DNA of 64,000 nt, from NCBI GenBank assembly GCA_018806985.1, contig JADANN010000098.1:558001-622000 (forward strand), given 5' to 3'. Both the position numbers and the translations under genes were made by a program. Of this stretch, positions 1 to 64,000 are shown one piece after another. Each line of letters begins with the position of its first letter. Positions within the stretch are counted from its first letter, which is position 1. The DNA is from Angiostrongylus vasorum (taxonomy: Eukaryota > Nematoda > Chromadorea > Rhabditida > Metastrongylidae). The notes beneath the pieces were generated by a model that did not search any database, was not told the DNA's origin, and worked only from the letters and a program-made list of their open reading frames with translations.

Positions 1-360
1 ATTAGTGCAGCGATGAGTTGCCCCGCCCCCTCTCCCTCCTTCACAACGCAATCGATAACGCGATAACTCGTCCGCGTTGTGGCGTCTTTGACAACCTGTG
101 TTTTTCTTCGTCTGCTCAGTGAGAACAAAGTTTCCGCTCGATCAACAACTGTTCGTAAATTATAACACAGTCTTAGTTCCTGCCCTCAGCATGTGCTCCG
201 TTTGATCACTGCAGATCCCCGGGCGATTTTCAAATGGGAGAGACCTTTGCTGATGGTGTCGCGCGTTGGTTTTTTTGGTGAATCTATTTTTTCAGACCAT
301 GTGGGTTTTTTCATAGGCGTCGTTTTCTACACCGAGAACAATATAACTATAAGAAATGAG
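1..360. other. No gene recognised; GC-rich start
   Basis: The first 100 bases are C-rich and CpG-containing compared with the AT-rich DNA that follows, and could belong to the 5' region of a gene outside the window. No coding frame or known repeat could be supported here. Confidence 0.3.
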
Positions 361-824
361 TCAGATGTCTGTCCATCTCAGTTTCGTTTGCAGGACGTGT
401 TCAAAGTATTTTCGGCTGCTGGAGTTGTACAAAAGACTTTTTACTAAGTATGCGATATTATATAGAGTATTATTCTGCCCACTTGGGCTTTTCAACTCTT
501 GGACTTCATACTCTTCTAGTTCCGTTAAGGAATTCCAGTATAACACATCCGACGTTCCAGTGAATAAACAACTTGACAACTTGCTTTTCTATTCTATTCC
601 TAAGCAGCCATCTGTTGCTTTGTTACTAAACAGTGCACGTGGACGTCTATATAATTTATCCTCATTCGAGAAAATTCTAGATATGTCTGGTTTTTTCTCC
701 ATCCGTTTAAAAAATTTCTCCCTTATTTCCTTGGTGAGATGGTTGTTGAGCATTCTTTCTTCATCTGTCACAGAAATTCGTATTATGGTCTTCAACTTTT
801 TGCTACCTTGTAGAATTCAGCCAT
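361..824 (-). pseudogene. Hypothetical protein gene, interrupted
   Basis: A pyrimidine-rich stretch ending in AG lies 3 bases before an ATG at 824 on the minus strand, as at a cis- or trans-splice acceptor. The frame opens MAEFYKVAK and then hits a stop; adding one A to the run of five A would join it to a charged frame (KLKTIIRISVTDEE, then KEIREKFFKRMEKK) that runs to a TAG near 589. The same frame continues after that TAG to 361 (including LYWNSLTELEEYEV). The Lys/Glu-rich composition looks more protein-like than the overlapping plus-strand frame. No family is recognised. Either a decaying gene or a real gene with one sequence error and an unseen intron around the TAG. Confidence 0.35.
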
Positions 825-899
825 TACTAGAAGAAAAAAATAGCTTAGCCACAGAAATAATAGGGTTACAGTAGGCTTAGTTTTCATAGCATGAGAAGT

Positions 900-2030
900 C
901 TTATTGGAGCTTCTGCGATACTCCACCATGCTGTGAACGGATAACGGAGACAATTTCCAGCAATACATGTATTTTTCACCTTAACACCTGAGTCTGCAGC
1001 TTAATCATCAACTGACTCAAGGAGACCCTGGTAGAATCTCCATTTGTCTCTGTCGCGCGTGGGAGCTGCCAAACTGGCTTCACTAGATCAAAGAGCACGA
1101 ACATCCTCGAACTTTTCGCAAGAAGCGTTTATTTTTAGAATCCAGGTTATTCCTAGCTCATCTTCCTGTTGGAAACGTTCAACTCTTTCGTTGCATTAGA
1201 AATCCTTATAAATTCGGCTGTTGACTCTGTCACGATGATTTCTCGAAGTACAAAACATTTTGTAATAGGAACAGGTGCTATTGCACTTTCTAGTCAGATT
1301 CTTTTCAAGTGTGAATTGTATGACTCAGATTATCAGTTTAAGTTGCAACGTAGTGAACTAATCAGCTCCTTGCGCACTTAATTGAGGCCACCACCAACCG
1401 ACCTGTTTTCCAGATAGAGAGAGGGAGAGAGAAGGCATTTAGAAAGATGGAGAGAGAGAGAGAAAGAGAGAGAAAAAGAAAAGGGCAGGTGAGAAAAGAG
1501 TGAGAAGTAGAAACGGAGTAGTAGAAAAAATGAGGTAGCGTTGATTAAGCTGTTGGTTAGGTTGGAACGATACAACGCACAAAATTAACATCTCGTTCCG
1601 ATTCGGGAAATCAGCAAAAATTTTATCTCATCTTTCAAAAACAGGGAATCCCTTTCCCCTTATTCGATGTTTTCGTCTTCCTGAAAATTCTTTTCAGTTT
1701 CCTTTCTTCGATCGTTCCTTCATTTTATTGTTTATTGTAGGAACGCAGATAGTTTTGAAAGTTATAGCAGCGGAAGGAATTCCTTCGAAATTTCGTGGAT
1801 ATAAACAGTTGGACGTCCAGGACGGCAGATGTTGATGATGTGCTTATCGATCCTCTATTGTTTGGGCACATCGTAAAATAATGCCTCTTCATGAAGCCGT
1901 AAGCCAACGGCTTCAATCGGACAGCCTGTCTCCACTCATCCTCGTCGCATCCATTGTTTTCCTTACAATCTGTTCTTCATTATTCTGTCTCCTATTTTTG
2001 TTAATCATCTTGAAAGGCGATTTATATGCT
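900..2030. other. Non-coding stretch, nothing recognised
   Basis: Apart from the GA-rich tract at 1414-1485 listed separately, I see no gene or identifiable repeat. The short open frames here are not supported by splice signals or protein-like composition. Confidence 0.3.
1414..1485. repeat. GA-rich simple repeat
   Basis: Purine-only stretch dominated by GA dinucleotides with A interruptions; low-complexity DNA. The minus-strand open frame over it (Ser/Leu/Phe-rich) is an artefact of the repeat. Confidence 0.85.
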
Positions 2031-2031
2031 G

Positions 2032-2077
2032 CCTATTTGGGTTAAGGAAAATGTCCTATTTGGGTTAAGGAAAATGT
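2032..2077. repeat. 23-bp tandem duplication
   Basis: Two perfect adjacent copies of a 23-base unit starting CCTATTTGGGTTAAGG. A short local duplication with no evident function. Confidence 0.85.
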
Positions 2078-2409
2078 GCTTTCTTCTTTTTGTCTGACAG
2101 CAGTTTATTTCTGTGCGAATGAAGTCAAGTCGTCTAAGCAAACAAACAACAAAACATTAGATTTTGGAAAATCTTTTTGAGTTTAATGAGGTTTTATCAT
2201 CAACTTCTCGGAAAAGTTTTTCATCCGAGAAACATCAAGTCAAATTTCTGAGCGGCTGTCATGTTCCCGTCGAAAGGCATTTTTCTTTCCCAGATTTGTG
2301 CATGTTGTTGTGTTCTCGAATAAAAAACTACTGGGAAATGTTCTTGACGTATTGTGTTGAGTTTTATTTATATTTCACTGTAATACAGTTCTGTCAGTTG
2401 TGACCTTCC

Positions 2410-2780
2410 AACGGTTTACCGCCTCATCGTGTTTGGTAGGTGTTCCTGGATGTCTGACTGCGATGTACAGCGGGGTGATTCATCTCCCGACGAGGTCTCC
2501 CAAACTGAGAAGAGTCCGGCCTTCCCACCAGAAACCCTAGCAAGGAGTAAACCAATATCAGGGTCAACCACCGTACTGGCATCAAAGTAGTCGCATGGTG
2601 GCAAATCTACCTCCGATCCACAAGCGCTGTGAGTGCCTGTGGTGGTGAAGACCTAGGGCAGACTTTGGCCAAGCTGACCTCGGGACTGCAAGGAACCACA
2701 ACGGCTTAACGAGCAAATCTCCGAAAAATGGAGGTTATGCTGGGACCCGCATAGCAAGTGAAGACGGACCGTCCAAGTAA
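2410..2780 (+). mobile_element. HR1 SINE-like repeat
   Basis: About 370 bp matching other copies in the window at 4405, 21331(-), 29458, 36723(-), 53819(-) and 63625. It begins near GGTTTACCGCCTCATCG, contains the blocks CTGCGATGTACAGCGGGG and GGAGTAAACCAATA, and ends with a GAAGACGGACCGTCCAAGT tail. There is no coding capacity. The tail resembles the LINE-B 3' end, so it is probably mobilised by that LINE. Confidence 0.8.
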
Positions 2781-2789
2781 AGCTCTGTC

Positions 2790-3650
2790 AAGAGCCTTAG
2801 TTCGACTCCATCATCGCGACGGAGTACTGTCCACGTTTTTTTTCCGTCTTTTGAACTGTTTACCAGAATCGGAACTCATTTGGACTTCAAAGGAATCGAT
2901 TCGTTTCTATTTCGAAAACTTTTCTGAAAAACACCGCGTTAACTCCAACTGGTAGATGAATGTACTCATCATTTCTTTTTCCAAGTACCACAAGTTATCA
3001 AAACCCCTGACATAAATCCATGATGTGTATCGCCTACTCAACTATTAATCGTTGAACAGTTCGAGTGGCTACCGCAAAAGTCACGTGGCAAATGTGAATC
3101 TGTTTCATACCAAGAATTCCAATACTCCCCATGGAATGAAAAGCATAATTTCTTTCAGCCTTCTTGAAAAAACTCCGTGTTTCTTCAGTTTTGATAAGGT
3201 ATTCTTCTGGCGATACTGCTACCCTCCTCTTGCTCTGGTTTGCTTACATCGATGACCTCTTCTAAAGTGGAAGTGATGCTCATTTGTTGGAAGGAACGCG
3301 TAGTCACACCCATACACTTCCTGATATCAACCAGTTAAAGAGTTGTGATTAAATTGACATTTAGAGTACATATTGCACACACTACGGAAGGGTGAAGTAG
3401 GAGAAGAGATGAAGGACTTTTGGTTCGTGTCTAACTCTTAATCTGCGGTCATCTAACGACAAATGTAGGTAATTACTAGCTTCGCTACAACCTTGAAGTA
3501 AAGCGTGATATTTTACGTACTTTTTTCTTACAAAAAAGTGGTCTCAGATCCAAATGATTGCAAATGGTACTGTTTTTTTCTGTTACTGTTAGAATTTTTT
3601 TTCGACGTCATTTTTTTATTTCCTGCGCTACTACTTTTTTAACGGCAGGG
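2790..3650. other. Non-coding stretch, nothing recognised
   Basis: AT-rich DNA between an HR1 copy and a SINE-3 copy. Open frames here are short and without splice context. Confidence 0.3.
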
Positions 3651-3830
3651 TATTGTGTGAAATATAACAATAATGATACTGAGAAATTTGCAAAACTCCG
3701 AATGACTAGTGTCTCCTTTGGGGGACCGAACACGCTAATACCCTTTTCGTGGGGCTGACGCGTTCACCACCACACCGTACGAGTTCTTCGTTTCGCCTTT
3801 CTCTCAGGCGTTCAACGAGTTTGGTAAAGT
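3650..3830 (-). mobile_element. SINE-3 half element, diverged
   Basis: Shares with 47320-47650 and 57160-57680 a block including TTTGCAAAACTCCG, GAACACGCTAATA and GCGTTCACCACCACACCG, followed by CTTCGTTTCGCC. On the minus strand this resembles a tRNA-like promoter. Only one arm is present, unlike the foldback copies. Confidence 0.6.
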
Positions 3831-4109
3831 ATGCTTTGGAAAAGAACTGTTCCGAGAGCAAGAAAATGCAGTACTTTTGAAAACATCGAGATGAACCATA
3901 TGGCTGAGATTGAGAAGGGTAGAAGCATCTTCAAAAGGAGCTTGGCTGAAAAATGATCTCACTCGTGGATATTTGAAATTTGGATTCTTTCTGCAGCTAT
4001 TGAAGACAGAGACATTCAGGAAGACATTCGTGGAACACATCTTCATGTGTGAATGGTAAAATAATCATTTGAGTTGTTTCAAACAATTCCTCTATTCGTT
4101 CCAACGATG

Positions 4110-4218
4110 AAACCTTTTCATCACTTCCGTCAGAATGCATTGATTTCCATGCAATAGCACTTATCCCAGGCATTCTGCTATCTCTTAAACCGAGTTGTTC
4201 AGCCATCAGATTAACCTG
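4110..4218 (-). CDS. Possible orphan exon
   Basis: On the minus strand a CTCTCAG acceptor-like sequence precedes an open frame reading VNLMAEQLGLRDSRM and continuing to DGSDEK, where a GT donor-like site follows. Composition is protein-like but no family is recognised and no partner exon was identified. It could equally be a relic of an old insertion. Confidence 0.2.
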
Positions 4219-4404
4219 AGAGCATGACAGCTAGAGAAATGCAGCGCCCTCTATGGATTCCTGGTCTCCTTTTCTACCGGGAGAGCTAGATTTCCCATAT
4301 TCTATATTAATGCCCAGTCTTTTTCTTCTGAGACATTTAATTTAGCAGCAATTAGTGGTGAACAACAATATCAAATTGCATAATGTTATTGCGTTTCCTC
4401 CTAA

Positions 4405-4790
4405 GGGCTTAACGCCTCATCGTGGCTGGGAGGTGTTCCTGGGTGTCGGGCTGCGATGTACAGCTGGGGGTATTCATCCCCACGACAAGGTCTCCCATGC
4501 TGAGAAGGGGATGCGGCGTTTTCATATGTCAGTAAGCCAAGCTAAGAGTAAGCCAACACCAGGATCCAGCAGTGTCCTGGTATCAAACTATTTGCATGGT
4601 GGCAAATCTCTCTCTGATCCACAAAGGCGGCGACTGTTGTCTGTGGTGGTTACGACCTGGGCCAGACTTTGGCCAGGCTGTCCTCATTACTCCAGAGAAC
4701 CACAATGGCTTAACCAGCAAATCTCCGGAGGATAGAAATTATGCTGAAGCCCGCACAACCAGTGAGAACGGACCATGCAAGTGTCCAATT
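4405..4790 (+). mobile_element. HR1 SINE-like repeat
   Basis: Same blocks as the 2410 copy (GCCTCATCGTGGCTGGGAGG, CTGCGATGTACAGC, CCTGGTATCAAACTA) and the same 3' tail. It carries small insertions relative to the other copies. The 126- and 133-aa open frames across it are artefacts. Confidence 0.8.
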
Positions 4791-4799
4791 AAGTATTGC

Positions 4800-6860
4800 G
4801 TTTTTTATTTCTTCCATCTTTATTTATTTTGCGTCGCTTTATCACTGTTTTTCCCTATTTTGAATTTCCGATGTTCTTTTCGCTTCCCATTTTTATCTAA
4901 ACAGTGTTGCTTAACATCGTTCGTTGACATCAGAGTTCTTCTAGCGAATACGAACCCACCAGAAACTAGATGAATGACTTTTGTGTTCTCGCGAGACAAG
5001 TATCAATTCTAGGAAAAGACGTTCCCATGTCCTGTTTGTCGTTTCTTCAGTTCTCTTCTTTTTACCACAACAGATTCATTTGTGTTACCACTTTATTGCC
5101 TTGTTTTTATGTGGTGAAGTTAACAAATGTGATGAAGTGTTGAAACTTGGATGAACGGCGTAGGGTGAAGTAATGAGGAAGAAATGACAAAGTAAGTGAA
5201 GGAAAAAATTTGAAATGTGTAAGATACATGGAGAAGATCTCCTTATAAGTATAAACACTCTTGCTGAGCTTAACCCACTGTGAAGCGCTGCCATGCAGGG
5301 AAGATTCTCGTTCTCGTTTTGATCAAGATGACTGATTTCGGCTCATGTCCCTTTGTCCGTTTCGTTGTTCTCGATAGGAACCTAATAAATCCAGACACCT
5401 GAAGTCCATAGTTGTAAATTATGATCATCATGTGAAAATATCTTGTCAGGCTCATTCTTTTCTCCAGCTCTTCAATCGTTAGATTTTACTCTTAGAGGTC
5501 TATTTTTTTTTGACTCTAAACACCACTTTTCTTCAGCTTTCAACTACCCACTGGCTTAGAAGCGTTGAGTCGAAGAATAAAACTACCCTGTCGGACTATT
5601 CCATGCGTGTTTTTAACTTTTCAGTCATTAAATTTCAAATTTAGAGGTTCAATTCTTGGTTCTCATTGTCGTTGCTCTCCAGCTTTGGGCTATCCAATGT
5701 TTTGAAAGCGTCATGTCGATGGTTGATGTGCTCTTAATCATCACTCTGTTGTTTCTTTTCTCATCCATCATCCCTTGTGCGAAACCTCGTCTTCTTTTCA
5801 TTCCATTCCCCCCTTCGAACGGGTAAGTTGACCTGTTTTCCTAAATGAACTATGTAAAACGTATTGGACAACCAGATTTTCACCATATGTTGTTCTAGTT
5901 CTTGTTTTACTCATAAATCGATCCTATATGCTATGCCTTCTTGTCACCGGAAAGCTTGCTTTTTTCGATCATTTGAATACTTCGTAATGAGTTAACATCA
6001 GAGGCGAGTAGAATCTATTATAACTGACTGGTTGAATTTAAAGACTGAGGGGTTATCTGATGAGTTTAATTGCTAAATCTGATGAAGTTCAGTGCTGAAA
6101 ATTGACTCCATGTGCTGAAAGTTGGTGTTCTAGAGCTTTTTTTCTGGCTTGAATCTATTGTTTACTGTTGTCGTTAGAATCAGAACGTTGAGAAGTCTTG
6201 GAATTCTTCTTGCAACACTCTACTCGATCGCTATTTCGTCTTATCGTAGGATTCGCAATCGTTCTGGGGGCAAACATGTTAGTGGCTATTGCCAGCTTGA
6301 GTGATTCTGTAGTTGGTGATGGTGTTAGTAGGAATCCCTAAGAGGTAGTACATGGTATTTTGACGTTCTGTAACACCCCTGAACCACAGTGAGACCTTAG
6401 TCTGTAGTTGGCGATAGGTCTACACCTTTCGAGAGCGTTCTTTAGAACACCTAAACAGAGGTGAAAATTCCTAAAATCTTTATTACATTTACTGTTAGGA
6501 AGTCATTACATATGCAGCTTATTATATTATAGAAAAAAACTATAAAAATTTATCAGTACTCAGGTGATTGATAGTTAGGGAGAACGTGAATGGTTTTTAC
6601 ATAGACCCATGTTTTTTTGCTGATACCTACCTTTTCCCGAAGGTTCTTGACCTTTCAGACCTTCGATTTTCTTAAATCCGGACAGCTTTTCAATTTTTCT
6701 TGATATTTCTCTTCGAAAGTCTGGCCAATTTCCTTCTATCCCTTTAACTTCCCTGAGAAAAAAGCGTTTTCGATCTGTCTATAAAATTTTCAGCCTTTTG
6801 TATTTCAGCTCATAATTATGGTTGTTCGCGTTCTGTCTGATGTGGTGTCATTCTTTTTCT
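4800..6860. other. Intergenic, upstream of the CX gene
   Basis: About 2 kb of AT-rich sequence with pyrimidine runs and no recognised element or coding frame. It presumably holds the promoter of the CX-module gene at 6888, but no specific motif can be assigned. Confidence 0.3.
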
Positions 6861-6869
6861 TTCATTTTT

Positions 6870-6888
6870 GAGAGTCGACGATTTTAGA
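6870..6888 (+). promoter_or_regulatory. Likely SL trans-splice acceptor
   Basis: The sequence CGATTTTAG directly abuts the ATG of the CX-module gene. A start codon immediately after an acceptor AG with no upstream exon in view is typical of spliced-leader trans-splicing in nematodes. This supports 6888 as the start. Confidence 0.5.
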
Positions 6889-9800
6889 TGCAGCATCACC
6901 GAGCATGGCTTCTTATAATCGTTATATTCTGCGAACAACTATATCCTTTGGATGCGAGACGAGGCGGAATTCTGGGCGGATCACGATCCAGAGGATCATC
7001 AGCTGCACGAATGGGCAGCGGGGGCGTTTTTGGAAAAGGAGGAGGTTCGAAAGCGATGAAAATTATTAACGGGGCACTAGGGTTGCTACAGAATTTCCTG
7101 TGGACGTTGATAAGGCTGCGTCATATTTGGCCGTGATCTCTGGTGCTCACTCGCCTTCTGTTGTCGCTATCGGCGAAGTGACGATTAGTGGGGGCAAATC
7201 TTTTTGTTCCTGTATTTTGTTCTAGAAATCGCTGTGAGTATTATTTTTACATCCGTCTTCGGAAAAAAGAAAAATGAAGCGAAAGCAAAAATGGAAGAAA
7301 AAATCTTTTTCATAACTCAAAAGACCGACTTTCTATAAACCTCGGCATAAATAGTTGATATATTTATTTATATGATCTCATAAACTGATCTTCTTTAGCT
7401 GATGCGAGGTTCGTATAGGTCTTCGTTGTCGTTGTCGTTGTTGTTGGTGTTGTTGATCGATGGCTGACGTTTCGGCGATTTCGCCTTCCGCAGAACCTGG
7501 ACGTATTTTGTATTAGAATGCTTTAATTATTCGCTGGAAAAGGCTACAATATTAATGAAGATCAGAGTTTTAAATAGATGGTGGGTTAGGATGATACGGT
7601 CAAACTGAAAGGCTACCCACCGTGATGTTACGATTGGGATTGACCCACACTTGTTCACGTGGGGTCGCAAGCACGACACAGCCCGGGGTCAAAATATCAT
7701 TTTAAAATAGGGCGCCAGGTCACGTCTGATAGTGAGGCATTCGTCTTTCCGGTTCATCTTTGGATTTTTGAAATTTATCGAAACGCTTCAAGAGTTTTGC
7801 GCGTAGATGCTTTCGACTCCTGCGCTAGGATCCGCACAGTCAGTTCAAAATCATCGCCGTTGTGCTTCTGTGCCCTATGCGTACCTAGAAGAGTGTTTTG
7901 ACGAATTTTAACTTTCCCATCTAGATGTTCTTTTATGCGGACACAAAGTGGTCTACCCGTTTCCTCAATAGATTCCTCACTCCCGTTAGGGACAGATCAT
8001 ACAGTTTTCTGAGCTGCACAAACGATCATGGAGACGGTTGCGAACTAACTGACGGCGTAGGGTATTGGGTGGGATGTCAATAATCATTATATAATTTTCA
8101 CGACCACTTTTTCTTAAGCATCTCTTAATGGCGTAACTTATTTCATTTGATATGAAGGGTAGCTTTAAAGGGATCTTACTTATGTCTTTTTTTCTTTGAT
8201 TCCATTAGCACTACGACGGCGGAGTTCAAGCCCGAAGTCGTCATCAATTCTAAGCAGCGGCTTGCTCTGGACCTAAACAATAAAACTTCTGCTGATGACA
8301 TTTTAAGCATCCTTTATTAAAAATGAGCCTTAGAATAGTAAACTATTTGCTAGGAGTTTAAACTGGGGATCCATTAACACTCTTGATGTTGTTTCTAACG
8401 ATCATATAAACGTTTGTTGTTTAGTTCACCAACATCGACCTCATCAAACTGGCCACGGTACAGGATGGGGACATAGCGAAGGTGGCTGGGGCAGCGGAGG
8501 TCGGCAACAACATGGTAAGCGCATTTCTTGTTGCTAGACTAGGTATTCATGCTTCTGTGAGATCGTAAGAGATTTTTTTTGCGCCAGGATAGGTCCTCAG
8601 TGCCTTGCGATAAGCCGGTGAAGAAGGTAGTGTTGTCATAAATCGTACATAAACCACTAATTTTGAGAATTTACATAGATCTAAGCTTCAACACATCTTC
8701 CTGATTTTATTGGTGTGCCACTACGTGAGCAAGTTCATCGTTCCTGGTATCATGAGAAGGTCGTGTCAAGTTATTCCAAATTGCCACCGCAAGCAGAGTC
8801 ACCGGTTGCCGTAGGTCGGAGTAGGATTTCCCATTTTAGGGGCAAGTTTTTCAAGGACTGCAGCATTTTTGTCATTCGCTTAGTATTAGTTAAAGCCCTG
8901 AATAGAAATGGCAAACTGGCACTCGGCTTGGTGAGCGTGTTGGAAAGATGAGACCCTTTCTGCACACCACAGTTGGTCTTCCAGTATGTCCTCTTCTCAC
9001 ATTGTGTTGTTAGAACATCGGAGGACTTTCTAGAACTTTGAAGAAATCTCCGCACATTTTAACGAAAAGAATTTGCTTTTCTGGGTATTCATTATCCATT
9101 ACGGAAGATTCGAGATAGGAGTGTAGAATGTCGCTGAAAGCCCAATTCTGTGAAGTTTTTTTAATAGAAGGTATGGAAAAGTTCGGAGAATAAGATCTGT
9201 GCGTTTAAATTGCTTTTAGTTCTGAAGCACTCCGTTTTCATTATCCAGAAATCGATTCGTCAACGTTTCAGGAATGGGAAGCAGTTGGGGTGGCGGTCGG
9301 TCGCAGAATCCAAAGTGAGTGGTTTTTGTTATTATAGAAATTGATTGATTCTGAGAATATTTCCTTTGCAAGTTTATTAGTAGCCACGACTACAATGAAA
9401 TTCACGAGAGGACATCTCTCCCTCTCATGAATTACGAGTAAGTGTGACACCGGTGTAATGCAAACACGTCTTAGGGATTCTAGTCGTAGTTTCACGAATC
9501 TTGTCCTTAACTTGTTTTCCAGCAATAGTGTTTTTAAGCAGAGAGCGGATAGCACAGTGGCAGTGATGTCCGTCATCGTGAGCGTGGTGCTAGTTCGATT
9601 CCGCTCCGGCCAACCAAGCCTCTCATCCCTCCGGGGTCAGGGGAAATTGGTACTGGACTTCTCTGGGAAAAATCACTCTCTGTAATCAATTGGGAACGCT
9701 CCATCCCGGCTATCTCAGGACTCAGGGGAGAATTGCTCGACGAGCATTCTCTACGGCATCTAAGATGAAATGAAAATCCTCAAGCAGCAACATAAGCCAC

Positions 9801-11016
9801 ACCTAGAAGTTGGAAGATGGACAATGGATGCGAGGAAACGAATTGAATGTGGGAAGTGCTGGGATCCGCAGAGTAGAAGTGAAGACAGGTCATGTAGAAA
9901 AAAATTGTTTTTAAGCACCCTATAAAAATCGTATGTCTTAAGATGATTCTTTATGTGTTATTGTTTTTTTTAAAGAACCACCATGTTTCACGTGGATAAG
10001 TAGTTTCTAAATGCTAAAAAAATTTGAGGTCTGGTGGAATGGGTAGGCTCTTCGGCGGCATAATGCACAAGAACCGCGGCCATCATCACGGAGCTCATAG
10101 GTCACTGAGTTAGAATTTCTACAGAAAGTATCTGTATAACCACTGTCGTTTCCACAACGCCGAACTAACCCCCTATGCGCTTCCATTCCGAGCTGTCGAA
10201 GCACCGCAGTAGATCGTCTCAGTGTTGATGCCAGGAAAAAAACTGCAAGGTCATCGTAACTAAACTTATAGCTTTCAGATTCACTTCGCATGGAATCGGT
10301 TCGCGTTCCCGATCGAACACCTTCAAGAATATGATCGTCGGCGCTGCTGCTGGCTACTTAACCTACCAGGCAGGAAAGGCCATCATTCGCTCCATAGCTG
10401 CACCGATGATGTGAATAATCTATTCTTCTCCCTTTTGTAGTTGCATGGAGAGATATCTATTAACGATAGATTTCGGTCCGCGTATTCTTTTTCAAGCTTT
10501 TCAAACCATTTTGGCGAGATTTTTCGTTTGTTATTTCGCCTCTATACTGTGCTCTTACAACCAACTAACTTTGAGGTGGAACAATCGTCCCTACTATTGG
10601 GGATCAAACTACTACCGACCGCAGCGTGGTCAAGAGACTATTTGTCGAATGCCAATTGATCCATCAGATCCACAATTTGGAAACATTTATGAACCGGTAA
10701 GAGAGTGGATCTTCCTTGCAAAATAAGAGGATTTGTGTCTAACTGCGTTTCTTCGGAAGCGCTTAACACTTAGCTTACAGCACTATGTAGTTTTAGTTGT
10801 ACTTTCTTGTTTTATCGTGTGATTTATCCGATCTAAATGCAATTTCAGGACGGTGTAACTCGTCCGCATGAGATTGTTTGGGGTTGCGGCTACTATGAGC
10901 ACTGTTGCGGGTATGAATGTTGTCGTGGTGGTGGAGCATCTACAATTAGTGGATACAGTGCCTCTGTGGGGTACGCATTTGCGATCATCTATATCGCCCG
11001 AGCTTACCTTGTCTGA
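6888..11016 (+). CDS. CX-module secreted protein
   Basis: Exons: about 6888-7044, 8425-8514, 9273-9315, 10279-10410, 10576-10696 and 10849-11016 (TGA). From the second exon on, all junctions are GT-AG and in phase; the first donor is weak, and an extra exon near 8210 (after ATTAG) is possible. The product opens with a signal peptide (MQHHRAWLLIIVIFCEQL), then a basic Gly/Ser-rich stretch, a His/Gly/Trp-rich stretch (TGHGTGWGHSEGGWGSGG), an Ala/Gly segment (FKNMIVGAAAGYLTYQ), and a CX module: WNNRPYYWGSNYY, CRMPIDPSD, EIVWGCGYYEHCCGYECC. It ends with a hydrophobic C-terminus (YAFAIIYIARAYLV) that could be a membrane anchor. CX modules are Cys-rich nematode domains of unknown role. Intron 1 holds a PLE and intron 3 a SINE-2. 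No frameshift was seen. Confidence 0.85.
7313..8189 (-). mobile_element. Penelope-like element, 5' truncated
   Basis: In minus orientation this holds a GIY-YIG nuclease C-terminal region (about 8165-7690) followed by the non-coding 3' end with a hammerhead-like motif and a CAA-rich tract (7497-7313). It is nearly the same as the right half of the element at 59848-61840, including the CCCGGGGTCAAAATATCATT block. It lacks the reverse transcriptase and sits in intron 1 of the CX-module gene, opposite to transcription. Confidence 0.85.
7462..7497 (-). ncRNA. Hammerhead-like motif
   Basis: Minus strand: GGTT-CTGCGGA-A-GGCGAAATCGCC-GAAA-CGTC-AGCC. Stem II and the GAAA box are intact, but core A6 is C (CTGCGGA instead of CTGANGA). 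Probably a weakened copy of the PLE hammerhead. Confidence 0.55.
9541..9895 (+). mobile_element. SINE-2 (tRNA-like head)
   Basis: Starts with a tRNA-like head: A-box-like GGATAGCACAGTGGCAGTGA and B-box-like CTAGTTCGATTCCG. The body contains CTCCGGGGTCAGGGG and CTATCTCAGGACTC, and the 3' end GTGCTGGGATCCGC...GTGAAGAC matches the LINE-B tail. It lies in intron 3 of the CX-module gene. Other copies: 58007(+), 23590(-), 29850(-), fragments 45982(-) and 47786(-). Confidence 0.8.
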
Positions 11017-11019
11017 TTT

Positions 11020-12400
11020 CCGTTAATTTCTGGATTTGCGGTGCTGATTTCGATCACATACAAATTGAAGACGTGTATACTAGTGTACTTAGGAGTGTTT
11101 TAGGCTAGTTTTCTTGCCATCTTGTTTGCCACTTGCAGTAGTCACGTCGAAGTGTTGTTGTTTTCCTTACTAACTAAATACTTGGAAATATCCATCTCAT
11201 GTCGTTGATGCCTCCCGGGTGCAAAAATATAAGCGAGGTCAAGGACGAACATGAAAATGCATATATTTTTCGTGTTCGCTCTTCCATAACCAGACCCCAT
11301 CTAGTCATTTTCGCCCATGCTCTGATTTCCTTCCGAACGCTCCACAAGGCAGTTATGTAGCTTCTGCAATATGAATTCTCTAGACAAGCGGAATGGGATG
11401 TTATTTTACATAACCGTACAGTAACCCTTGTATATTAACATAATTTCATGTAAACGAGACCTCATTGAACTTGTGAAAAACAGTGGTTGGAGCTGCCCTG
11501 GGCTACAAACATGGTTATTGATTCGATCCCGAACTCTGACAAAGCAACCACTTATCCTTCAGGGGTTGATGCTAGGCTTATCTGCGAGGATAGAAAACAT
11601 TTGATGCATCGACAAATAAGAATTATATAGGGCGAATATGTATTCAGCAAGCCTTGCGATGTTGTCGAATTTATGGCGAACCTTAAAGGATTCATCAACG
11701 CTAAACGCCTTGTCTACTATCCTTTTATTATAACACCAAGCCAGTGCATAACACTAATGCCTAACTCAATGCCGTTTAAAACGGCATTGTTTCCAGTGAC
11801 TGAATTTCTAGTGGCGGTTTTCTTTAATGCATGTTGCAGTCCTCGAACGATACCGTATGCGATACCGTATGAGCTTAACCCGCAATGCGGCATTGTTACC
11901 CACCGCCTCGGCACGCTTATGTAACCACCACACAGATCTATAAAATTACCTGGCACTTTGAGTGCATTCTCATAAAAAAAAAATCCTCTGCTTTCATTGC
12001 TCAACTTTTCATTTGTCTACCCTTTTTTCGTTCTCCATTCTTTCCCGGTTTTATGTTCGGTTTATCGCTTGTGTGAGTTAACAGCTTGATATTTTTCTAT
12101 TCCTTATTTGTTGTTGAATTTCACACCAAATCTGGCGTTTCAGACCTTGAGCAATTTCTGGTTCGTTTTCATGACCAGCAAGAATATGTAAATATCTGTC
12201 TTCTATCGGAGATTATTTGTAAAGATAGAACAATAAAATATCACGAGTGCAGGTGTGCTTCACTGAATTTCCGTCTCAACTGATCAGAAAGAAAATAGCA
12301 CTTTGTGCGAAAAATTTGACACAAATGTACAACGTGATGTAGCAGCTCTCACCGCTTTTTCTGTTGACCTCGCCATTGATCAAATAATTCCTTATATCCT
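11020..12400. other. Intergenic; small palindrome and tandem
   Basis: No gene is recognised downstream of the CX-module stop. There is a 10-bp-arm palindrome at 11767-11789 (CAATGCCGTT, TAA, AACGGCATTG) and a perfect 12-bp tandem duplication at 11848-11871. The overlapping 95-aa minus-strand frame lacks support. Confidence 0.4.
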
Positions 12401-12640
12401 TGTTGAGCAAACACGAGGTGTTAAGTTGCTTCCTATTCCGTTAAAGCCGACGTTTCTGCGAACATCGCGTTCTTCAGAGCCTGGAAAAGTCAAGCTAACC
12501 GCAATCTACCCAGCCAAACACTTCCATAAACAAACAAAAAATTGCTATGATTCTAAGTGCTAAGAAAACCAAGATTTTAACCACGTTGAACACAGAACCG
12601 CTTCTTCGCATATTCACCGCTTTCTGTGAATCTTCCACTG
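12400..12640 (-). mobile_element. Penelope 3' end with hammerhead relic
   Basis: Minus-strand PLE terminal region, identified by the CTCTGAAGAA...GAAACGTC motif at 12481-12445 and flanking CCAGGCTC. It is the 3' end of the PLE whose coding part continues at 15150-17300; the two are separated by a LINE-A insertion. Confidence 0.6.
12445..12481 (-). ncRNA. Hammerhead-like motif
   Basis: Minus strand: GGCT-CTGAAGA-ACGCGATGTTCGCA-GAAA-CGTC-GGCT. Both core boxes are intact. Stem II can form GCGA/TCGC with an unpaired A on each side; stem I is weakened by wobble pairs. Activity is uncertain. Confidence 0.45.
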
Positions 12641-12737
12641 AACATATCATGTGGAGACCAACCGCAAAAAGTTCACATTGATAAGTAATGTGCTTCTTTT
12701 AGATTAAATTATTAGACTTAAGTACTGTGTACTGTAC

Positions 12738-15146
12738 CGTCATCAATGGAGATTTCAACGCCAAGATTGGACCAAGAAGAACGTCTGAAGAACGTCACAT
12801 TGGGATCCACGGATTGGTATGAGACGAACAGGGTGAGCGGCTCTCTGGGTTTATCACGACGACCAAGATCCATGGTAACTCGCAATTTCAGAAGCCCCCA
12901 CCCTCAAAGCTGGACGTGGGAGTCTCCCAATGGAGGGTACCATAACGAAATAGACCACACCATAGTGAATAAAAGGTTTTGACTAACGGGTGTTGCTGTT
13001 GTTCCAAAATTCTACAAGGGATCAGACCATCGCCTCCTTCGTTCAAAATTCTATTTCTCGCGGAAAGGAGAAAAAAGCCACTAAATTCAAAAACCGAACT
13101 CCCAGAACCACCGTAAATTGGGATTTATTCAAATCACTAGCCGGCTGTTGGGAAGATGCCGTTCTCGATAACATCCACATGGAATACGATTGGCTCACTG
13201 AACATCTTCATGTTAGCGCTATGAAAGCTGAGACTTCGAAAGTCACCAGGAGTCGCCTGCCTCCAGAAACACACAACCAGCGTGGAATCGCACGACCTGC
13301 AGGCAACCGCGAACTAACGTCCGAACTTGCAAAACACTGCAGACAGGCAATAAAAGAAGATCTTAAAGAGAGAAGAGCAGCAGTAGTGGTCGAAGCTGCA
13401 GAGGCTGGAAAAACCATTCGCAAAGCCCACTGAAGCATCGCCAATTACAAGACCAAGATGATTGCACTCCGATGCCCAGACGGAGCAGTTACAGCGTCTC
13501 GAAAGGCACTGGAGAAAATCATTCACGAATATTACTCAGATCTCTTCGATAGCCACGTCCACCTTCCGTCATATGAAGTAAAGGAGGATGGATATGTTGT
13601 ACCACCGGTTCTCCCTTCCGAAATCCGACATGCTATTTCGTTGGTGAAAAAATGGAACAGCATCAGGTCCTGACAAGATAAGATCAAAACACCTGAAGAA
13701 CCTTCCGCCAGTCCTCGTAAACACACTGGCGCTGCTGTTCACATGTTGCCTATCTGAATGCAAGGTCCCTACTCAGTGGGAGATCAGCAGGAACGTGTTG
13801 TTCTTTAAGAACGGTGACCTACACGATATCGGCAACTATCCCCCCAATCTGCTTGCTGTCTGTCGTCTACAAACTTTTCACTCGAGTCATCCTAAACAGG
13901 ATTGACAGAACACTGGAAGAAGGACAGTCATGTGAGCAAGCAGGTTTCAAAAAGGATTCAGTACGATGGACCACATTCATACAATAGCAAGACTCACTGA
14001 AGTATCGCGAGGGTACAAAAGACCGCTCTGTCTCACTTTCATTTATTTAAAGAAGACCTTTGATTCAACAGAGATAGAAGTAGTCATGGGAGCCCTTGAT
14101 AGTCAAGGAGTCTCTACTCAGTACATAAAGATTCTTCGTGAGCTGTACAAAAATTTCACAACCAAGATATCACCATTCTACAACGATATTAACATTGGCG
14201 TCAAAGGAGTAGTTAGGCAAGGCGGTACCATCTCGCCAAAATTATTTACCACCACACTCCAGAACGTCATGCGAACATTAGAATGGGAAAATATGGAACT
14301 GAAAATCGATGGTCGGCAGTTACACCACTTTCGCTTTTCTGGTGACAACATCCTTATAACAGCAAGCATTAGCTAAGCGGAACGTATGCTTGCCGGCTTT
14401 CATAAAACCTGTGGAAAGATTGGTCTTTGACTAAATCTCATAAAAAACGATGTTCATGGGGAACGGATTGGTTTCGTATTCCCCCATTCACGGTCAGCGG
14501 AACGTCTATCGCCGAATGTTCCAATTATATCTATTTAGGTTGGGAAATCAATATGTTGAACGGCTTGGCTCCAGAGCTGAGCAAAATGAAACGAGCGGCT
14601 TGGGGAGCTTTGAAGAGCATCGAGGATGTAGTGAAGAGAACAAAGAACACCCGACTCCGTGCCCACTTTTTCGACTCAATGGTACTTCGTGCACTAACCT
14701 ATGCGTCAGAAACCTGTTCGCTGCGTAAGTAGGATGAAAGATCACTCAGCATTATTGAACGCGCATTCGAAATGACTATGCTAGGAGTATCCCGTTTCAC
14801 ACAAGTAAGGCAAGGTATCCGAAGCTCCGACCTGCGCCAATGATCAGAAACCAAAAATGCCGTTCTGCACTCCAAACAATCGAAGATAGGGTGGGCCCGG
14901 TACTTAATCCGTATGAATGATAATCGATAGACAAGAGCATTTGGTAACTCGGGATGTTAAAGGCATTGCAGGAAGACCTCCGACCTGATGGTCAGAGTTC
15001 TTCACGAAAAGCCTGGAAGAAAGATGTGGTGCTCAACGGGTTCCTAAAGCGAGCAGAACGCACTGGGCTACTCTTACACGTGACAGGGGAAATTGGAAGA
15101 CTTGCTGGCCTCGAGTCACTCGACGATCAACGAGACTACAGGTGAT
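12738..15146 (+). mobile_element. LINE-A (RTE-like), 5' truncated
   Basis: Degenerate retrotransposon. The endonuclease domain is entered within [11 protein letters not shown] (frame changes from 12745), then a linker (VNWDLFKSLAGCWEDAVLDN at 13110), then the reverse transcriptase: an EIRHAI-type region near 13620, LTFIYLKKTFDS near 14035, VVRQGGTISPKLF near 14205 and HHFRFSGD at 14325-14345. The usual FADD is FSGD, so a catalytic Asp is lost. The C-terminal part reads LRAHFFDSMVLRALTYASET (14670) and ends near 15146 with a tail rich in GTGATACA-type units. It sits inside a minus-strand PLE. Not functional. Confidence 0.85.
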
Positions 15147-15149
15147 ACA

Positions 15150-17300
15150 AGTGAAGTACTCTGTAAGATCAGGTGTGATAACGGGGTATTCGCCATTGCG
15201 GGTCATTCTTGGATTCTTTGAATTTATCCAAAACGGTTGGAGAATTTGCACCCTGGTGTTTTCGATTCCTGTGCGAGGATGTTAGCTTATACTCTAGATT
15301 TTTCCCCGTTGTATCTCTGTGTCTTATTCATGCCTAGTGGAGTATTTGGTTTAAGTTTACTGACTACGTGTTCTTCTATACGTAGGAGAGTTGTTTACCC
15401 GTTTCGCCAACGTATTCGCCCCACATGTTTTACATTAGATCAGACAAACTGTACCCAAACTGATGCAATCACCGTCTCTTCCGTTAGGGTAAAGTGGGCA
15501 ATTTCACGTTGCACATGGACGGTCACGCAAGCGGTTGCGAACTAGCTGGCGTCTCACAGTGCTCCGTGGCATTTCAATTAGTGTTACTGAATTCTCTAGG
15601 CCAGTCCTTCTTCGGTAATGTTTTATAGCTGTGCTTATTTCATTTGAATTGAAGGGCAGGATAAAAGAGAGATTACTGTCGCTAGAGTCGTTGTTTGGGG
15701 GCTTGGGTTTTTCCTGTACACCTATCCTATGGAGCTGCAGTTCCATAGCCATTGGAAGTAGTTATTTACCACGCCGATTTCAAGGATTCCTCCTTCTGCT
15801 CTATCCCCTGTGCACAGGCTGGTGGCTGCTCGAAACATGTTTCTTGCAAGTACTTTTATCTGTGTGAGGGGTAAAAGGGAAGGTAATGAACCAGTACGTT
15901 TTTACTAGTTGGCTTTTTGGTACCTCTTCGTAATACAGCCGTTTTCGGGCGGGTTAATTTGAACGTTCAGAATTGGAGGCCAATTTTCTCTCGGATTCTC
16001 TGGGGTAAACTTAATGTGCTCTGACTGTGCATCCAATTGCCGTTTCTCAAAATACTTGTCCACCTCCTCTTGTGTTGAGCAAATGACGAAGCAATGAACT
16101 ATATATCTACACTAGAGTAATGGCTGGAGATCCGTTACTGGCGCTTCCACCTTAAACATAAATGCAAAATGGCAAGGCTTGGTGTCAATCGCTTTCCCAT
16201 TGCCAACGCTCTCCTTTGTGCGTAATAATTTCTGGACCATCTGAAGAATGAGCAGTTTAGGCACTCCTTTAAAACTGCCATCGATTGCTTTATCATGAAG
16301 CCTATATGTTTGTTGTTTGTTGTTGCTGTATGAGAAGTTTGAGCATGGCTTGCATAGCGGAGTCATTCGACACGGCTGTATAATGGGCAGAAACGGCGAA
16401 GGACTGCGTCATGTACGTGCTGTTAGGATGCGCATAACATAGACGACCCAGGAACACCTGGTTGTTCATTAGATGGGCTGGAATGTGTTCTAACAACTGG
16501 GCGAGGATTGATGCTATAAACCACGTTATTCTTTCCGTTGGCCTACATAACTAATGATAAGTCTAATCGTAAGTAACAGTGGATCGATAGACACAAGATC
16601 ATCACTGGGTACTAACTTACGAGTTTTGATAAGTAAGTATAAGACAGGACATGTTGATAAATCAACTTTGAGCTGAGAGATGGCTTTAATCGAGCAGCTC
16701 TTGGCATTTCGACTCATTCGTGGTCCATTTTTCGGTATTGACATTTGACCTCCTTCCCAGACTTTGGGCGAAAAAAGGAACCATCTTCAAGATACTTTTT
16801 GCTATCTCAATATCGACTGATGAGAATTTGCTACAAGCTCTCCACCCTTATCACTAACGGATAGTCTTATGTTCTTCATCCTTATCAGCTGTTGTGCCTC
16901 CCGCACACCATATTTTTACACTTCCGTGAGGTTGGAGTGATATCTCTTCACCCAATAATGATTAAGAACTTCGAAAGTTTCATCCGTAAATATTCGAAAC
17001 TTAACAAATTTAACACCAACTTTATTACTGAGTTCTTGTTGTCTAAAGAACGGTTGAGGAAATAGTGGTACTGCTAGTGTCCCTATTTGTTGTTGTTCGC
17101 ACCTATTTAGCGCTTTATCCCTAGCTTTTTTGCGGCGTCCATCGTGAAGTTCATGTAAACTACATTCCAACTTACACAAACATACCGTAGAAATTGGTTC
17201 GGATGGTGAGAAATTTTGTCCTAAGTCTAATAACGAGCACGCCCTGTCAGTGAGGGCCAAGCCTCCTATCACTGTTAGCCTTGAATTTCCTGGCACATTA
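15150..17300 (-). pseudogene. Penelope-like RT/GIY-YIG gene, degenerate
   Basis: Read on the minus strand from 17300: a PLE N-terminal region (GGLALTDRACSLLDLGQNF; LHELHDGRRKKARDKALN), reverse transcriptase at 16745-15880 (LLTIRLIISYVGQ; LLEHIPAHLMNNQVFLGRL; CFVICSTQEEVDKYFEKRQ; NVQIN), and a GIY-YIG region at about 15600-15170. Several frameshifts are present. At the catalytic site the YIDDC motif reads YIVHC, so both Asp residues are gone. It covers more of the PLE coding length than any other copy here, but is dead. LINE-A separates it from its 3' end at 12400-12640. Confidence 0.8.
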
Positions 17301-17369
17301 TTTATCCTACTGTGACTCGTTTGGTCACTAAGCAGTTGTAACGTGTTGCTTAAGAAGGGGTGTGTCTAG

Positions 17370-18070
17370 AGAATTCGATATAATTCAAATGCTGCCGAGC
17401 ACTCTAAGGCGCCAGCTGGTTCACAAACGCCTGTATTAACGTCTGTGTACAGCGAAATTTGCATAATATGTCCTAACGGTAGAGACGATGATTGCATAAG
17501 TGCCGGTACGGTTTATCTTATCTCTTGATAAGTGTGCGGGGCCAATACATTGGCGAAACGGGTAGACCACTGTGAGTCCGTATAAAAGAATACCTAGTCG
17601 AGAAATTTAAATTGATGCCAAGCACTCCACAAGGCACACTGGAAACAGAGACATAACGGGGATGATTTTGAAGCAGAAGTTAAAATCCTCGCACAGGAGT
17701 CGAAAACACCGGGGCGCAAAACTCTTGGAGCGTTCTGGGTAGGATCAAAAATGAACCTCAAAGAGGAACGCCTCGTTATCACACTTGATCTCACGCAGTA
17801 TTTAAGTCTGATAATTTAATCTAGGAGAAGAACATTACTTATCCATGTGGACTTTTTGGGGTTGGTCTCCACTTAATATATTCAGTGGAAGACCCATAGA
17901 AAGTGGTGAGTGTGCAAAGAAGCTATTCTGCGTTCAATGTGATAGAAATCCTAGTTTAGCATTTTTCTCTGCTTGGTTATGGAGGTGTTTAGTAGGGTAG
18001 ATTGAGGTCAACTCGACATCTCCATGCTCTGAGGAAGGTGAAGTCCGCCGAAACGCCAGTTTAACCGGAA
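17370..18070 (+). mobile_element. Inverted Penelope GIY-YIG fragment
   Basis: Plus-strand frames, broken by stops, carry PLE nuclease features: MLPSTLRRQLVHK, CPNGRDDDCISAGTVYLIS and QYIGETGRPL, then a hammerhead-like motif at 18026. It lies head to head with the minus-strand PLE at 17300, as in PLEs that start with an inverted partial copy of their own 3' part. Confidence 0.75.
18026..18060 (+). ncRNA. Hammerhead-like motif, decayed
   Basis: GCT-CTGAGGA-A-GGTGAAGTCCGCC-GAAA-CGCC-AGT. The core boxes remain, but the cleavage-site GTC reads GCC and stem II is imperfect. Likely inactive. Confidence 0.4.
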
Positions 18071-18779
18071 TAGGGAGCAAAATAACACCTCGTGTTGCTC
18101 AATAAGATTATAAAGAGTCCTACAACGTAAATTCAATTACCATTTGGTATTTGGAGAGTCTACAAAGTGATATATTCAAACTTTGTAAAGTGACATTGCT
18201 TTCATCAAAACATAGTAACATAACGCAGTTTGAGGTGTGAATTCCGGTACACCAATCTGATCACGATTTTCAGGACTAATCTATGGATCCCGCTCCATCC
18301 AAACCTTCTGACTCACCTGAGTTGGCGAATTGCTAGCACAGTTTTCCAGGAGGCTCCTATCCGGTCTACCAAAGTTTATAACATCCCGTCGTAAAGGCGT
18401 AGAGATCTTGAAATGTCACAGAATCGTGTTGGCCGGCATTCATGAATAATATCGGACCCTCAAGCTGAAGGAGAACAAATGAAGGAAAGCATAGGATGAG
18501 CACCTTACGTGAAAATAGGTCACACATTCAAAACAATTAGTATTTGCATCACTACATATTGACTGTTAGCTAAGCAGTGTTGATCACTGAGATCGACTGT
18601 GATGAGCGGGCACAAAGTAGCTTACAACGTTTATTTCATGGTTAAACCGTTGGTTGGATGACGCTTCCTTAAAAAAACACAGGAAATCTGTCTTGAACGG
18701 CCGTTTTGATGAGTATGTCGTTAAAAATCTCAGTTTAACATATACGACTTCATCTCTTATCTTCGCACAGTGACGCTAC

Positions 18780-19010
18780 ATCAGATTCCTTTCCGATTGG
18801 CGCTGTCGAAATGACCCCCCATCATTCCATTAGCTAATGTTTAGTTTTGCAATAATGATGGATCAGAAAAAGCGAAAATGGTGCAGCTCTCTGCACTCGA
18901 ATTTCACTCCCGTATTGTACCATTTTAGTCTTCGTATGGTGTTATCGAAACTGACGCTAAACAATTTTAGCAAGCTGGTGCGGCCTTGTGGTAATTCTTT
19001 TTTTTATGTC
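18780..19010 (-). mobile_element. LINE-A reverse transcriptase scrap
   Basis: Minus strand reads QGRTSLLKLFSVSFDN, LKWYNTGVKFECRELHHFRF and then a stop where the catalytic Asp pair is expected. This aligns with the LINE-A palm region around 14210-14345. A short, dead fragment. Confidence 0.65.
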
Positions 19011-19329
19011 ACAGATAACATCATTGAAGAATGGAGAAAAAACTCTGGTTGTGAAGCTGGGATCTTGGAAGGTCTTAAAGGCGACGATCAAAGCCCTCTA
19101 GAGCCTCTAATGACCACTTTTGGTCCAATCAAATCGTAATCCTTCTTTTATACATCGTTCCAAGCGAGAAAAGCATTCTTTTCTAATCTTATCCTTCCTT
19201 AATGAGAAATATTATAATGATGGATTATACGATGTGGACATGATTCAAAGCGCCTAACAGCACGGCTCTGATGGAGGCGAAATCTTCGAAACGGGACTCG
19301 TGACAAAAACAGAAAGAATGAGTCCCACT

Positions 19330-19535
19330 CGTAAAATCATGGCTCTGACGAAGGCGAAATCGCCTTAACGTCAGCCATCGATCAACAAGAACAACAGCAA
19401 CAACAACAACAACGACAACGAAGACCTATATCAACCTCGCATCAGCTAAAGAAGATCGGTTTATAAGATCATTTAAATAAATATATCAACTAGCTATGCC
19501 GAGGTTTATAGAAAAGTCGGTCTTTTGAGTTGTTA
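19330..19535 (+). mobile_element. Penelope terminal region
   Basis: Plus-strand copy of the PLE 3' end: hammerhead-like motif (19341-19376), a CAA-rich tract, then GAAGACCTAT, CTCGCATCAGCTAAAGAAGA and a GACTTTTCTATAAACCTCGG-type end on the other strand. Nearly the reverse complement of 7313-7497. Together with 17370-18070 it may be the far end of the inverted part of the large PLE. Confidence 0.75.
19341..19376 (+). ncRNA. Hammerhead-like motif, GAAA lost
   Basis: GGCT-CTGACGA-A-GGCGAAATCGCC-TTAA-CGTC-AGCC. Stems I and II are perfect, but the essential GAAA box reads TTAA, so cleavage is not expected. Confidence 0.5.
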
Positions 19536-19539
19536 AGAG

Positions 19540-20700
19540 ATATTTGTAATCCAGTGCAGACGTTAATAGAAAGTCGTCATTGGTAACCGTTTTGTATTCC
19601 GAAGTGTAATAAAGGCAAAAAAGTGCAAAAAACTTGGAGGACGTATCAAACAATTTTTTTGGTTTCCGAGAGGGCTTTTTCCTATTTCCTGTCGCTCGCG
19701 CGAGTAAACATTTTTGAAGAAAATTCTGATAAAAATCGATATGGAGCTTTCAATCTGTTTCATAAGAAATCAATCGATGGTGCCCACTTTAGGATTGCGT
19801 CTGTGAGCTTTGGTCGACTTTAAAATTGGAACAATTAATACCTCGTTAACGGTTTCACTGAATTGAATGCATTCCAGTATTCTGTACGGGATTCAGTGTG
19901 AATAAGCAGAAGTTCAAGGGAAAAGAGGCTCAAATAAAACGATTTGAGACTTGTAACACGGGGAGAAGCTTATTCTATTAAAATCAAGGTTTTTTCATAG
20001 TTGGTCTCAAGCAAGGATTCTACAGGGTTCATTTCGGTACAATTTCCACTCAGTGATTTGTCCGTGGGACAAAGGTTTCCTTTCTTGAAAAATGTGTGAT
20101 ACCTTTACTAAGTTCACCACAAGCACTCGCCTGCCTACGTGAAGCAGAAGCAGATCTATCATCGTTCGAGTAAGTTCTACTTACATCGATAGTATCAACG
20201 TTACCGGATGGATTTGTCAAACTCTAGCTCTGCTGACGAAAATCTCTTGGCGAGCTACAATACAACTCTACAATAAGAAATCATTTTTTATTTACAACTG
20301 AGCATAAAAATAATCTGTAGTAGTGTAATAGGCGAGCTAAGCCCTGCAAAGAAATGTACGTCAAAACTTAATCATCAACAGAAAAATTTCAAAAAAATAG
20401 GTCGTATCCTGAGGAAACGCAGAACAAAAGTGGGATTGACCGCAAACGCATTCGTGTCCACCTGCATGCTGCATCCATAGAGGGCATCAGTTCCAGCAGT
20501 CTGGTTTAGTCATCCATGGTGATGATCATGCCCATGAGCATCAGGGTTTCATAAATATTAGTACCGAAAGAATGGCGATATCATTTTGTCGTCTTCCTAG
20601 AATGATGCGACTCCACGTTACAAGCGCCGCCACGCAAAATTTTTGTCAAATCCTACAGGAGCCTCCAAACTGTTACATACCTGCACCACATCATACATGC
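19540..20700. other. Non-coding stretch, nothing recognised
   Basis: AT-rich sequence with no supported gene or repeat. Short open frames are not backed by splice sites. Confidence 0.3.
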
Positions 20701-20705
20701 ATTTT

Positions 20706-20708
<3 letters not shown>

Positions 20709-20745
<37 letters not shown>
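20709..20745. repeat. (TA)n microsatellite
   Basis: Near-perfect AT dinucleotide run followed by further short TATA and CATA units to about 20775. The Tyr/Ile-rich open frame here is an artefact. Confidence 0.95.
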
Positions 20746-20746
<1 letters not shown>

Positions 20747-20779
20747 TATATGTAGCATATATATACATATACATACCCT

Positions 20780-21330
20780 ATCCTTCTGCCCTAACCATGT
20801 CCATGCAGCACATAAAAAAAACACACACACACTCCATTGACGAAGTACATATCTTATGGTTCTAGCTTCCATTAACCACCCTTTAGCGTCCACGCCCACT
20901 AAATTCGATATGTGCGCTTCTGCACGTTTCGGACCCCACACCTTGGTTTCAGTATGCCTAATTTTTTCCTGGTCTATTTCACTACACAGAGCTCGTTTGC
21001 AGACGTTTTGTAGTCAATAGTCAACGATAGCTTGCAGAAGAAAGATTTTATACTACAACTAGTCCTTGGATAAATATGCTATATTTGGAAAGCGTTTGTG
21101 GTCAGAAGATCTTCAAGGCAATCACAAGCGTTTGGAAAGACGAAACCGGTCAATAACTAAGTGGAGTGAAATCAGTGTAATACTGACCTTTAGAGTGGAA
21201 GCATTCGTATCCATGATTGTCAGGGGGACGCCGTGTTGGTGACTAAATATGAATCCTTTGGGTTTATGTGGTCTCCAAAGGTATTAAAAATCGAAAATTT
21301 GGAACTATGAAATGACCATTTTAGTTGGAC
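20780..21330. other. Non-coding stretch, nothing recognised
   Basis: No supported gene, RNA or repeat between the microsatellite and the HR1 copy. Confidence 0.3.
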
Positions 21331-21706
21331 ACTTGGACACTTGGATGGCTCGTCTTCACTAGTTCTGCGGGACCTAGCATAATTTCCGTTCCTTCAGAGT
21401 TCTGCTGCAGTCTAACCATTGTGGTTCCCTGGAGTTCCGAGGTCAGCCTGGCCAAAGTCTGCACCAGGTTGTTACCACCATAAGCACTCGCAATGGACAA
21501 AAGAGAGATTTGCCGCCATACACGACTAGTTCGATACCAATGCAGTGGTGGATTCTGTTATTCGTTTACTCTTAGGTAGGCATAGTGGAAACGCCAGAGT
21601 CCCTATCACCTTGGGAAACCCTGCTGGGTGGATGAATCCCCCCACTGTACATCGCAGCCCGACACAAAGGAACACCTTCCAGCCACAATGAGGCGGTAAA
21701 CCATTA
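21331..21706 (-). mobile_element. HR1 SINE-like repeat
   Basis: Reverse-oriented copy; the tail unit CACTTGGACACTTGGATGGC is at the left and GAGGCGGTAAACC at the right. The doubled CACTTGGA unit matches the short tandem tail of LINE-B. Confidence 0.8.
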
Positions 21707-21709
21707 GGA

Positions 21710-22870
21710 GAGAAATGACCATTTTAGTAATAATAATAATCACCTCGTTGACGGCTTCAGCGATACGAGATCCATGGCCAAGTTTAACCAGACCATTCTC
21801 CAAAAAATGTGAGAATACCTTAACAAGCACAATGTCAAAATGAAATTTTGAATAGACGCGGTCAATATTGCAGTGAGAAGAAGTCAACCTAGCTCATTTT
21901 AATAGACATAAGTTATCGAGTAACACGATTAAGTTAGTCGGACACCAGTATCACCGCTTTTATCAAACGCCACAGCTTCCCATTAGACTATGCTCGTTCG
22001 AGAAACACAAACGCATCCACCTCTACACAGATAATGTCCATGGTTTTATTGCTTTTTACGACAGGAGACACAGGAGCCATTCACAGACTTGACGTGGGGG
22101 AGGCGTTTAAATGCATAATAAACATAGGGCATATTTTTTGAATACGAGTACGTGCAGGTTCCTAGTTGCTTTACAGGGCACCAGATTGCACCCTTTTGGG
22201 CAAATAGTCGTGGATGATGCAACAAGCATACAAAGAAGCGTAGCGGCTGTAGTAAAGCCCATAAGGAAGGCACAAATCTTTTCTACATAGCATAGGCAGG
22301 AAACACGTTTATTGAATTCACCTACGTCCTAGGAGTTGTAGAGATGGTCACTTCTGATTTATGCCAAACTCACTACAAAAGAAAAAAAAACTGCGCCACA
22401 TAGCGTAGGTCTGAGATCATCAATACAAACAGGGTCAGTGGACAGGCGAGATGTGTTACAAAATTCATATGAATTGTTGTAACAGTTGAATAAAAATAGT
22501 CAGGGAAGAAGTAGTTTAGAAAAAGAGTTTTATGGCACAAGCCTCCTATGTCGCCAGCACATGAGAAGGGGGTGATTGATATACGGGTTGTGCAGTTCTT
22601 CTTGGGACAATCTGATTTGCGCCACAAATGCTCGGTAAGTTCTGTGCTTCTCACGCAGAAACGCCAAAACGTCAGTTTTTTTATTTGTGGACGGAGAGTA
22701 AGGTAAGAAACTCGTGTTTGCCCATTAAGGAAACAGTGAGTCATTTGATTGATGCCTAATTTAATATAGAACTGATCTTGGATATTTCCACGTTTTTAAT
22801 TACTACCACTTTCAAGCTATTCTTTTGCAGTCTTTCCTTCGTCTGCTTCTAAGCGACTCGATGATCATTA
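21710..22870. other. Downstream of the K2P gene; last exons not found
   Basis: The C-terminal cytoplasmic exons of the channel gene should lie here if the gene is complete, but no coding exon could be assigned with confidence. The 123-aa frame at 22373-22744 has no channel-like features. Confidence 0.3.
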
Positions 22871-22875
22871 CTTAC

Positions 22876-25800
22876 CAACTCCTGATTTTTTCGATATACT
22901 GACACATTGAACTGTTAACAACTTCCATTAAGGGCATTCCAAAGAAAAAACAGAATCGTGACCAGAGGGATCGAACTGAAGAATAAAAGTGGTTTAGCTA
23001 TTTTCCATTTCCTCACTCACATTATCTTGTAAATGAACTTGTAAGACTAACAGTGACTTTAGTCGGCATCACATCACCAAGACCAATTGTCGAAATTGAG
23101 ATGAACGAGAAGTAAAATGAAAGAAAGTAGTCTATTCCAATGCCTGGTGGCTTGGCCAGTTTATCGTAGATGAATATGAACGTCGTCATTCCCATCAGAT
23201 ATACTGGAAATGAATTACGTCATCTACGGTAGGTCTTAAGGTCAGCTAGTGCTTGTGGGCGTGACATACCGAACATGATGGCTACACACAAGAATACCGG
23301 CAGTGTTAACGTTCCACTGTCGGTGAGGTCGTGGTTTGAACGAACCTTCCTGAAGGATTTTGTCAAATAAAAGAGTTCACTTTACATGTTTGGACTTTTC
23401 TGGACACTTCACATTAATCAGTGCTGTTATCATTCTATTCCTCTATGTGTACATATTACCTAGTGGTTCTTTGTAATCGTTATCATCAACGATTAACTGG
23501 TGTTAATTGTTTACTTTCATTCACCTGTTTATTCGTTCTAATATTTTTTATTTCTTTATTTTATACGGACCATCTTCACATCCACTGTGCGATCCCAGCA
23601 GGGTCCCACATTCGATTCCTATCCACGCATCTGTCACCTACTAACGTCTTCCGATTTTACGTGTGGCTTCGGCTGCTGTTTGGAGATTTTCATTTCATGC
23701 TGAATGTCGTAGAATGCTGGTCGAGTAGATTCTCAATGGGATCCTCAGATAGCCAACCTAGAGCGTTCTTAATTGGATTGCCGAGAGTGATTTTTTCCCA
23801 GACAACTCCGGTAGCAATTTCTCGACCCCGAAGGGATGAGAGACTTAGGGGATCCCGGAGCGGGATCGAACCAGCACCGTGCTCGCGATGACCAGCATCA
23901 CTATCGCTGTGCTCTCCACTCCTATACTCGTCTAATGTAACTATAGCATCTTCCGTGGCAAATTGGACACGTGTTTTTGTAAATTATCATGTGTTAAGAA
24001 CGGCTTTTCACGGCTATGCCTAACATTACGTCTATAATTGTTCGTTTGTTATTTGTATACTTGTTTTATTTTTTCTTTTTTTTGTAGAATGTGAAAAATG
24101 GGAAAGAGGGGCGTTAAAAAACCTCTGTGGGGCAGAATAAAAGCTGGAAAGGATATCCATTAGGTGCAATGCAATTTGTCTGTATCACATTGTGTCGATT
24201 TCAGCACGTCTTCCACTCGAATTGCTCTCTCGCACCCACCACCTACAAGAATGTTCCAACTTCTTTGCTTTTGGTTCCGAGTGCTGCCTCAAGACTTTCT
24301 GACTTTGTCAAAAATTTCAGTGAATGCTTGTTGAGCCGATATTCTCCCCCTCTTAAGGTAATTGTGCTAGGATGTTCCTAGGTGGAAAAGTAGTGGTGAG
24401 CCAGTCGCACACAAGTTTGCTAAGAACTTCACGAAATTGGAGACCTTGAAGAGATGAGAACTTTTGTGGGTCCAGTGTGTATTCGAACAGGCAACTGGGC
24501 AATATGGGCCGTCTGCGTTATAAATGGCACTTCTGCTATTGCGCTGCCTGTTCCCTTGAATCAGTCTATGTTTTTTCACTTGGGTACTTGAGTGGCCTGT
24601 ATTTTCTGGTAGCGCGGGCCGTAGCGCAATTTCCATTGGTTTACCTCTCGGAGAAACGTCGCCCATGGTGGTGGTCAACTTCGAATATACAGACGTTCCT
24701 AAGGCATGGTCCAGAATTTGTTCCCACCGGCGAATGGCGATGGTGGACATTAGCCACGAACACGTCCACGTATCGTTTGGGTGGTCGTCCAAGAAGAAGC
24801 TTGGATTCAGTTGGAATCAACTCCACTTGTTTTCCACTGGAATCCACTTGTTTTCGTTTATTTGTTACCATTTCTCTTTATGGTGTGACCGGCCTCTCTG
24901 TGTTTCGCTGTTGATGTACATTCTCCTATATCCCAAACGTGGGATAGTCATCGAGGATTTGAGCTGCTATTTCGGCTGGATGTTGCGAGCGTTACTTAAA
25001 TTCCAGAAGACATCGTTGAAGCGCTCTGTGAGTGAGGCTCAGATTTCTTGACGTAGTTGAAGTATCAACCCACGTTTCTGCTGCATAGCAGAGCGCTGGT
25101 AGGACTGTTGAATCGAAAAGGCGAGCCTGGAGTTTTGAGTCCATCAGTTGGTAGGTGGCTTCTTCAAGACACTAGAATGCGGTTCAAGCTGGTCTCCTTC
25201 TCTCCAATTCTTCCTTCATATTGTTCTCCACGTTCATTGATCGGCAAGGTATTTGGTCCCCAGAAATCAGAGAATCATCCAGTTCGTTCGCCTTAGCGTC
25301 ATGTGTTTTTTCAAGAACTGGGGGTTTTTTCTGATTTATGCGTGGTCCGATCTTTCTTCCCGCTTCGTTGAGCTCATTGATTATTGTTTCTGCTTTGGTG
25401 GTACTTCTTGAAAAGATGCGGACATCATTCGCGAAGCGAAGATTTGATAAGAATTTCTATTCTGTCTTTCTCTTTGTCTTTGTACGTCTTTTTCCATCCT
25501 AGTCGATCGATTTCATTATCCACTGCAACGAGGCTTTGAAGATATTCTGTCGCTCTATGGAACCTCTTTTCTAATGAGTGTAATAGGGAAGACGATCGAA
25601 AAGCTGTATTTTCTTAACGCAGTTCCGATCACAGTCAGAAAGAATTTTAATTTGGCAGGGGGATCATTCATTCGTTGACGAATGTTGGTAGAACTGCTTT
25701 TGTTTCGACGCTGCCAAACGCTTTCTCATCGTCGATAAATGTAGATGACACACCGGAGACTTCTGTGACTCTGGACATGTTCGAGCGTGGGCATACAACA

Positions 25801-28800
25801 GAATCCATGTCAGAATTTTGCTTGCTCAAGTGGTTGTGCTTCACCGAAGTTCTTCGAAATCCACGAAAAGATAATATCTTCGTAAATAGCTTGTATATTA
25901 CACTTAACAAGAACTTTGGGCGGTAGTTACGAAGAGCCCTTCGGTCACCCAGGATGCTGGTGCGCGAAACCCTCCAGTAGTCTGGAATTTTTTCCTCTTT
26001 GAATGCGAGATGAAATATGGGTCTCGAGAAGTACATGTAGATTGTGGCTCCCAGCTCTGAGGAAGGAGAAAGTGATTTTTATCGGGTGTTAGAGCAGTAC
26101 CGTTTTTTATGCATTTCGTCGCAGCTCAAGTCTCAAGGAAAAAAATTCCAGGAGGCTTTTCTCTGGCGGGGACTTTAGGGTACGAAACAGGGCTTATGGA
26201 ACAGAAAAAGCTTGTTGTGAACCATTTTCTCTATTAGATCCGTATAATTACGAGAAGTTTTAACTTTCCCATATCCGTTAATCAGGATTTTGAAACGAAA
26301 TATTATAATTGCATTAGTCCCAACATTTATTCATACTGGTTTTTTTTCTGTGCTGCTTCTAAAAGGCTCTTATGGTATGCTCAGATGTAAATCCTACTGC
26401 AAAGACCTTCTACAGTCGGCACTTATTCTTAGCTGTCCATTATATGTGAACTATTGCAGATCTCTTTTCATTTCATCAGATCATTAGTCTCCTCTTTACG
26501 CGCAGTTTCCTAGTTGTAATTGAGGTTCCAGCCGATGTTCTTGGTTGCAGAACCGAGGCAAATTCAGCACAATTTTTAAGTCTGCCGATAAGCATCGCGT
26601 AGCCTTCGGTCGGATCTTCCTTAATTTGTTAACCACCTTACACCTTAATCTGTACTACCCAAATATTGCAGGAATATTTTTTTTATGTAAACTTGTACTT
26701 TCAGTAAAGAAAATTTGTGTAGCCTTCAATAACAAAAAATTGAGTCAGCTACAACTCTCGAAAGGTGACATGGGGTTGAATATTATTTCTTCTATTACAT
26801 TATAGAAGAACGAAACCTAATTTCTGCATGGAGATAGAGACGAATGCTCGCAGGTTTTCCGTTACTGGTAAGGCAAGCTGGAGCAGATTTCTTCCAGATG
26901 GTTCAAGAATATCCCCACGCCTATTTCTGAAAGCCAAATAGGAAAGCATGGAAATTTCAGATGCTCATGACGAGGGGTTTTTTTATACATTGTGGTAGAT
27001 TAAGTAATTGAAATATGACCGGTATTGAGCACAATAATCCCAGCAGAGCTGGTTTGTAACTTACCTCCATAGCGTGATGGCCTTCGTGTACAAACTAATC
27101 AGCACATCTGTTGTCCAATTTCCCAGTTGTCGAATGACAACAAAGGTTAACGGAACAAAAAACAAATCCGTAAACGATTGTAAAAAGACATGCCAAGGAC
27201 CGAACCAGGAGCTATCGAACCTGCAGAGATGTTGCTCAGAACAATAACTTAAAAGAGCGATGAACAGCAAAAACATACCGTAACCCGTGGTGGTGAAAAC
27301 ATTCATTGAGAAAAAAAAGCTACTTCCGAATGTCCACATCATGTTGTTATTTGGATCTTCATCCTTAAAGAAAGTGCTGCCGACATAGGCAGATTCTTGT
27401 TTAAGCAATGTTTTGTAGGTGGTCTGAAGAATAGTTTGTGAGAATGAAGCTAACTCTGTTGGAGTCTTAATAAGGAGTTAAAGATTAAACTGTGGTCTTA
27501 ATGCAAATTCGATTCAATCAATTTCTATAGCTCCTACATTTTTGGTCACAGTAGTACTATTTCTTTCTGGCTAGTCCGAATTTCGCATATGCTATTAATC
27601 GCACAGTTTCGGACTTATTTAGTAAAAGAATCAGCCTAATAAGCAAGATTGAGCCGACTTCCATAATTAAAAAAATGGTTTCATCGAAGGAAAAACCTGG
27701 ACCTAGAAGTCCAATGTTTACTGCCTTCGTTATGACTCTGAGCCTACAGTTTATGGCTGCAACATTTCAATACCCGCCTTTCTCTTCGCTGGAAAAGCAG
27801 AGCGCTTAGTTTCCGGTTCTTGCTCATTAAACACCAATGCTAATTGTCATTTCCCATAACACTTTTCTTTGTTTGGAACAGAGTTTGGTATTGTTACTAC
27901 CTCCTTCGTGGAATGCTGTTGACTACACGGCTCTTTGAGTCCTCATTATCACCATTCTTTGTGCTAGTCGTCAAATGTCCAACTGCCCCAAAATAAATGG
28001 TAGTAGATAACGTTTTTGGCATTGGTCATTCCCTGAGGGATGCGTCAAACTTTTGGTTTCCTCAATTATCGCTTTAGGTGATTGAATGCATATATGACCA
28101 GTGACTTGCATTGACCTATTGATGTGTCTAGACAGTGATGCTATCCTCCCAGGCAAGTCTTGTACCAATCTACTAACCCTCGAACGAAGAAGGGCTTCGT
28201 GAGCTCACTGCGCGAGATTGAACCAGTGACCACATGTGTATTGCAAAATATCTACAACCACTGCGCTACATACATCCCCTTTGGGTCGAGTTAACTAATC
28301 AAATTCTCTTATGATGACTGCCGATGAGGTCACGATATTAGGACACGGTGCATTTACTCTGCACAGCTTTCATGAACTGCTTATTGTTATTCCGAGAGTG
28401 AGAAGCTCTTAGATTTCAGCTCTCAGCTCTGCGTTCTTAGCTCTTAGCTCACAGGTAGAAGAACTAACCTTCAAGTATGCTGCAATGTCTTGAACTATTA
28501 CCGTACGTTTTGGATTATTGAGTACTGTCATCATATGTCTGGCAATGTCTAAAATTGTTTCTTCAAGTGCTGCTTTACGAATGGCAACCATCTGGAATAC
28601 TTTTTTAAAAAGCTTCAGAAAAGTGGCGCTCTCGCCCAACAAACTTTTAAGATAAAGTTGTAATCCACAAAGAAACAAAGAAAAGTAGGAATTAAGGCAC
28701 TTATTTGCGAGATATAGGGGCCTAACTTTTTTAACACTAATCAAAAGAAATTTTCAGCCAAATCATGATTTTCGCCTCGATGCCCCCACTGAGGTCTTTC

Positions 28801-29011
28801 TGATATTAGAAAAGGTCTAAAAGGAAAGGTTGTATAAGTGTTATTAATTAATATTTTTCTTTCTCACCTTACGTTCATAACTAGACTCAATGACATAGAA
28901 AACAGTAGCACCAAGAAGAGTGTAGGATAAAACGAGCAGCAGTAAAAAAGATGTGCTGAAATCCCAACATTCGTGTGTCGTGCAGCGTGTCCAAAAATCC
29001 ACGACCCAATC
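22876..29011 (-). CDS. Two-pore-domain (TWK/K2P) potassium channel
   Basis: Minus-strand exons: 29011-28868 (TM1, FLLLLVLSYTLLGATVFYVI), 28591-28469, 27423-27279 (first pore, SFFFSMNVFTTTGYG), 27220-27065 (TM2, ending VPLTFVVIRQLGNW), 23349-23270 (TM3, SGTLTLPVFLCVAIMF), 23203-23052 (second pore, FYFSFISISTIGLGD) and 22975-22876 (TM4, GMPLMEVVN). GT-AG junctions agree in phase up to the P2 exon. Filters GYG and GLG fit a K+ leak channel of the nematode TWK group in the plasma membrane. The TM2 exon is read in three frames, each change next to a T run (TTTTT, TTTTTT), and the TM4 exon has a similar break at a T6 run. This is either sequencing error or a decaying gene. N-terminal and C-terminal exons were not found; introns of 3.7 and 1.0 kb are repeat-bearing. 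Confidence 0.85.
23590..23925 (-). mobile_element. SINE-2
   Basis: Reverse copy of the 9541 element: tail ATCTTCACATCCACTGTGCG at the left, body CTCAGATAGCC and CCCCGAAGGGATGAGAG, and tRNA-like head at the right (GGGATCGAACCAGCACC...CTATCGCTGTGCTCTCCAC). It lies in the large intron of the K2P gene. Confidence 0.8.
24640..26040 (-). mobile_element. LINE-B (RTE/CR1-like), degenerate
   Basis: On the minus strand from 26036: IPDYWRVSRTSI, LRNYRPKFLLSVIYKLFTKI and FIDDEKAFGSVETKAVL (reverse transcriptase fingers and palm). Further on LRFANDVRIFSRSTTKAET (catalytic FADD is FAND), GRKIGPRINQKKT, and near 24800 GRPPKRYVDVFVANVHH. Broken by many frameshifts. It sits in the same intron as the SINE-2 at 23590, antisense-free relative to the K2P gene (same strand). 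A half hammerhead motif at 26053 on the plus strand borders its 5' end. Confidence 0.8.
26060..27060. other. K2P intron, nothing recognised
   Basis: Rest of the 3.7-kb intron of the channel gene. No coding exon or recognised element. Confidence 0.35.
27985..28290 (-). mobile_element. SINE-1
   Basis: Reverse copy of the tRNA-derived SINE-1: body ATCCTCCCAGGCAAGTCTTG and a head ending GAGATTGAACCAGTG...CCACTGCGCTAC, which on the minus strand gives a B box and an A box. It lies in the K2P intron between the 28469 and 27423 exons. Confidence 0.7.
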
Positions 29012-29089
29012 CTGCAAGTGGGTTACGGTACGACAGATACGAGGTGGCGAACCACATGAATAAGTCATAAAGACAACTTTGCTCACGTG

Positions 29090-29455
29090 AAAAAGTGCGA
29101 CTTTTTATCAGCTTTTCTGCAGTGATTTTGAATTGCTAAGTAATGGTCGCAGTAGGAGACGTTGTCGCCTAAACATTATCTGTCTTTTTTCCTTTTATTT
29201 TTCCTCGCTTTATTATTTCTAAAGTTCCTTAAAGAAATTAAGTATGGATGCTGCACCGTTTAACCTAATTCAAAACTAATTAGCCGTTCAACGTCTTGCT
29301 GTTAAGTTTTTCCCGTTTAATTTAAAAACAGTGTTAATTTTTATTTACAAAAGTTTGGAATCTCTCACCTGCAGCACAAGGTGTCATGGCGTCTTATGAA
29401 ATTAGTAAAGTATCGGAGAACTTGTATATTGCTTAACTAGTATAACATTCCTCTC
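29090..29455. other. Upstream of K2P TM1 exon
   Basis: No further upstream coding exon was recognised; the true N-terminal exon may lie further upstream. Confidence 0.3.
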
Positions 29456-29457
29456 AA

Positions 29458-29820
29458 CGGTTTACCTGCTCATCGTAGATGGGAGATGTTTCTGGGTGTC
29501 GAGCTGCGATTTGTGGTGGGCGGGATTCATTGCAACTGCAGAGCCTCCCAAGCTGAATAGTCTGGCGTTTCCATAAGGAAGCCCAGCAAAGAGTAAACCA
29601 ATACCAGGATCCACCACCGTCCTGGTATCAAATTCGCATTTTGGCGAATCTTCCTTTGATCCACAAAGGCTGCGACTGCCTGTGACGGCGACCTGGGACA
29701 GACTTTAGCTACGCTGACCTTGGGAGCCCAGAAATCACAATGGCTAAACCAGCAGAACTTCGGAAAAATGGAAATTATGAAGGCCTACACAACCATTGAG
29801 GACGGGCCATCCAATCATCT
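29458..29820 (+). mobile_element. HR1 SINE-like repeat
   Basis: Diverged copy: GGTTTACCTGCTCATCG at the left, GGAGTAAACCAATACCAGGA in the body, GGACGGGCCATCCAA at the tail. Directly followed by an opposite-strand SINE-2. Confidence 0.8.
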
Positions 29821-29849
29821 AAGTATCTAAATCTAATTTTATTTTTAAG

Positions 29850-30205
29850 CCATCCGTCTTTCACATCCGTTGTGCGGATTCCAGCACTTTGTGCATTCTA
29901 CTCGCACCCACAGGTTTATTATCCATCAAGGTTCTTCGGCTTAGGCGTGTGGATTCTGCTGCTGCTAGATGACTTTCCTTTCGTCATGAATGTTGTTGAA
30001 TGTTGCTCGAGTCGCTTCCTCGTGGTTGTCTGATAGCCGGGCAAGACCATTCCCACTTGGATTGCAGAGTGTGAGCTTTTTCCTAGATAAGTCCGATTCC
30101 AGTTTCCCGACGGTGATGGCAACACACTTGGTTAACCGGCGAGAGATTGAACCAGCATCGTGCACCCGATGATCTGCATTACAACCACTGCAACACCCGC
30201 TTTTC
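29850..30205 (-). mobile_element. SINE-2, diverged
   Basis: Left end TTTCACATCCGTTGTGCGG (3' tail) and right end GAGATTGAACCAGCATC...ACCACTGCAACACC (tRNA-like head on the minus strand). Same length and order as the 9541 copy. Confidence 0.7.
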
Positions 30206-30639
30206 AATACAATATACCAGATTTTAACAAATGTGTCATTTTAGAGTACTAGCTTGTTTATGAATCGTACATTATTCATACTGCATAATAGCGAAAATCG
30301 CTTAGATAAGGAAGGTATAATCTCTGCGTCTTGCAGCATTCAGTATGGGTTCTGCGACGATTAACCGGATTTTGTCCCGACAACGTAGCATAAAAACTGT
30401 CATTAGTATTAGTGAAGAGTAGCTGATGATTCTCCCTTCCGAGTAAAGCGAAGAATATGAATAACATGCGGTCACATGCGAGACCATCCAGCGAAAAAAA
30501 TTAGCCGTGGTCAATAATGGGTTAAAATCAGAATAAAATTACATAAAGGCGTTAAAAAATCCAAGGAAAGGCAACATATGACACTTCCTTCCATCTAAAG
30601 AAAGGAGAGGAGATGGATGTTTATTTAATCGTCGAAAAG

Positions 30640-30860
30640 ACAGTGTTTTTTTCTTAACCTATTAAATACTAGCTGACGTTTCCGCGGTGTCGTCTTCTTG
30701 AGAGCCTTGAATGGTCAATTTTACATGCAATCTTCTAGGCCAAACAAGTTCATAACCCAAGCAGAAAAAAACTCAACATATAAATTTCGTTCGTAGTACT
30801 AAACAGCCTTTTTTTAAACATTCAGCCCTTTGTTCCCTATAATTCATCCGGTTATTGTTA
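30640..30860 (-). mobile_element. Penelope 3' end fragment
   Basis: Minus-strand PLE terminal region recognised by the hammerhead-like motif at 30705-30671 and the TCTAGGCCAAAC block shared with 41610. The coding part of a PLE in the same orientation resumes at 33880-33595, beyond LINE-A. Confidence 0.55.
30671..30705 (-). ncRNA. Hammerhead-like motif, decayed
   Basis: Minus strand: GGCT-CTCAAGA-AGACGACACCGCG-GAAA-CGTC-AGCT. Core G5 is C (CTCAAGA), and stem II is not convincing. Probably inactive. Confidence 0.4.
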
Positions 30861-30899
30861 GAGACCAGCTGCAGAGTCTTATATGGGTGAGGAATGAGC

Positions 30900-33592
30900 C
30901 TGGGTCATGCGAAAAAAATCAGCTGAGCTAAGGGGCAAGGTCTTGCTTGGGCGCTCCTGTCTACTGTTCGTTTTTCAATTTTTGAAATTAATGCATAACA
31001 CTTCCACGGATCACCCTCATATGAGGGATCCCGATAGCCAGATAGTCGCGAGGACACGTGGAGCGTCCCTAGGTGGCAGATGGGAGGTTAATCGCGGACC
31101 AAAAGCGACCTTAGCTTCCCTGAGACGCAGGTAGATCCAGGGGATGGACTTCCTGTTTCTGCTGCGCCGATTTGGCACATACTTTCTATATTTACGAGGC
31201 GTATTCATGCACGCGAGTGTGGGTACGTTCTAGTTTATGCAGATTGTATTCTACGAGTCAATTCGGCCAAAAGCCTGCAATCAACTGACAGAGAAGTATT
31301 TGGGGGGCCGGTTACAAGTCGCCTCCAACAAATAGGGCTCCATGTTCACTCTGGAAGAGCCTGGTAGGCTACCCGTGAGTATACCGAGCCCACACGTTTA
31401 GAGCCCAGCAAGCTATATGTCGGTATCAAAAGCTAAAAACAGGAAAAGAAACAGGCCTCATTCCCCCTGACCCTGAAAGAGCCCCCAATTCGGCAACGTT
31501 GGGTAGGGACGAGTACGGAATGACTTGCTCATGCAAGCAAGAAGGGGTTAGAACGACGTCATCGGCCTGGTCGAGATAAGATGATGCCACCCATTGAACT
31601 CCTACTATGACATCGTAGAAGAAGTGTTCCTCGGAACATGCGACGGTAGAGGAGTTGGCGGCGTCGGCGTTCTCGTCAACACGAGTTTGTCCATGAACAA
31701 CGATTCATTCGAACAACTTAGTATCCGAATAGGACGCTTACGATTAAAAAGATGTGGATCAATTCCGGCCTTGACAATCTTCGCCGTTTATGCGCCAACA
31801 TCAAACCATGAAGAAGAAGAAGTCGAAGCGTTCTATATGGACATGGAGAAGTTCTGCAGAGAAGACCACACATTCTCCAAGGTCATCATTGGAGATTTCA
31901 ACGCCAAGATTGGACCAAGAAGAATGTCTGAAGAACGTCACATTGGGGGGACCCACGGATTAGAATGGAACGAACAAGGCGAGCGGCTTCGTGGGCTGAT
32001 CACGACGACCAAGATCATACATGGTAACTCGCAATTCCAGAAGCCCCCACCCTCAACGCTGGACGTGGGAGTCTCGCAATGGAGAGTACCATAACGAAAG
32101 CTCTAACCGACATCGCTGTTGTCCCAAAATTCTACACAGGATACGACCATCGCCTCCTTCCTGCAAGATTCCACTTCTCGCGGAAAGGATAGAAAGCCGC
32201 TAAATTCAAAAAACGAAGTCCCAAAGCTACCATCAGCTGGAACTTATTCAATCTATTAGTCGGCAGCTGGGAAGATGTCGTTGTCGATAACATCGACGAA
32301 GAATACGATCGGCTCATTAAAAAACATCTTCACGCTAGCGTTATGAAAGCTGAGAGTTCGAAAGTCACCAAGAGACGTCTGTCTCCAGAAACACTCGACA
32401 GTCAATCGCGAACTAACGTCCGGACTTGCAAAACAATGCAGACAGACTATAAAAAAAGATCTTAAAGAGAGATGAGCAGCAGTAATGGTCGCAGCTGCAG
32501 GGGCTGGGAAAAGCATTCGCAAAACCTACCGAGGCTTCGCTAATTACAAGACGAAGATGATTGCACTCCGACGTCCAGACCTAACAGTTACAGTGTCCAG
32601 AAAGGCAATGAAGAAAATCATTCACGTATAGTACTCAGATCTCTTCGATAGCCACATCCACCTTCCGTCATATGAAATAAAGGAGGATGGGTACGTTGTA
32701 CCACTGGTTCTCCCTTCCGAAAGCCAACATACCACATCCACAAGATAACAAGACTCATTGAAGTTTCGCGAGAGTACAAAAGATCGCTCTGCCTCACTTT
32801 CATCGATTTATGAGATAGAAGCAGTGATGGAAGCCGTTGACAGTCAAGGAGGCCCTACTCAGAACATAAAAATTCTTCGTGAGCTGTACAAAAAATTTCG
32901 CAACCAAGATATCACCATTCCACAACGATATTAACATTGAAGTCAAAGAGGAGTATATCTATCTAGGGTCGGGAAATCAATATGATAAACGACCTAGCTC
33001 CAGAGCTGAGCAGAAGGAAACGAGAGACCAGGAGAAGTATCAAGAGCATCGAGGATGTAGTGAAGAGAACAACGAACACCCGGCTCGACTCTGTGCTTAC
33101 CTTTTCGACTCAATGATACGTATGCGTCAGAAACCTGGTCGGTGCGTAAGCAGGATGAAAAAATCACTCAATTGAACGCGCAGTCGGAAGGACGGTGCTA
33201 GGAGTATCCCGTTTCACACAAATAAGGGGAAGGGATCCGAAGCTCCGACCCGCGTCAACGATCAGAAACCAAAGATGCCGTTCTGTACGCCGAACAGTTG
33301 AAGATAAGCTGAGCCGGACACGTAATGCGTATAAATGACAACCGATGGACATGAGCCGTTAGTGACTGGATTCCTCGAGATGTTAAACGCATTGCAGGAA
33401 GACCACCGACTCGATGATCAGAGTTCGTCACGAAAAGCCTAGAAGAAAGATATGATGCTTGACGAGTCCCTGGAACAAGCAGAACCCACTGAGCTGCTCT
33501 TGCACGCGACAGGGGAAAAATGGAAGATTTACTGGCGCCCGCTCGAGTCATTCGACGATCAACGGGACTACAGGTAATACAGGTGAATCCAT
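30900..33592 (+). mobile_element. LINE-A with two internal deletions
   Basis: About 500 bp of GC-richer 5' sequence is followed by an endonuclease domain from about 31500 ([68 protein letters not shown]). The reverse transcriptase is gutted: sequence jumps near 32730 from LPSE to the HIH region, and near 32950 from INIEVK to YIYLGSG, removing several hundred bases including the catalytic palm. The C-terminal part and the same 3' end as the 12738 copy follow. Can only move, if at all, with help from another copy. Confidence 0.85.
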
Positions 33593-33594
33593 AA

Positions 33595-33880
33595 CGCTTC
33601 AAGGGTTTTAAGTGCTGATATTTTGATTATTGTGAAGGAATAGTAACTTTCACTTCAACATCTTCATTACGCACACCTGCATCATATGCGTGGAGTGTTT
33701 TTTTTACTTTAAGTTTCCCAACAAGGTATTCTTCTATGCAACCGCTGAGTGCTTTATCTATATCTCCGAGCCATTCGTTCTTTATATGAAACCAGATAAA
33801 CCGCACCCGAACTCACAAAATCACCGTCTGTACCTTTAGGGCATAGTAGGTTAGTTAATGAGGTTAGTAGAAAGTGATTC
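33595..33880 (-). mobile_element. Penelope GIY-YIG fragment
   Basis: Begins with AACGCTTCAAGG (compare AACGCTTCAAGA at 7785) and includes AAATCACCGTCTG...CTTTAGGGCATA, matching the region before the nuclease domain in other copies. Strongly decayed. It joins the 3' end of LINE-A directly. Confidence 0.5.
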
Positions 33881-33889
33881 CTACGATTT

Positions 33890-34370
33890 GCTACGTAACG
33901 TCGAAAGCCTTTTGTTTTTAATTTAAACATAGGTCTCTATCGAAACTAATAAAAGATTATGAATATTACGGTTTTGCCACTTTTCTTACTAGTTTCATTA
34001 AAACACAAAGCATAAGAATTTAGAAACCCTTACTTTTCCTGTGTTTCGGTAGATCCTTTTCACTGTTCGACTGTGGGACGACTAGTGTTGTGTCCATGAT
34101 TTGCAGATGGTTCTCAGTTGGTGATGGTACGGTCATGCCAACGTCAACGTTGAAGATAAAATAAGATATCATTCGGATTTTTATCGACCCAAAAAATTGC
34201 ATTCAATAGCTAAAAATTGTGTCAGTTAAAATATAGCGGGTTAGGAGGGAAGAAGATAAACTGCAAACTAAAAAAAGATGACAAGTGCCAAACTCGTTGC
34301 TGCAAATAGTGGATATTGCTGAAGTGTTGCGTGTGCATGGATGAACAGCATCTGAAACGAAGACATTTTT
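33890..34370 (-). other. Possible 5' exon of unknown gene
   Basis: On the minus strand, ATG at about 34140 opens MTVPSPTENHLQIMDTT and runs to a strong donor-like AAAAGTAAGG near 34038. It could be a cytoplasmic N-terminal exon of the K2P gene, which lies downstream on the same strand, but its phase does not match the TM1 exon directly. Nothing else is recognised in this stretch. Confidence 0.2.
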
Positions 34371-35189
34371 AAAGATTTTTAAGCCCTTCTGGGATCAGAA
34401 CTTTTAGCTGCATTTTTAGATTTGACAGCAACTAAAGTAGCTGACCGTCTAGAAAAAAGAACATAGGCTTCCAGTGGGGAAAAATTGGAGGGGGTTACCT
34501 TCGCGCTAATGGATTTTGCTTGACACGGGCTCAATTTAAACCTTGAATTTTCTTGCACTGCCTTCACTAAAAAAGAAAGGACAATGGCGCTACGTTTGTT
34601 CTATCATACAAGTCTCTCTGTAAGACAATAAAGTTGTTGACTCTAGCAAAATCTTTCTAGAATGTTATCTCACATTTACTTTTGTATAACTTTAACTGGT
34701 TTACTGCAGGGAAACAATTGGACAGGAAAGCGTGTAGACTGTAAGTAATGAATTTCACAGCTAAGAATGGTGAGGATGGAGTGGCAGAATCTCCTGAACG
34801 CCAAGGGGATGTTCCTTCGCTCATTTATTTTGGCTTCTTCACGTACTTGTGCACCATCGCCCTCTCAGAAATAAAAAGCACTTTTCGCTGAGAGAACTAT
34901 TCGGGCGATGAGAGAGGTCGTCCTGTACCAAATTCTTATCAGATGAACATAAAGCAGCTTCACTTACGGTCTTTCGTGGCTTTGGCGGAACTCACAGAGA
35001 AAAGTCGACAATAGCGGAACATGCCTCCACCATGCTCTAAAAACTTACTGTTCCTTCCAAAGTCTTGTCCAGGAAGTTCATTGATCATTAAATCATTGCT
35101 TAGAAACTTTTCATGACATATCTCGCTTTCTGCTTCTTTAATTGATCACAAATTCACAAAAGAATAATGAATATTGAAAAATTTAAAGA

Positions 35190-35301
35190 GACGGTATGGA
35201 GTATTAAGATCATTTCAAAACCAATGAGTAAAATGGCTCACGAGGACCGAAGGAGACGCAGGAACGTCGTTGGTATCGTTGGTGTCGATGGCACCATTGT
35301 C
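35190..35301 (+). CDS. Possible orphan exon
   Basis: Open frame MSKMAHEDRRRRRNVVGIV ending at VDGTIV directly before a good donor (GTCGTAAGTC). Another protein-like frame (LTVRLHGKTISTVNVTVES) follows at 35535-35640, but no acceptor joins them cleanly and neither is recognised. Could be part of an unidentified gene in 34.5-36.2 kb. Confidence 0.2.
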
Positions 35302-36249
35302 GTAAGTCGTCATAGCCTTCCTAAGGGGGTTCAGTCATTTGTCATTAAACTGCTAAAGCGTCTCTTTTTTGAAAACATGAGTTAAGCAAACCAATGCGAA
35401 AGTTATTTTAATCTTTGCTTTTCAAAAAAGGAGTTTTTAAACAGCTCCTAAGCTGGCATGACTTTTCGTGAAGGTCTTTGAAGGACGACTTTAATGGAAG
35501 TGGATTTTCCGTACGAGTGACGACGCTGGTTTGACTGTTCGGCTTCATGGTAAAACCATTTCCACTGTAAACGTTACTGTTGAAAGCAACGGTGAAGAAC
35601 GTTCGCGCTTCCAGATGCTATTCCAACCATTTGAGTCGACCACTATTTTTAATGCTTTTCGAAAACTTCATAAAATCTACCAAATGACTCTAAATCTTAG
35701 TATGAAAGAGTTCTGTCTCGGTAATAGGAATACTTACCTGTTGATGGCTTTAAGTGACGTGCAGGGATTACTAGCCACCCTTCTACCACTCTAATGAGCT
35801 ATTTTTAACATGATCCAGAATGAAAAGGGTTCTAGCTTATCATGAGTGCTTCCATTCGTTTTTCTGTCATGTTTGCTGTCGATTAAGAAATGAACACTCT
35901 AGAAGGCCAAAAAATTGGGCTTGTCAAGAGTGCCGAATACCCACAGTGGTGAGAAGGCCGCGCTATTACCAACTGCTGGTAATGTCATGACGATTATAAG
36001 CGCGTACACAAACATTACTGTTTTCAGCGGTTGGAAAAACTCCTACCTTTGAGGTCGAGAAAGCGGAAAAGCTCTCTGGTCAGGTAAAAAGCACGGGATT
36101 TAGCTTTCCATAATATTCCAGCCTGTGAACGGTTGGCTGGGAATTCGAACACTTGAAGAGACTTTAATAGATTTCGGGAACTCCGCATTCATCAACTATT
36201 ATGCCTTCAGTTATCGAATGACTCAAATATTAGAATATGCACAAAGCAT

Positions 36250-36530
36250 TCGGCGTTGATCAATTCCTGTGGAACGGCCACGCACTCGAATTCATCAGTC
36301 ACAGTGAGGTGAATGAATGCAGTAAATGCATATGTGACATACACAATGATTTGTAGTGGTCAAACGATGTATCAAAACAGTGCTGTCATCACTTGGTCAG
36401 GACTGTACCAATCTGAAGACCCCAGAGAAATGCAAACATTGGCCAGCTTGCGGAGCGGGATTCAACTAACGCCCACGTGTGTACTGCAGGACACCTATAA
36501 CCAGTGTTCTACATGCGTCGATGACTCCAG
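36250..36530 (-). mobile_element. SINE-1, diverged
   Basis: Reverse copy: GTTGATCAATTCCTG at the left (3' end), GGTCAGGACTGTACCAATCT in the body, and GCGGGATTCAACTAAC...ACCAGTGTTCTACAT as the decayed tRNA-like head. Confidence 0.6.
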
Positions 36531-36722
36531 CAAACGTTAGAGAAATCCCATCCATTCTTGACCCCACTAAACACTATCTGTTGGGCTTTGTCCGCCAAAA
36601 TTTTGCATTCTGTTATGATACCTTCCACTTTCTACTGTTGGCAACCATGGACTAGTCTCGGCTATGAGGCCCAACAATTTTTCTAACATGACCCGAAATC
36701 ACATAAGGGCGCGTGTGGCGCG

Positions 36723-37107
36723 CTTGGATTCTTGGACGGCCCGTCCACACTAGTTCTGCGGGCCCCAGCATAAATTCCACTTTTTCGGAGTTTTGCTAGT
36801 TTAGCCATTGTGCTTTCCCGGAGTCGCGAGGTCAGCCTGGCCAAATTCTGCACCAGATCGTCACCACCGCAGGCAGTTGCCACCCTTGTGGATCAGAGGG
36901 AGATTTGCCACCATGCGACTAGTTTGATAACAGGACGGTGGTGGATCCTACTATTGGTTTACTGTTAGCTGTGCTTTCTGGTGGAAACGCTGAACTCCTC
37001 CTCAGCCTGGGAGACCCTGCTGGGTGGACGTAACCCCCGCTGTAAATCGCAGCCCGACACCCAGGAACACCTCCCAGCCACGATGAGGCGGTAAACCTTT
37101 GAGAGGT
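36723..37107 (-). mobile_element. HR1 SINE-like repeat
   Basis: Reverse copy with tail TTGGATTCTTGGACGGCCCG at the left and GATGAGGCGGTAAACC at the right. Its end is also the left edge of the 2-kb duplication. Confidence 0.85.
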
Positions 37108-37464
37108 GGTGCTTGATAATGTCTCTAAATCTGTTACGAAAGCAAAGGTAGGAGATATCGTTCCCGGATGAGAGACTAGTATTCCTTGCTAGATGGAAGG
37201 GAAAGGTGCGCCTTAGCATGTGTGGAAAAGTACACGGGACAGCAACAGGTACTATGTTGAAAGTCAGGATTTAAGAGCTACAGAAGGAAATACGTCTAAA
37301 AAGCCTAGTGGCAGAGCATGAAACACTGAAAAGAATAGCCGAGGTCACTTTTGCAGCGCACAGTGGGTACCATAGTTAATGAAATTAAAGCTCGATTTTG
37401 TGTAGATCGTTTGGTAGAACATGAATTAAATTATCTTATTTGTCAATAAGTAAGGGTTATTCAG

Positions 37465-38177
37465 GTTTACCTTGCACTAATCAACGCCTTCAACCACTTG
37501 CCGTTTTGCGCTCTTCTTGGCGAAAAGGTGCTTTGCATGCATGGAGGTCTTTCTCCTTATATCACCACATTAGAAGATATCGAAAGGGTTCGTTTAGATC
37601 TTTCTCTGGTTTTTTGTATTACCCTAACCTCAACACCACAGATCTTCTGGAAGTGCAATGGTTATAGATGCTGGGCAATACGTGCGTGGTCACCAGTCCG
37701 CCCTTATCCCTAGTCAATCCAGATGCTCGTCCTTCTGTAGTCCGCAAATTGGTAGCAAACTTATGCTGAAAGCTCCCTCTGATTCCTAAGAGACTATTTG
37801 AGAAGAAAATTTGGCAACGCTCTACTTGAGCTATCCCAGAACCACAGAGAGAATCCATTCGACTGCTCTTCAACGACATTCATGAAGAAGACAAGTTTCT
37901 CAACAAACAGCCGAACCTATACGCTCATAGGAGGACTTTCTTCAATAACACATGCGAGTCAACCAAGTTTCTTGCACTCTCTATAATATGTGAAATCGGG
38001 CCATACAAGTCATAAAAATGATAAAAGAAAACAGCTCTTTGATGGTTAAGAGGTGAAAAAAACACTAAGTTTTTTTGTTTAATTGCTGACGGAAATTTGC
38101 AGATCCCACGTCCATCAATAATACCTCCATATGGTATAATGTGCGATATCGTTTGGGCAGATCCAGACGTCCTTCAA
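37465..38177 (+). pseudogene. PP1-like phosphatase fragment (two exons)
   Basis: Exons 37465-37587 ([28 protein letters not shown], ending LEDIER) and 38103-38177 ([25 protein letters not shown]) have intact splice sites and frames. They correspond to exons 5 and 6 of the full gene at 49465-56890; one residue differs (WADP here, WSDP there). The exons with GDLHG, GNHED, RAHQ and SAPNY are absent nearby, so this cannot make a phosphatase. Confidence 0.85.
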
Positions 38178-38606
38178 GTGAGGATCTCTTCTATTAAGTG
38201 GCTTACATGTTAAAAACTGCGTATCAGTGAAAGATAAAACAGCAATATTACCACATTTGCGATGGTACACCTTGATGTCAATGCCGACGTGTGGGCACTT
38301 CATTTAGAACCGTTCGATTTATTCCATTACCGTTTCTTTTCACGCAAACCTTTAACTGTGATACTATTCACATCAAATCAGTAGTTACCTGACCACAGAT
38401 TATGGTAAGTGTTCCCCTTGTGATTTCCGTGCGTACTGTAGGGGATACAGCAATAAAGAGAATGGTGCTTACGAAAAGAGTAGTAGGATATCTAGATGTT
38501 GGACTATTATAAAGAACATGCGGCATGTATCCAAGTGCAGTAGAATGAACTTAATGGTCTATATGAATGAGGGGGTCCAGGGATTTTTAATGGTATGGAA
38601 AACAAG

Positions 38607-38880
38607 GGCGCGTGTGGCGCAGTGGTTGGAGGCGTCCTGCAAGAGACACGTAGAACCGATCCCGGCGCCTACGGCCCATCAAGCCTTCCATTCTTCCGGT
38701 TCGAGAAATTGGTACCCAAAATTTGTCTGGGAGGATAGCAGTACTGGCTCGATACATCGGTAGGCCACCATGAGTCATTGTAAAGGCCAGAAATGCATTC
38801 AATCACCTCCAACGACACCTAATGAAGTCGAATGCGTGGCACATCCCTCAGGGATTGATCAACGCCGACAGCTTTTAGAG
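38607..38880 (+). mobile_element. SINE-1 (tRNA-derived)
   Basis: Head resembles a tRNA gene: GTGTGGCGCAGTGGTTGGAG (A box) and AGAACCGATCCCGGCGCC (B-box region). The body has AAGCCTTCCATTCTTCCGG, TCTGGGAGGATAGCAGTACT and GGCTCGATACATCGGT; the 3' end has CCCTCAGGGATTGATCAACG. Other copies at 46797, 51572, 55696, 56252 (+) and 27985, 36250, 40855, 46490 (-). Confidence 0.8.
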
Positions 38881-38889
38881 CTTTTAACA

Positions 38890-39930
38890 TCACATATATT
38901 ATGCGGATTCCAGCTCCTCTCTCATTCAACTTGCTTTCTCGCATCGGTGTTTCGGGAAGGTTTCTAGGTGTGCACATGGGGTCGTTTGCTAATTGAGGTC
39001 TTTCATCTTTCTTATTAGTATGGTTTAACGCTCTTCAAGTACCTTCTACCTAGAATCCAGGAGAGTTGTGCCAGAGTGTTTCCAGCTTTCTATGCTGTTG
39101 TTTCCCATAAAAACTTTAAAGAAAAATTTAGGCATCAATTGCTGGGCCATAATTAAAAACACCTTCCTGATCACAACTGGAGACTCTCGTTTTTAGCCGA
39201 ATCGAATAAGTGCCCTGGGCGCGCAATTGACCGGCGTCTCTTCCACTGTGCTATTAGCACCGAGTTTATGCCTTTCCCATGGAAATATCTAACAGCAAGC
39301 TTCTCAACTTGTAGGAATTTCTTGGATGTGGGTAAAATCAGGAATGTGTGGGGGTCACCAGATCATAGAAAATAAAAATCTAGCCAATCTATCGAAAACT
39401 AAACGCGAATCTACAGAGAAGATGTTGGGATTTACAAATAAAACATAACCTACCCACTATATCGACGATCGTCACTTACTGTGATGAATGTACGACTTTT
39501 CGTTAGAGGAAGGTTACTTTATGGATTAAACCAGGTGACAGACAAATTGGCGACAGGCTCGACTTGTTATTGTTGAAATTTCATTCTTCAGCGACTAATC
39601 TTCTCACGAACTCGCATTAGACAAGAGTTGAATCGGATTGTTCAAACAAAGGGTAAACGATCTCTTCAAATTAAATTAATGAAAATCTTTACCATTGTTA
39701 ATGTGCTGCCTTGCCTTTCGTGCAATACTTGAGAGAACGGGTGGCTATGGGGATTTCATTGAAATTCGGGTAAACTTTGTTTATGTGTTCCCTGTCAGTA
39801 ACTGGAAGAAAAATCATGAAGAACAGCGAGTGTTCAAAAAGTTTTTTTCCCATAAAAGTGGAATTTTGATTGCGGTTTTCTGCCGAGGTTATGGAAGTAT
39901 TTCATTGAGTGGATTGCGGAGCAACCTTAC
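38890..39930. other. Non-coding stretch, nothing recognised
   Basis: No gene or repeat could be supported between the SINE-1 and the hammerhead-like motif at 39938. Confidence 0.3.
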
Positions 39931-39937
39931 CCTTATC

Positions 39938-39975
39938 GGGCTTTGATGAAGGCGAAATCTGCCGAAACGTGAGCT
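39938..39975 (+). ncRNA. Hammerhead-like motif
   Basis: GGCT-TTGATGA-A-GGCGAAATCTGCC-GAAA-CGTG-AGCTA. The GATGA and GAAA boxes are present, but C3 is T and the cleavage trinucleotide reads GTG. Presumably a relic of a PLE end; little else of the element is visible around it. Confidence 0.45.
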
Positions 39976-40039
39976 ATCGTGAAATAAATGTTGTAATAAC
40001 AACCTCTCATCTGCTCACTGAAGAAGCCACCAAGCTATT

Positions 40040-40850
40040 AATCAGTGTCGAGGTTAACAGACATTTCTGAAGATTACTAAACTTTATCTGCTATTGATTT
40101 ATCTAATTCCAATGACAAAGTTCTCGCCATGCCCAAGTAAGAAACGTGGGTCTAAAATCAAACAGACAAGCGACAGGTTCTAGTGTTTGGCCTTTCGCCT
40201 CCATAACTTCAGTTGTATGGAAGCTCATTTAAAAAGAAAGGAAAAAAATATACCTGATCGAAACAGTCCTATCAAAACCTGTATCCGCACAATTTCTTTG
40301 GATCAATTGCTGATTGCTTAAAGATTTTAGCAATCATATAAATAGGACCAAAGCGCCTACTTATTCAAGTGGTTCGAATCAAAAACAAACTTGATATAAG
40401 CGTTCGTAAAACCCACGCGTCTTTGCCATCAAGAAACAAGTTGATTTCTTCCAGTATTGGTTAATTGCAAATTCTTGAAAACGACAAATTCCTCAGAGAA
40501 ATGACAGAAGATCGACAACGGTTCGGAATTTTTTTCCTTAAAGCAGCTGCTTCTCCTTGATTTTGCAGATGCTGAACCTTCAACACTTCATCGATGCTCT
40601 ATATATTAGGCTCGTAGAGAACCATTTTTCGACTTCAATCTGTACCTTTAAGTGGTATATCAGAACGTGGAGTGAACTTCATTAATCAAAACAAACACCG
40701 TCGGAGACCCTAGATTTTTGCCAATAGGGACAAGTGCACTTATGAAACAACTTTAAAGGAAGAAAGTGACCTTTGCAATGAATATATAATAACATATCAT
40801 TTAAGAAAGTGAAACCATTGTTAAAAAATGAAGATTTAAACGGATGAGAG
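40040..40850. other. Non-coding stretch, nothing recognised
   Basis: AT-rich DNA without supported features. Confidence 0.3.
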
Positions 40851-40854
40851 CTCT

Positions 40855-41105
40855 AGGCGTTAACCAATCCTTGACGGATACTCCATCCAACCAACTTCAT
40901 AGGGCATCATTAGGGGTAGTTGATTGCATACCTCGCCTACACAGTGACTTGAGATGCTCTGTAGATGTACCCAGTCAATCATTTTATCCTCCCAGACATT
41001 TGTGAAACCAATGCACCCAGCTTGGAGGTACGAAAGGGGTTTAGTGCCTTTAGGGGTTCGTGATTGAAGCAAAGCCCACTGTTTATACAGGCCACCTCTG
41101 ACCAC
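40855..41105 (-). mobile_element. SINE-1, diverged
   Basis: Reverse copy recognised by ACCAATCCTTGACGGAT (3' end), GATTGCATACC and TTTATCCTCCCAGACATTTG in the body. The tRNA-like head is not clear. Confidence 0.6.
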
Positions 41106-41545
41106 TGAACTTTACGCGCCCCTTGCTAAAACATATACAGGAAGAATGAAGTTGTAATCCGAACACTAATTGCCTGGAACTTTAGTACAAAAACGAACTC
41201 TCGAGGACCTTTTTGAAGGTGGATGTCGATTGTTGCTTTCAGATGATCGCCGTCTACTACTAATGCGCACCCACGACCTCCTTTCATATCAAAACTCGTA
41301 TCTCTGGAATGAAGTTTTTCCGCTTATCCATGTGCTCGAAAGCTGTTTTCCAGCGCCGTCATTAGTAGTGGTATTTTACAACCCATGTTTCAGAACATGA
41401 AACAAAACGATATGTTCCCAGGATCGACTTTCTATTAACCTCAGCATTTGAATATGAATGCACCGTTTTCTTGTTCAGCAATTGCGAGGTTGTTAAACTA
41501 ACATACATTTACTTCCATAGAAAAACACAATACAATACAACGAGT

Positions 41546-41581
41546 AGCTGACGTTTCGGCAGTATCGCCTTCTTCAGAGCC
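41546..41581 (-). ncRNA. Hammerhead ribozyme candidate, core intact
   Basis: Minus strand: GGCT-CTGAAGA-A-GGCGATACTGCC-GAAA-CGTC-AGCT. It fits CTGANGA and GAAA with a one-base-pair stem III (A to U across CG) and cleavage after GTC. Stem II pairs GGCG with TGCC (one wobble); stem I is GGCT/AGCT with a wobble. One extra A precedes stem II, as in all copies here. Among the best candidates for activity. Confidence 0.65.
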
Positions 41582-41956
41582 TGGAAGGGTATACTGATAT
41601 ACAATTTACTGGGCCAAACGCTTCAGTAACACTTTCAAAAAAGACGAAAGACTTTATGGTAATTACATAATCAACAACTTGCCACCATAGCAGAGATGAA
41701 TGCCCAGAGGTCATACGCGACCTAATCCCGTATGTTCGCATCAATTTATGATGTGAAATGGTGCAGTCATCAACCTTATGCGACTATAATCAGCTGTTCT
41801 AACCTTCCTCATTGGAAGTCACGAAAAAAAAGCAGTGAGTGTTTCGAGAAGCTATTGATCATATAATTGGCATAGAGCTTTTTCTTCTTTTGTAAGTGTT
41901 GTTGAAGCGTTTAGCCTAATAAATTGTATACATTGTAATACCAGTATACCCTTCCT

Positions 41957-41992
41957 GGCTCTGAACAAGGCGATACTACCGAAACGTCAGCT
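41957..41992 (+). ncRNA. Hammerhead-like motif, G8 mutated
   Basis: GGCT-CTGAACA-A-GGCGATACTACC-GAAA-CGTC-AGCT. Inverted partner of the 41546 motif. Core G8 is C and stem II is weakened, so activity is unlikely. Confidence 0.5.
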
Positions 41993-42394
41993 ACTGTTGT
42001 ATTCCATTGTGTTTTTCTATGGAAGTAAATCTATGCTGTTTAACAACCTCACGATTTAGCTAAACAAGAAAACGACGCAAACGATATGTCCTTCTTCTGT
42101 TTGAGCGTACTATCTCATCCAGCTAAAATCATTTTAAATCCAATCTTTGTGGAATAAGTCGAAACCTATTGCAAAGAGGGATGAGAATGGAGTGGAAAAA
42201 GCGGGATTTACTTCAACGGCTGTTCTGCTTTTCCTATTGAGCGAATACATTGTAGCTTATTTATGTAATTCAATAGAGTTCTTGATTTAACGACTTAGAA
42301 AACGCCAAATAAGAACATTTTTTATGGGATGAATTAGACAGCGGAGAGACGGAGATTAAGACGGAGATTTTATATGGAACAGTTGGAAGCTATG

Positions 42395-42630
42395 GAAAAA
42401 AAATCGAGTGCTCAACAAATAATTTAGACAAGAAAGAGCATGTGGGCATAATGCGAACAGAGGGAACCATTATTAGTATTAGAACTAGCTGAGAGACAAG
42501 CGAAGCCAAGGATCTGCATGACGTGGTGCTAAAGGCGTTAACCCCCGGAAAGGGTAACAGCGAGTTCGTTCCCACCGCAGACAGTTTTGCAAATATCTCA
42601 GCATCATTGTGGTTGAGTCACCATTATTAG
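42395..42630 (+). mobile_element. SINE-3 copy, diverged
   Basis: Contains GAACTAGCTGAGAGACAAGC, GATCTGCATGACGTGGTG, GCGTTAACCCCCGGAAAGG and TTTTGCAAATATCTCAGCA in the same order as the right arm at 47497-47650. Single arm only. Confidence 0.65.
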
Positions 42631-42639
42631 TGTTATTCT

Positions 42640-43930
42640 GACTAGGAACAGCAGAAAAAACACTTCCTCTTTGACCCGAATATTCTTCTACACATTTGGG
42701 GTGGTGTATTTATTACGTCTATGTTTTTTAGGCAGCGAGAGCACAGTGGCTGAGACACCGTTCAGTACGCGTAGGACCTGGTTCAACGTCGCAAGGAAAT
42801 AGAAAGGCACATGGCGTTTTTTTTCTTTTTCACTAATAATCTTGTAGAACACTGCTATTTATTCGGCAGGTGTTGCTTTTATGAGATCTCAACATAATGT
42901 GATAGCTTTATACATTTCTTTATTCATCTTTCATACTTTAGTTGGATAATATCATCTGTGCATACAGTTATCCGTTCATTAAATTCACTGAAAGGCGAGC
43001 AACAAACCAAAAAGTCCAAGACGAAAAAACCATTCTTACTACAGTTGTTTGTTTACTTAATTTTTGGGAGAGAAAAAGAGAGAGAGAGAGAGCGTGGACG
43101 ATTAAATTTGCTTTGATCAAAAATTTGTTATTGACGCGCCTTTGGGAAATCACCAAGTAAACAAAAGGAAATGTAAAACACCAAAAATCAGAACGGTAAA
43201 AAATGAAAGAAAAAAGAGGGAAAACAAAAGTTAAAGAAACAAAACAGTGAGCTAATTTTAGGGAAAAAAAGAACGAAGGTTCTATTTTTAAAGAAAAAGC
43301 ACCCAGCCAATGTTGATTAGTCAAAGTCATATTTGCCTTTCTGCACACTTCTCGATAGCAGCCGAGAATTCTACGATCCTTACAGTAGTTGAGACAGCAC
43401 GGCTCTACCGATCTGTGGATGAAATTTTGATTTACCCTCCTGTGGCGCGTATGTACATTTATGAAATACTCTTCCATTTCCAAATCTGCTCTGAATGAAA
43501 AATTTGCTGAAAACTGGGCGCTAAATTTGAATTTTTGGAGAATCCTATGCAAGGGCAGTAGCTCATAAACACTGCCAATATATTATAGCACATCACTGTT
43601 TTCTTCTAGACAAAAAGTCCATTTGTTCAGTGTCTTTTGTTTTCGAAACAGAAAGATTCGGAGAAAAAAAATTTATTTGGTGGGCGCCTCAAATATCGGG
43701 ACTTTTATTATGCAGAATAAAAAACTTTTTGGGCACAAATTCATATTTTTTTACGGCATTATTAAATTGAAGAAAGTTTAATATGAATTACATATTTTAG
43801 ATTTTAGAAATTTAGCTTTAGACCTATTAATGGTCATTTCTATCGTACTGTGTGAGTCCTGTACGATTCGTATGCGTGCGAATGTGTTTATTTACGATCT
43901 GTTGAAAAAACAAACTATTATCAGCGGATA
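42640..43930. other. Non-coding; tRNA-like scrap and GA tract
   Basis: At 42735-42790 a tRNA-like scrap (GAGCACAGTGGCTGAGAC, then GGTTCAACGTC) is probably a SINE relic. At 43070-43095 there is a GA microsatellite. The 194-aa minus-strand frame 43552-42968 spans purine-rich DNA and looks like a chance frame. Confidence 0.4.
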
Positions 43931-43934
43931 GTCA

Positions 43935-44155
43935 TATGAACAACAGCCTCCCTGTATAAATGAGCAACTGCCTGGTGAGCATACCTCATTCGTGCGGTAT
44001 TCACAGAAGATCCGCCTCGGTACGACTACGAAGAAGCAAAATCGAAATAACGAACAACTGCATGGACCACCGACACGGATCACATCGGCTCTGATGAGAG
44101 ACGAAGACGCCGAAACTTTAGCCGGAATAAATATGTTTATCAACTTCGTGTAGGC
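43935..44155 (+). mobile_element. Short hammerhead-bearing element
   Basis: About 220 bp related to 53160-53385 and, reversed, to 48635-48845: CCTGTATAAA near the start, CGGATCACATCGGCTCTGAT at the motif, then AATAAATATGTTTATCAACT and TCGTGTAGGCTCG at the end. No coding capacity. Confidence 0.65.
44085..44126 (+). ncRNA. Hammerhead-like motif
   Basis: TCGGCT-CTGATGA-GAGACGAAGACGCC-GAAA-CTTT-AGCCGGA. Core boxes are perfect and stem I pairs GGCT with AGCC, but stem II pairs poorly. Activity doubtful. Confidence 0.5.
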
Positions 44156-44159
44156 TCGA

Positions 44160-44625
44160 AAATTTAAAAACGTGTTTATTTATGGTGTAATTGTGTTTTT
44201 TGACACGTTGACTACGATATTTCAAAAAAAGAACAGGTTTAAAAAAACAAATTGGTGTAAAACAAACACTGGAATAAAAATAGAGCCATGTGAAAAATTT
44301 GTCCAAATTGGGGAAACAAACGTCGTCGGTTAAGAGCTGCCAATAATGGTTTACCACTATCTGATGGTTAAAGAGATTAGGAATCGTTGAATTGCGAATG
44401 ACAAGGTGAACTCCACCTCATGAGGAGGCTAATTCCCACATTTTCATCTAGGACTCAGTTAATAGTTAAGCTCACACATCACTACAGAGCTCCACAACAT
44501 TAGTGTGGCTCGCTAAATGTGACCCTGTGCAAGTTCTAAAGTTGGAGAAACCGCTAGAATGTCAGCCGCTATTCAATAAGCCTTGTTATTGACAACCTTA
44601 TATCTGCTCTAAATGAAGAAGCAAG
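44160..44625. other. Non-coding stretch, nothing recognised
   Basis: A possible very decayed hammerhead relic (AAACCGCTAGAATGTCAGCC near 44550) is the only notable sequence. Confidence 0.3.
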
Positions 44626-44629
44626 TTTC

Positions 44630-44970
44630 CTTATAACGGCCGCACAAATTTTTGTACCACTGCAAATGGTGAAAGTGAAAATTGTTGGAGGCAGTTCGCC
44701 TTCGAATGGGTTTTGAAGCATTTCTCGTTTGGTAATTCGTCGAGGGATTTAAAGGAAAAGAAGCCGCTTGGCGAGAGCGCTTGCTGTGTATGGTGGACGA
44801 AGCAGAATTTCATAGCCCAACTCGTTCAAGTTTTGCAGAGCCTGTTGTGCGATGTGTAGCCCCGCATTATCGTAGAGAAGTGCCCCTTTCTTTCTGCTGC
44901 TCAGTGCGAAAAGGAGCAGCTGTACTTTCTGGTGCATATCGCCGAATCCCTGTTCCCCGTAAACATTTCA
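44630..44970 (-). pseudogene. Mariner-like transposase fragment
   Basis: Minus strand reads ALLYDNAGLHIAQQALQNL, then NELGYEILLRPPYTAS, followed after a frameshift by LKSLDELPNEKCF. This matches the C-terminal catalytic part of Tc1/mariner-family transposases (HDNARPH, PPYSPDLAP and following). The second catalytic Asp is retained in YDNAG; the PDLAP motif is broken. N-terminal half and terminal repeats were not found. Confidence 0.75.
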
Positions 44971-45114
44971 CCCCAATTCCGGAAACTATCCGGTATAACA
45001 CTACCAGATTGGAATCGCATTCATTTTGGGCAATACAACAATTCGATTTAGCAACTACTCTACTGACAGCTTTGAAAACAAAGATGACATATCGCTGAGT
45101 TATTGAAAATCTCA

Positions 45115-45980
45115 TAAAGCTGAAGAAAAAATTTTTGTTCTTGAACCGGAGCTTTGTAATGCCATGGTTCTCTCCCAGTACAGCTTCTCTTATAAAAATA
45201 AGAGCTATGAAGTTTACAATTTTCCCTCACACAGTAGCTGTCGAGATGCGTGGAAAGAGCGATAACTAGTTAGCGCAAGGTTAGAAGATTCTAGTGGGTG
45301 GTAGACCATTTCATCGCAATAATTCATTCGACTTTTCTACAGCCAGCTTTTATAACGAGTTTTCAAATGCTGAAAACTACGGGATGAGACTTCTTTTCAT
45401 CATCGTCTTCTCATGAAACTCTAATTTGAAACATGATAAGTTGCCTCGGCTCACATAAATACTTCTGTTGAACGTCGTCCATCGTTGACATGATCCATTT
45501 TTATCGTCTTTGCAATCACATATAAAATGCGTTGTTTTCGTTGTGTCAAAAGAAGCTTAGCGCGGACTGATGACGTCGATTTGACTGTAATTCATTTAAG
45601 AAATATAGCACCTATTTCACAACATTTTTCTTTTGCCTCCGTAATATTTCCCAAGTGGCGAACGACTATCGAATCATCTTTAATCTTTCAAATAGTTCTG
45701 AAGGAGTAGCTTCGATTATCGCCTTCAGATACTCGTTGTCAATCGCTGATTCGCAGACTCGGCCTTGTCCTTCATGGAGAATCATATATACTGTAAGGAC
45801 TTTTTAGAACCATGTGTGTACAACGTGTTCGGATATTGTTCCTCGGTCTTCGATAACATTGGAGACCCTATCGTTATATTAAACCCTAGTTTGGAAACGT
45901 GAAATAAAACGGTAAGATGTTCACATGGTGGACGTTCTATTTCAGACATTATTTTTATTTTCAATTTCACAATAGTCGTC
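45115..45980. other. Non-coding stretch, nothing recognised
   Basis: No gene, RNA or repeat recognised. Confidence 0.3.
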
Positions 45981-45981
45981 A

Positions 45982-46070
45982 TCACGTCTGTTGTGCGGAA
46001 CCCAACGCTTCTGGCATTCGACTCGTTGCCGGTATTGAATATGTGCGCTAGAAGAGTTGGAAAGGCAGTG
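45982..46070 (-). mobile_element. SINE-2 3'-end fragment
   Basis: CATCACGTCTGTTGTGCGGA followed by ACGCTTCTGGCATTCGACTCG matches the reverse complement of the SINE-2 3' part. Truncated. Confidence 0.5.
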
Positions 46071-46489
46071 ACACCATTTTCACCAAAGGGCAAAAAGTTA
46101 AAAAGTAGCACGCGAGAGCTCTTACAAATTTTTCCTTCCGAATATGTTCTGGTGCAACGAAAGATTTTATGAGACTATGCTCTAACAGAAACAGTCACTA
46201 AATTTGATGTCAAGTGAGGGAAGGTCCATGTTAGATAACTCATACAGCACGTTTTGCAAGGAAGAGAAATCCGAAATATTTTTTGGATGGAACGAAATTC
46301 TAGCACCTAGTACTCCATCGTTCGAAGCGTTCGTGGTCGATGATGCACGAATTATGAGTGCTTCAAGCTGAAAACTGCTGCTGCGTTCAAAAATGTCTGA
46401 AAATCTCCCTAGTTATTTTCTTTATTGAAGTTTGCTAAACCACTTTAAGTTCACTTATGCTACCTCACACACCATATTGTAACTAAAAA

Positions 46490-46745
46490 AGAATGAAGCA
46501 TTCGGTATCCATCAATCCTTGAAAAATTTACCACGCATTCGACTTCATCAAATATTGTTAGAGGGCATGTACAATGAATTACCGTAGCGTATCGATGTAA
46601 TGAGCCGTGATGTTGCCCTCCCAGAAAAAGTGTGGTAGCAGTTCGCTCTTCCTGGACTGACAGAAGGCATAGCGAACTCAGGAAGAGGGACCGAATCAAC
46701 GACCGATCGGGTACGTATTGCATGCCACCTCTATTCCTTGTGTTA
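46490..46745 (-). mobile_element. SINE-1, diverged
   Basis: Reverse copy: CATCAATCCTTGAAAAATT and CATTCGACTTCATCAA at the 3' end, then TATCGATGTAATGAGCC and TTGCCCTCCCAGAAAAAGTG. The head is incomplete. Confidence 0.6.
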
Positions 46746-46796
46746 CAATAGCCCCTAAATTTAGTTATACGATATTAAACGCATTATTATCTAGCT

Positions 46797-47085
46797 AAAA
46801 GGGCGTGTGTGGCGTAGTGGTCGGTGGGGTACTGCAACACACACATACATTCAATCCCCGCGCCCATGGCCCACCAAGCCTTCCATCCCACCGGGGTCGG
46901 TAAATTGGTACCATACTTGTCTGGTAGGATAGCAGCACTGGCTCGATACATCGGTGGGCCACCGAGAGTCTTTGTAAAGGCCAGATATTCATTCAATCAC
47001 CTCCAAACGTTGCTAAATGGAGTTGAATGCATGTAGCATCCCTCAGGAATTGATCAAAGCCGAGAGCTTTATTTTAGCTCTATTA
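46797..47085 (+). mobile_element. SINE-1 (tRNA-derived)
   Basis: Clear copy: GTGTGTGGCGTAGTGGTCGG head, CATTCAATCCCCGCGCCC B-box region, CACCAAGCCTTCCATCCCAC, TAGGATAGCAGCACTGGCTC and CCCTCAGGAATTGATCAAAG at the 3' end. Confidence 0.8.
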
Positions 47086-47314
47086 TCAAGTTAGTTTACA
47101 GGATGAGTCTGTATCAGTTATGGTTAATGGTTATTTAGGAAATAGCTAATCGGTGGTAAAGATTTAAGCTCGATCATTACAATCCTAAATGAAGCATGTC
47201 ATTTTTGATTTAGCAGCTCAACTTTTTCGTCTGTGACGGTCACTCGTATAGGATTTTAGTCACTATAGAATACTAATGAGGTCTACTAACTTCATGAATA
47301 TGACTTCAACGAAG

Positions 47315-47655
47315 CCGAGATATTTGCAAAACTCTGGACCGCAGGTGCCTATGGTGGGGAACGAACGCGCTATTGTCCTTTCCGGGGAGTAACGCGTTCA
47401 CCACCACACCATGCAGGTCCTTCGTTTCGCCCTGTCTCTCAGCTAGTTCTATCGATCTTTTTTGCCATCAGCAATCACCCGTCAACGGGATTGATCTGAA
47501 CTAGCTGAGAGACAGGCGGAAACGAAGGACCTGCATGGTAGTGGTGAAAGCGTTACTCCCCGAAAGGACAATAGCGTTCGTTCCCCACCATAGGCACCTG
47601 CGGTCCAGAGCTTTTGCAAATATCTCGGCTCCGTTGAAGTTATATTTCGCAATAT
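47315..47655. mobile_element. SINE-3 foldback (two inverted arms)
   Basis: A palindrome-like element: left arm about 47320-47455 and right arm about 47497-47650 are near-perfect reverse complements (TTTGCAAAACTCTGGACCGC against GCGGTCCAGAGCTTTTGCAA). The loop between them is about 40 bp. Each arm carries a tRNA-like stretch (GTGGTGAACGCG, CGTTCGTTCCCC). Confidence 0.85.
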
Positions 47656-47785
47656 ACCCTGCCATCAAAAATAGTAGGCAGTAAGCAAAAAGTTTAGAAT
47701 TCATGAATATGTTTTGAAAAGTCAGAGTACAAAGTTAACCGAGATAAACGATAAAAATTAGGAAGTTTTGGAATTATTTTTTACG

Positions 47786-47970
47786 TGACCCTTCATTAGA
47801 GCTGCTGTGCGGATTCAACACTTCTTGCATTCGATTCGTTTTCCTGCTACTCATCGTCTGCAATCATCTTCCAACACTTTGCGTGTCGTTTTGCCTGCTG
47901 CTTGAGGAGTTCGTCTTCTTTATGAGTGTCGCGGAATGCTGACTGAGCAAATTTTCCTTACATTCCTGTA
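47786..47970 (-). mobile_element. SINE-2 3'-half fragment
   Basis: GCTGCTGTGCGGATTCAACA, CATTCGATTCGTTTTCC and TCGCGGAATGCTG match the reverse of SINE-2 in order. The head is missing. Confidence 0.55.
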
Positions 47971-48079
47971 AATAGTGAAGCCAAGGCGTCACAAAAATTT
48001 GGAAACAGGCACAATTGATGTAAGCCCAGGTTAGCGTTAACAGCTTTACCATACATTAACTTCTCACAGCAGGATTTTT

Positions 48080-48200
48080 TTGCATGTCGAACTGCGATGT
48101 ACAGCGGACGGCTGCTCGTCCAAGTATGGAATTTCAGGCTGAGAACGAGGTCGACATTTCCACCTGGGAGCTCGGCTAGATGTAAATCATAGGTAGAATC
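48080..48200 (+). mobile_element. HR1 fragment, diverged
   Basis: GTCGAACTGCGATGTACAGC and CAGGCTGAGAACGAGG match the HR1 5' third. The rest is missing or unrecognisable. Confidence 0.45.
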
Positions 48201-48454
48201 AATGCATTTCCGCAAACAATATAGTCGCAACAGATGTGAAATGGTGACGATCTGGGAAAGTGCTAGAACGATTTTTGAGACTCCAGGGACAAAAAAGTCT
48301 TACCCGAACTACAAATTACCATTCAATGTGACATTGTGCTAGAATCCGCGTTCTACGTGATTGGCGAAGACGAGCCACTCACTCAGTGCTAACCTAGATG
48401 TCATTTGTTTCGGGTAACGTTTTGTATGTGAACTAATTAAATAGAATTACACAG

Positions 48455-48630
48455 ATAGCTGAGCACGTAGAGGGCAGCACAAGGGAGATTCCCAGTAATA
48501 CATACTGGATGGATTGATCGTTCGTTCGATCTCGTGCGACGGATCACCAAGCCTTCCATCTCTTATAATGAGCAAATGGTCCTAGTGCTGTCCAGAAGGA
48601 ATAATACTTGATACATGTATTTGTATTGTT
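48455..48630 (+). mobile_element. SINE-1-like fragment
   Basis: GATAGCTGAGCACGTAGAGG head, GTTCGATCTCGTGCGACGG B-box-like region and ATCACCAAGCCTTCCATCTC shared with SINE-1. The 3' half is not seen. Confidence 0.5.
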
Positions 48631-48634
48631 GAGC

Positions 48635-48845
48635 TTACACGAGTTTGATAAAGATATTTATTCGGCAAACGTTTTGACGGTCATCTTCATCAGAACCGAT
48701 GATCCGAGTCGATGGTTCAAGCGGTTCGTGTTCTTAACGTAGGGTCTTCGTCGCGCACCGGGCTGATTCTTCCTCAGTGGAGCATCTCTCTCGAATAAGC
48801 CATAATCACCCAGAGATGCTCTTTTATACAGCACAATTGTTTTTG
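48635..48845 (-). mobile_element. Short hammerhead-bearing element
   Basis: Reverse-oriented relative of 43935-44155 and 53160-53385: GAGCTTACACGAGTTTGATA, ATTTATTCGGC, the hammerhead-like motif, CGATGATCCGAGTCGATG and GTGGAGCATCTCTCTCG. Confidence 0.65.
48662..48701 (-). ncRNA. Hammerhead-like motif, G12 mutated
   Basis: Minus strand: TCGGTT-CTGATGA-AGATGACCGTC-AAAA-CGTTTGCCGA. The CTGATGA box is perfect but GAAA reads AAAA. Likely inactive. Confidence 0.45.
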
Positions 48846-48849
48846 ATAT

Positions 48850-49460
48850 TGTTATCCATTGATAATATTTGTTTTTTCAACAGATAACCCACCCTGCAGC
48901 AGTCGTCGGTATTATATTAGCTAACACAAAGCGAATGGCAAAATAAAATGGTCAAAATTACTGACTTGATACCTCGATATGCCACTATAGCTCATTGTTT
49001 AGCCCAGACATGCATTCATTTCTCTACGTAAACCTAGACGAAATCCAATGAACATTCAGAGATCGCTTAGGGGTAAATCAATTCCGAACGCTTTGTCCTC
49101 TTTATCCGACACCATTTTTTATAAAGTAACCCTAGAAGAGCTCCATATAAGTAGAGATACAAAGAAATGGCATGGAGTTCAGGGAAAAAAGCTTGCGCTG
49201 TCCTTAAGGAGAGAAACATGTGTTTGAGATCCATCCACAGCTGTTCTTCTGAAGCTTTGCAATAAATGAAGCTAAAAAATAAAAACAAATTTGATAGCAG
49301 TTAATAGATACCAGTTAATATAAATATCCCACTTCTTGGTGACGTTCATTTTTTCTACTTCTTCCAATGATATCGATTCTTCTATGAACGTAACTCAATT
49401 CAGAGTGAGTTAATAACTCTCTGTTAAGAAGACTGATGATGGGTTAAAGCCTTTAAATTT
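48850..49460. other. Upstream of phosphatase gene
   Basis: No first exon with a start codon could be assigned for the phosphatase at 49465. No recognised repeat. Confidence 0.3.
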
Positions 49461-49464
49461 CCAG

Positions 49465-52400
49465 AAAACATCAGAAAAAATTAGACAACAATGACAGTTC
49501 GTTTGATGGCACTATTGAAGATTATACGGATCACATCATCACGAAGATAACAAATGCTGGTTTCACAACGCCAATGTAAGAATAAATTGCTCAGTTCCAG
49601 AAGAACAAGAGACAATCGTTATTTCTCCTTGTCTACTCCTTCCCTCTCTTTCTGTTCTTCGCTGAGGTAATCTTCTCTATATGGGATAACAAGCCAAGCC
49701 ACTATACGAAGGTTAGATAAACGAAGATCTAAAAGCCTATTACGATATGAAAACGATTGACCACTTCGGTTATAGTTGTACACTTATAAGCCCAGTGACG
49801 ATCATGTTGGTAGAGTAGCATATAATTCGTATCAATTAGCAAAGCAGAAAGTACTTGTATCTCATCTGTTCTCTTGTTGATCGCCGAGTATGTCGAATCG
49901 GTGTTAATGAAGTGTTGTCAGAGTCGCATGCTAGAGTTCCTTAGAAGGACTCGCTTACTCAGGAAAGACTGTGAGCGCTTCAGGGCGCTAATTAACGAAC
50001 TTTGACAATAAAGCCAAACCATGTCATCACCTTGAATGTTGTTGCTCAAAGTGCTTGGCTAGCGCCATAGGAAATACTCATACAGCCCAGCGTGAATCCA
50101 TACACCTAATTTCGCACAAACCCATACTTTTTACGTCTCGTTTTCGAAGTGTGTTCTTATAGATTTTGAAGACGTGGTAGTTTCACAATAGATGAAGAAT
50201 CCGCTAAATACTGCGTGTTTCGACTATAGTTCTTTAAAGGCTCTGAACTTCACGCAAAACGTTACGATTACCGTGGATCCAAAAGCATGAGCGCGTCGTT
50301 TGAGTTCGCTTTATCAGTAAAATTCACATGTAACTCAAAATCGGCCTATCCTAGTTTCCCCTTCTTCCGCTTAGTCTCTCCTTCATGTCGCTTCCCGCTC
50401 CCTCAATACACTTGTTGTTTAGCTTTTCTAGTCAAAGAAACACTTCTATTGGTGCAGTACCACTCTATTATCACTATTACAATCCACTTCGCTATCACTA
50501 TTCACAAGCTTCACTTTTTCTTGAGCTGGGTTTTGTTCAATTTGTGCAAACCTGCATCCTTCCTTTGTCTTCTTTGAGCAATCTGAGAGCACTATCTTTG
50601 CATCATTGTCAAATCCCAAAATAGCGGAAATGTCGGTCCGAGTTCCACAGGAGTAGAAAACTTCATTGGGAATTTGCCACCAGGGCACATTTACTCTTCG
50701 TCCCAATCGAAGAGCTTCATTATCCACTGAAATGCAGTAGCAAACAGCCTCAGCGTGATTTGTGTTGTTTTACTAAACGCGTTTTCCTATGAAGATGGGA
50801 AGAGGTAGATGGAAGAGCTGTGATAACACTGAGATAAAGTTGTTATGTAGCACTATACCTACTCCTTAGTCGAGGAGCGCTGGTATTACTACATTCGTTT
50901 CGAAAAAGTTTTACTTAATACTTGATACTTGAACGGTCCGTCCTCACCGGTTGTGCGGCCCCCAGCACCCCAGCATAATCACCACTTTTCATAGATTTGC
51001 TGGTTAAATGAGGAATAATTATGCTAGAATAGATCGCCCATGACCACCACGTAGAACAAATACAAATGTGAGACAACCATAATGATGCTGAGATATTTGC
51101 AAAACTCAGCACCACCAGTGTAGAGGAGATCGAACACGCTTTATCCTTTCCGGGCTAACGTTTTCACCACCATTTTTCATTGTGGTTCAGCATCATTAGG
51201 GTTATATTTCACATAATAGCCTGATGTGAAAAACTCTAGTGGACAGTAAATAAAATGTTGAATTCGTACAAAACACTTCCTCTGGACTGTGAAATTCTTT
51301 AAAGGCCTTCATCGTTGCTTCCAGAATTAAGCACAATGCACCTGAAGTTGACGTTCGGTTAACGGTCGACGAAATCCGGAATGTATTCGCCAGTGCTACC
51401 GATTCGCTAACGAGTCATAAAGGACTTATTAGGTTGTCTAGGTGAAACAATAAATTGTTGTTAACAGGCTGTCCTCGCATTTTCAAATCTTGCACGCACC
51501 GCAATGTAAAGAAGCTGCGGAGTAAAATCGTGTGAAGGTGGATAAGTCACTTGTGAGAAACTAATTTGTGTAATACGTGTAGCGCAGTATTTAGAAGTGC
51601 ACTGCAGGGCGCGCTGAATCGGATGCTGATTCCACACCACCAACGGGCTGTTTTTCTAATGAATTTATAATGTCCCAGGCTCAACGAGCCTTCCATCCAT
51701 TCGGAGTGAGCAAACTGGCCCCCAGGTTTGTGTGAAAGGATAACACGAAGGATAACAACCCTGGATTGATGGATTGTAAGGCGACCATAAGTGACTATTT
51801 AGGTCAGATATGCATTCAGTCACCTCTAACGATGTTTGTTAATGTCGAATTCGTGGTGCACCCCTTACCTATTGACCAACGCCGAAAGTGTTACCCTTTT
51901 TCGTCCAACTTCCTTCCGCATCTATTGAATGAGGAAATAACTGATTTCCCATTTATCGGCGTTGCACGTGAACAATCAATCTGCACAAGCAGCACCGCTC
52001 TCTCGGCGAACACGAAGAGCACCCTATGCCGGAATTGCCTTTAGCAAGAGGCCACCCAGTTGTACCACGGTTGGTTCTCCTATGGTGACTGCCTACACCC
52101 ATGAATTCATAGCTGAAAATGGACTTGTGTTATGAAGCAGCGACCACTTCAAAGAACAGAGCACGTTTACGTCATTTACTGGCTTTATCTCACAAATTTC
52201 AAATTTTGAACCGACAACTACAACGTCCACCACTAAGATAGTTTTCTGCAAGCCATCTGAAATTACTAATTTGCGTGTATTGTTACACTTTGTCCACCTG
52301 TGGCTAAGACGATGTATCTCCCTTTGTAATGAATAACTGAAACCCAAAAACTTCCCGTATCACAGAAAACTGATGAAGATAAAAAAGTCTACAGAATATG

Positions 52401-55400
52401 CTGTTGAGAAAGCTTGCCGAGTGCCCAACAGAAATTTGAATGCTTCTGCATTAGCCATTTTCCCTATGGAATGCTGAAAGAGAGGAAACGTTGCAAAGCG
52501 AACTGTACGCACTCCGTAGCTGTGCGCTAGTTCTCATGAACACAGATGTTTGTGTGATTGTGAATCATTCATGTACGAAGGTAAAACTAAACTGATGCAG
52601 TACGGACAAACAACTTATCTTCGGAATTCACTTCCAACATAGGGAAGGAGAAGGCAACATCTGGTTAACGTTAACACTTTAACAGTAAGCCATCTCGAGG
52701 CCGTCTACCCAGCGTTGTTCTGACCAGCTCATGATCTCTAATAACACAGCGGTAGTCAGTGACTATTTCTTTATTTGAAGCTGTGACTTTAAATTAACAC
52801 AGAATGGTAATCGTAACCTGGTTTAGCGTAATTGATTATCAGGGACTCGTTGCCAGCCATTGTTGTGAGGCGATCTACACGGTCAGCTCGTAGATTTGCG
52901 AAAAATTATCGACCGATGCGGAGATCCTTCAAGAAATACTTATGTATTTCTTGGTGACTACGTCGATAGAGGAACTCAAGTAAGACCAGGTTTTAGCTAA
53001 TCCTTGGAAGATACTATATAATGTTTCGAAAGCGACATTCGTTTAGCCTCGGTATGATCAATCAACATGTATTCCTTCTTTTGATAAGCTTACATGAGAT
53101 TGACAAACAATCTTTATTCGGCTTACGTTTCGAGTTCCCGGACAATTAAGATTATCAACAACCAGCACCCTGTATAAAAGAGTGTCGCCGTCTAAGAATG
53201 CCTTATTAGAGAGATGCTCCACAGAGGAAAATCCGACTCGATACGAAGACAAGGATGCCACCTTGACACGCCAAACAACTGTGGAACATTGACTCGGATC
53301 ATCGGCTCTGATGAAGACAAAGACCTCGAAACGTTAGCCGAATAAAGATTGTTTGTCAACCTCGTGTAAGCTCATCAAAGAGAAGGAATATGTATACTAC
53401 GCAAATTCTTCACTAATTTTTACGTCTAAGGTTTAGAGTTGGCAATTCTGTTGTTTGCCTATCAGATTCGCTATCCGGATCGGGTGTTTCTGTTACGTGG
53501 AAACCATGAAGATGTCAAGACGACCAGCACGTATGGTTTCTACGATGAATGTATGATAAAAATATGGCATACGAGGAGAATGGGTGATTTCAAGGCAGTA
53601 TTGAAAGCTTTTCATCTTATGGCACACCAAAGAAAAAAGACTTATTTAGAACCTGCCTAGCGAAACTTTAAACTTAAATGCAGCGTTAAGAGGGAGCGAG
53701 TTTGGAAATTCTGATAGTAGGAGACATAGGACCCACAAATTTATTTTTCTCGCTTATGAGATGAAAAGTAGTGAGAAACTCTGCTGATATATGTGTGAAC
53801 GTAGTGCGGTGTTCGACACTTGGATTCTTGGACGACCCGTCCACACTAGTTCTGCGGGCCCCAGCATAAATTCCACTTTTCGGAGTTTTGCTAGTTTAGC
53901 CATTGTGCTTTCCCGGAGTCGCGAGGTCAGCCTGGCCAAATTCTGCACCAGATCGTCACCACCGCAGGCAGTTGCCACCCTTGTGAATCAGAGAGAGATT
54001 TGCCACCATGCGACTAGTTTGATAACAGGACGGTGGTGGATCCTACTATTGGTTTACTGTTAGCTGTGCTTTCTGGTGGAAACGCTGAACTCCTCCTCAG
54101 CCTGGGAGACCCTGCTGGGTGGACGTAACCCCCTGCTGTAAATGGCAGCCCGACACCCAGGAACACCTCCCAGCCACGATAAGGCGGTAAACCTTTGAGA
54201 GGTGGTGCTTGATAATGTCTCTAAATCTGTTACGAAAGCAAAGGTAGGAGATATCGTTCCCGGATGAGAGACTAGTATTCCTTGCTAGATGGAAGGAAAG
54301 GTGCGCCTTAGCATGTGTGGAAAAGTACACGGGACAGCAACAGGTACTATGTTGAAAGTCAGGATTTAAGAGCTACAGAAGGAAATACGTCTAAAAAAAG
54401 CCTAGTGGCAGAGCATGAAATACTGAAAAGAATAGCCGAGGTCACTTTTGCAGCGCACAGTGGGTACCATAGTTAATGAAATTAAAGCTCGATTTTTGTG
54501 TAGATCGTTTGGTAGAACATGAATTAAATTATCTTATTTGTCAATAAGTAAGGGTTATTCAGGTTTACCTTGCACTAATCAACGCCTTCAACCACTTGCC
54601 GTTTTGCGCTCTTCTTGGCGAAAAGGTGCTTTGCATGCATGGAGGTCTTTCTCCTTATATCACCACATTAGAAGATATCGAAAGGGTTCGTTTAGATCTT
54701 TCTCTGGTTTTTTGTATTACCTAACCTCACACACAGATCTTCTGGAAGTGCAATGGTTATAGATGCTGGGCAATACGTGCGTGGTCACCAGTCCGCCCTT
54801 ATCCCTAGTCAATCCAGATGCTCGTCCTTCTGTAGTCCGCAAATTGGTAGCAAACTTATGCTGAAAGCTCCCTCTGATTCCTAAGAGACTATTTGAGAAG
54901 AAAATTTGGCAACGCTCTACTTGAGCTATCCCAGAACCACAGAGAGAATCCATTCGACTGCTCTTCAACGACATTCATGAAGAAGACAAGTTTCTCAACA
55001 AACAGCCGAACCTATACGCTCATAGGAGGACTTTCTTCAATAACACATGCGAGTCAACCAAGTTTCTTGCACTCTCTATAATATGCGAAATCGGGCCATA
55101 CAAATCATAAAAAATGATAAAAGAAAACAGCTCTTTGATGGTTAAGAGGTGGAAAAAACACTAAGTTTTTGTCTAATTGCTGACGGAAATTTGCAGATCC
55201 CACGTCCATCAATAATACCTCCATATGGTATAATGTGCGATATCGTTTGGTCAGATCCAGACGTCCTTCAAGTGAGGATCTCTTCTATTAAGTGGCTTAC
55301 ATGTTAAAAAACTGCGTATCAGTAGAAGATAAAACAGCAATATTACCACGTTTGCGATGGTACACCTTGATGTCAATGCCGACGTGTGGGCACTTCATTT

Positions 55401-56890
55401 AGAACCGTTCGATTTATTCCATTACCATTTCTTTTTCACGCAAACCTTTAACTGTGATACTATTCACGTCAAATCAGTAGTTACCTGACCACAGATTATG
55501 GTAAGTGTTCCCCTTGTGATTTCCGTGCGTACTGTAGGGATACAGCAATAAAGAGAATGGTGCTTACGAAAATAGTAGGATATCTAGATGTTGGACTATT
55601 ATAAAGAACATGCGGCATGTATCCAAGTGCAGTAGAGTGAACTTAATGGCCTATATGAATGAGGGGTCCAGGGATTTTAATGGTATGGAAAACAAGGGCG
55701 CGTGTGGCGCAGTGGTTGGAGGCGTCCCGCAAGAGACACGTAGAACCGATCCCGGCGCCTACGGCCCATCAAGCCTTCCATTCTTCCGGTTCGAGAAATT
55801 GGTACCAAACTTGTCTGGGAGGATAGCAGTACTGGCTCGATACATCGGTAGGCCACCATGAGTCATTGTAAAGGCCAGATACGCATTCAGTCACCTCCAA
55901 CGATACTTAATGAAGTCGAATGCAAGGTGCATCCCTAAGGGATTGATCAACGTTGGGAGCTTTATCCTTTGTCCTTTATGGAAAACCATTAAACATGGTA
56001 AAATCATTTTTCTTGCTAAGTAACTGTCATATAAAGTTTCTCAGTAAGTGAATAAGAATTTTAGCCAGGATGGTCTTTGTCATGCCGCGGGATCTCATTC
56101 TCGTTTGACAAGTCGGTAGTTGACGAGTTCCGCACAAATCATAACATTGATCTCATCATCAGAGCACATCAGATAACCGCAGAGGTAGTTCAAAAAATGT
56201 CATTTCATCTGAGAAATTTTTTTGCATGTTTATTACTTAGAATGACGCTTATGACGCGATGCATGGAGGTGCAGTGCAATACACTAGTGGTCCCTGGTTC
56301 TGATCCCAGGCCCCAGTACTAACCAAAGTCCATCTGGAGTCGGAAAAATTGGTACCAGACTTGTCTGTGAGGGTAGCGAGACTAACTTTATATATCGGTA
56401 AGCCCCGGAAATCGGTATACATTCAGTCAAGTTGAGTTTGCGTCTAATGCCTAATCCTTTTGTCCCTCTATTATTTGAACAGTTGATTGCTATGCAGTGG
56501 AATTCAATGCCTCGAGAAACCTCGTTTCGAATAAAATTAATTCCCACATGATGACTTTGCGAGTAGGGACATAGTTCTGGTGCCAATTCGCCGACTTCAG
56601 AAGGATTGACGACTTGGTGTGCACGAAGAGTGGGATTGATAGGAACCTATATACAATGTAAGGCATATTTAACCTTCGCGCTATATGCGTCTTTAAGATA
56701 CAGAATATTTAATTGTGTTAAATCACGTCAAGCCTATTCACTTGCATGGCCTTCATACTATTCCATAAATATCTAGATGGTTCACGGAGGGTATCGAATG
56801 CTCGGTGGTGGACGACTGGTGACGATTTTTTCCGCCCCCAACTACCTGAATATGATGAACGGTGGTTGTGTGATAAGAATTAAGAGAGAC
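49465..56890 (+). CDS. PP1-like Ser/Thr protein phosphatase
   Basis: Exons: 49465-49575 ([19 protein letters not shown]), 51325-51432 ([17 protein letters not shown]), 52843-52979 ([30 protein letters not shown]), 53431-53597 ([20 protein letters not shown]), 54563-54685 ([15 protein letters not shown]), 55197-55271 ([14 protein letters not shown]), 56065-56184 ([20 protein letters not shown]) and 56777-56890 ([17 protein letters not shown]). All PPP metal-binding motifs (GDxHG, GDYVDRG, GNHE, HGG, RAH) are present, so it should dephosphorylate Ser/Thr substrates. The loop after SAPNY lacks the usual CGEFDN, as in divergent nematode PP1-like genes. Frame faults: one extra base just before GDLHG (52868), and the 52979 donor junction is one G short of CAAGGTAAG. 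First and last exons were not found; introns hold HR1, SINE-1 and hammerhead-bearing repeats. Confidence 0.85.
49580..50925. other. Phosphatase intron 1, nothing recognised
   Basis: Intron between the first two recognised phosphatase exons. The 96- and 93-aa open frames at 50287-50727 on opposite strands have no splice or family support. Confidence 0.3.
50930..51010 (-). mobile_element. HR1 3'-end fragment
   Basis: ACTTGAACGGTCCGTCCTCA and CAGCATAATCACCACTTTTC match the HR1 tail in reverse. 5'-truncated, as expected for a retroposed copy. Confidence 0.6.
51080..51240 (-). mobile_element. SINE-3 fragment
   Basis: TGCTGAGATATTTGCAAAAC, GATCGAACACGCTTTATCCT and TTTTCACCACC are shared with the SINE-3 arm. 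A further inverted piece (TCAGCATCATTAGGGTTATA) may follow at 51190. Confidence 0.55.
51572..51905 (+). mobile_element. SINE-1, diverged
   Basis: GTGTAGCGCAGTATTTAGAA head, CTCAACGAGCCTTCCATCC, GATATGCATTCAGTCACCTC and CCTATTGACCAACGCCGAAA keep the SINE-1 order, with small insertions. It lies in phosphatase intron 2. Confidence 0.65.
51910..52840. other. Phosphatase intron 2 remainder
   Basis: No additional exon or recognised element. The minus-strand 84-aa frame at 52093-52347 is unsupported. Confidence 0.3.
53075..53385. mobile_element. Short element with inverted ends and hammerhead
   Basis: Ends are inverted: GATTGACAAACAATCTTTAT at 53098 against ATAAAGATTGTTTGTCAACC at 53343. The right arm has a complete hammerhead-like motif (53302-53341); the left arm keeps only its GAAAC half. 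It lies in intron 3 of the phosphatase gene and has no coding capacity. Confidence 0.75.
53302..53342 (+). ncRNA. Hammerhead ribozyme candidate
   Basis: TCGGCT-CTGATGA-A-GACAAAGACCTC-GAAA-CGTT-AGCCGA. Both core boxes match the consensus and stem I has six Watson-Crick pairs (TCGGCT/AGCCGA). Stem III is a single A to U pair; the cleavage site is after GTT. Stem II is short (G-C, A-T). Confidence 0.6.
53819..54201 (-). mobile_element. HR1 SINE-like repeat
   Basis: Reverse copy almost identical to 36723-37107. It lies in intron 4 of the phosphatase gene, antisense to it. Confidence 0.85.
53819..55880 (+). repeat. Partial duplication, parent copy (copy 2)
   Basis: Counterpart of 36723-38785. 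It is inside the complete phosphatase gene (intron 4 to intron 6), so this is the likely source copy. Confidence 0.85.
55696..55970 (+). mobile_element. SINE-1 (tRNA-derived)
   Basis: Nearly the same as the 38607 copy for its first 180 bases, then diverging toward the 3' end (CCCTAAGGGATTGATCAACG). It lies in intron 6 of the phosphatase gene. Confidence 0.8.
56252..56460 (+). mobile_element. SINE-1-related copy
   Basis: Head GAGGTGCAGTGCAATACACT with B-box-like GGTTCTGATCCC, body GGAGTCGGAAAAATTGGTAC and CAGACTTGTCTGTGAGGGTA. Shorter and more diverged than the others; phosphatase intron 7. Confidence 0.6.
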
Positions 56891-56899
56891 GTAAGTGAA

Positions 56900-57150
56900 T
56901 TCATAGATCTGTGGTTGGCATTGGTCCTCTTTTGATAAAATTTTTAAACTAAGTGTTTGGAAAGACCAAGGAAAAAATAACCAGTCCAGTTGCGTTTAGT
57001 TGTGGTATTAAACAATCGCTCTAGGACGATAGACTGAAACAGATCATGTATTGACCACGAAGAAATGATATCCACCAGCTAACCCTTGTCGACATCGATA
57101 TATAAAGACCATGAACGTTGTAACTGTAATAATTAAGTGGAGAATAAAGT
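56900..57150. other. Downstream of last phosphatase exon found
   Basis: The exon at 56890 ends in phase 0 with a good donor (GACGTAAGTG), so at least one more exon is expected. None was identified between here and 59487. Confidence 0.4.
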
Positions 57151-57154
57151 TCAA

Positions 57155-57365
57155 ATCACAATACTGCTGAGATATTTGCAAAACTCCGGACCGCAGGTGT
57201 CAGCGCTGGGGAACGAACGCGCTATTTTCCTTTTCCGGGGAGTAACGCGCTTACCACCGCACCATGTTCCGCACCACAGATACCTGCGGTCCGGAGTTTT
57301 GCAAATATCTCAGCAATATTGTGGTTGTAATTCGCTTAATACCCTGCCGTAGAAATTATGGTAGG
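57155..57365. mobile_element. SINE-3 foldback, short
   Basis: Inverted arms (GCTGAGATATTTGCAAAACT against AGTTTTGCAAATATCTCAGC) flank a core with GGGGAACGAACGCGCTATT. The second arm is shortened compared with 47315-47655. Confidence 0.8.
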
Positions 57366-57479
57366 CGGAAAGTAAAAAAGTAAACATTGTGAATTCAACT
57401 ACAGCCTCAGCTTAACTGGGTTCAATGCCGATTTGGGCTACCCCAGACCAATCCCGCTGAAGGGTGATTGCTGATGGCA

Positions 57480-57690
57480 GAGATCGGCAGAACTAGCTGA
57501 GAGACAGACGAAACGAATGACCCGCATGGTGTGGTGGTGATCGCGTTACTACGCTGAAAGGATAATAGCGCGTTCGTTCCCCACGGCAGATACCTGCGGA
57601 CCGGAGTTTTGCAAATCCCTCAGCAATATTGTGCTTGTATTTCGCTTAATACCCTGCCGTAAAAATTATAGTAGGTAGAAAACAAAAAGT
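57480..57690 (+). mobile_element. SINE-3 single arm
   Basis: GAACTAGCTGAGAGACAGAC, CATGGTGTGGTGGTGATCGC, GCGCGTTCGTTCCCC and GAGTTTTGCAAATCCCTCAG in order, followed by AATACCCTGCCGTA as in the adjacent foldback copy. Confidence 0.75.
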
Positions 57691-57894
57691 AAACATTGAA
57701 AGTTCAAATCATTAGATTACACTTGAATTGTGAATAGAATGAACAATGCGCACATTAATTTAAATATTTTTTTCACTTAACGGCAAACTTCACAATTTTT
57801 TCGACCGATCGTCAGGCGTCATTCACAACACCAACAACCAAGACGTCACGTTCCACGAAATTTTCGAGTTGTCGGAGTTGAATAGGTTAAATAA

Positions 57895-57990
57895 AAGGAT
57901 AAAGCTTTCGGCGTTGATAAATCCAGAACGGATAAACCATGCATTCGACTTCATCTAGCATCGTTTCCAAAATTATTGTTTTACTATTGT
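57895..57990 (-). mobile_element. SINE-1 3'-end fragment
   Basis: AAAGCTTTCGGCGTTGATAA and CATGCATTCGACTTCATCTA match the reversed SINE-1 end. It directly adjoins the SINE-2 at 58007. Confidence 0.55.
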
Positions 57991-58006
57991 ATACAATTGA
58001 AAAAAA

Positions 58007-58370
58007 GTGGTGGATAGCACAGTGGTAGTGATGTCTGTCAACACGAGAATGGCGCTCGTTCGATTCTGCTCCGGGAAACCAAGCCTCCCATTCCTCTGGG
58101 GTCGGGAAATCGGTACCGGACCTATCTGGGAAAGAAATCGCTCTCCGCAATCCAACTGGGAACGCTCCAGCCCGGCTATCTCAGGACTCCAGTGAGAACA
58201 GCTACCAGCATTCTACAACATTCAAAGATGAAGTAAAAATCCTCAAGCGGCAAACGAAGCCACACGTAAAAGTTGGGAGGTCTTCGTGGACAATGGATGA
58301 GAGGAAACGAATCGAATGTGAGAAGTGCTGGGATCCGCACAGTAGACGTGAAGACGTATCACATAAAATA
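58007..58370 (+). mobile_element. SINE-2 (tRNA-like head)
   Basis: Best-preserved copy with 9541: GTGGATAGCACAGTGGTAGT (A box), CTCGTTCGATTCTGCTCCG (B box), CTATCTCAGGACTCCAG, and a 3' part GGACAATGGATGAGAGG...GTGCTGGGATCCGCACAG...GTGAAGAC that resembles the coding and non-coding end of LINE-B. Confidence 0.85.
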
Positions 58371-58379
58371 AACAAAGTG

Positions 58380-59485
58380 AAAAAAACACAACTGAAAAAA
58401 ATGATTAGAGACGTTATAGCCTCTTAATTTAGAATAGATGGCATAGTAAATACTTTCCTAGGATTACTCAGCTTGATTACCTCGTCGGAATGGTTTGATA
58501 AAGTCTGTTGAACGAAAACCAAAGAGGTAACTTAGTTGTGTGAAAAGAGATAAGATTGAAGGAAGGATTGCTGAACCCGCGATGGTCAATATTTTACTTA
58601 CTGCCCATTATTTCTTCTCTTTTCGTGGCAAGGTAAAAAAGGCTGCTATAAGGGCTCTCCATCTTGACCTCGCTATCGATGCATTTCCTCCTTGATCATG
58701 AATACGAAATAGGTCTTGAAGATCTGAACTATGCGGAGTTGCTTTGTTTCGTTATTTATTTTGAAATCATGAGATAGTTGGATAAGGGCTATTATAGCTC
58801 TTCGCTTTCATCGGCCACATTACAAGTGTGATGGTAATCTGAGAGCAATCCAGTATCCTCATGGATAGGTGTTAGCAAGCCGGTTTCGCCGTTCCCTGGT
58901 CAAAGTAATGCAGCATTAAGTATGATTCATATTTTTCCGGACGTGTAATAATTAAGCGACAGACAGTGGGAGGCTTAGGGTTGTGAATGCAGAATCTGCC
59001 GCATGTTCGAAAACCCTTGTGTTCATTTCTTTCATTACGATAATAAAGGACAATTTGGCTCGATGGAGATTCAATCGAGAACTTATAATCGCTTCAATGG
59101 AACCTTGTTCCACTAAGGTTACCAAAATATTTAAAGGCTTCCTTTGAAACGAGGAAATACAGAAAAAAATTTCAAAATGATCATCTCCTGCTCCCTAACA
59201 GAAGGAATTCATCCGTCTTCTACACCACCACGATGTAAAAAAAATCTTATCAAGGAAAGCTTCGTTTGCTATTGATAGAGCGCCCCGGAAAACTAAACCT
59301 ACATAAACTGAACAATAAAAAGACATCCTCAATATCCAAACACGTACTTTAGCCTCAGAAACTATTTCAACGATTAATCACCAGCCCATTGCTAGCACCA
59401 TGTTCAAAAACGAGTGTCCTTTGCCCGGTAGCACATAAAAAAAACGAATTTTAATGAGTCATCAACAACGTTCTTTTCCTTCTAC
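58380..59485. other. Non-coding stretch, nothing recognised
   Basis: About 1.1 kb without a recognised gene or repeat; a terminal phosphatase exon could be hidden here but none was supported. Confidence 0.3.
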
Positions 59486-59487
59486 AG

Positions 59488-59847
59488 GCATCTTCCAGAA
59501 AGATCGGACTACGCATACATCGAAAGAAGACTGAGTTCATGGAAAAACCATTGCGCGAAGGCGATCAGTTGAAACTGGATAACTGTCTAATTTCAGAGAC
59601 CACCTCCTATGTATAACTTGCGTGATCAATGGACACGAAAAATAATATGGAGAAGAAACTAGGTAGAAGAAGCAGAGCAGGTTGGGCGGTATTCTGGCCT
59701 CTCAAAGAAGCCACCGACCAAATTAAGAACCCGAAAATCCGTGCTCACCTTTTTTGATTCAACGGTCCTGTCAGCGCTCTGTTTTGATGAAGAGACGTGG
59801 GCTGATACTTCAACCACGTCAAGAATACTCCGTACTATTCACAGATC
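59488..59847 (+). mobile_element. LINE-B, 5' part of split copy
   Basis: Reads SSRKIGLRIHRKKTEFM, LDNCLISETTSYV, LGRRSRAGWAVFWPLKEATD and ILRTIHR. These are the post-palm regions of the LINE reverse transcriptase (compare GRKIGPRINQKKT in the 26040-24640 copy). It stops at a PLE insertion and resumes at 61841. Confidence 0.85.
59836..59847. repeat. Target-site duplication, left
   Basis: TATTCACAGATC, repeated exactly at 61841-61852 on the other side of the PLE. In the LINE-B reading frame the site is read once, as IHRS. Confidence 0.85.
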
Positions 59848-60000
59848 TTAATAACTCAAAAGACCGACTTTCTATAAACCTCGGCATAAATGGTTGATAT
59901 ATTTATTTATATGATTTTATAAATTGATCTTCTTTAGCTGATGCGAGGTTGGTATAGGTCTTCGTTGTCGTTGTCGTTGTTGTTGGTGTTGTTGGTCGAT

Positions 60001-60036
60001 GGCTGATGTTTCGGCGATTTCGCCTTCCTCAGAGCC
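60001..60036 (-). ncRNA. Hammerhead ribozyme candidate, left arm
   Basis: Minus strand: GGCT-CTGAGGA-A-GGCGAAATCGCC-GAAA-CATC-AGCC, identical to the motif in the right arm. All core positions fit; the cleavage triplet is ATC. Confidence 0.65.
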
Positions 60037-60419
60037 TGGACGTATTTTACATTAGAATACTTTAATTATTCGGTGGAAAAGGCGAAAGTATTAACGAAGA
60101 TCAAAGTTTTAAATAGATGGTGGGTTAGGATGCTACGGTCAAACTGAAAGGCTACTCACCGTGATGTTACGAGTGGGACTGGCCCACGCGTTGTTCACGT
60201 GGGGTCGCGAGCACGATACACCCCGGGGTCAAAATATCATTTTTGAAATAGGGCGCCAGGTCACGTGTGATAGTGAGGCATTCGTCTTTCCGGTTCATCC
60301 TTGGATTTTTGAAACTTATCCGAAAACAGAATAAAAATGTACGGCTTGTCGATTGCGCAACTAATGACTCTCTTAACACAGTGTCTTAGTTGTTCAATCT
60401 TCAGGTGGTCTGGAAAATA

Positions 60420-60914
60420 TTTTGCACAAATTAGAGGGTTGGCCATGGGACAGCGTTTAGCACAAGCCTTGCCAACGCTTTCATGTCTAAGCTGGTAGCT
60501 CCTGTTCTCGACCACCAACCCTTATTCTACTGTCGATACATAGACGACTGCTTCATCGTCTGTTCCACACAAGAACAGATGGATGAGTGCCTTGAATTGT
60601 TAGACCGACAGTCAGAGTATATAAAATTTACACGAAAAAAACAAACCGAAAACTGGCTTCCATTCTTAAACGTCCAGATAAAGCTCTCAGAAAGTGGCTA
60701 TATAACAAAGTGGTATCGTAAGCCATGTAGAAAGAACATACTAGTTCACTACCTCTCCTCTCATCCTTCACACATGAAAAAAGCACTTATCAAAAACTTG
60801 TACCGTACGGCTAAAAATATGTGCACAGGAGAAGAGGAAAGGAAGGAATCGCAAAACCTCGCACGAAAAATCGCCATTTCCAATGGCTACGACGTAGAAG
60901 GCACTCGGGGTTAG
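60420..60914 (+). pseudogene. Penelope reverse transcriptase, truncated
   Basis: GLAMGQRLAQAL leads, after a one-base deletion (a GG read as G near 60467), into the main frame: LVAPVLDHQPLFYCRYIDDC (catalytic YIDD kept), FIVCSTQEQMDECLELLD, NWLPFLNVQIKLSESGYITK and WYRKPCRKNILVHYLSSHP, ending at TAG 60914. Fingers and N-terminal domains are missing, so it is not a working enzyme. Confidence 0.85.
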
Positions 60915-61089
60915 GCAAAAAACGTAAGGTAGTTCTCCCAAAACAATGTTTCGGACGTAAGTAAGATTCCTTTTAAGCTACCCTTCATATCAAATGAAAT
61001 ATGTTACGCCATTAAGAGATGCTTAAGAAAAAAGTGGTCTTGAAAATTATATAATGATTATTGATATACCGCCCAGTACCCTATGCCGT

Positions 61090-61499
61090 CAATTAGTTCG
61101 CAACCGTCTCTATGATCGTTTGTGCAGCTCAGAAAACTGTATGATCTGTCCTAACGGGAGAGACTGGGGATTGCATGAGTTCAGGTATAATATACTTGAT
61201 CTCATGTAACGCATGCGGTGAGGAATATATTGGGGGAAACGGGTAGACCACTTTGTGCCCGCATAAAAGAACATCTAGATGAGAAAGCTAAAATTCGTCA
61301 AAACACTCCACTAGGTACGCATAGGGCACAGAAGCACAACGGCGATGATTTTGAACTGACTGTGCGGATCCTAGCGCAGGAGTCGAAAGCATCTACGCGC
61401 AAAACTCTTGAAGCGTTTCGGATAAATTTCAAAAATCCAAAGATGAACCGGAAAGACGAATGCCTCACTATCACACGTGACCTGGCGCCCTATTTTTAA
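61090..61499 (+). pseudogene. Penelope GIY-YIG endonuclease domain
   Basis: Cys-containing linker (LVRNRLYDRLCSSENCMICP), then SSGIIYLISCNACGEEYIG (GIY-YIG type), GRPLCARIKEHLDEKAK and LEAFRINFKNPKMNRKDECL, stopping at TAA 61499. Two frame breaks: near 61170, and at a run of five G near 61236 where four would keep the frame. This domain nicks DNA for PLE insertion. Confidence 0.8.
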
Positions 61500-61705
61500 A
61501 ATGATTTTTTGACCCCGGGCTGTGTCGTGCTTGCGATCCCACGTGAACAACGTGTGGGTCAATCCCAATCGTAACATCACGGCGGGTAGCCTTTCAGTTT
61601 GACCGTAGCATCCTAACCCACCATCTATTTAAAACTTTGATCTTCGTTAATACTTTCGCCTTTTCCACCGAATAATTAAAGTATTCTAATGTAAAAATAC
61701 GTCCA

Positions 61706-61741
61706 GGCTCTGAGGAAGGCGAAATCGCCGAAACATCAGCC
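61706..61741 (+). ncRNA. Hammerhead ribozyme candidate, right arm
   Basis: GGCT(706-709)-CTGAGGA(710-716)-A-GGCGA/TCGCC(718-729)-GAAA(730-733)-CATC-AGCC(738-741). Stem I has 4 pairs and stem II 4-5 pairs with a tetraloop; stem III is one A to U pair. Cleavage is expected after C737. One unpaired A sits between the core and stem II. This minimal type-I form is known from Penelope-like elements. Confidence 0.7.
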
Positions 61742-61840
61742 ATCGACCAACAACACCAACAACAACGACAACGACAACGAAGACCTATACCAACCTCACA
61801 TCAGCTAAAGAAGATCAGTTTATAAGATCATATAAATAAA

Positions 61841-62265
61841 TATTCACAGATCGCCAGAACGATATGGAATGCGAAACTGTGATCTTCAAAATTTGCCTCA
61901 TACCCGGGATCGAGAAGAACATACAACAATAGCGAAACCAAAATGGACCGGTGAGACAACGAGAAGAACAGAGAGTAGATGGACGAAAAGAACTGTAGAA
62001 TGGACTCCATGAGAACGGAAGCATCTCCTGGGACGGCCACCTACACGTTGGGCGGATGTGTTCGTAACCAAAATTAGTCAGCTGTACTCGCAGTTGCAGT
62101 TATTTTGCAGATTACGGTGTCAGACTCGCGTTCTTCTTCATGCTCGGATAAGACCATCACCATGGACAACGACTGCCAGAAAAGGAAATGAATGGCAAAT
62201 GTGCTGGGGTCCACATAACTCGTGAAGACGGAACGTCCAAGTGTCCAAGTATCCAAGTAGTGATT
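61841..62265 (+). mobile_element. LINE-B, 3' part of split copy
   Basis: Resumes as SPERYGMRNC, then TIAKPKWTGE, SRWTKRTVEWTP and, after a frame change, GRPPTRWADVFVTKISQL, and near the end TTTARKGNEWQMCWGPH. The 3' end carries GTGAAGACGGAACGTCCAAG followed by a short TCCAAGTA-type tandem tail. Confidence 0.85.
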
Positions 62266-62269
62266 CTTT

Positions 62270-63290
62270 GTTCTCAGATCAGAAAAGATTTTGGAAAGAT
62301 GTAAACGCGCTAAGCGTTCTCACCAAATTTCATCCGGATGTCAACGGTAATTGCTGTAGTTCATCTACGGACGTCTTAAAACGAATGTCAAACGTAACCA
62401 AATCTTGTTCCCTGCCCTTGTCAGCACGAAACTGTACTATGAAACTACATTTTGAAGCAACACTTTCTCTACCACCTACGAGCTCTATATTACATACCAG
62501 TTAAGAACTCACCTTATTGTAAAAGATTGAACCCTAATGTATATGGCCCTGTATATGTAATATCTCAATCGCTACAACCAGCTGAGTGATGATTCATTGC
62601 TAAAATATACCTGTGGTCGTGCCACGAATGACGATCGCCTCGGTAATTAGGGATGATCTTATTCACGTAGTGATTCTCATCGTGTAGTACTTCACACCGG
62701 AATTCCGTTTTTTTTCTTTCCCGTTTTATTTTCGCTTTTCTGTGTTTTGCTTGCAAAGCGTTCTTATCTCCAATCAGAAAGCATCCAACGAGGAACACTC
62801 ATTTCAATGAACTTCCTCGCTTTGAAGAAGAAAACGACAAAAGTTGAGTTGAGATGAAACAGAGAGAAGAGATGAGGAAAAAGAAAGACAAAAGAGAGGC
62901 TGAGAATGAGAATGATCCCATGATCTTCTTCGTTGTAACAGCAAAATACAAGAGAAGGAGATTGTGAATGAGAGAGAATGAAAGAGAGGGAAAAGGGAAG
63001 ACGGAGAGAGTCAGCTAGAGAGAGGTCGTACAGCTGAGAGTCAGAATTCGTCTTATCCTTTGCCCTGGAACTCGCTCACTAGGGAGCGGTCAAAGACGCT
63101 GAGTGCTTAGCAGAGCCCCCTGTAATCCACCGGCTGGCCGCCTCCCGTCACTGAGCTCACCCTTGAGACCATAATCTTCTCGCGATCACTCCGCTTCTTT
63201 GTTTACTACGCTTAGCGTTTTCCCCTTAATAGTAAACTCATATCACTTTTATTAAAACCTACAGTGTTTCTTCAAGTGAAAAACGCAGTT
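62270..63290. other. Non-coding; purine-rich and GC-richer block
   Basis: A GAGA/GAAA-rich stretch at about 62850-63010 is followed by a GC-richer block (63040-63180) with little repeat character. It may be the 5' region of a gene starting near 63294. No specific promoter motif is recognised. Confidence 0.35.
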
Positions 63291-63293
63291 TTG

Positions 63294-63361
63294 ATGGTTC
63301 TGGTGTGGATCTGCTTGTTGGCTTGTCATAGCTTCCTGCAGTCATCTTCCTTCCACCTGAA
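63294..63361 (+). CDS. Possible signal-peptide exon
   Basis: An AG at 63287-63288 lies 5 bases before ATG. The frame reads MVLVWICLLACHSFLQ, a plausible secretory signal, and meets a GT (AACGGTTTC) soon after. Downstream exons were not identified, so this is tentative. Confidence 0.25.
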
Positions 63362-63624
63362 CGGTTTCTTTTTTTGATGATATTCGCTGCCTCCAATATC
63401 ACCACGAGTCATCTACTATCTACTAATTAGTTAACGATGTACGAAATGTCGTAAGTGCTAACAGTGATCACCATATTGATTTTTCGGGAGTACGACTGCT
63501 TGACTTTCTTTCATAAGTGTACCATATTTCATAACTTTGAAAACAAAGGCTTATGTTGTTTCTATCGTTCTTCATTTTCAGCATTACTAATTACTTCTAT
63601 AAATATTTCGTGATCTTCCCAAGA

Positions 63625-64000
63625 GTTTACCACCTCATCGTGGCTGGGAGGTATTCCTGGGTGTCGGAGTGCAATGTACAGCGGAGGGATTCATTCGACC
63701 GGGAGGGTCTCCAGGCTGAGGACTCCGGCGTTTCCATCAGGAAGCCTAACTAGGGAGTAAACCAATACCAGGATCCACCACCGTCCTGGTATCGAACTAC
63801 TCAAACGTACCGAACATCAAAGTCGCATGGTGGCAGATCTCCCTCTGATCCACAAGGATTACGAGTGCCTATGGTGGTAACAGCCTTGGGCAGACTTTAG
63901 CCAGGCTGAGCTCGTGGCTCCAGGGCACCACAACGGCTAAACCAGCAAAACTCCGAAAAATAGAGATTATGTTGTGGACCGCACACCCAGTGAGGACGGG
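63625..64000 (+). mobile_element. HR1 SINE-like repeat, cut by window end
   Basis: Well-preserved copy: GTTTACCACCTCATCGTGGC, CAATGTACAGCGG, GGAGTAAACCAATACCAGGA, GAGATTATGTTGTGGACCGC and GTGAGGACGGG at the window end. Confidence 0.85.

Follow-up and report, generated by a model that had tools for sequence, protein, structure and literature searches.

The window analysed here, a 64,000-nucleotide stretch of the Angiostrongylus vasorum genome that covers 558001-622000 of its contig, contains a 5′-truncated Penelope-like insert in which two pseudo-LTR arms lie head to head around remnants of coding sequence, each arm carrying one copy of a minimal hammerhead motif. Further hammerhead copies, some with an intact core and others degraded, are found elsewhere in the window on both strands (Table 1). 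By their stem II hairpins we distinguish three families, which we call A1 (GGCG-AAAT-CGCC), D/E (GACG-AAGA-CGTC) and B (GGCG-ATAC-TGCC).

Table 1. Position and character of the insert, its parts and the hammerhead copies of the window
Feature	Position	Strand	Remarks
5′-truncated Penelope-like insert	59848..61840 (ends approximate)		two arms head to head
Target-site duplication, 12 bp	59836..59847 (left); 61841..61852 (right)		TATTCACAGATC
Inverted arm, with tail	~59848-60325	-	carries the 60001 hammerhead
Direct arm, without tail	to ~61840	+	carries the 61706 hammerhead
Reverse transcriptase fragment	60435..60914	+	Pfam RVT_1 PF00078, E 1.8e-7, above cut-off
GIY-YIG endonuclease fragment, C-terminal	61200..61499	+	~205 nt 5′ of the hammerhead
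Minimal type-I hammerhead motif	61706..61741	+	in order: GGCT (stem I, 4 bp with AGCC), CTGAGGA (core, all core nucleotides), extra A (61717), GGCG, AAAT, CGCC (stem II, 4 bp, with loop), GAAA, CA (2 nt), T (U16.1), C, AGCC
Hammerhead in inverted pseudo-LTR	60001..60036	-	all 36 letters identical to the 61706 motif
Hammerhead, one change in the core (CTGCGGA)	7460..7499	-	endonuclease fragment upstream, 7963-7704(-)
Family B hammerhead, core intact	41544..41583 (motif 41546-41581)	-	GGCG-ATAC-TGCC
Family B copy, altered core	41955..41994	+	head to head with 41544(-)
Family D/E copy, core intact	53302..53341 (motif 53304-53339)	+	stem II damaged; stem I 6 bp
Family D/E copy	44085..44125	+	stem II preceded by two extra bases
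Hammerhead, core letters intact	12443..12483	-	stem II altered
Degraded hammerhead	39937..39977	+	TTGATGA
Degraded hammerhead	30669..30708	-	CTCAAGA
Degraded hammerhead	19339..19378	+	GAAA changed to TTAA
Weak degraded copy	19262..19301	+	E 0.029
Degraded copy	18023..18062	+	3′ of endonuclease fragment 17549-17804(+)
Degraded D/E-like copy	48662..48699	-	

The host element

The reverse transcriptase fragment of the insert has 34 relatives, and the 24 that carry an organism label are all from nematodes, for example the strongylids Angiostrongylus, Haemonchus, Necator and Ancylostoma; a sequence search of the PDB with a reverse transcriptase fragment gave 0 matches. On its own, the endonuclease fragment had no Pfam match. 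It is 89% identical over 89 amino acids to a stretch of a sister copy (L009), and that stretch matches the GIY-YIG family PF01541 (E 3.1e-7), the reverse transcriptase piece of the sister copy lying under the Pfam cut-off (27.8 versus 29.6 bits). The left (-) and right (+) arms of the insert share 428 bp at 96%, the left being about 47 bp longer, and their hammerheads point outward. The insert thus combines a direct with an inverted pseudo-LTR, a tail on one side and a target-site duplication. Reverse transcriptase, GIY-YIG domain and inverted pseudo-LTRs with a target-site duplication together make this a Penelope-like retroelement with the hammerhead in its pseudo-LTR, and so bear out the original prediction, which had placed the motif in Penelope ends. 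A one-sided tail is an optional feature of Penelope according to excerpts of PMC3846280.

Four window hammerheads (those at 61704 and 59999, around the motifs of the two arms, and those at 7460 and 18023) each have an endonuclease fragment whose end is some 205-220 nt upstream, and the Penelope-like setting is direct for these four only; near the other window hammerheads, the sequence inspected held no coding remnant. A second, more distant reverse transcriptase fragment of the Penelope-like type, 46% identical, is seen at 15739-16207(-), and another endonuclease fragment at 17549-17804(+). As judged by eye, the D/E pair 53158(-)/53302(+) (52900-53560) sits between the phosphatase-like motifs GDYVDRG and RGNHE, which we take to be protein phosphatase motifs, the interval perhaps being an intron of a PP1-type gene. 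Also by eye, an AATAAA resembling a poly(A) signal comes after the D/E hammerhead, within a few bases of the cut, in 11 of 14 copies (44085-44140, 53302-53350, L067-L078). Elsewhere in the window, the inverted repeat at 47430-47517, possibly a small palindromic transposon, matches mir-2300 below threshold on both strands, and an AT-rich simple repeat at 20682-20772 has sub-threshold matches to microRNA families.

Hammerhead motifs of the window

The 61706 motif contains every nucleotide of the type-I core (C3 U4 G5 A6 N7 G8 A9, G12 A13 A14, the A15.1-U16.1 pair and H17) and has the type-I layout of an open-ended stem I (4-6 bp across the copies) and a stem II closed as a hairpin (4 bp), with cleavage predicted between 61737 (C17) and 61738. 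It departs from the type at two places. Stem II does not join directly to A9, an extra A intervening, and where a single molecule should form a stable stem III there is the A15.1-U16.1 pair alone, with two bases in between. Stem III had been predicted with a two-base loop; the two bases are indeed present, but the stem itself amounts to that single A-U pair.

An earlier count of about 13 motifs on both strands agrees with the results of a covariance model that we built from 32 aligned copies and ran on the window unfiltered: it gives 13 matches with E ≤ 1.1e-4, followed by a 14th with E 0.029, eight of the 14 being training sequences, one (59999) having the same motif letters as the copy at 61704, and five lying outside the training set (19339, 41955, 48662, 18023 and 19262), some of them with relatives in it. 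The pattern CTGANGA-A-N8..14-GAAACNTNAG matches the window four times, at 61710(+), 60032(-), 41577(-) and 53308(+), and was found in 0 of 100 dinucleotide shuffles, while a stricter structural scan that also requires stem I retains three window copies and gives one copy in 1 of 300 shuffles. The four pattern matches are exactly the copies that had been said to keep the whole core, but the stem II of the copy at 53302 is damaged, reading GACA-AAGA-CCTC (2 of 4 pairs) as against the family form GACG-AAGA-CGTC, which is exact in 5 of 12 fetched relatives.

The absence of a covariance match had been named as grounds for refuting the original prediction, and this check went against it: the Rfam hammerhead models give no match above threshold in the window. 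At gathering thresholds the whole window has 0 hammerhead matches, at E ≤ 10 it has nine matches with no hammerhead among them, and the motif region alone likewise gave none; three D/E copies yielded one Hammerhead_3 match, below threshold (12.8 bits versus a cut-off of 48.5, E 5.7). The miss is probably due to a stem III that has shrunk to A15.1-U16.1. One gapped-pattern scan of viral contigs found 0 motifs.

The extra A across the genome

Throughout the genome (279.9 Mb), exact copies of the three families summed carry the extra A in 4022 cases and lack it in 11 (A1, 1056 to 2; D/E, 738 to 1; B, 2228 to 8), figures that express copy number and not independent events, of which three families represent at most a few. 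Reversed-pattern controls gave 0 in all six genome searches. What separates the families is the sequence of stem or loop II and the base at N7, which is mostly G in A1, T in D/E and A in B among the matches listed (about 100 for each). Family D/E has U17 in 13 of 14 copies, a 6-bp stem I in 8 of 11 aligned rows and an A-U in place of a G-C pair in stem II; the A is kept in all three families. Within the window, all eight copies with a GGCGA arm among the 14 model matches have it, as had been stated for every such copy, but GGCGA stems are not its only setting, as the A is also present in the GACG/CGTC family. Among 59 distinct motifs taken from the loci, the base following the 7-nt core is A in 49, G in 7 and T in 3, the non-A motifs being single decayed copies, the two that have no such base and at least one chance match (L064).

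With these ratios in three families, the description of the extra A as a conserved family feature is confirmed, and we infer that it is inherited in the lineage of these Penelope-like elements and tolerated or used by the fold. It is quite conceivable, at somewhat less than even odds, that the A became fixed by neutral accident in the ancestor which these nematode elements share and has no role of its own in a ribozyme that works; this account is compatible with the mechanism we favour below. Inheritance from a single ancestor could explain all copies, the counts reflecting copy number. Yet A is retained in families whose N7 and whose stem II or loop II have diverged, in one family it was kept although stem I and the cut nucleotide changed too, and the exceptions to the 49 of 59 distinct motifs with A are decayed singles, the two without the base and the one chance match. 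The genome of this roundworm holds thousands of copies of a putative RNA-cutting motif, some of them at the ends of Penelope-like elements.

Conservation and the stem III palindrome

Stem II pairing is kept across the families, with G-C replaced by A-U at column pair 17-27 in 9 sequences. Both the covariation score (0.192 versus 0.153 shuffled) and the share of paired cells (86.4 versus 82.0% shuffled) were as high in 0 of 500 shuffles; no excess was seen in the number of pairs with both partners changed (3 versus 3.1 shuffled) or of further pair types (14 versus 13.6 shuffled). In 37 pseudo-LTR copies of one family that were not selected by motif, the 36-nt motif (agreement 0.953) does not stand out from the sequence around it, 52 of 311 windows being equal or better. 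This is the pattern to be expected if the copies are dead, and it gives no independent sign of selection.

The palindrome ACGT in stem III is present in 851 of the 1056 exact copies of A1 and in 497 of the 738 of D/E. The form ACAT occurs in 49 of 1056 A1 copies, and both window arms (61706 and 60001) have it and so are without the palindrome. A palindromic loop lets two hammerheads share stem III, as reported for Penelope-like elements in excerpts of PMC6466107. Modelled nearest-neighbour energies are -20.5 kcal/mol for the double hammerhead versus 2 × -11.1 (-22.2) kcal/mol for two single folds; under these rules the double hammerhead is not favoured, and energy support for the dimer was not obtained. 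A value of +29.6 for an ACAU dimer was attributed to an artefact that isolated pairs cause, and was not used.

Insert ends and reverse transcription

Head-to-head inserts like that of the window (59848-61840) are seen at L009-L017, L059, L060 and other loci. The 26 collected from the window and the fetched loci include L008 and leave out L029 (the query locus itself), L051 (with flanks like those of L037) and, as duplicates of other loci, L004, L005 and L007; they pair a long with a short arm in 20 cases, a long with another arm in 5 and two long arms in 1, with 0 short/short. Among the 17 inserts not picked via pseudo-LTR similarity, most of which had been chosen because they carry an exact motif or a pair of motifs (L059 and L060 because they lack the A), 14 are long/short. 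Flanks match over at least 7 bases in 16 of the 26 inserts versus 32 of 650 swapped-flank controls, and no flanking duplication of at least 7 bases accompanies the D/E pair near 53158/53302. When the 100 matches listed for family A1 were searched for near neighbours (≤5 kb), 9 of 11 were head to head.

Counted from the predicted cut at query position 264, the short end is reached after about 105 nt (367-377) and the long end after about 150 nt (405-421), the pseudo-LTR query itself stopping at 421. Insert ends thus fall 3′ of the predicted cut, and each arm was therefore copied from RNA uncut there; by their ends, the sampled integrated copies derive from RNA uncut at the copied hammerhead. 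No blast match to one pseudo-LTR starts exactly at the cut itself (query 265), the starts close to it being one at 262 (L060) and three near 275 that are low-identity edges. Copies made from cut RNA left no sign in this sample, in which long matches are favoured. A box like CAACCTCG..T.AGCT, noticed by eye downstream of the hammerhead in A1 (~61790) and in D/E (~53357), may be part of a reverse transcription start or binding site.

That each head-to-head insert combines two different RNA templates was first suggested by a mean arm similarity of 92.0% within inserts (22 of 29 pairs, those with enough columns) versus 90.2% between inserts. The claim proved mostly unsupported and was dropped: when 12 of 18 pairs were examined by a tree and AU tests, a shared origin was rejected for two of them (L029, p 0.018; L040, p 0.017; both uncorrected) and not for the other 10. 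For the window insert, the tree constrained to a shared origin scored higher, and a single source RNA or locus for both arms is suggested because both have the rare ACAT form.

Discussion

Our analysis leads us to propose, with a probability of about 0.75, that the 61706 motif is a minimal hammerhead of a Penelope-like element. Its core, its stems, its place in the element and the extra A are observed, and from these we derive a conditional account of how it would act. With no more than one A-U pair for a stem III, a copy on its own is expected to be nearly inactive. Pairing of two copies through the palindromic ACGU to form a double hammerhead would permit cleavage between H17 and 1.1; alternatively, the trigger could be a protein of the element that holds the fold, as in the anole element. 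Such cleavage would trim tandem or read-through transcripts of the element, and integration would use those RNAs left uncut at the copied hammerhead, because the insert ends, which we read as the points where reverse transcription began, are situated 3′ of it. The observation that anole mutants still insert fits uncut templates here. The extra A would have been inherited in the lineage, with a fold that tolerates or uses it. Several observations weigh against this account: the insertion beside A9, which is a departure from the consensus core; the missing Rfam match; a motif no better kept than the sequence around it; the two covariation measures without an excess; modelled energies that do not favour the dimer; the ACAT form of both window arms; and the reverse transcriptase piece of L009 that stays below the Pfam cut-off.

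Several of the same observations could be read in another way, namely that the motif is a dead, non-catalytic hammerhead relic, kept as an RNA structure that is bound by the protein of the element beside the reverse transcription start, the extra A having broken catalysis without being selected against. Insert ends that point to uncut templates, the absence of stem III, an extra core base in nearly all exact copies and the insertion in vitro of hammerhead mutants (excerpts of PMC11167929) are all consistent with such a relic. We nevertheless consider it unlikely, at perhaps one chance in five, since the core including G12, A13, A14 and A15.1-U16.1 is kept in the common form of three otherwise differing families, whereas N7, which is free to be any base, varies by family among the matches listed. 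Slightly less probable still is a version in which the extra A is itself functional, a core addition kept through at least three families of Penelope-like elements that would hold the single-copy ribozyme off and couple cleavage to ACGU pairing or to binding of an element protein; cutting would then be restricted to RNAs that have not entered integration, or to paired ones. Chance matches, or conservation through coding sequence only, which the shortness of the motif and the missing Rfam match might have suggested, are refuted by the shuffles (0 of 100 and 1 of 300), by thousands of exact copies against 0 in the reversed-pattern controls and by the position of the 61706 motif downstream of the end of the endonuclease ORF.

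On the preferred reading of a minimal hammerhead that would need a partner or a protein, the motif itself, with its Penelope setting, is an ordinary finding, since minimal type-I hammerheads borne by Penelope-like elements are already known. Excerpts of PMC7761336 and PMC6155905 describe hammerheads of this kind, without helix III, as a feature of Penelope-like elements, in line with the statement in the original prediction that type-I hammerheads occur in such elements of many animals. Their role in Penelope elements is called "still a mystery" in the 2020 review (an excerpt of PMC7761336). Among the papers listed for hammerheads and nematodes, titles and abstract openings revealed no native nematode hammerhead of a Penelope-like element. 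More than 4000 exact copies, spread over three families, depart from the core at the same place, and the extra base may matter for the way the motif acts.

Set beside the minimal hammerheads of Penelope-like elements (Cervera and de la Pena 2014; Lunse, Weinberg and Breaker 2017), as described in excerpts of the citing papers PMC7761336, PMC6155905 and PMC6466107, the present motifs have the same type-I layout and core, the same loss of helix III, the same position in the pseudo-LTR and, in their commonest form, the same palindromic stem III loop. They differ from those descriptions in the extra A between A9 and stem II, which our three families have in common. Natural hammerheads with an extra core base have been described by Perreault 2011, where the excerpted text of PMC3088659 mentions added bases following A6, within the GAAA stretch (U13a) and at position 2, and names none after A9. 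The retrozyme hammerheads of newt and axolotl resemble the present ones in their weak helix III and in a dimeric action of the kind proposed here, whereas these and other animal retrozymes have contacts between loop 1 and loop 2 and reside in short tandem repeats, not in the pseudo-LTRs of Penelope-like elements (excerpts of PMC7229834).

The closest parallel to the anatomy of our inserts is offered by Poseidon PAc of Anolis, whose hammerhead, according to excerpts of PMC11167929, cuts only with protein and whose hammerhead mutants still insert. There, two adjacent reverse transcription starts explain the tail, and as in the present element the hammerhead lies upstream of the two adjacent starts that define it. 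In Poseidon PAc the cut falls 26 nt and the reverse transcription start 111-118 nt into the ORF, so that by subtraction they are about 85-92 nt apart; in the element described here, the insert ends are about 105 nt and about 150 nt beyond the predicted cut.
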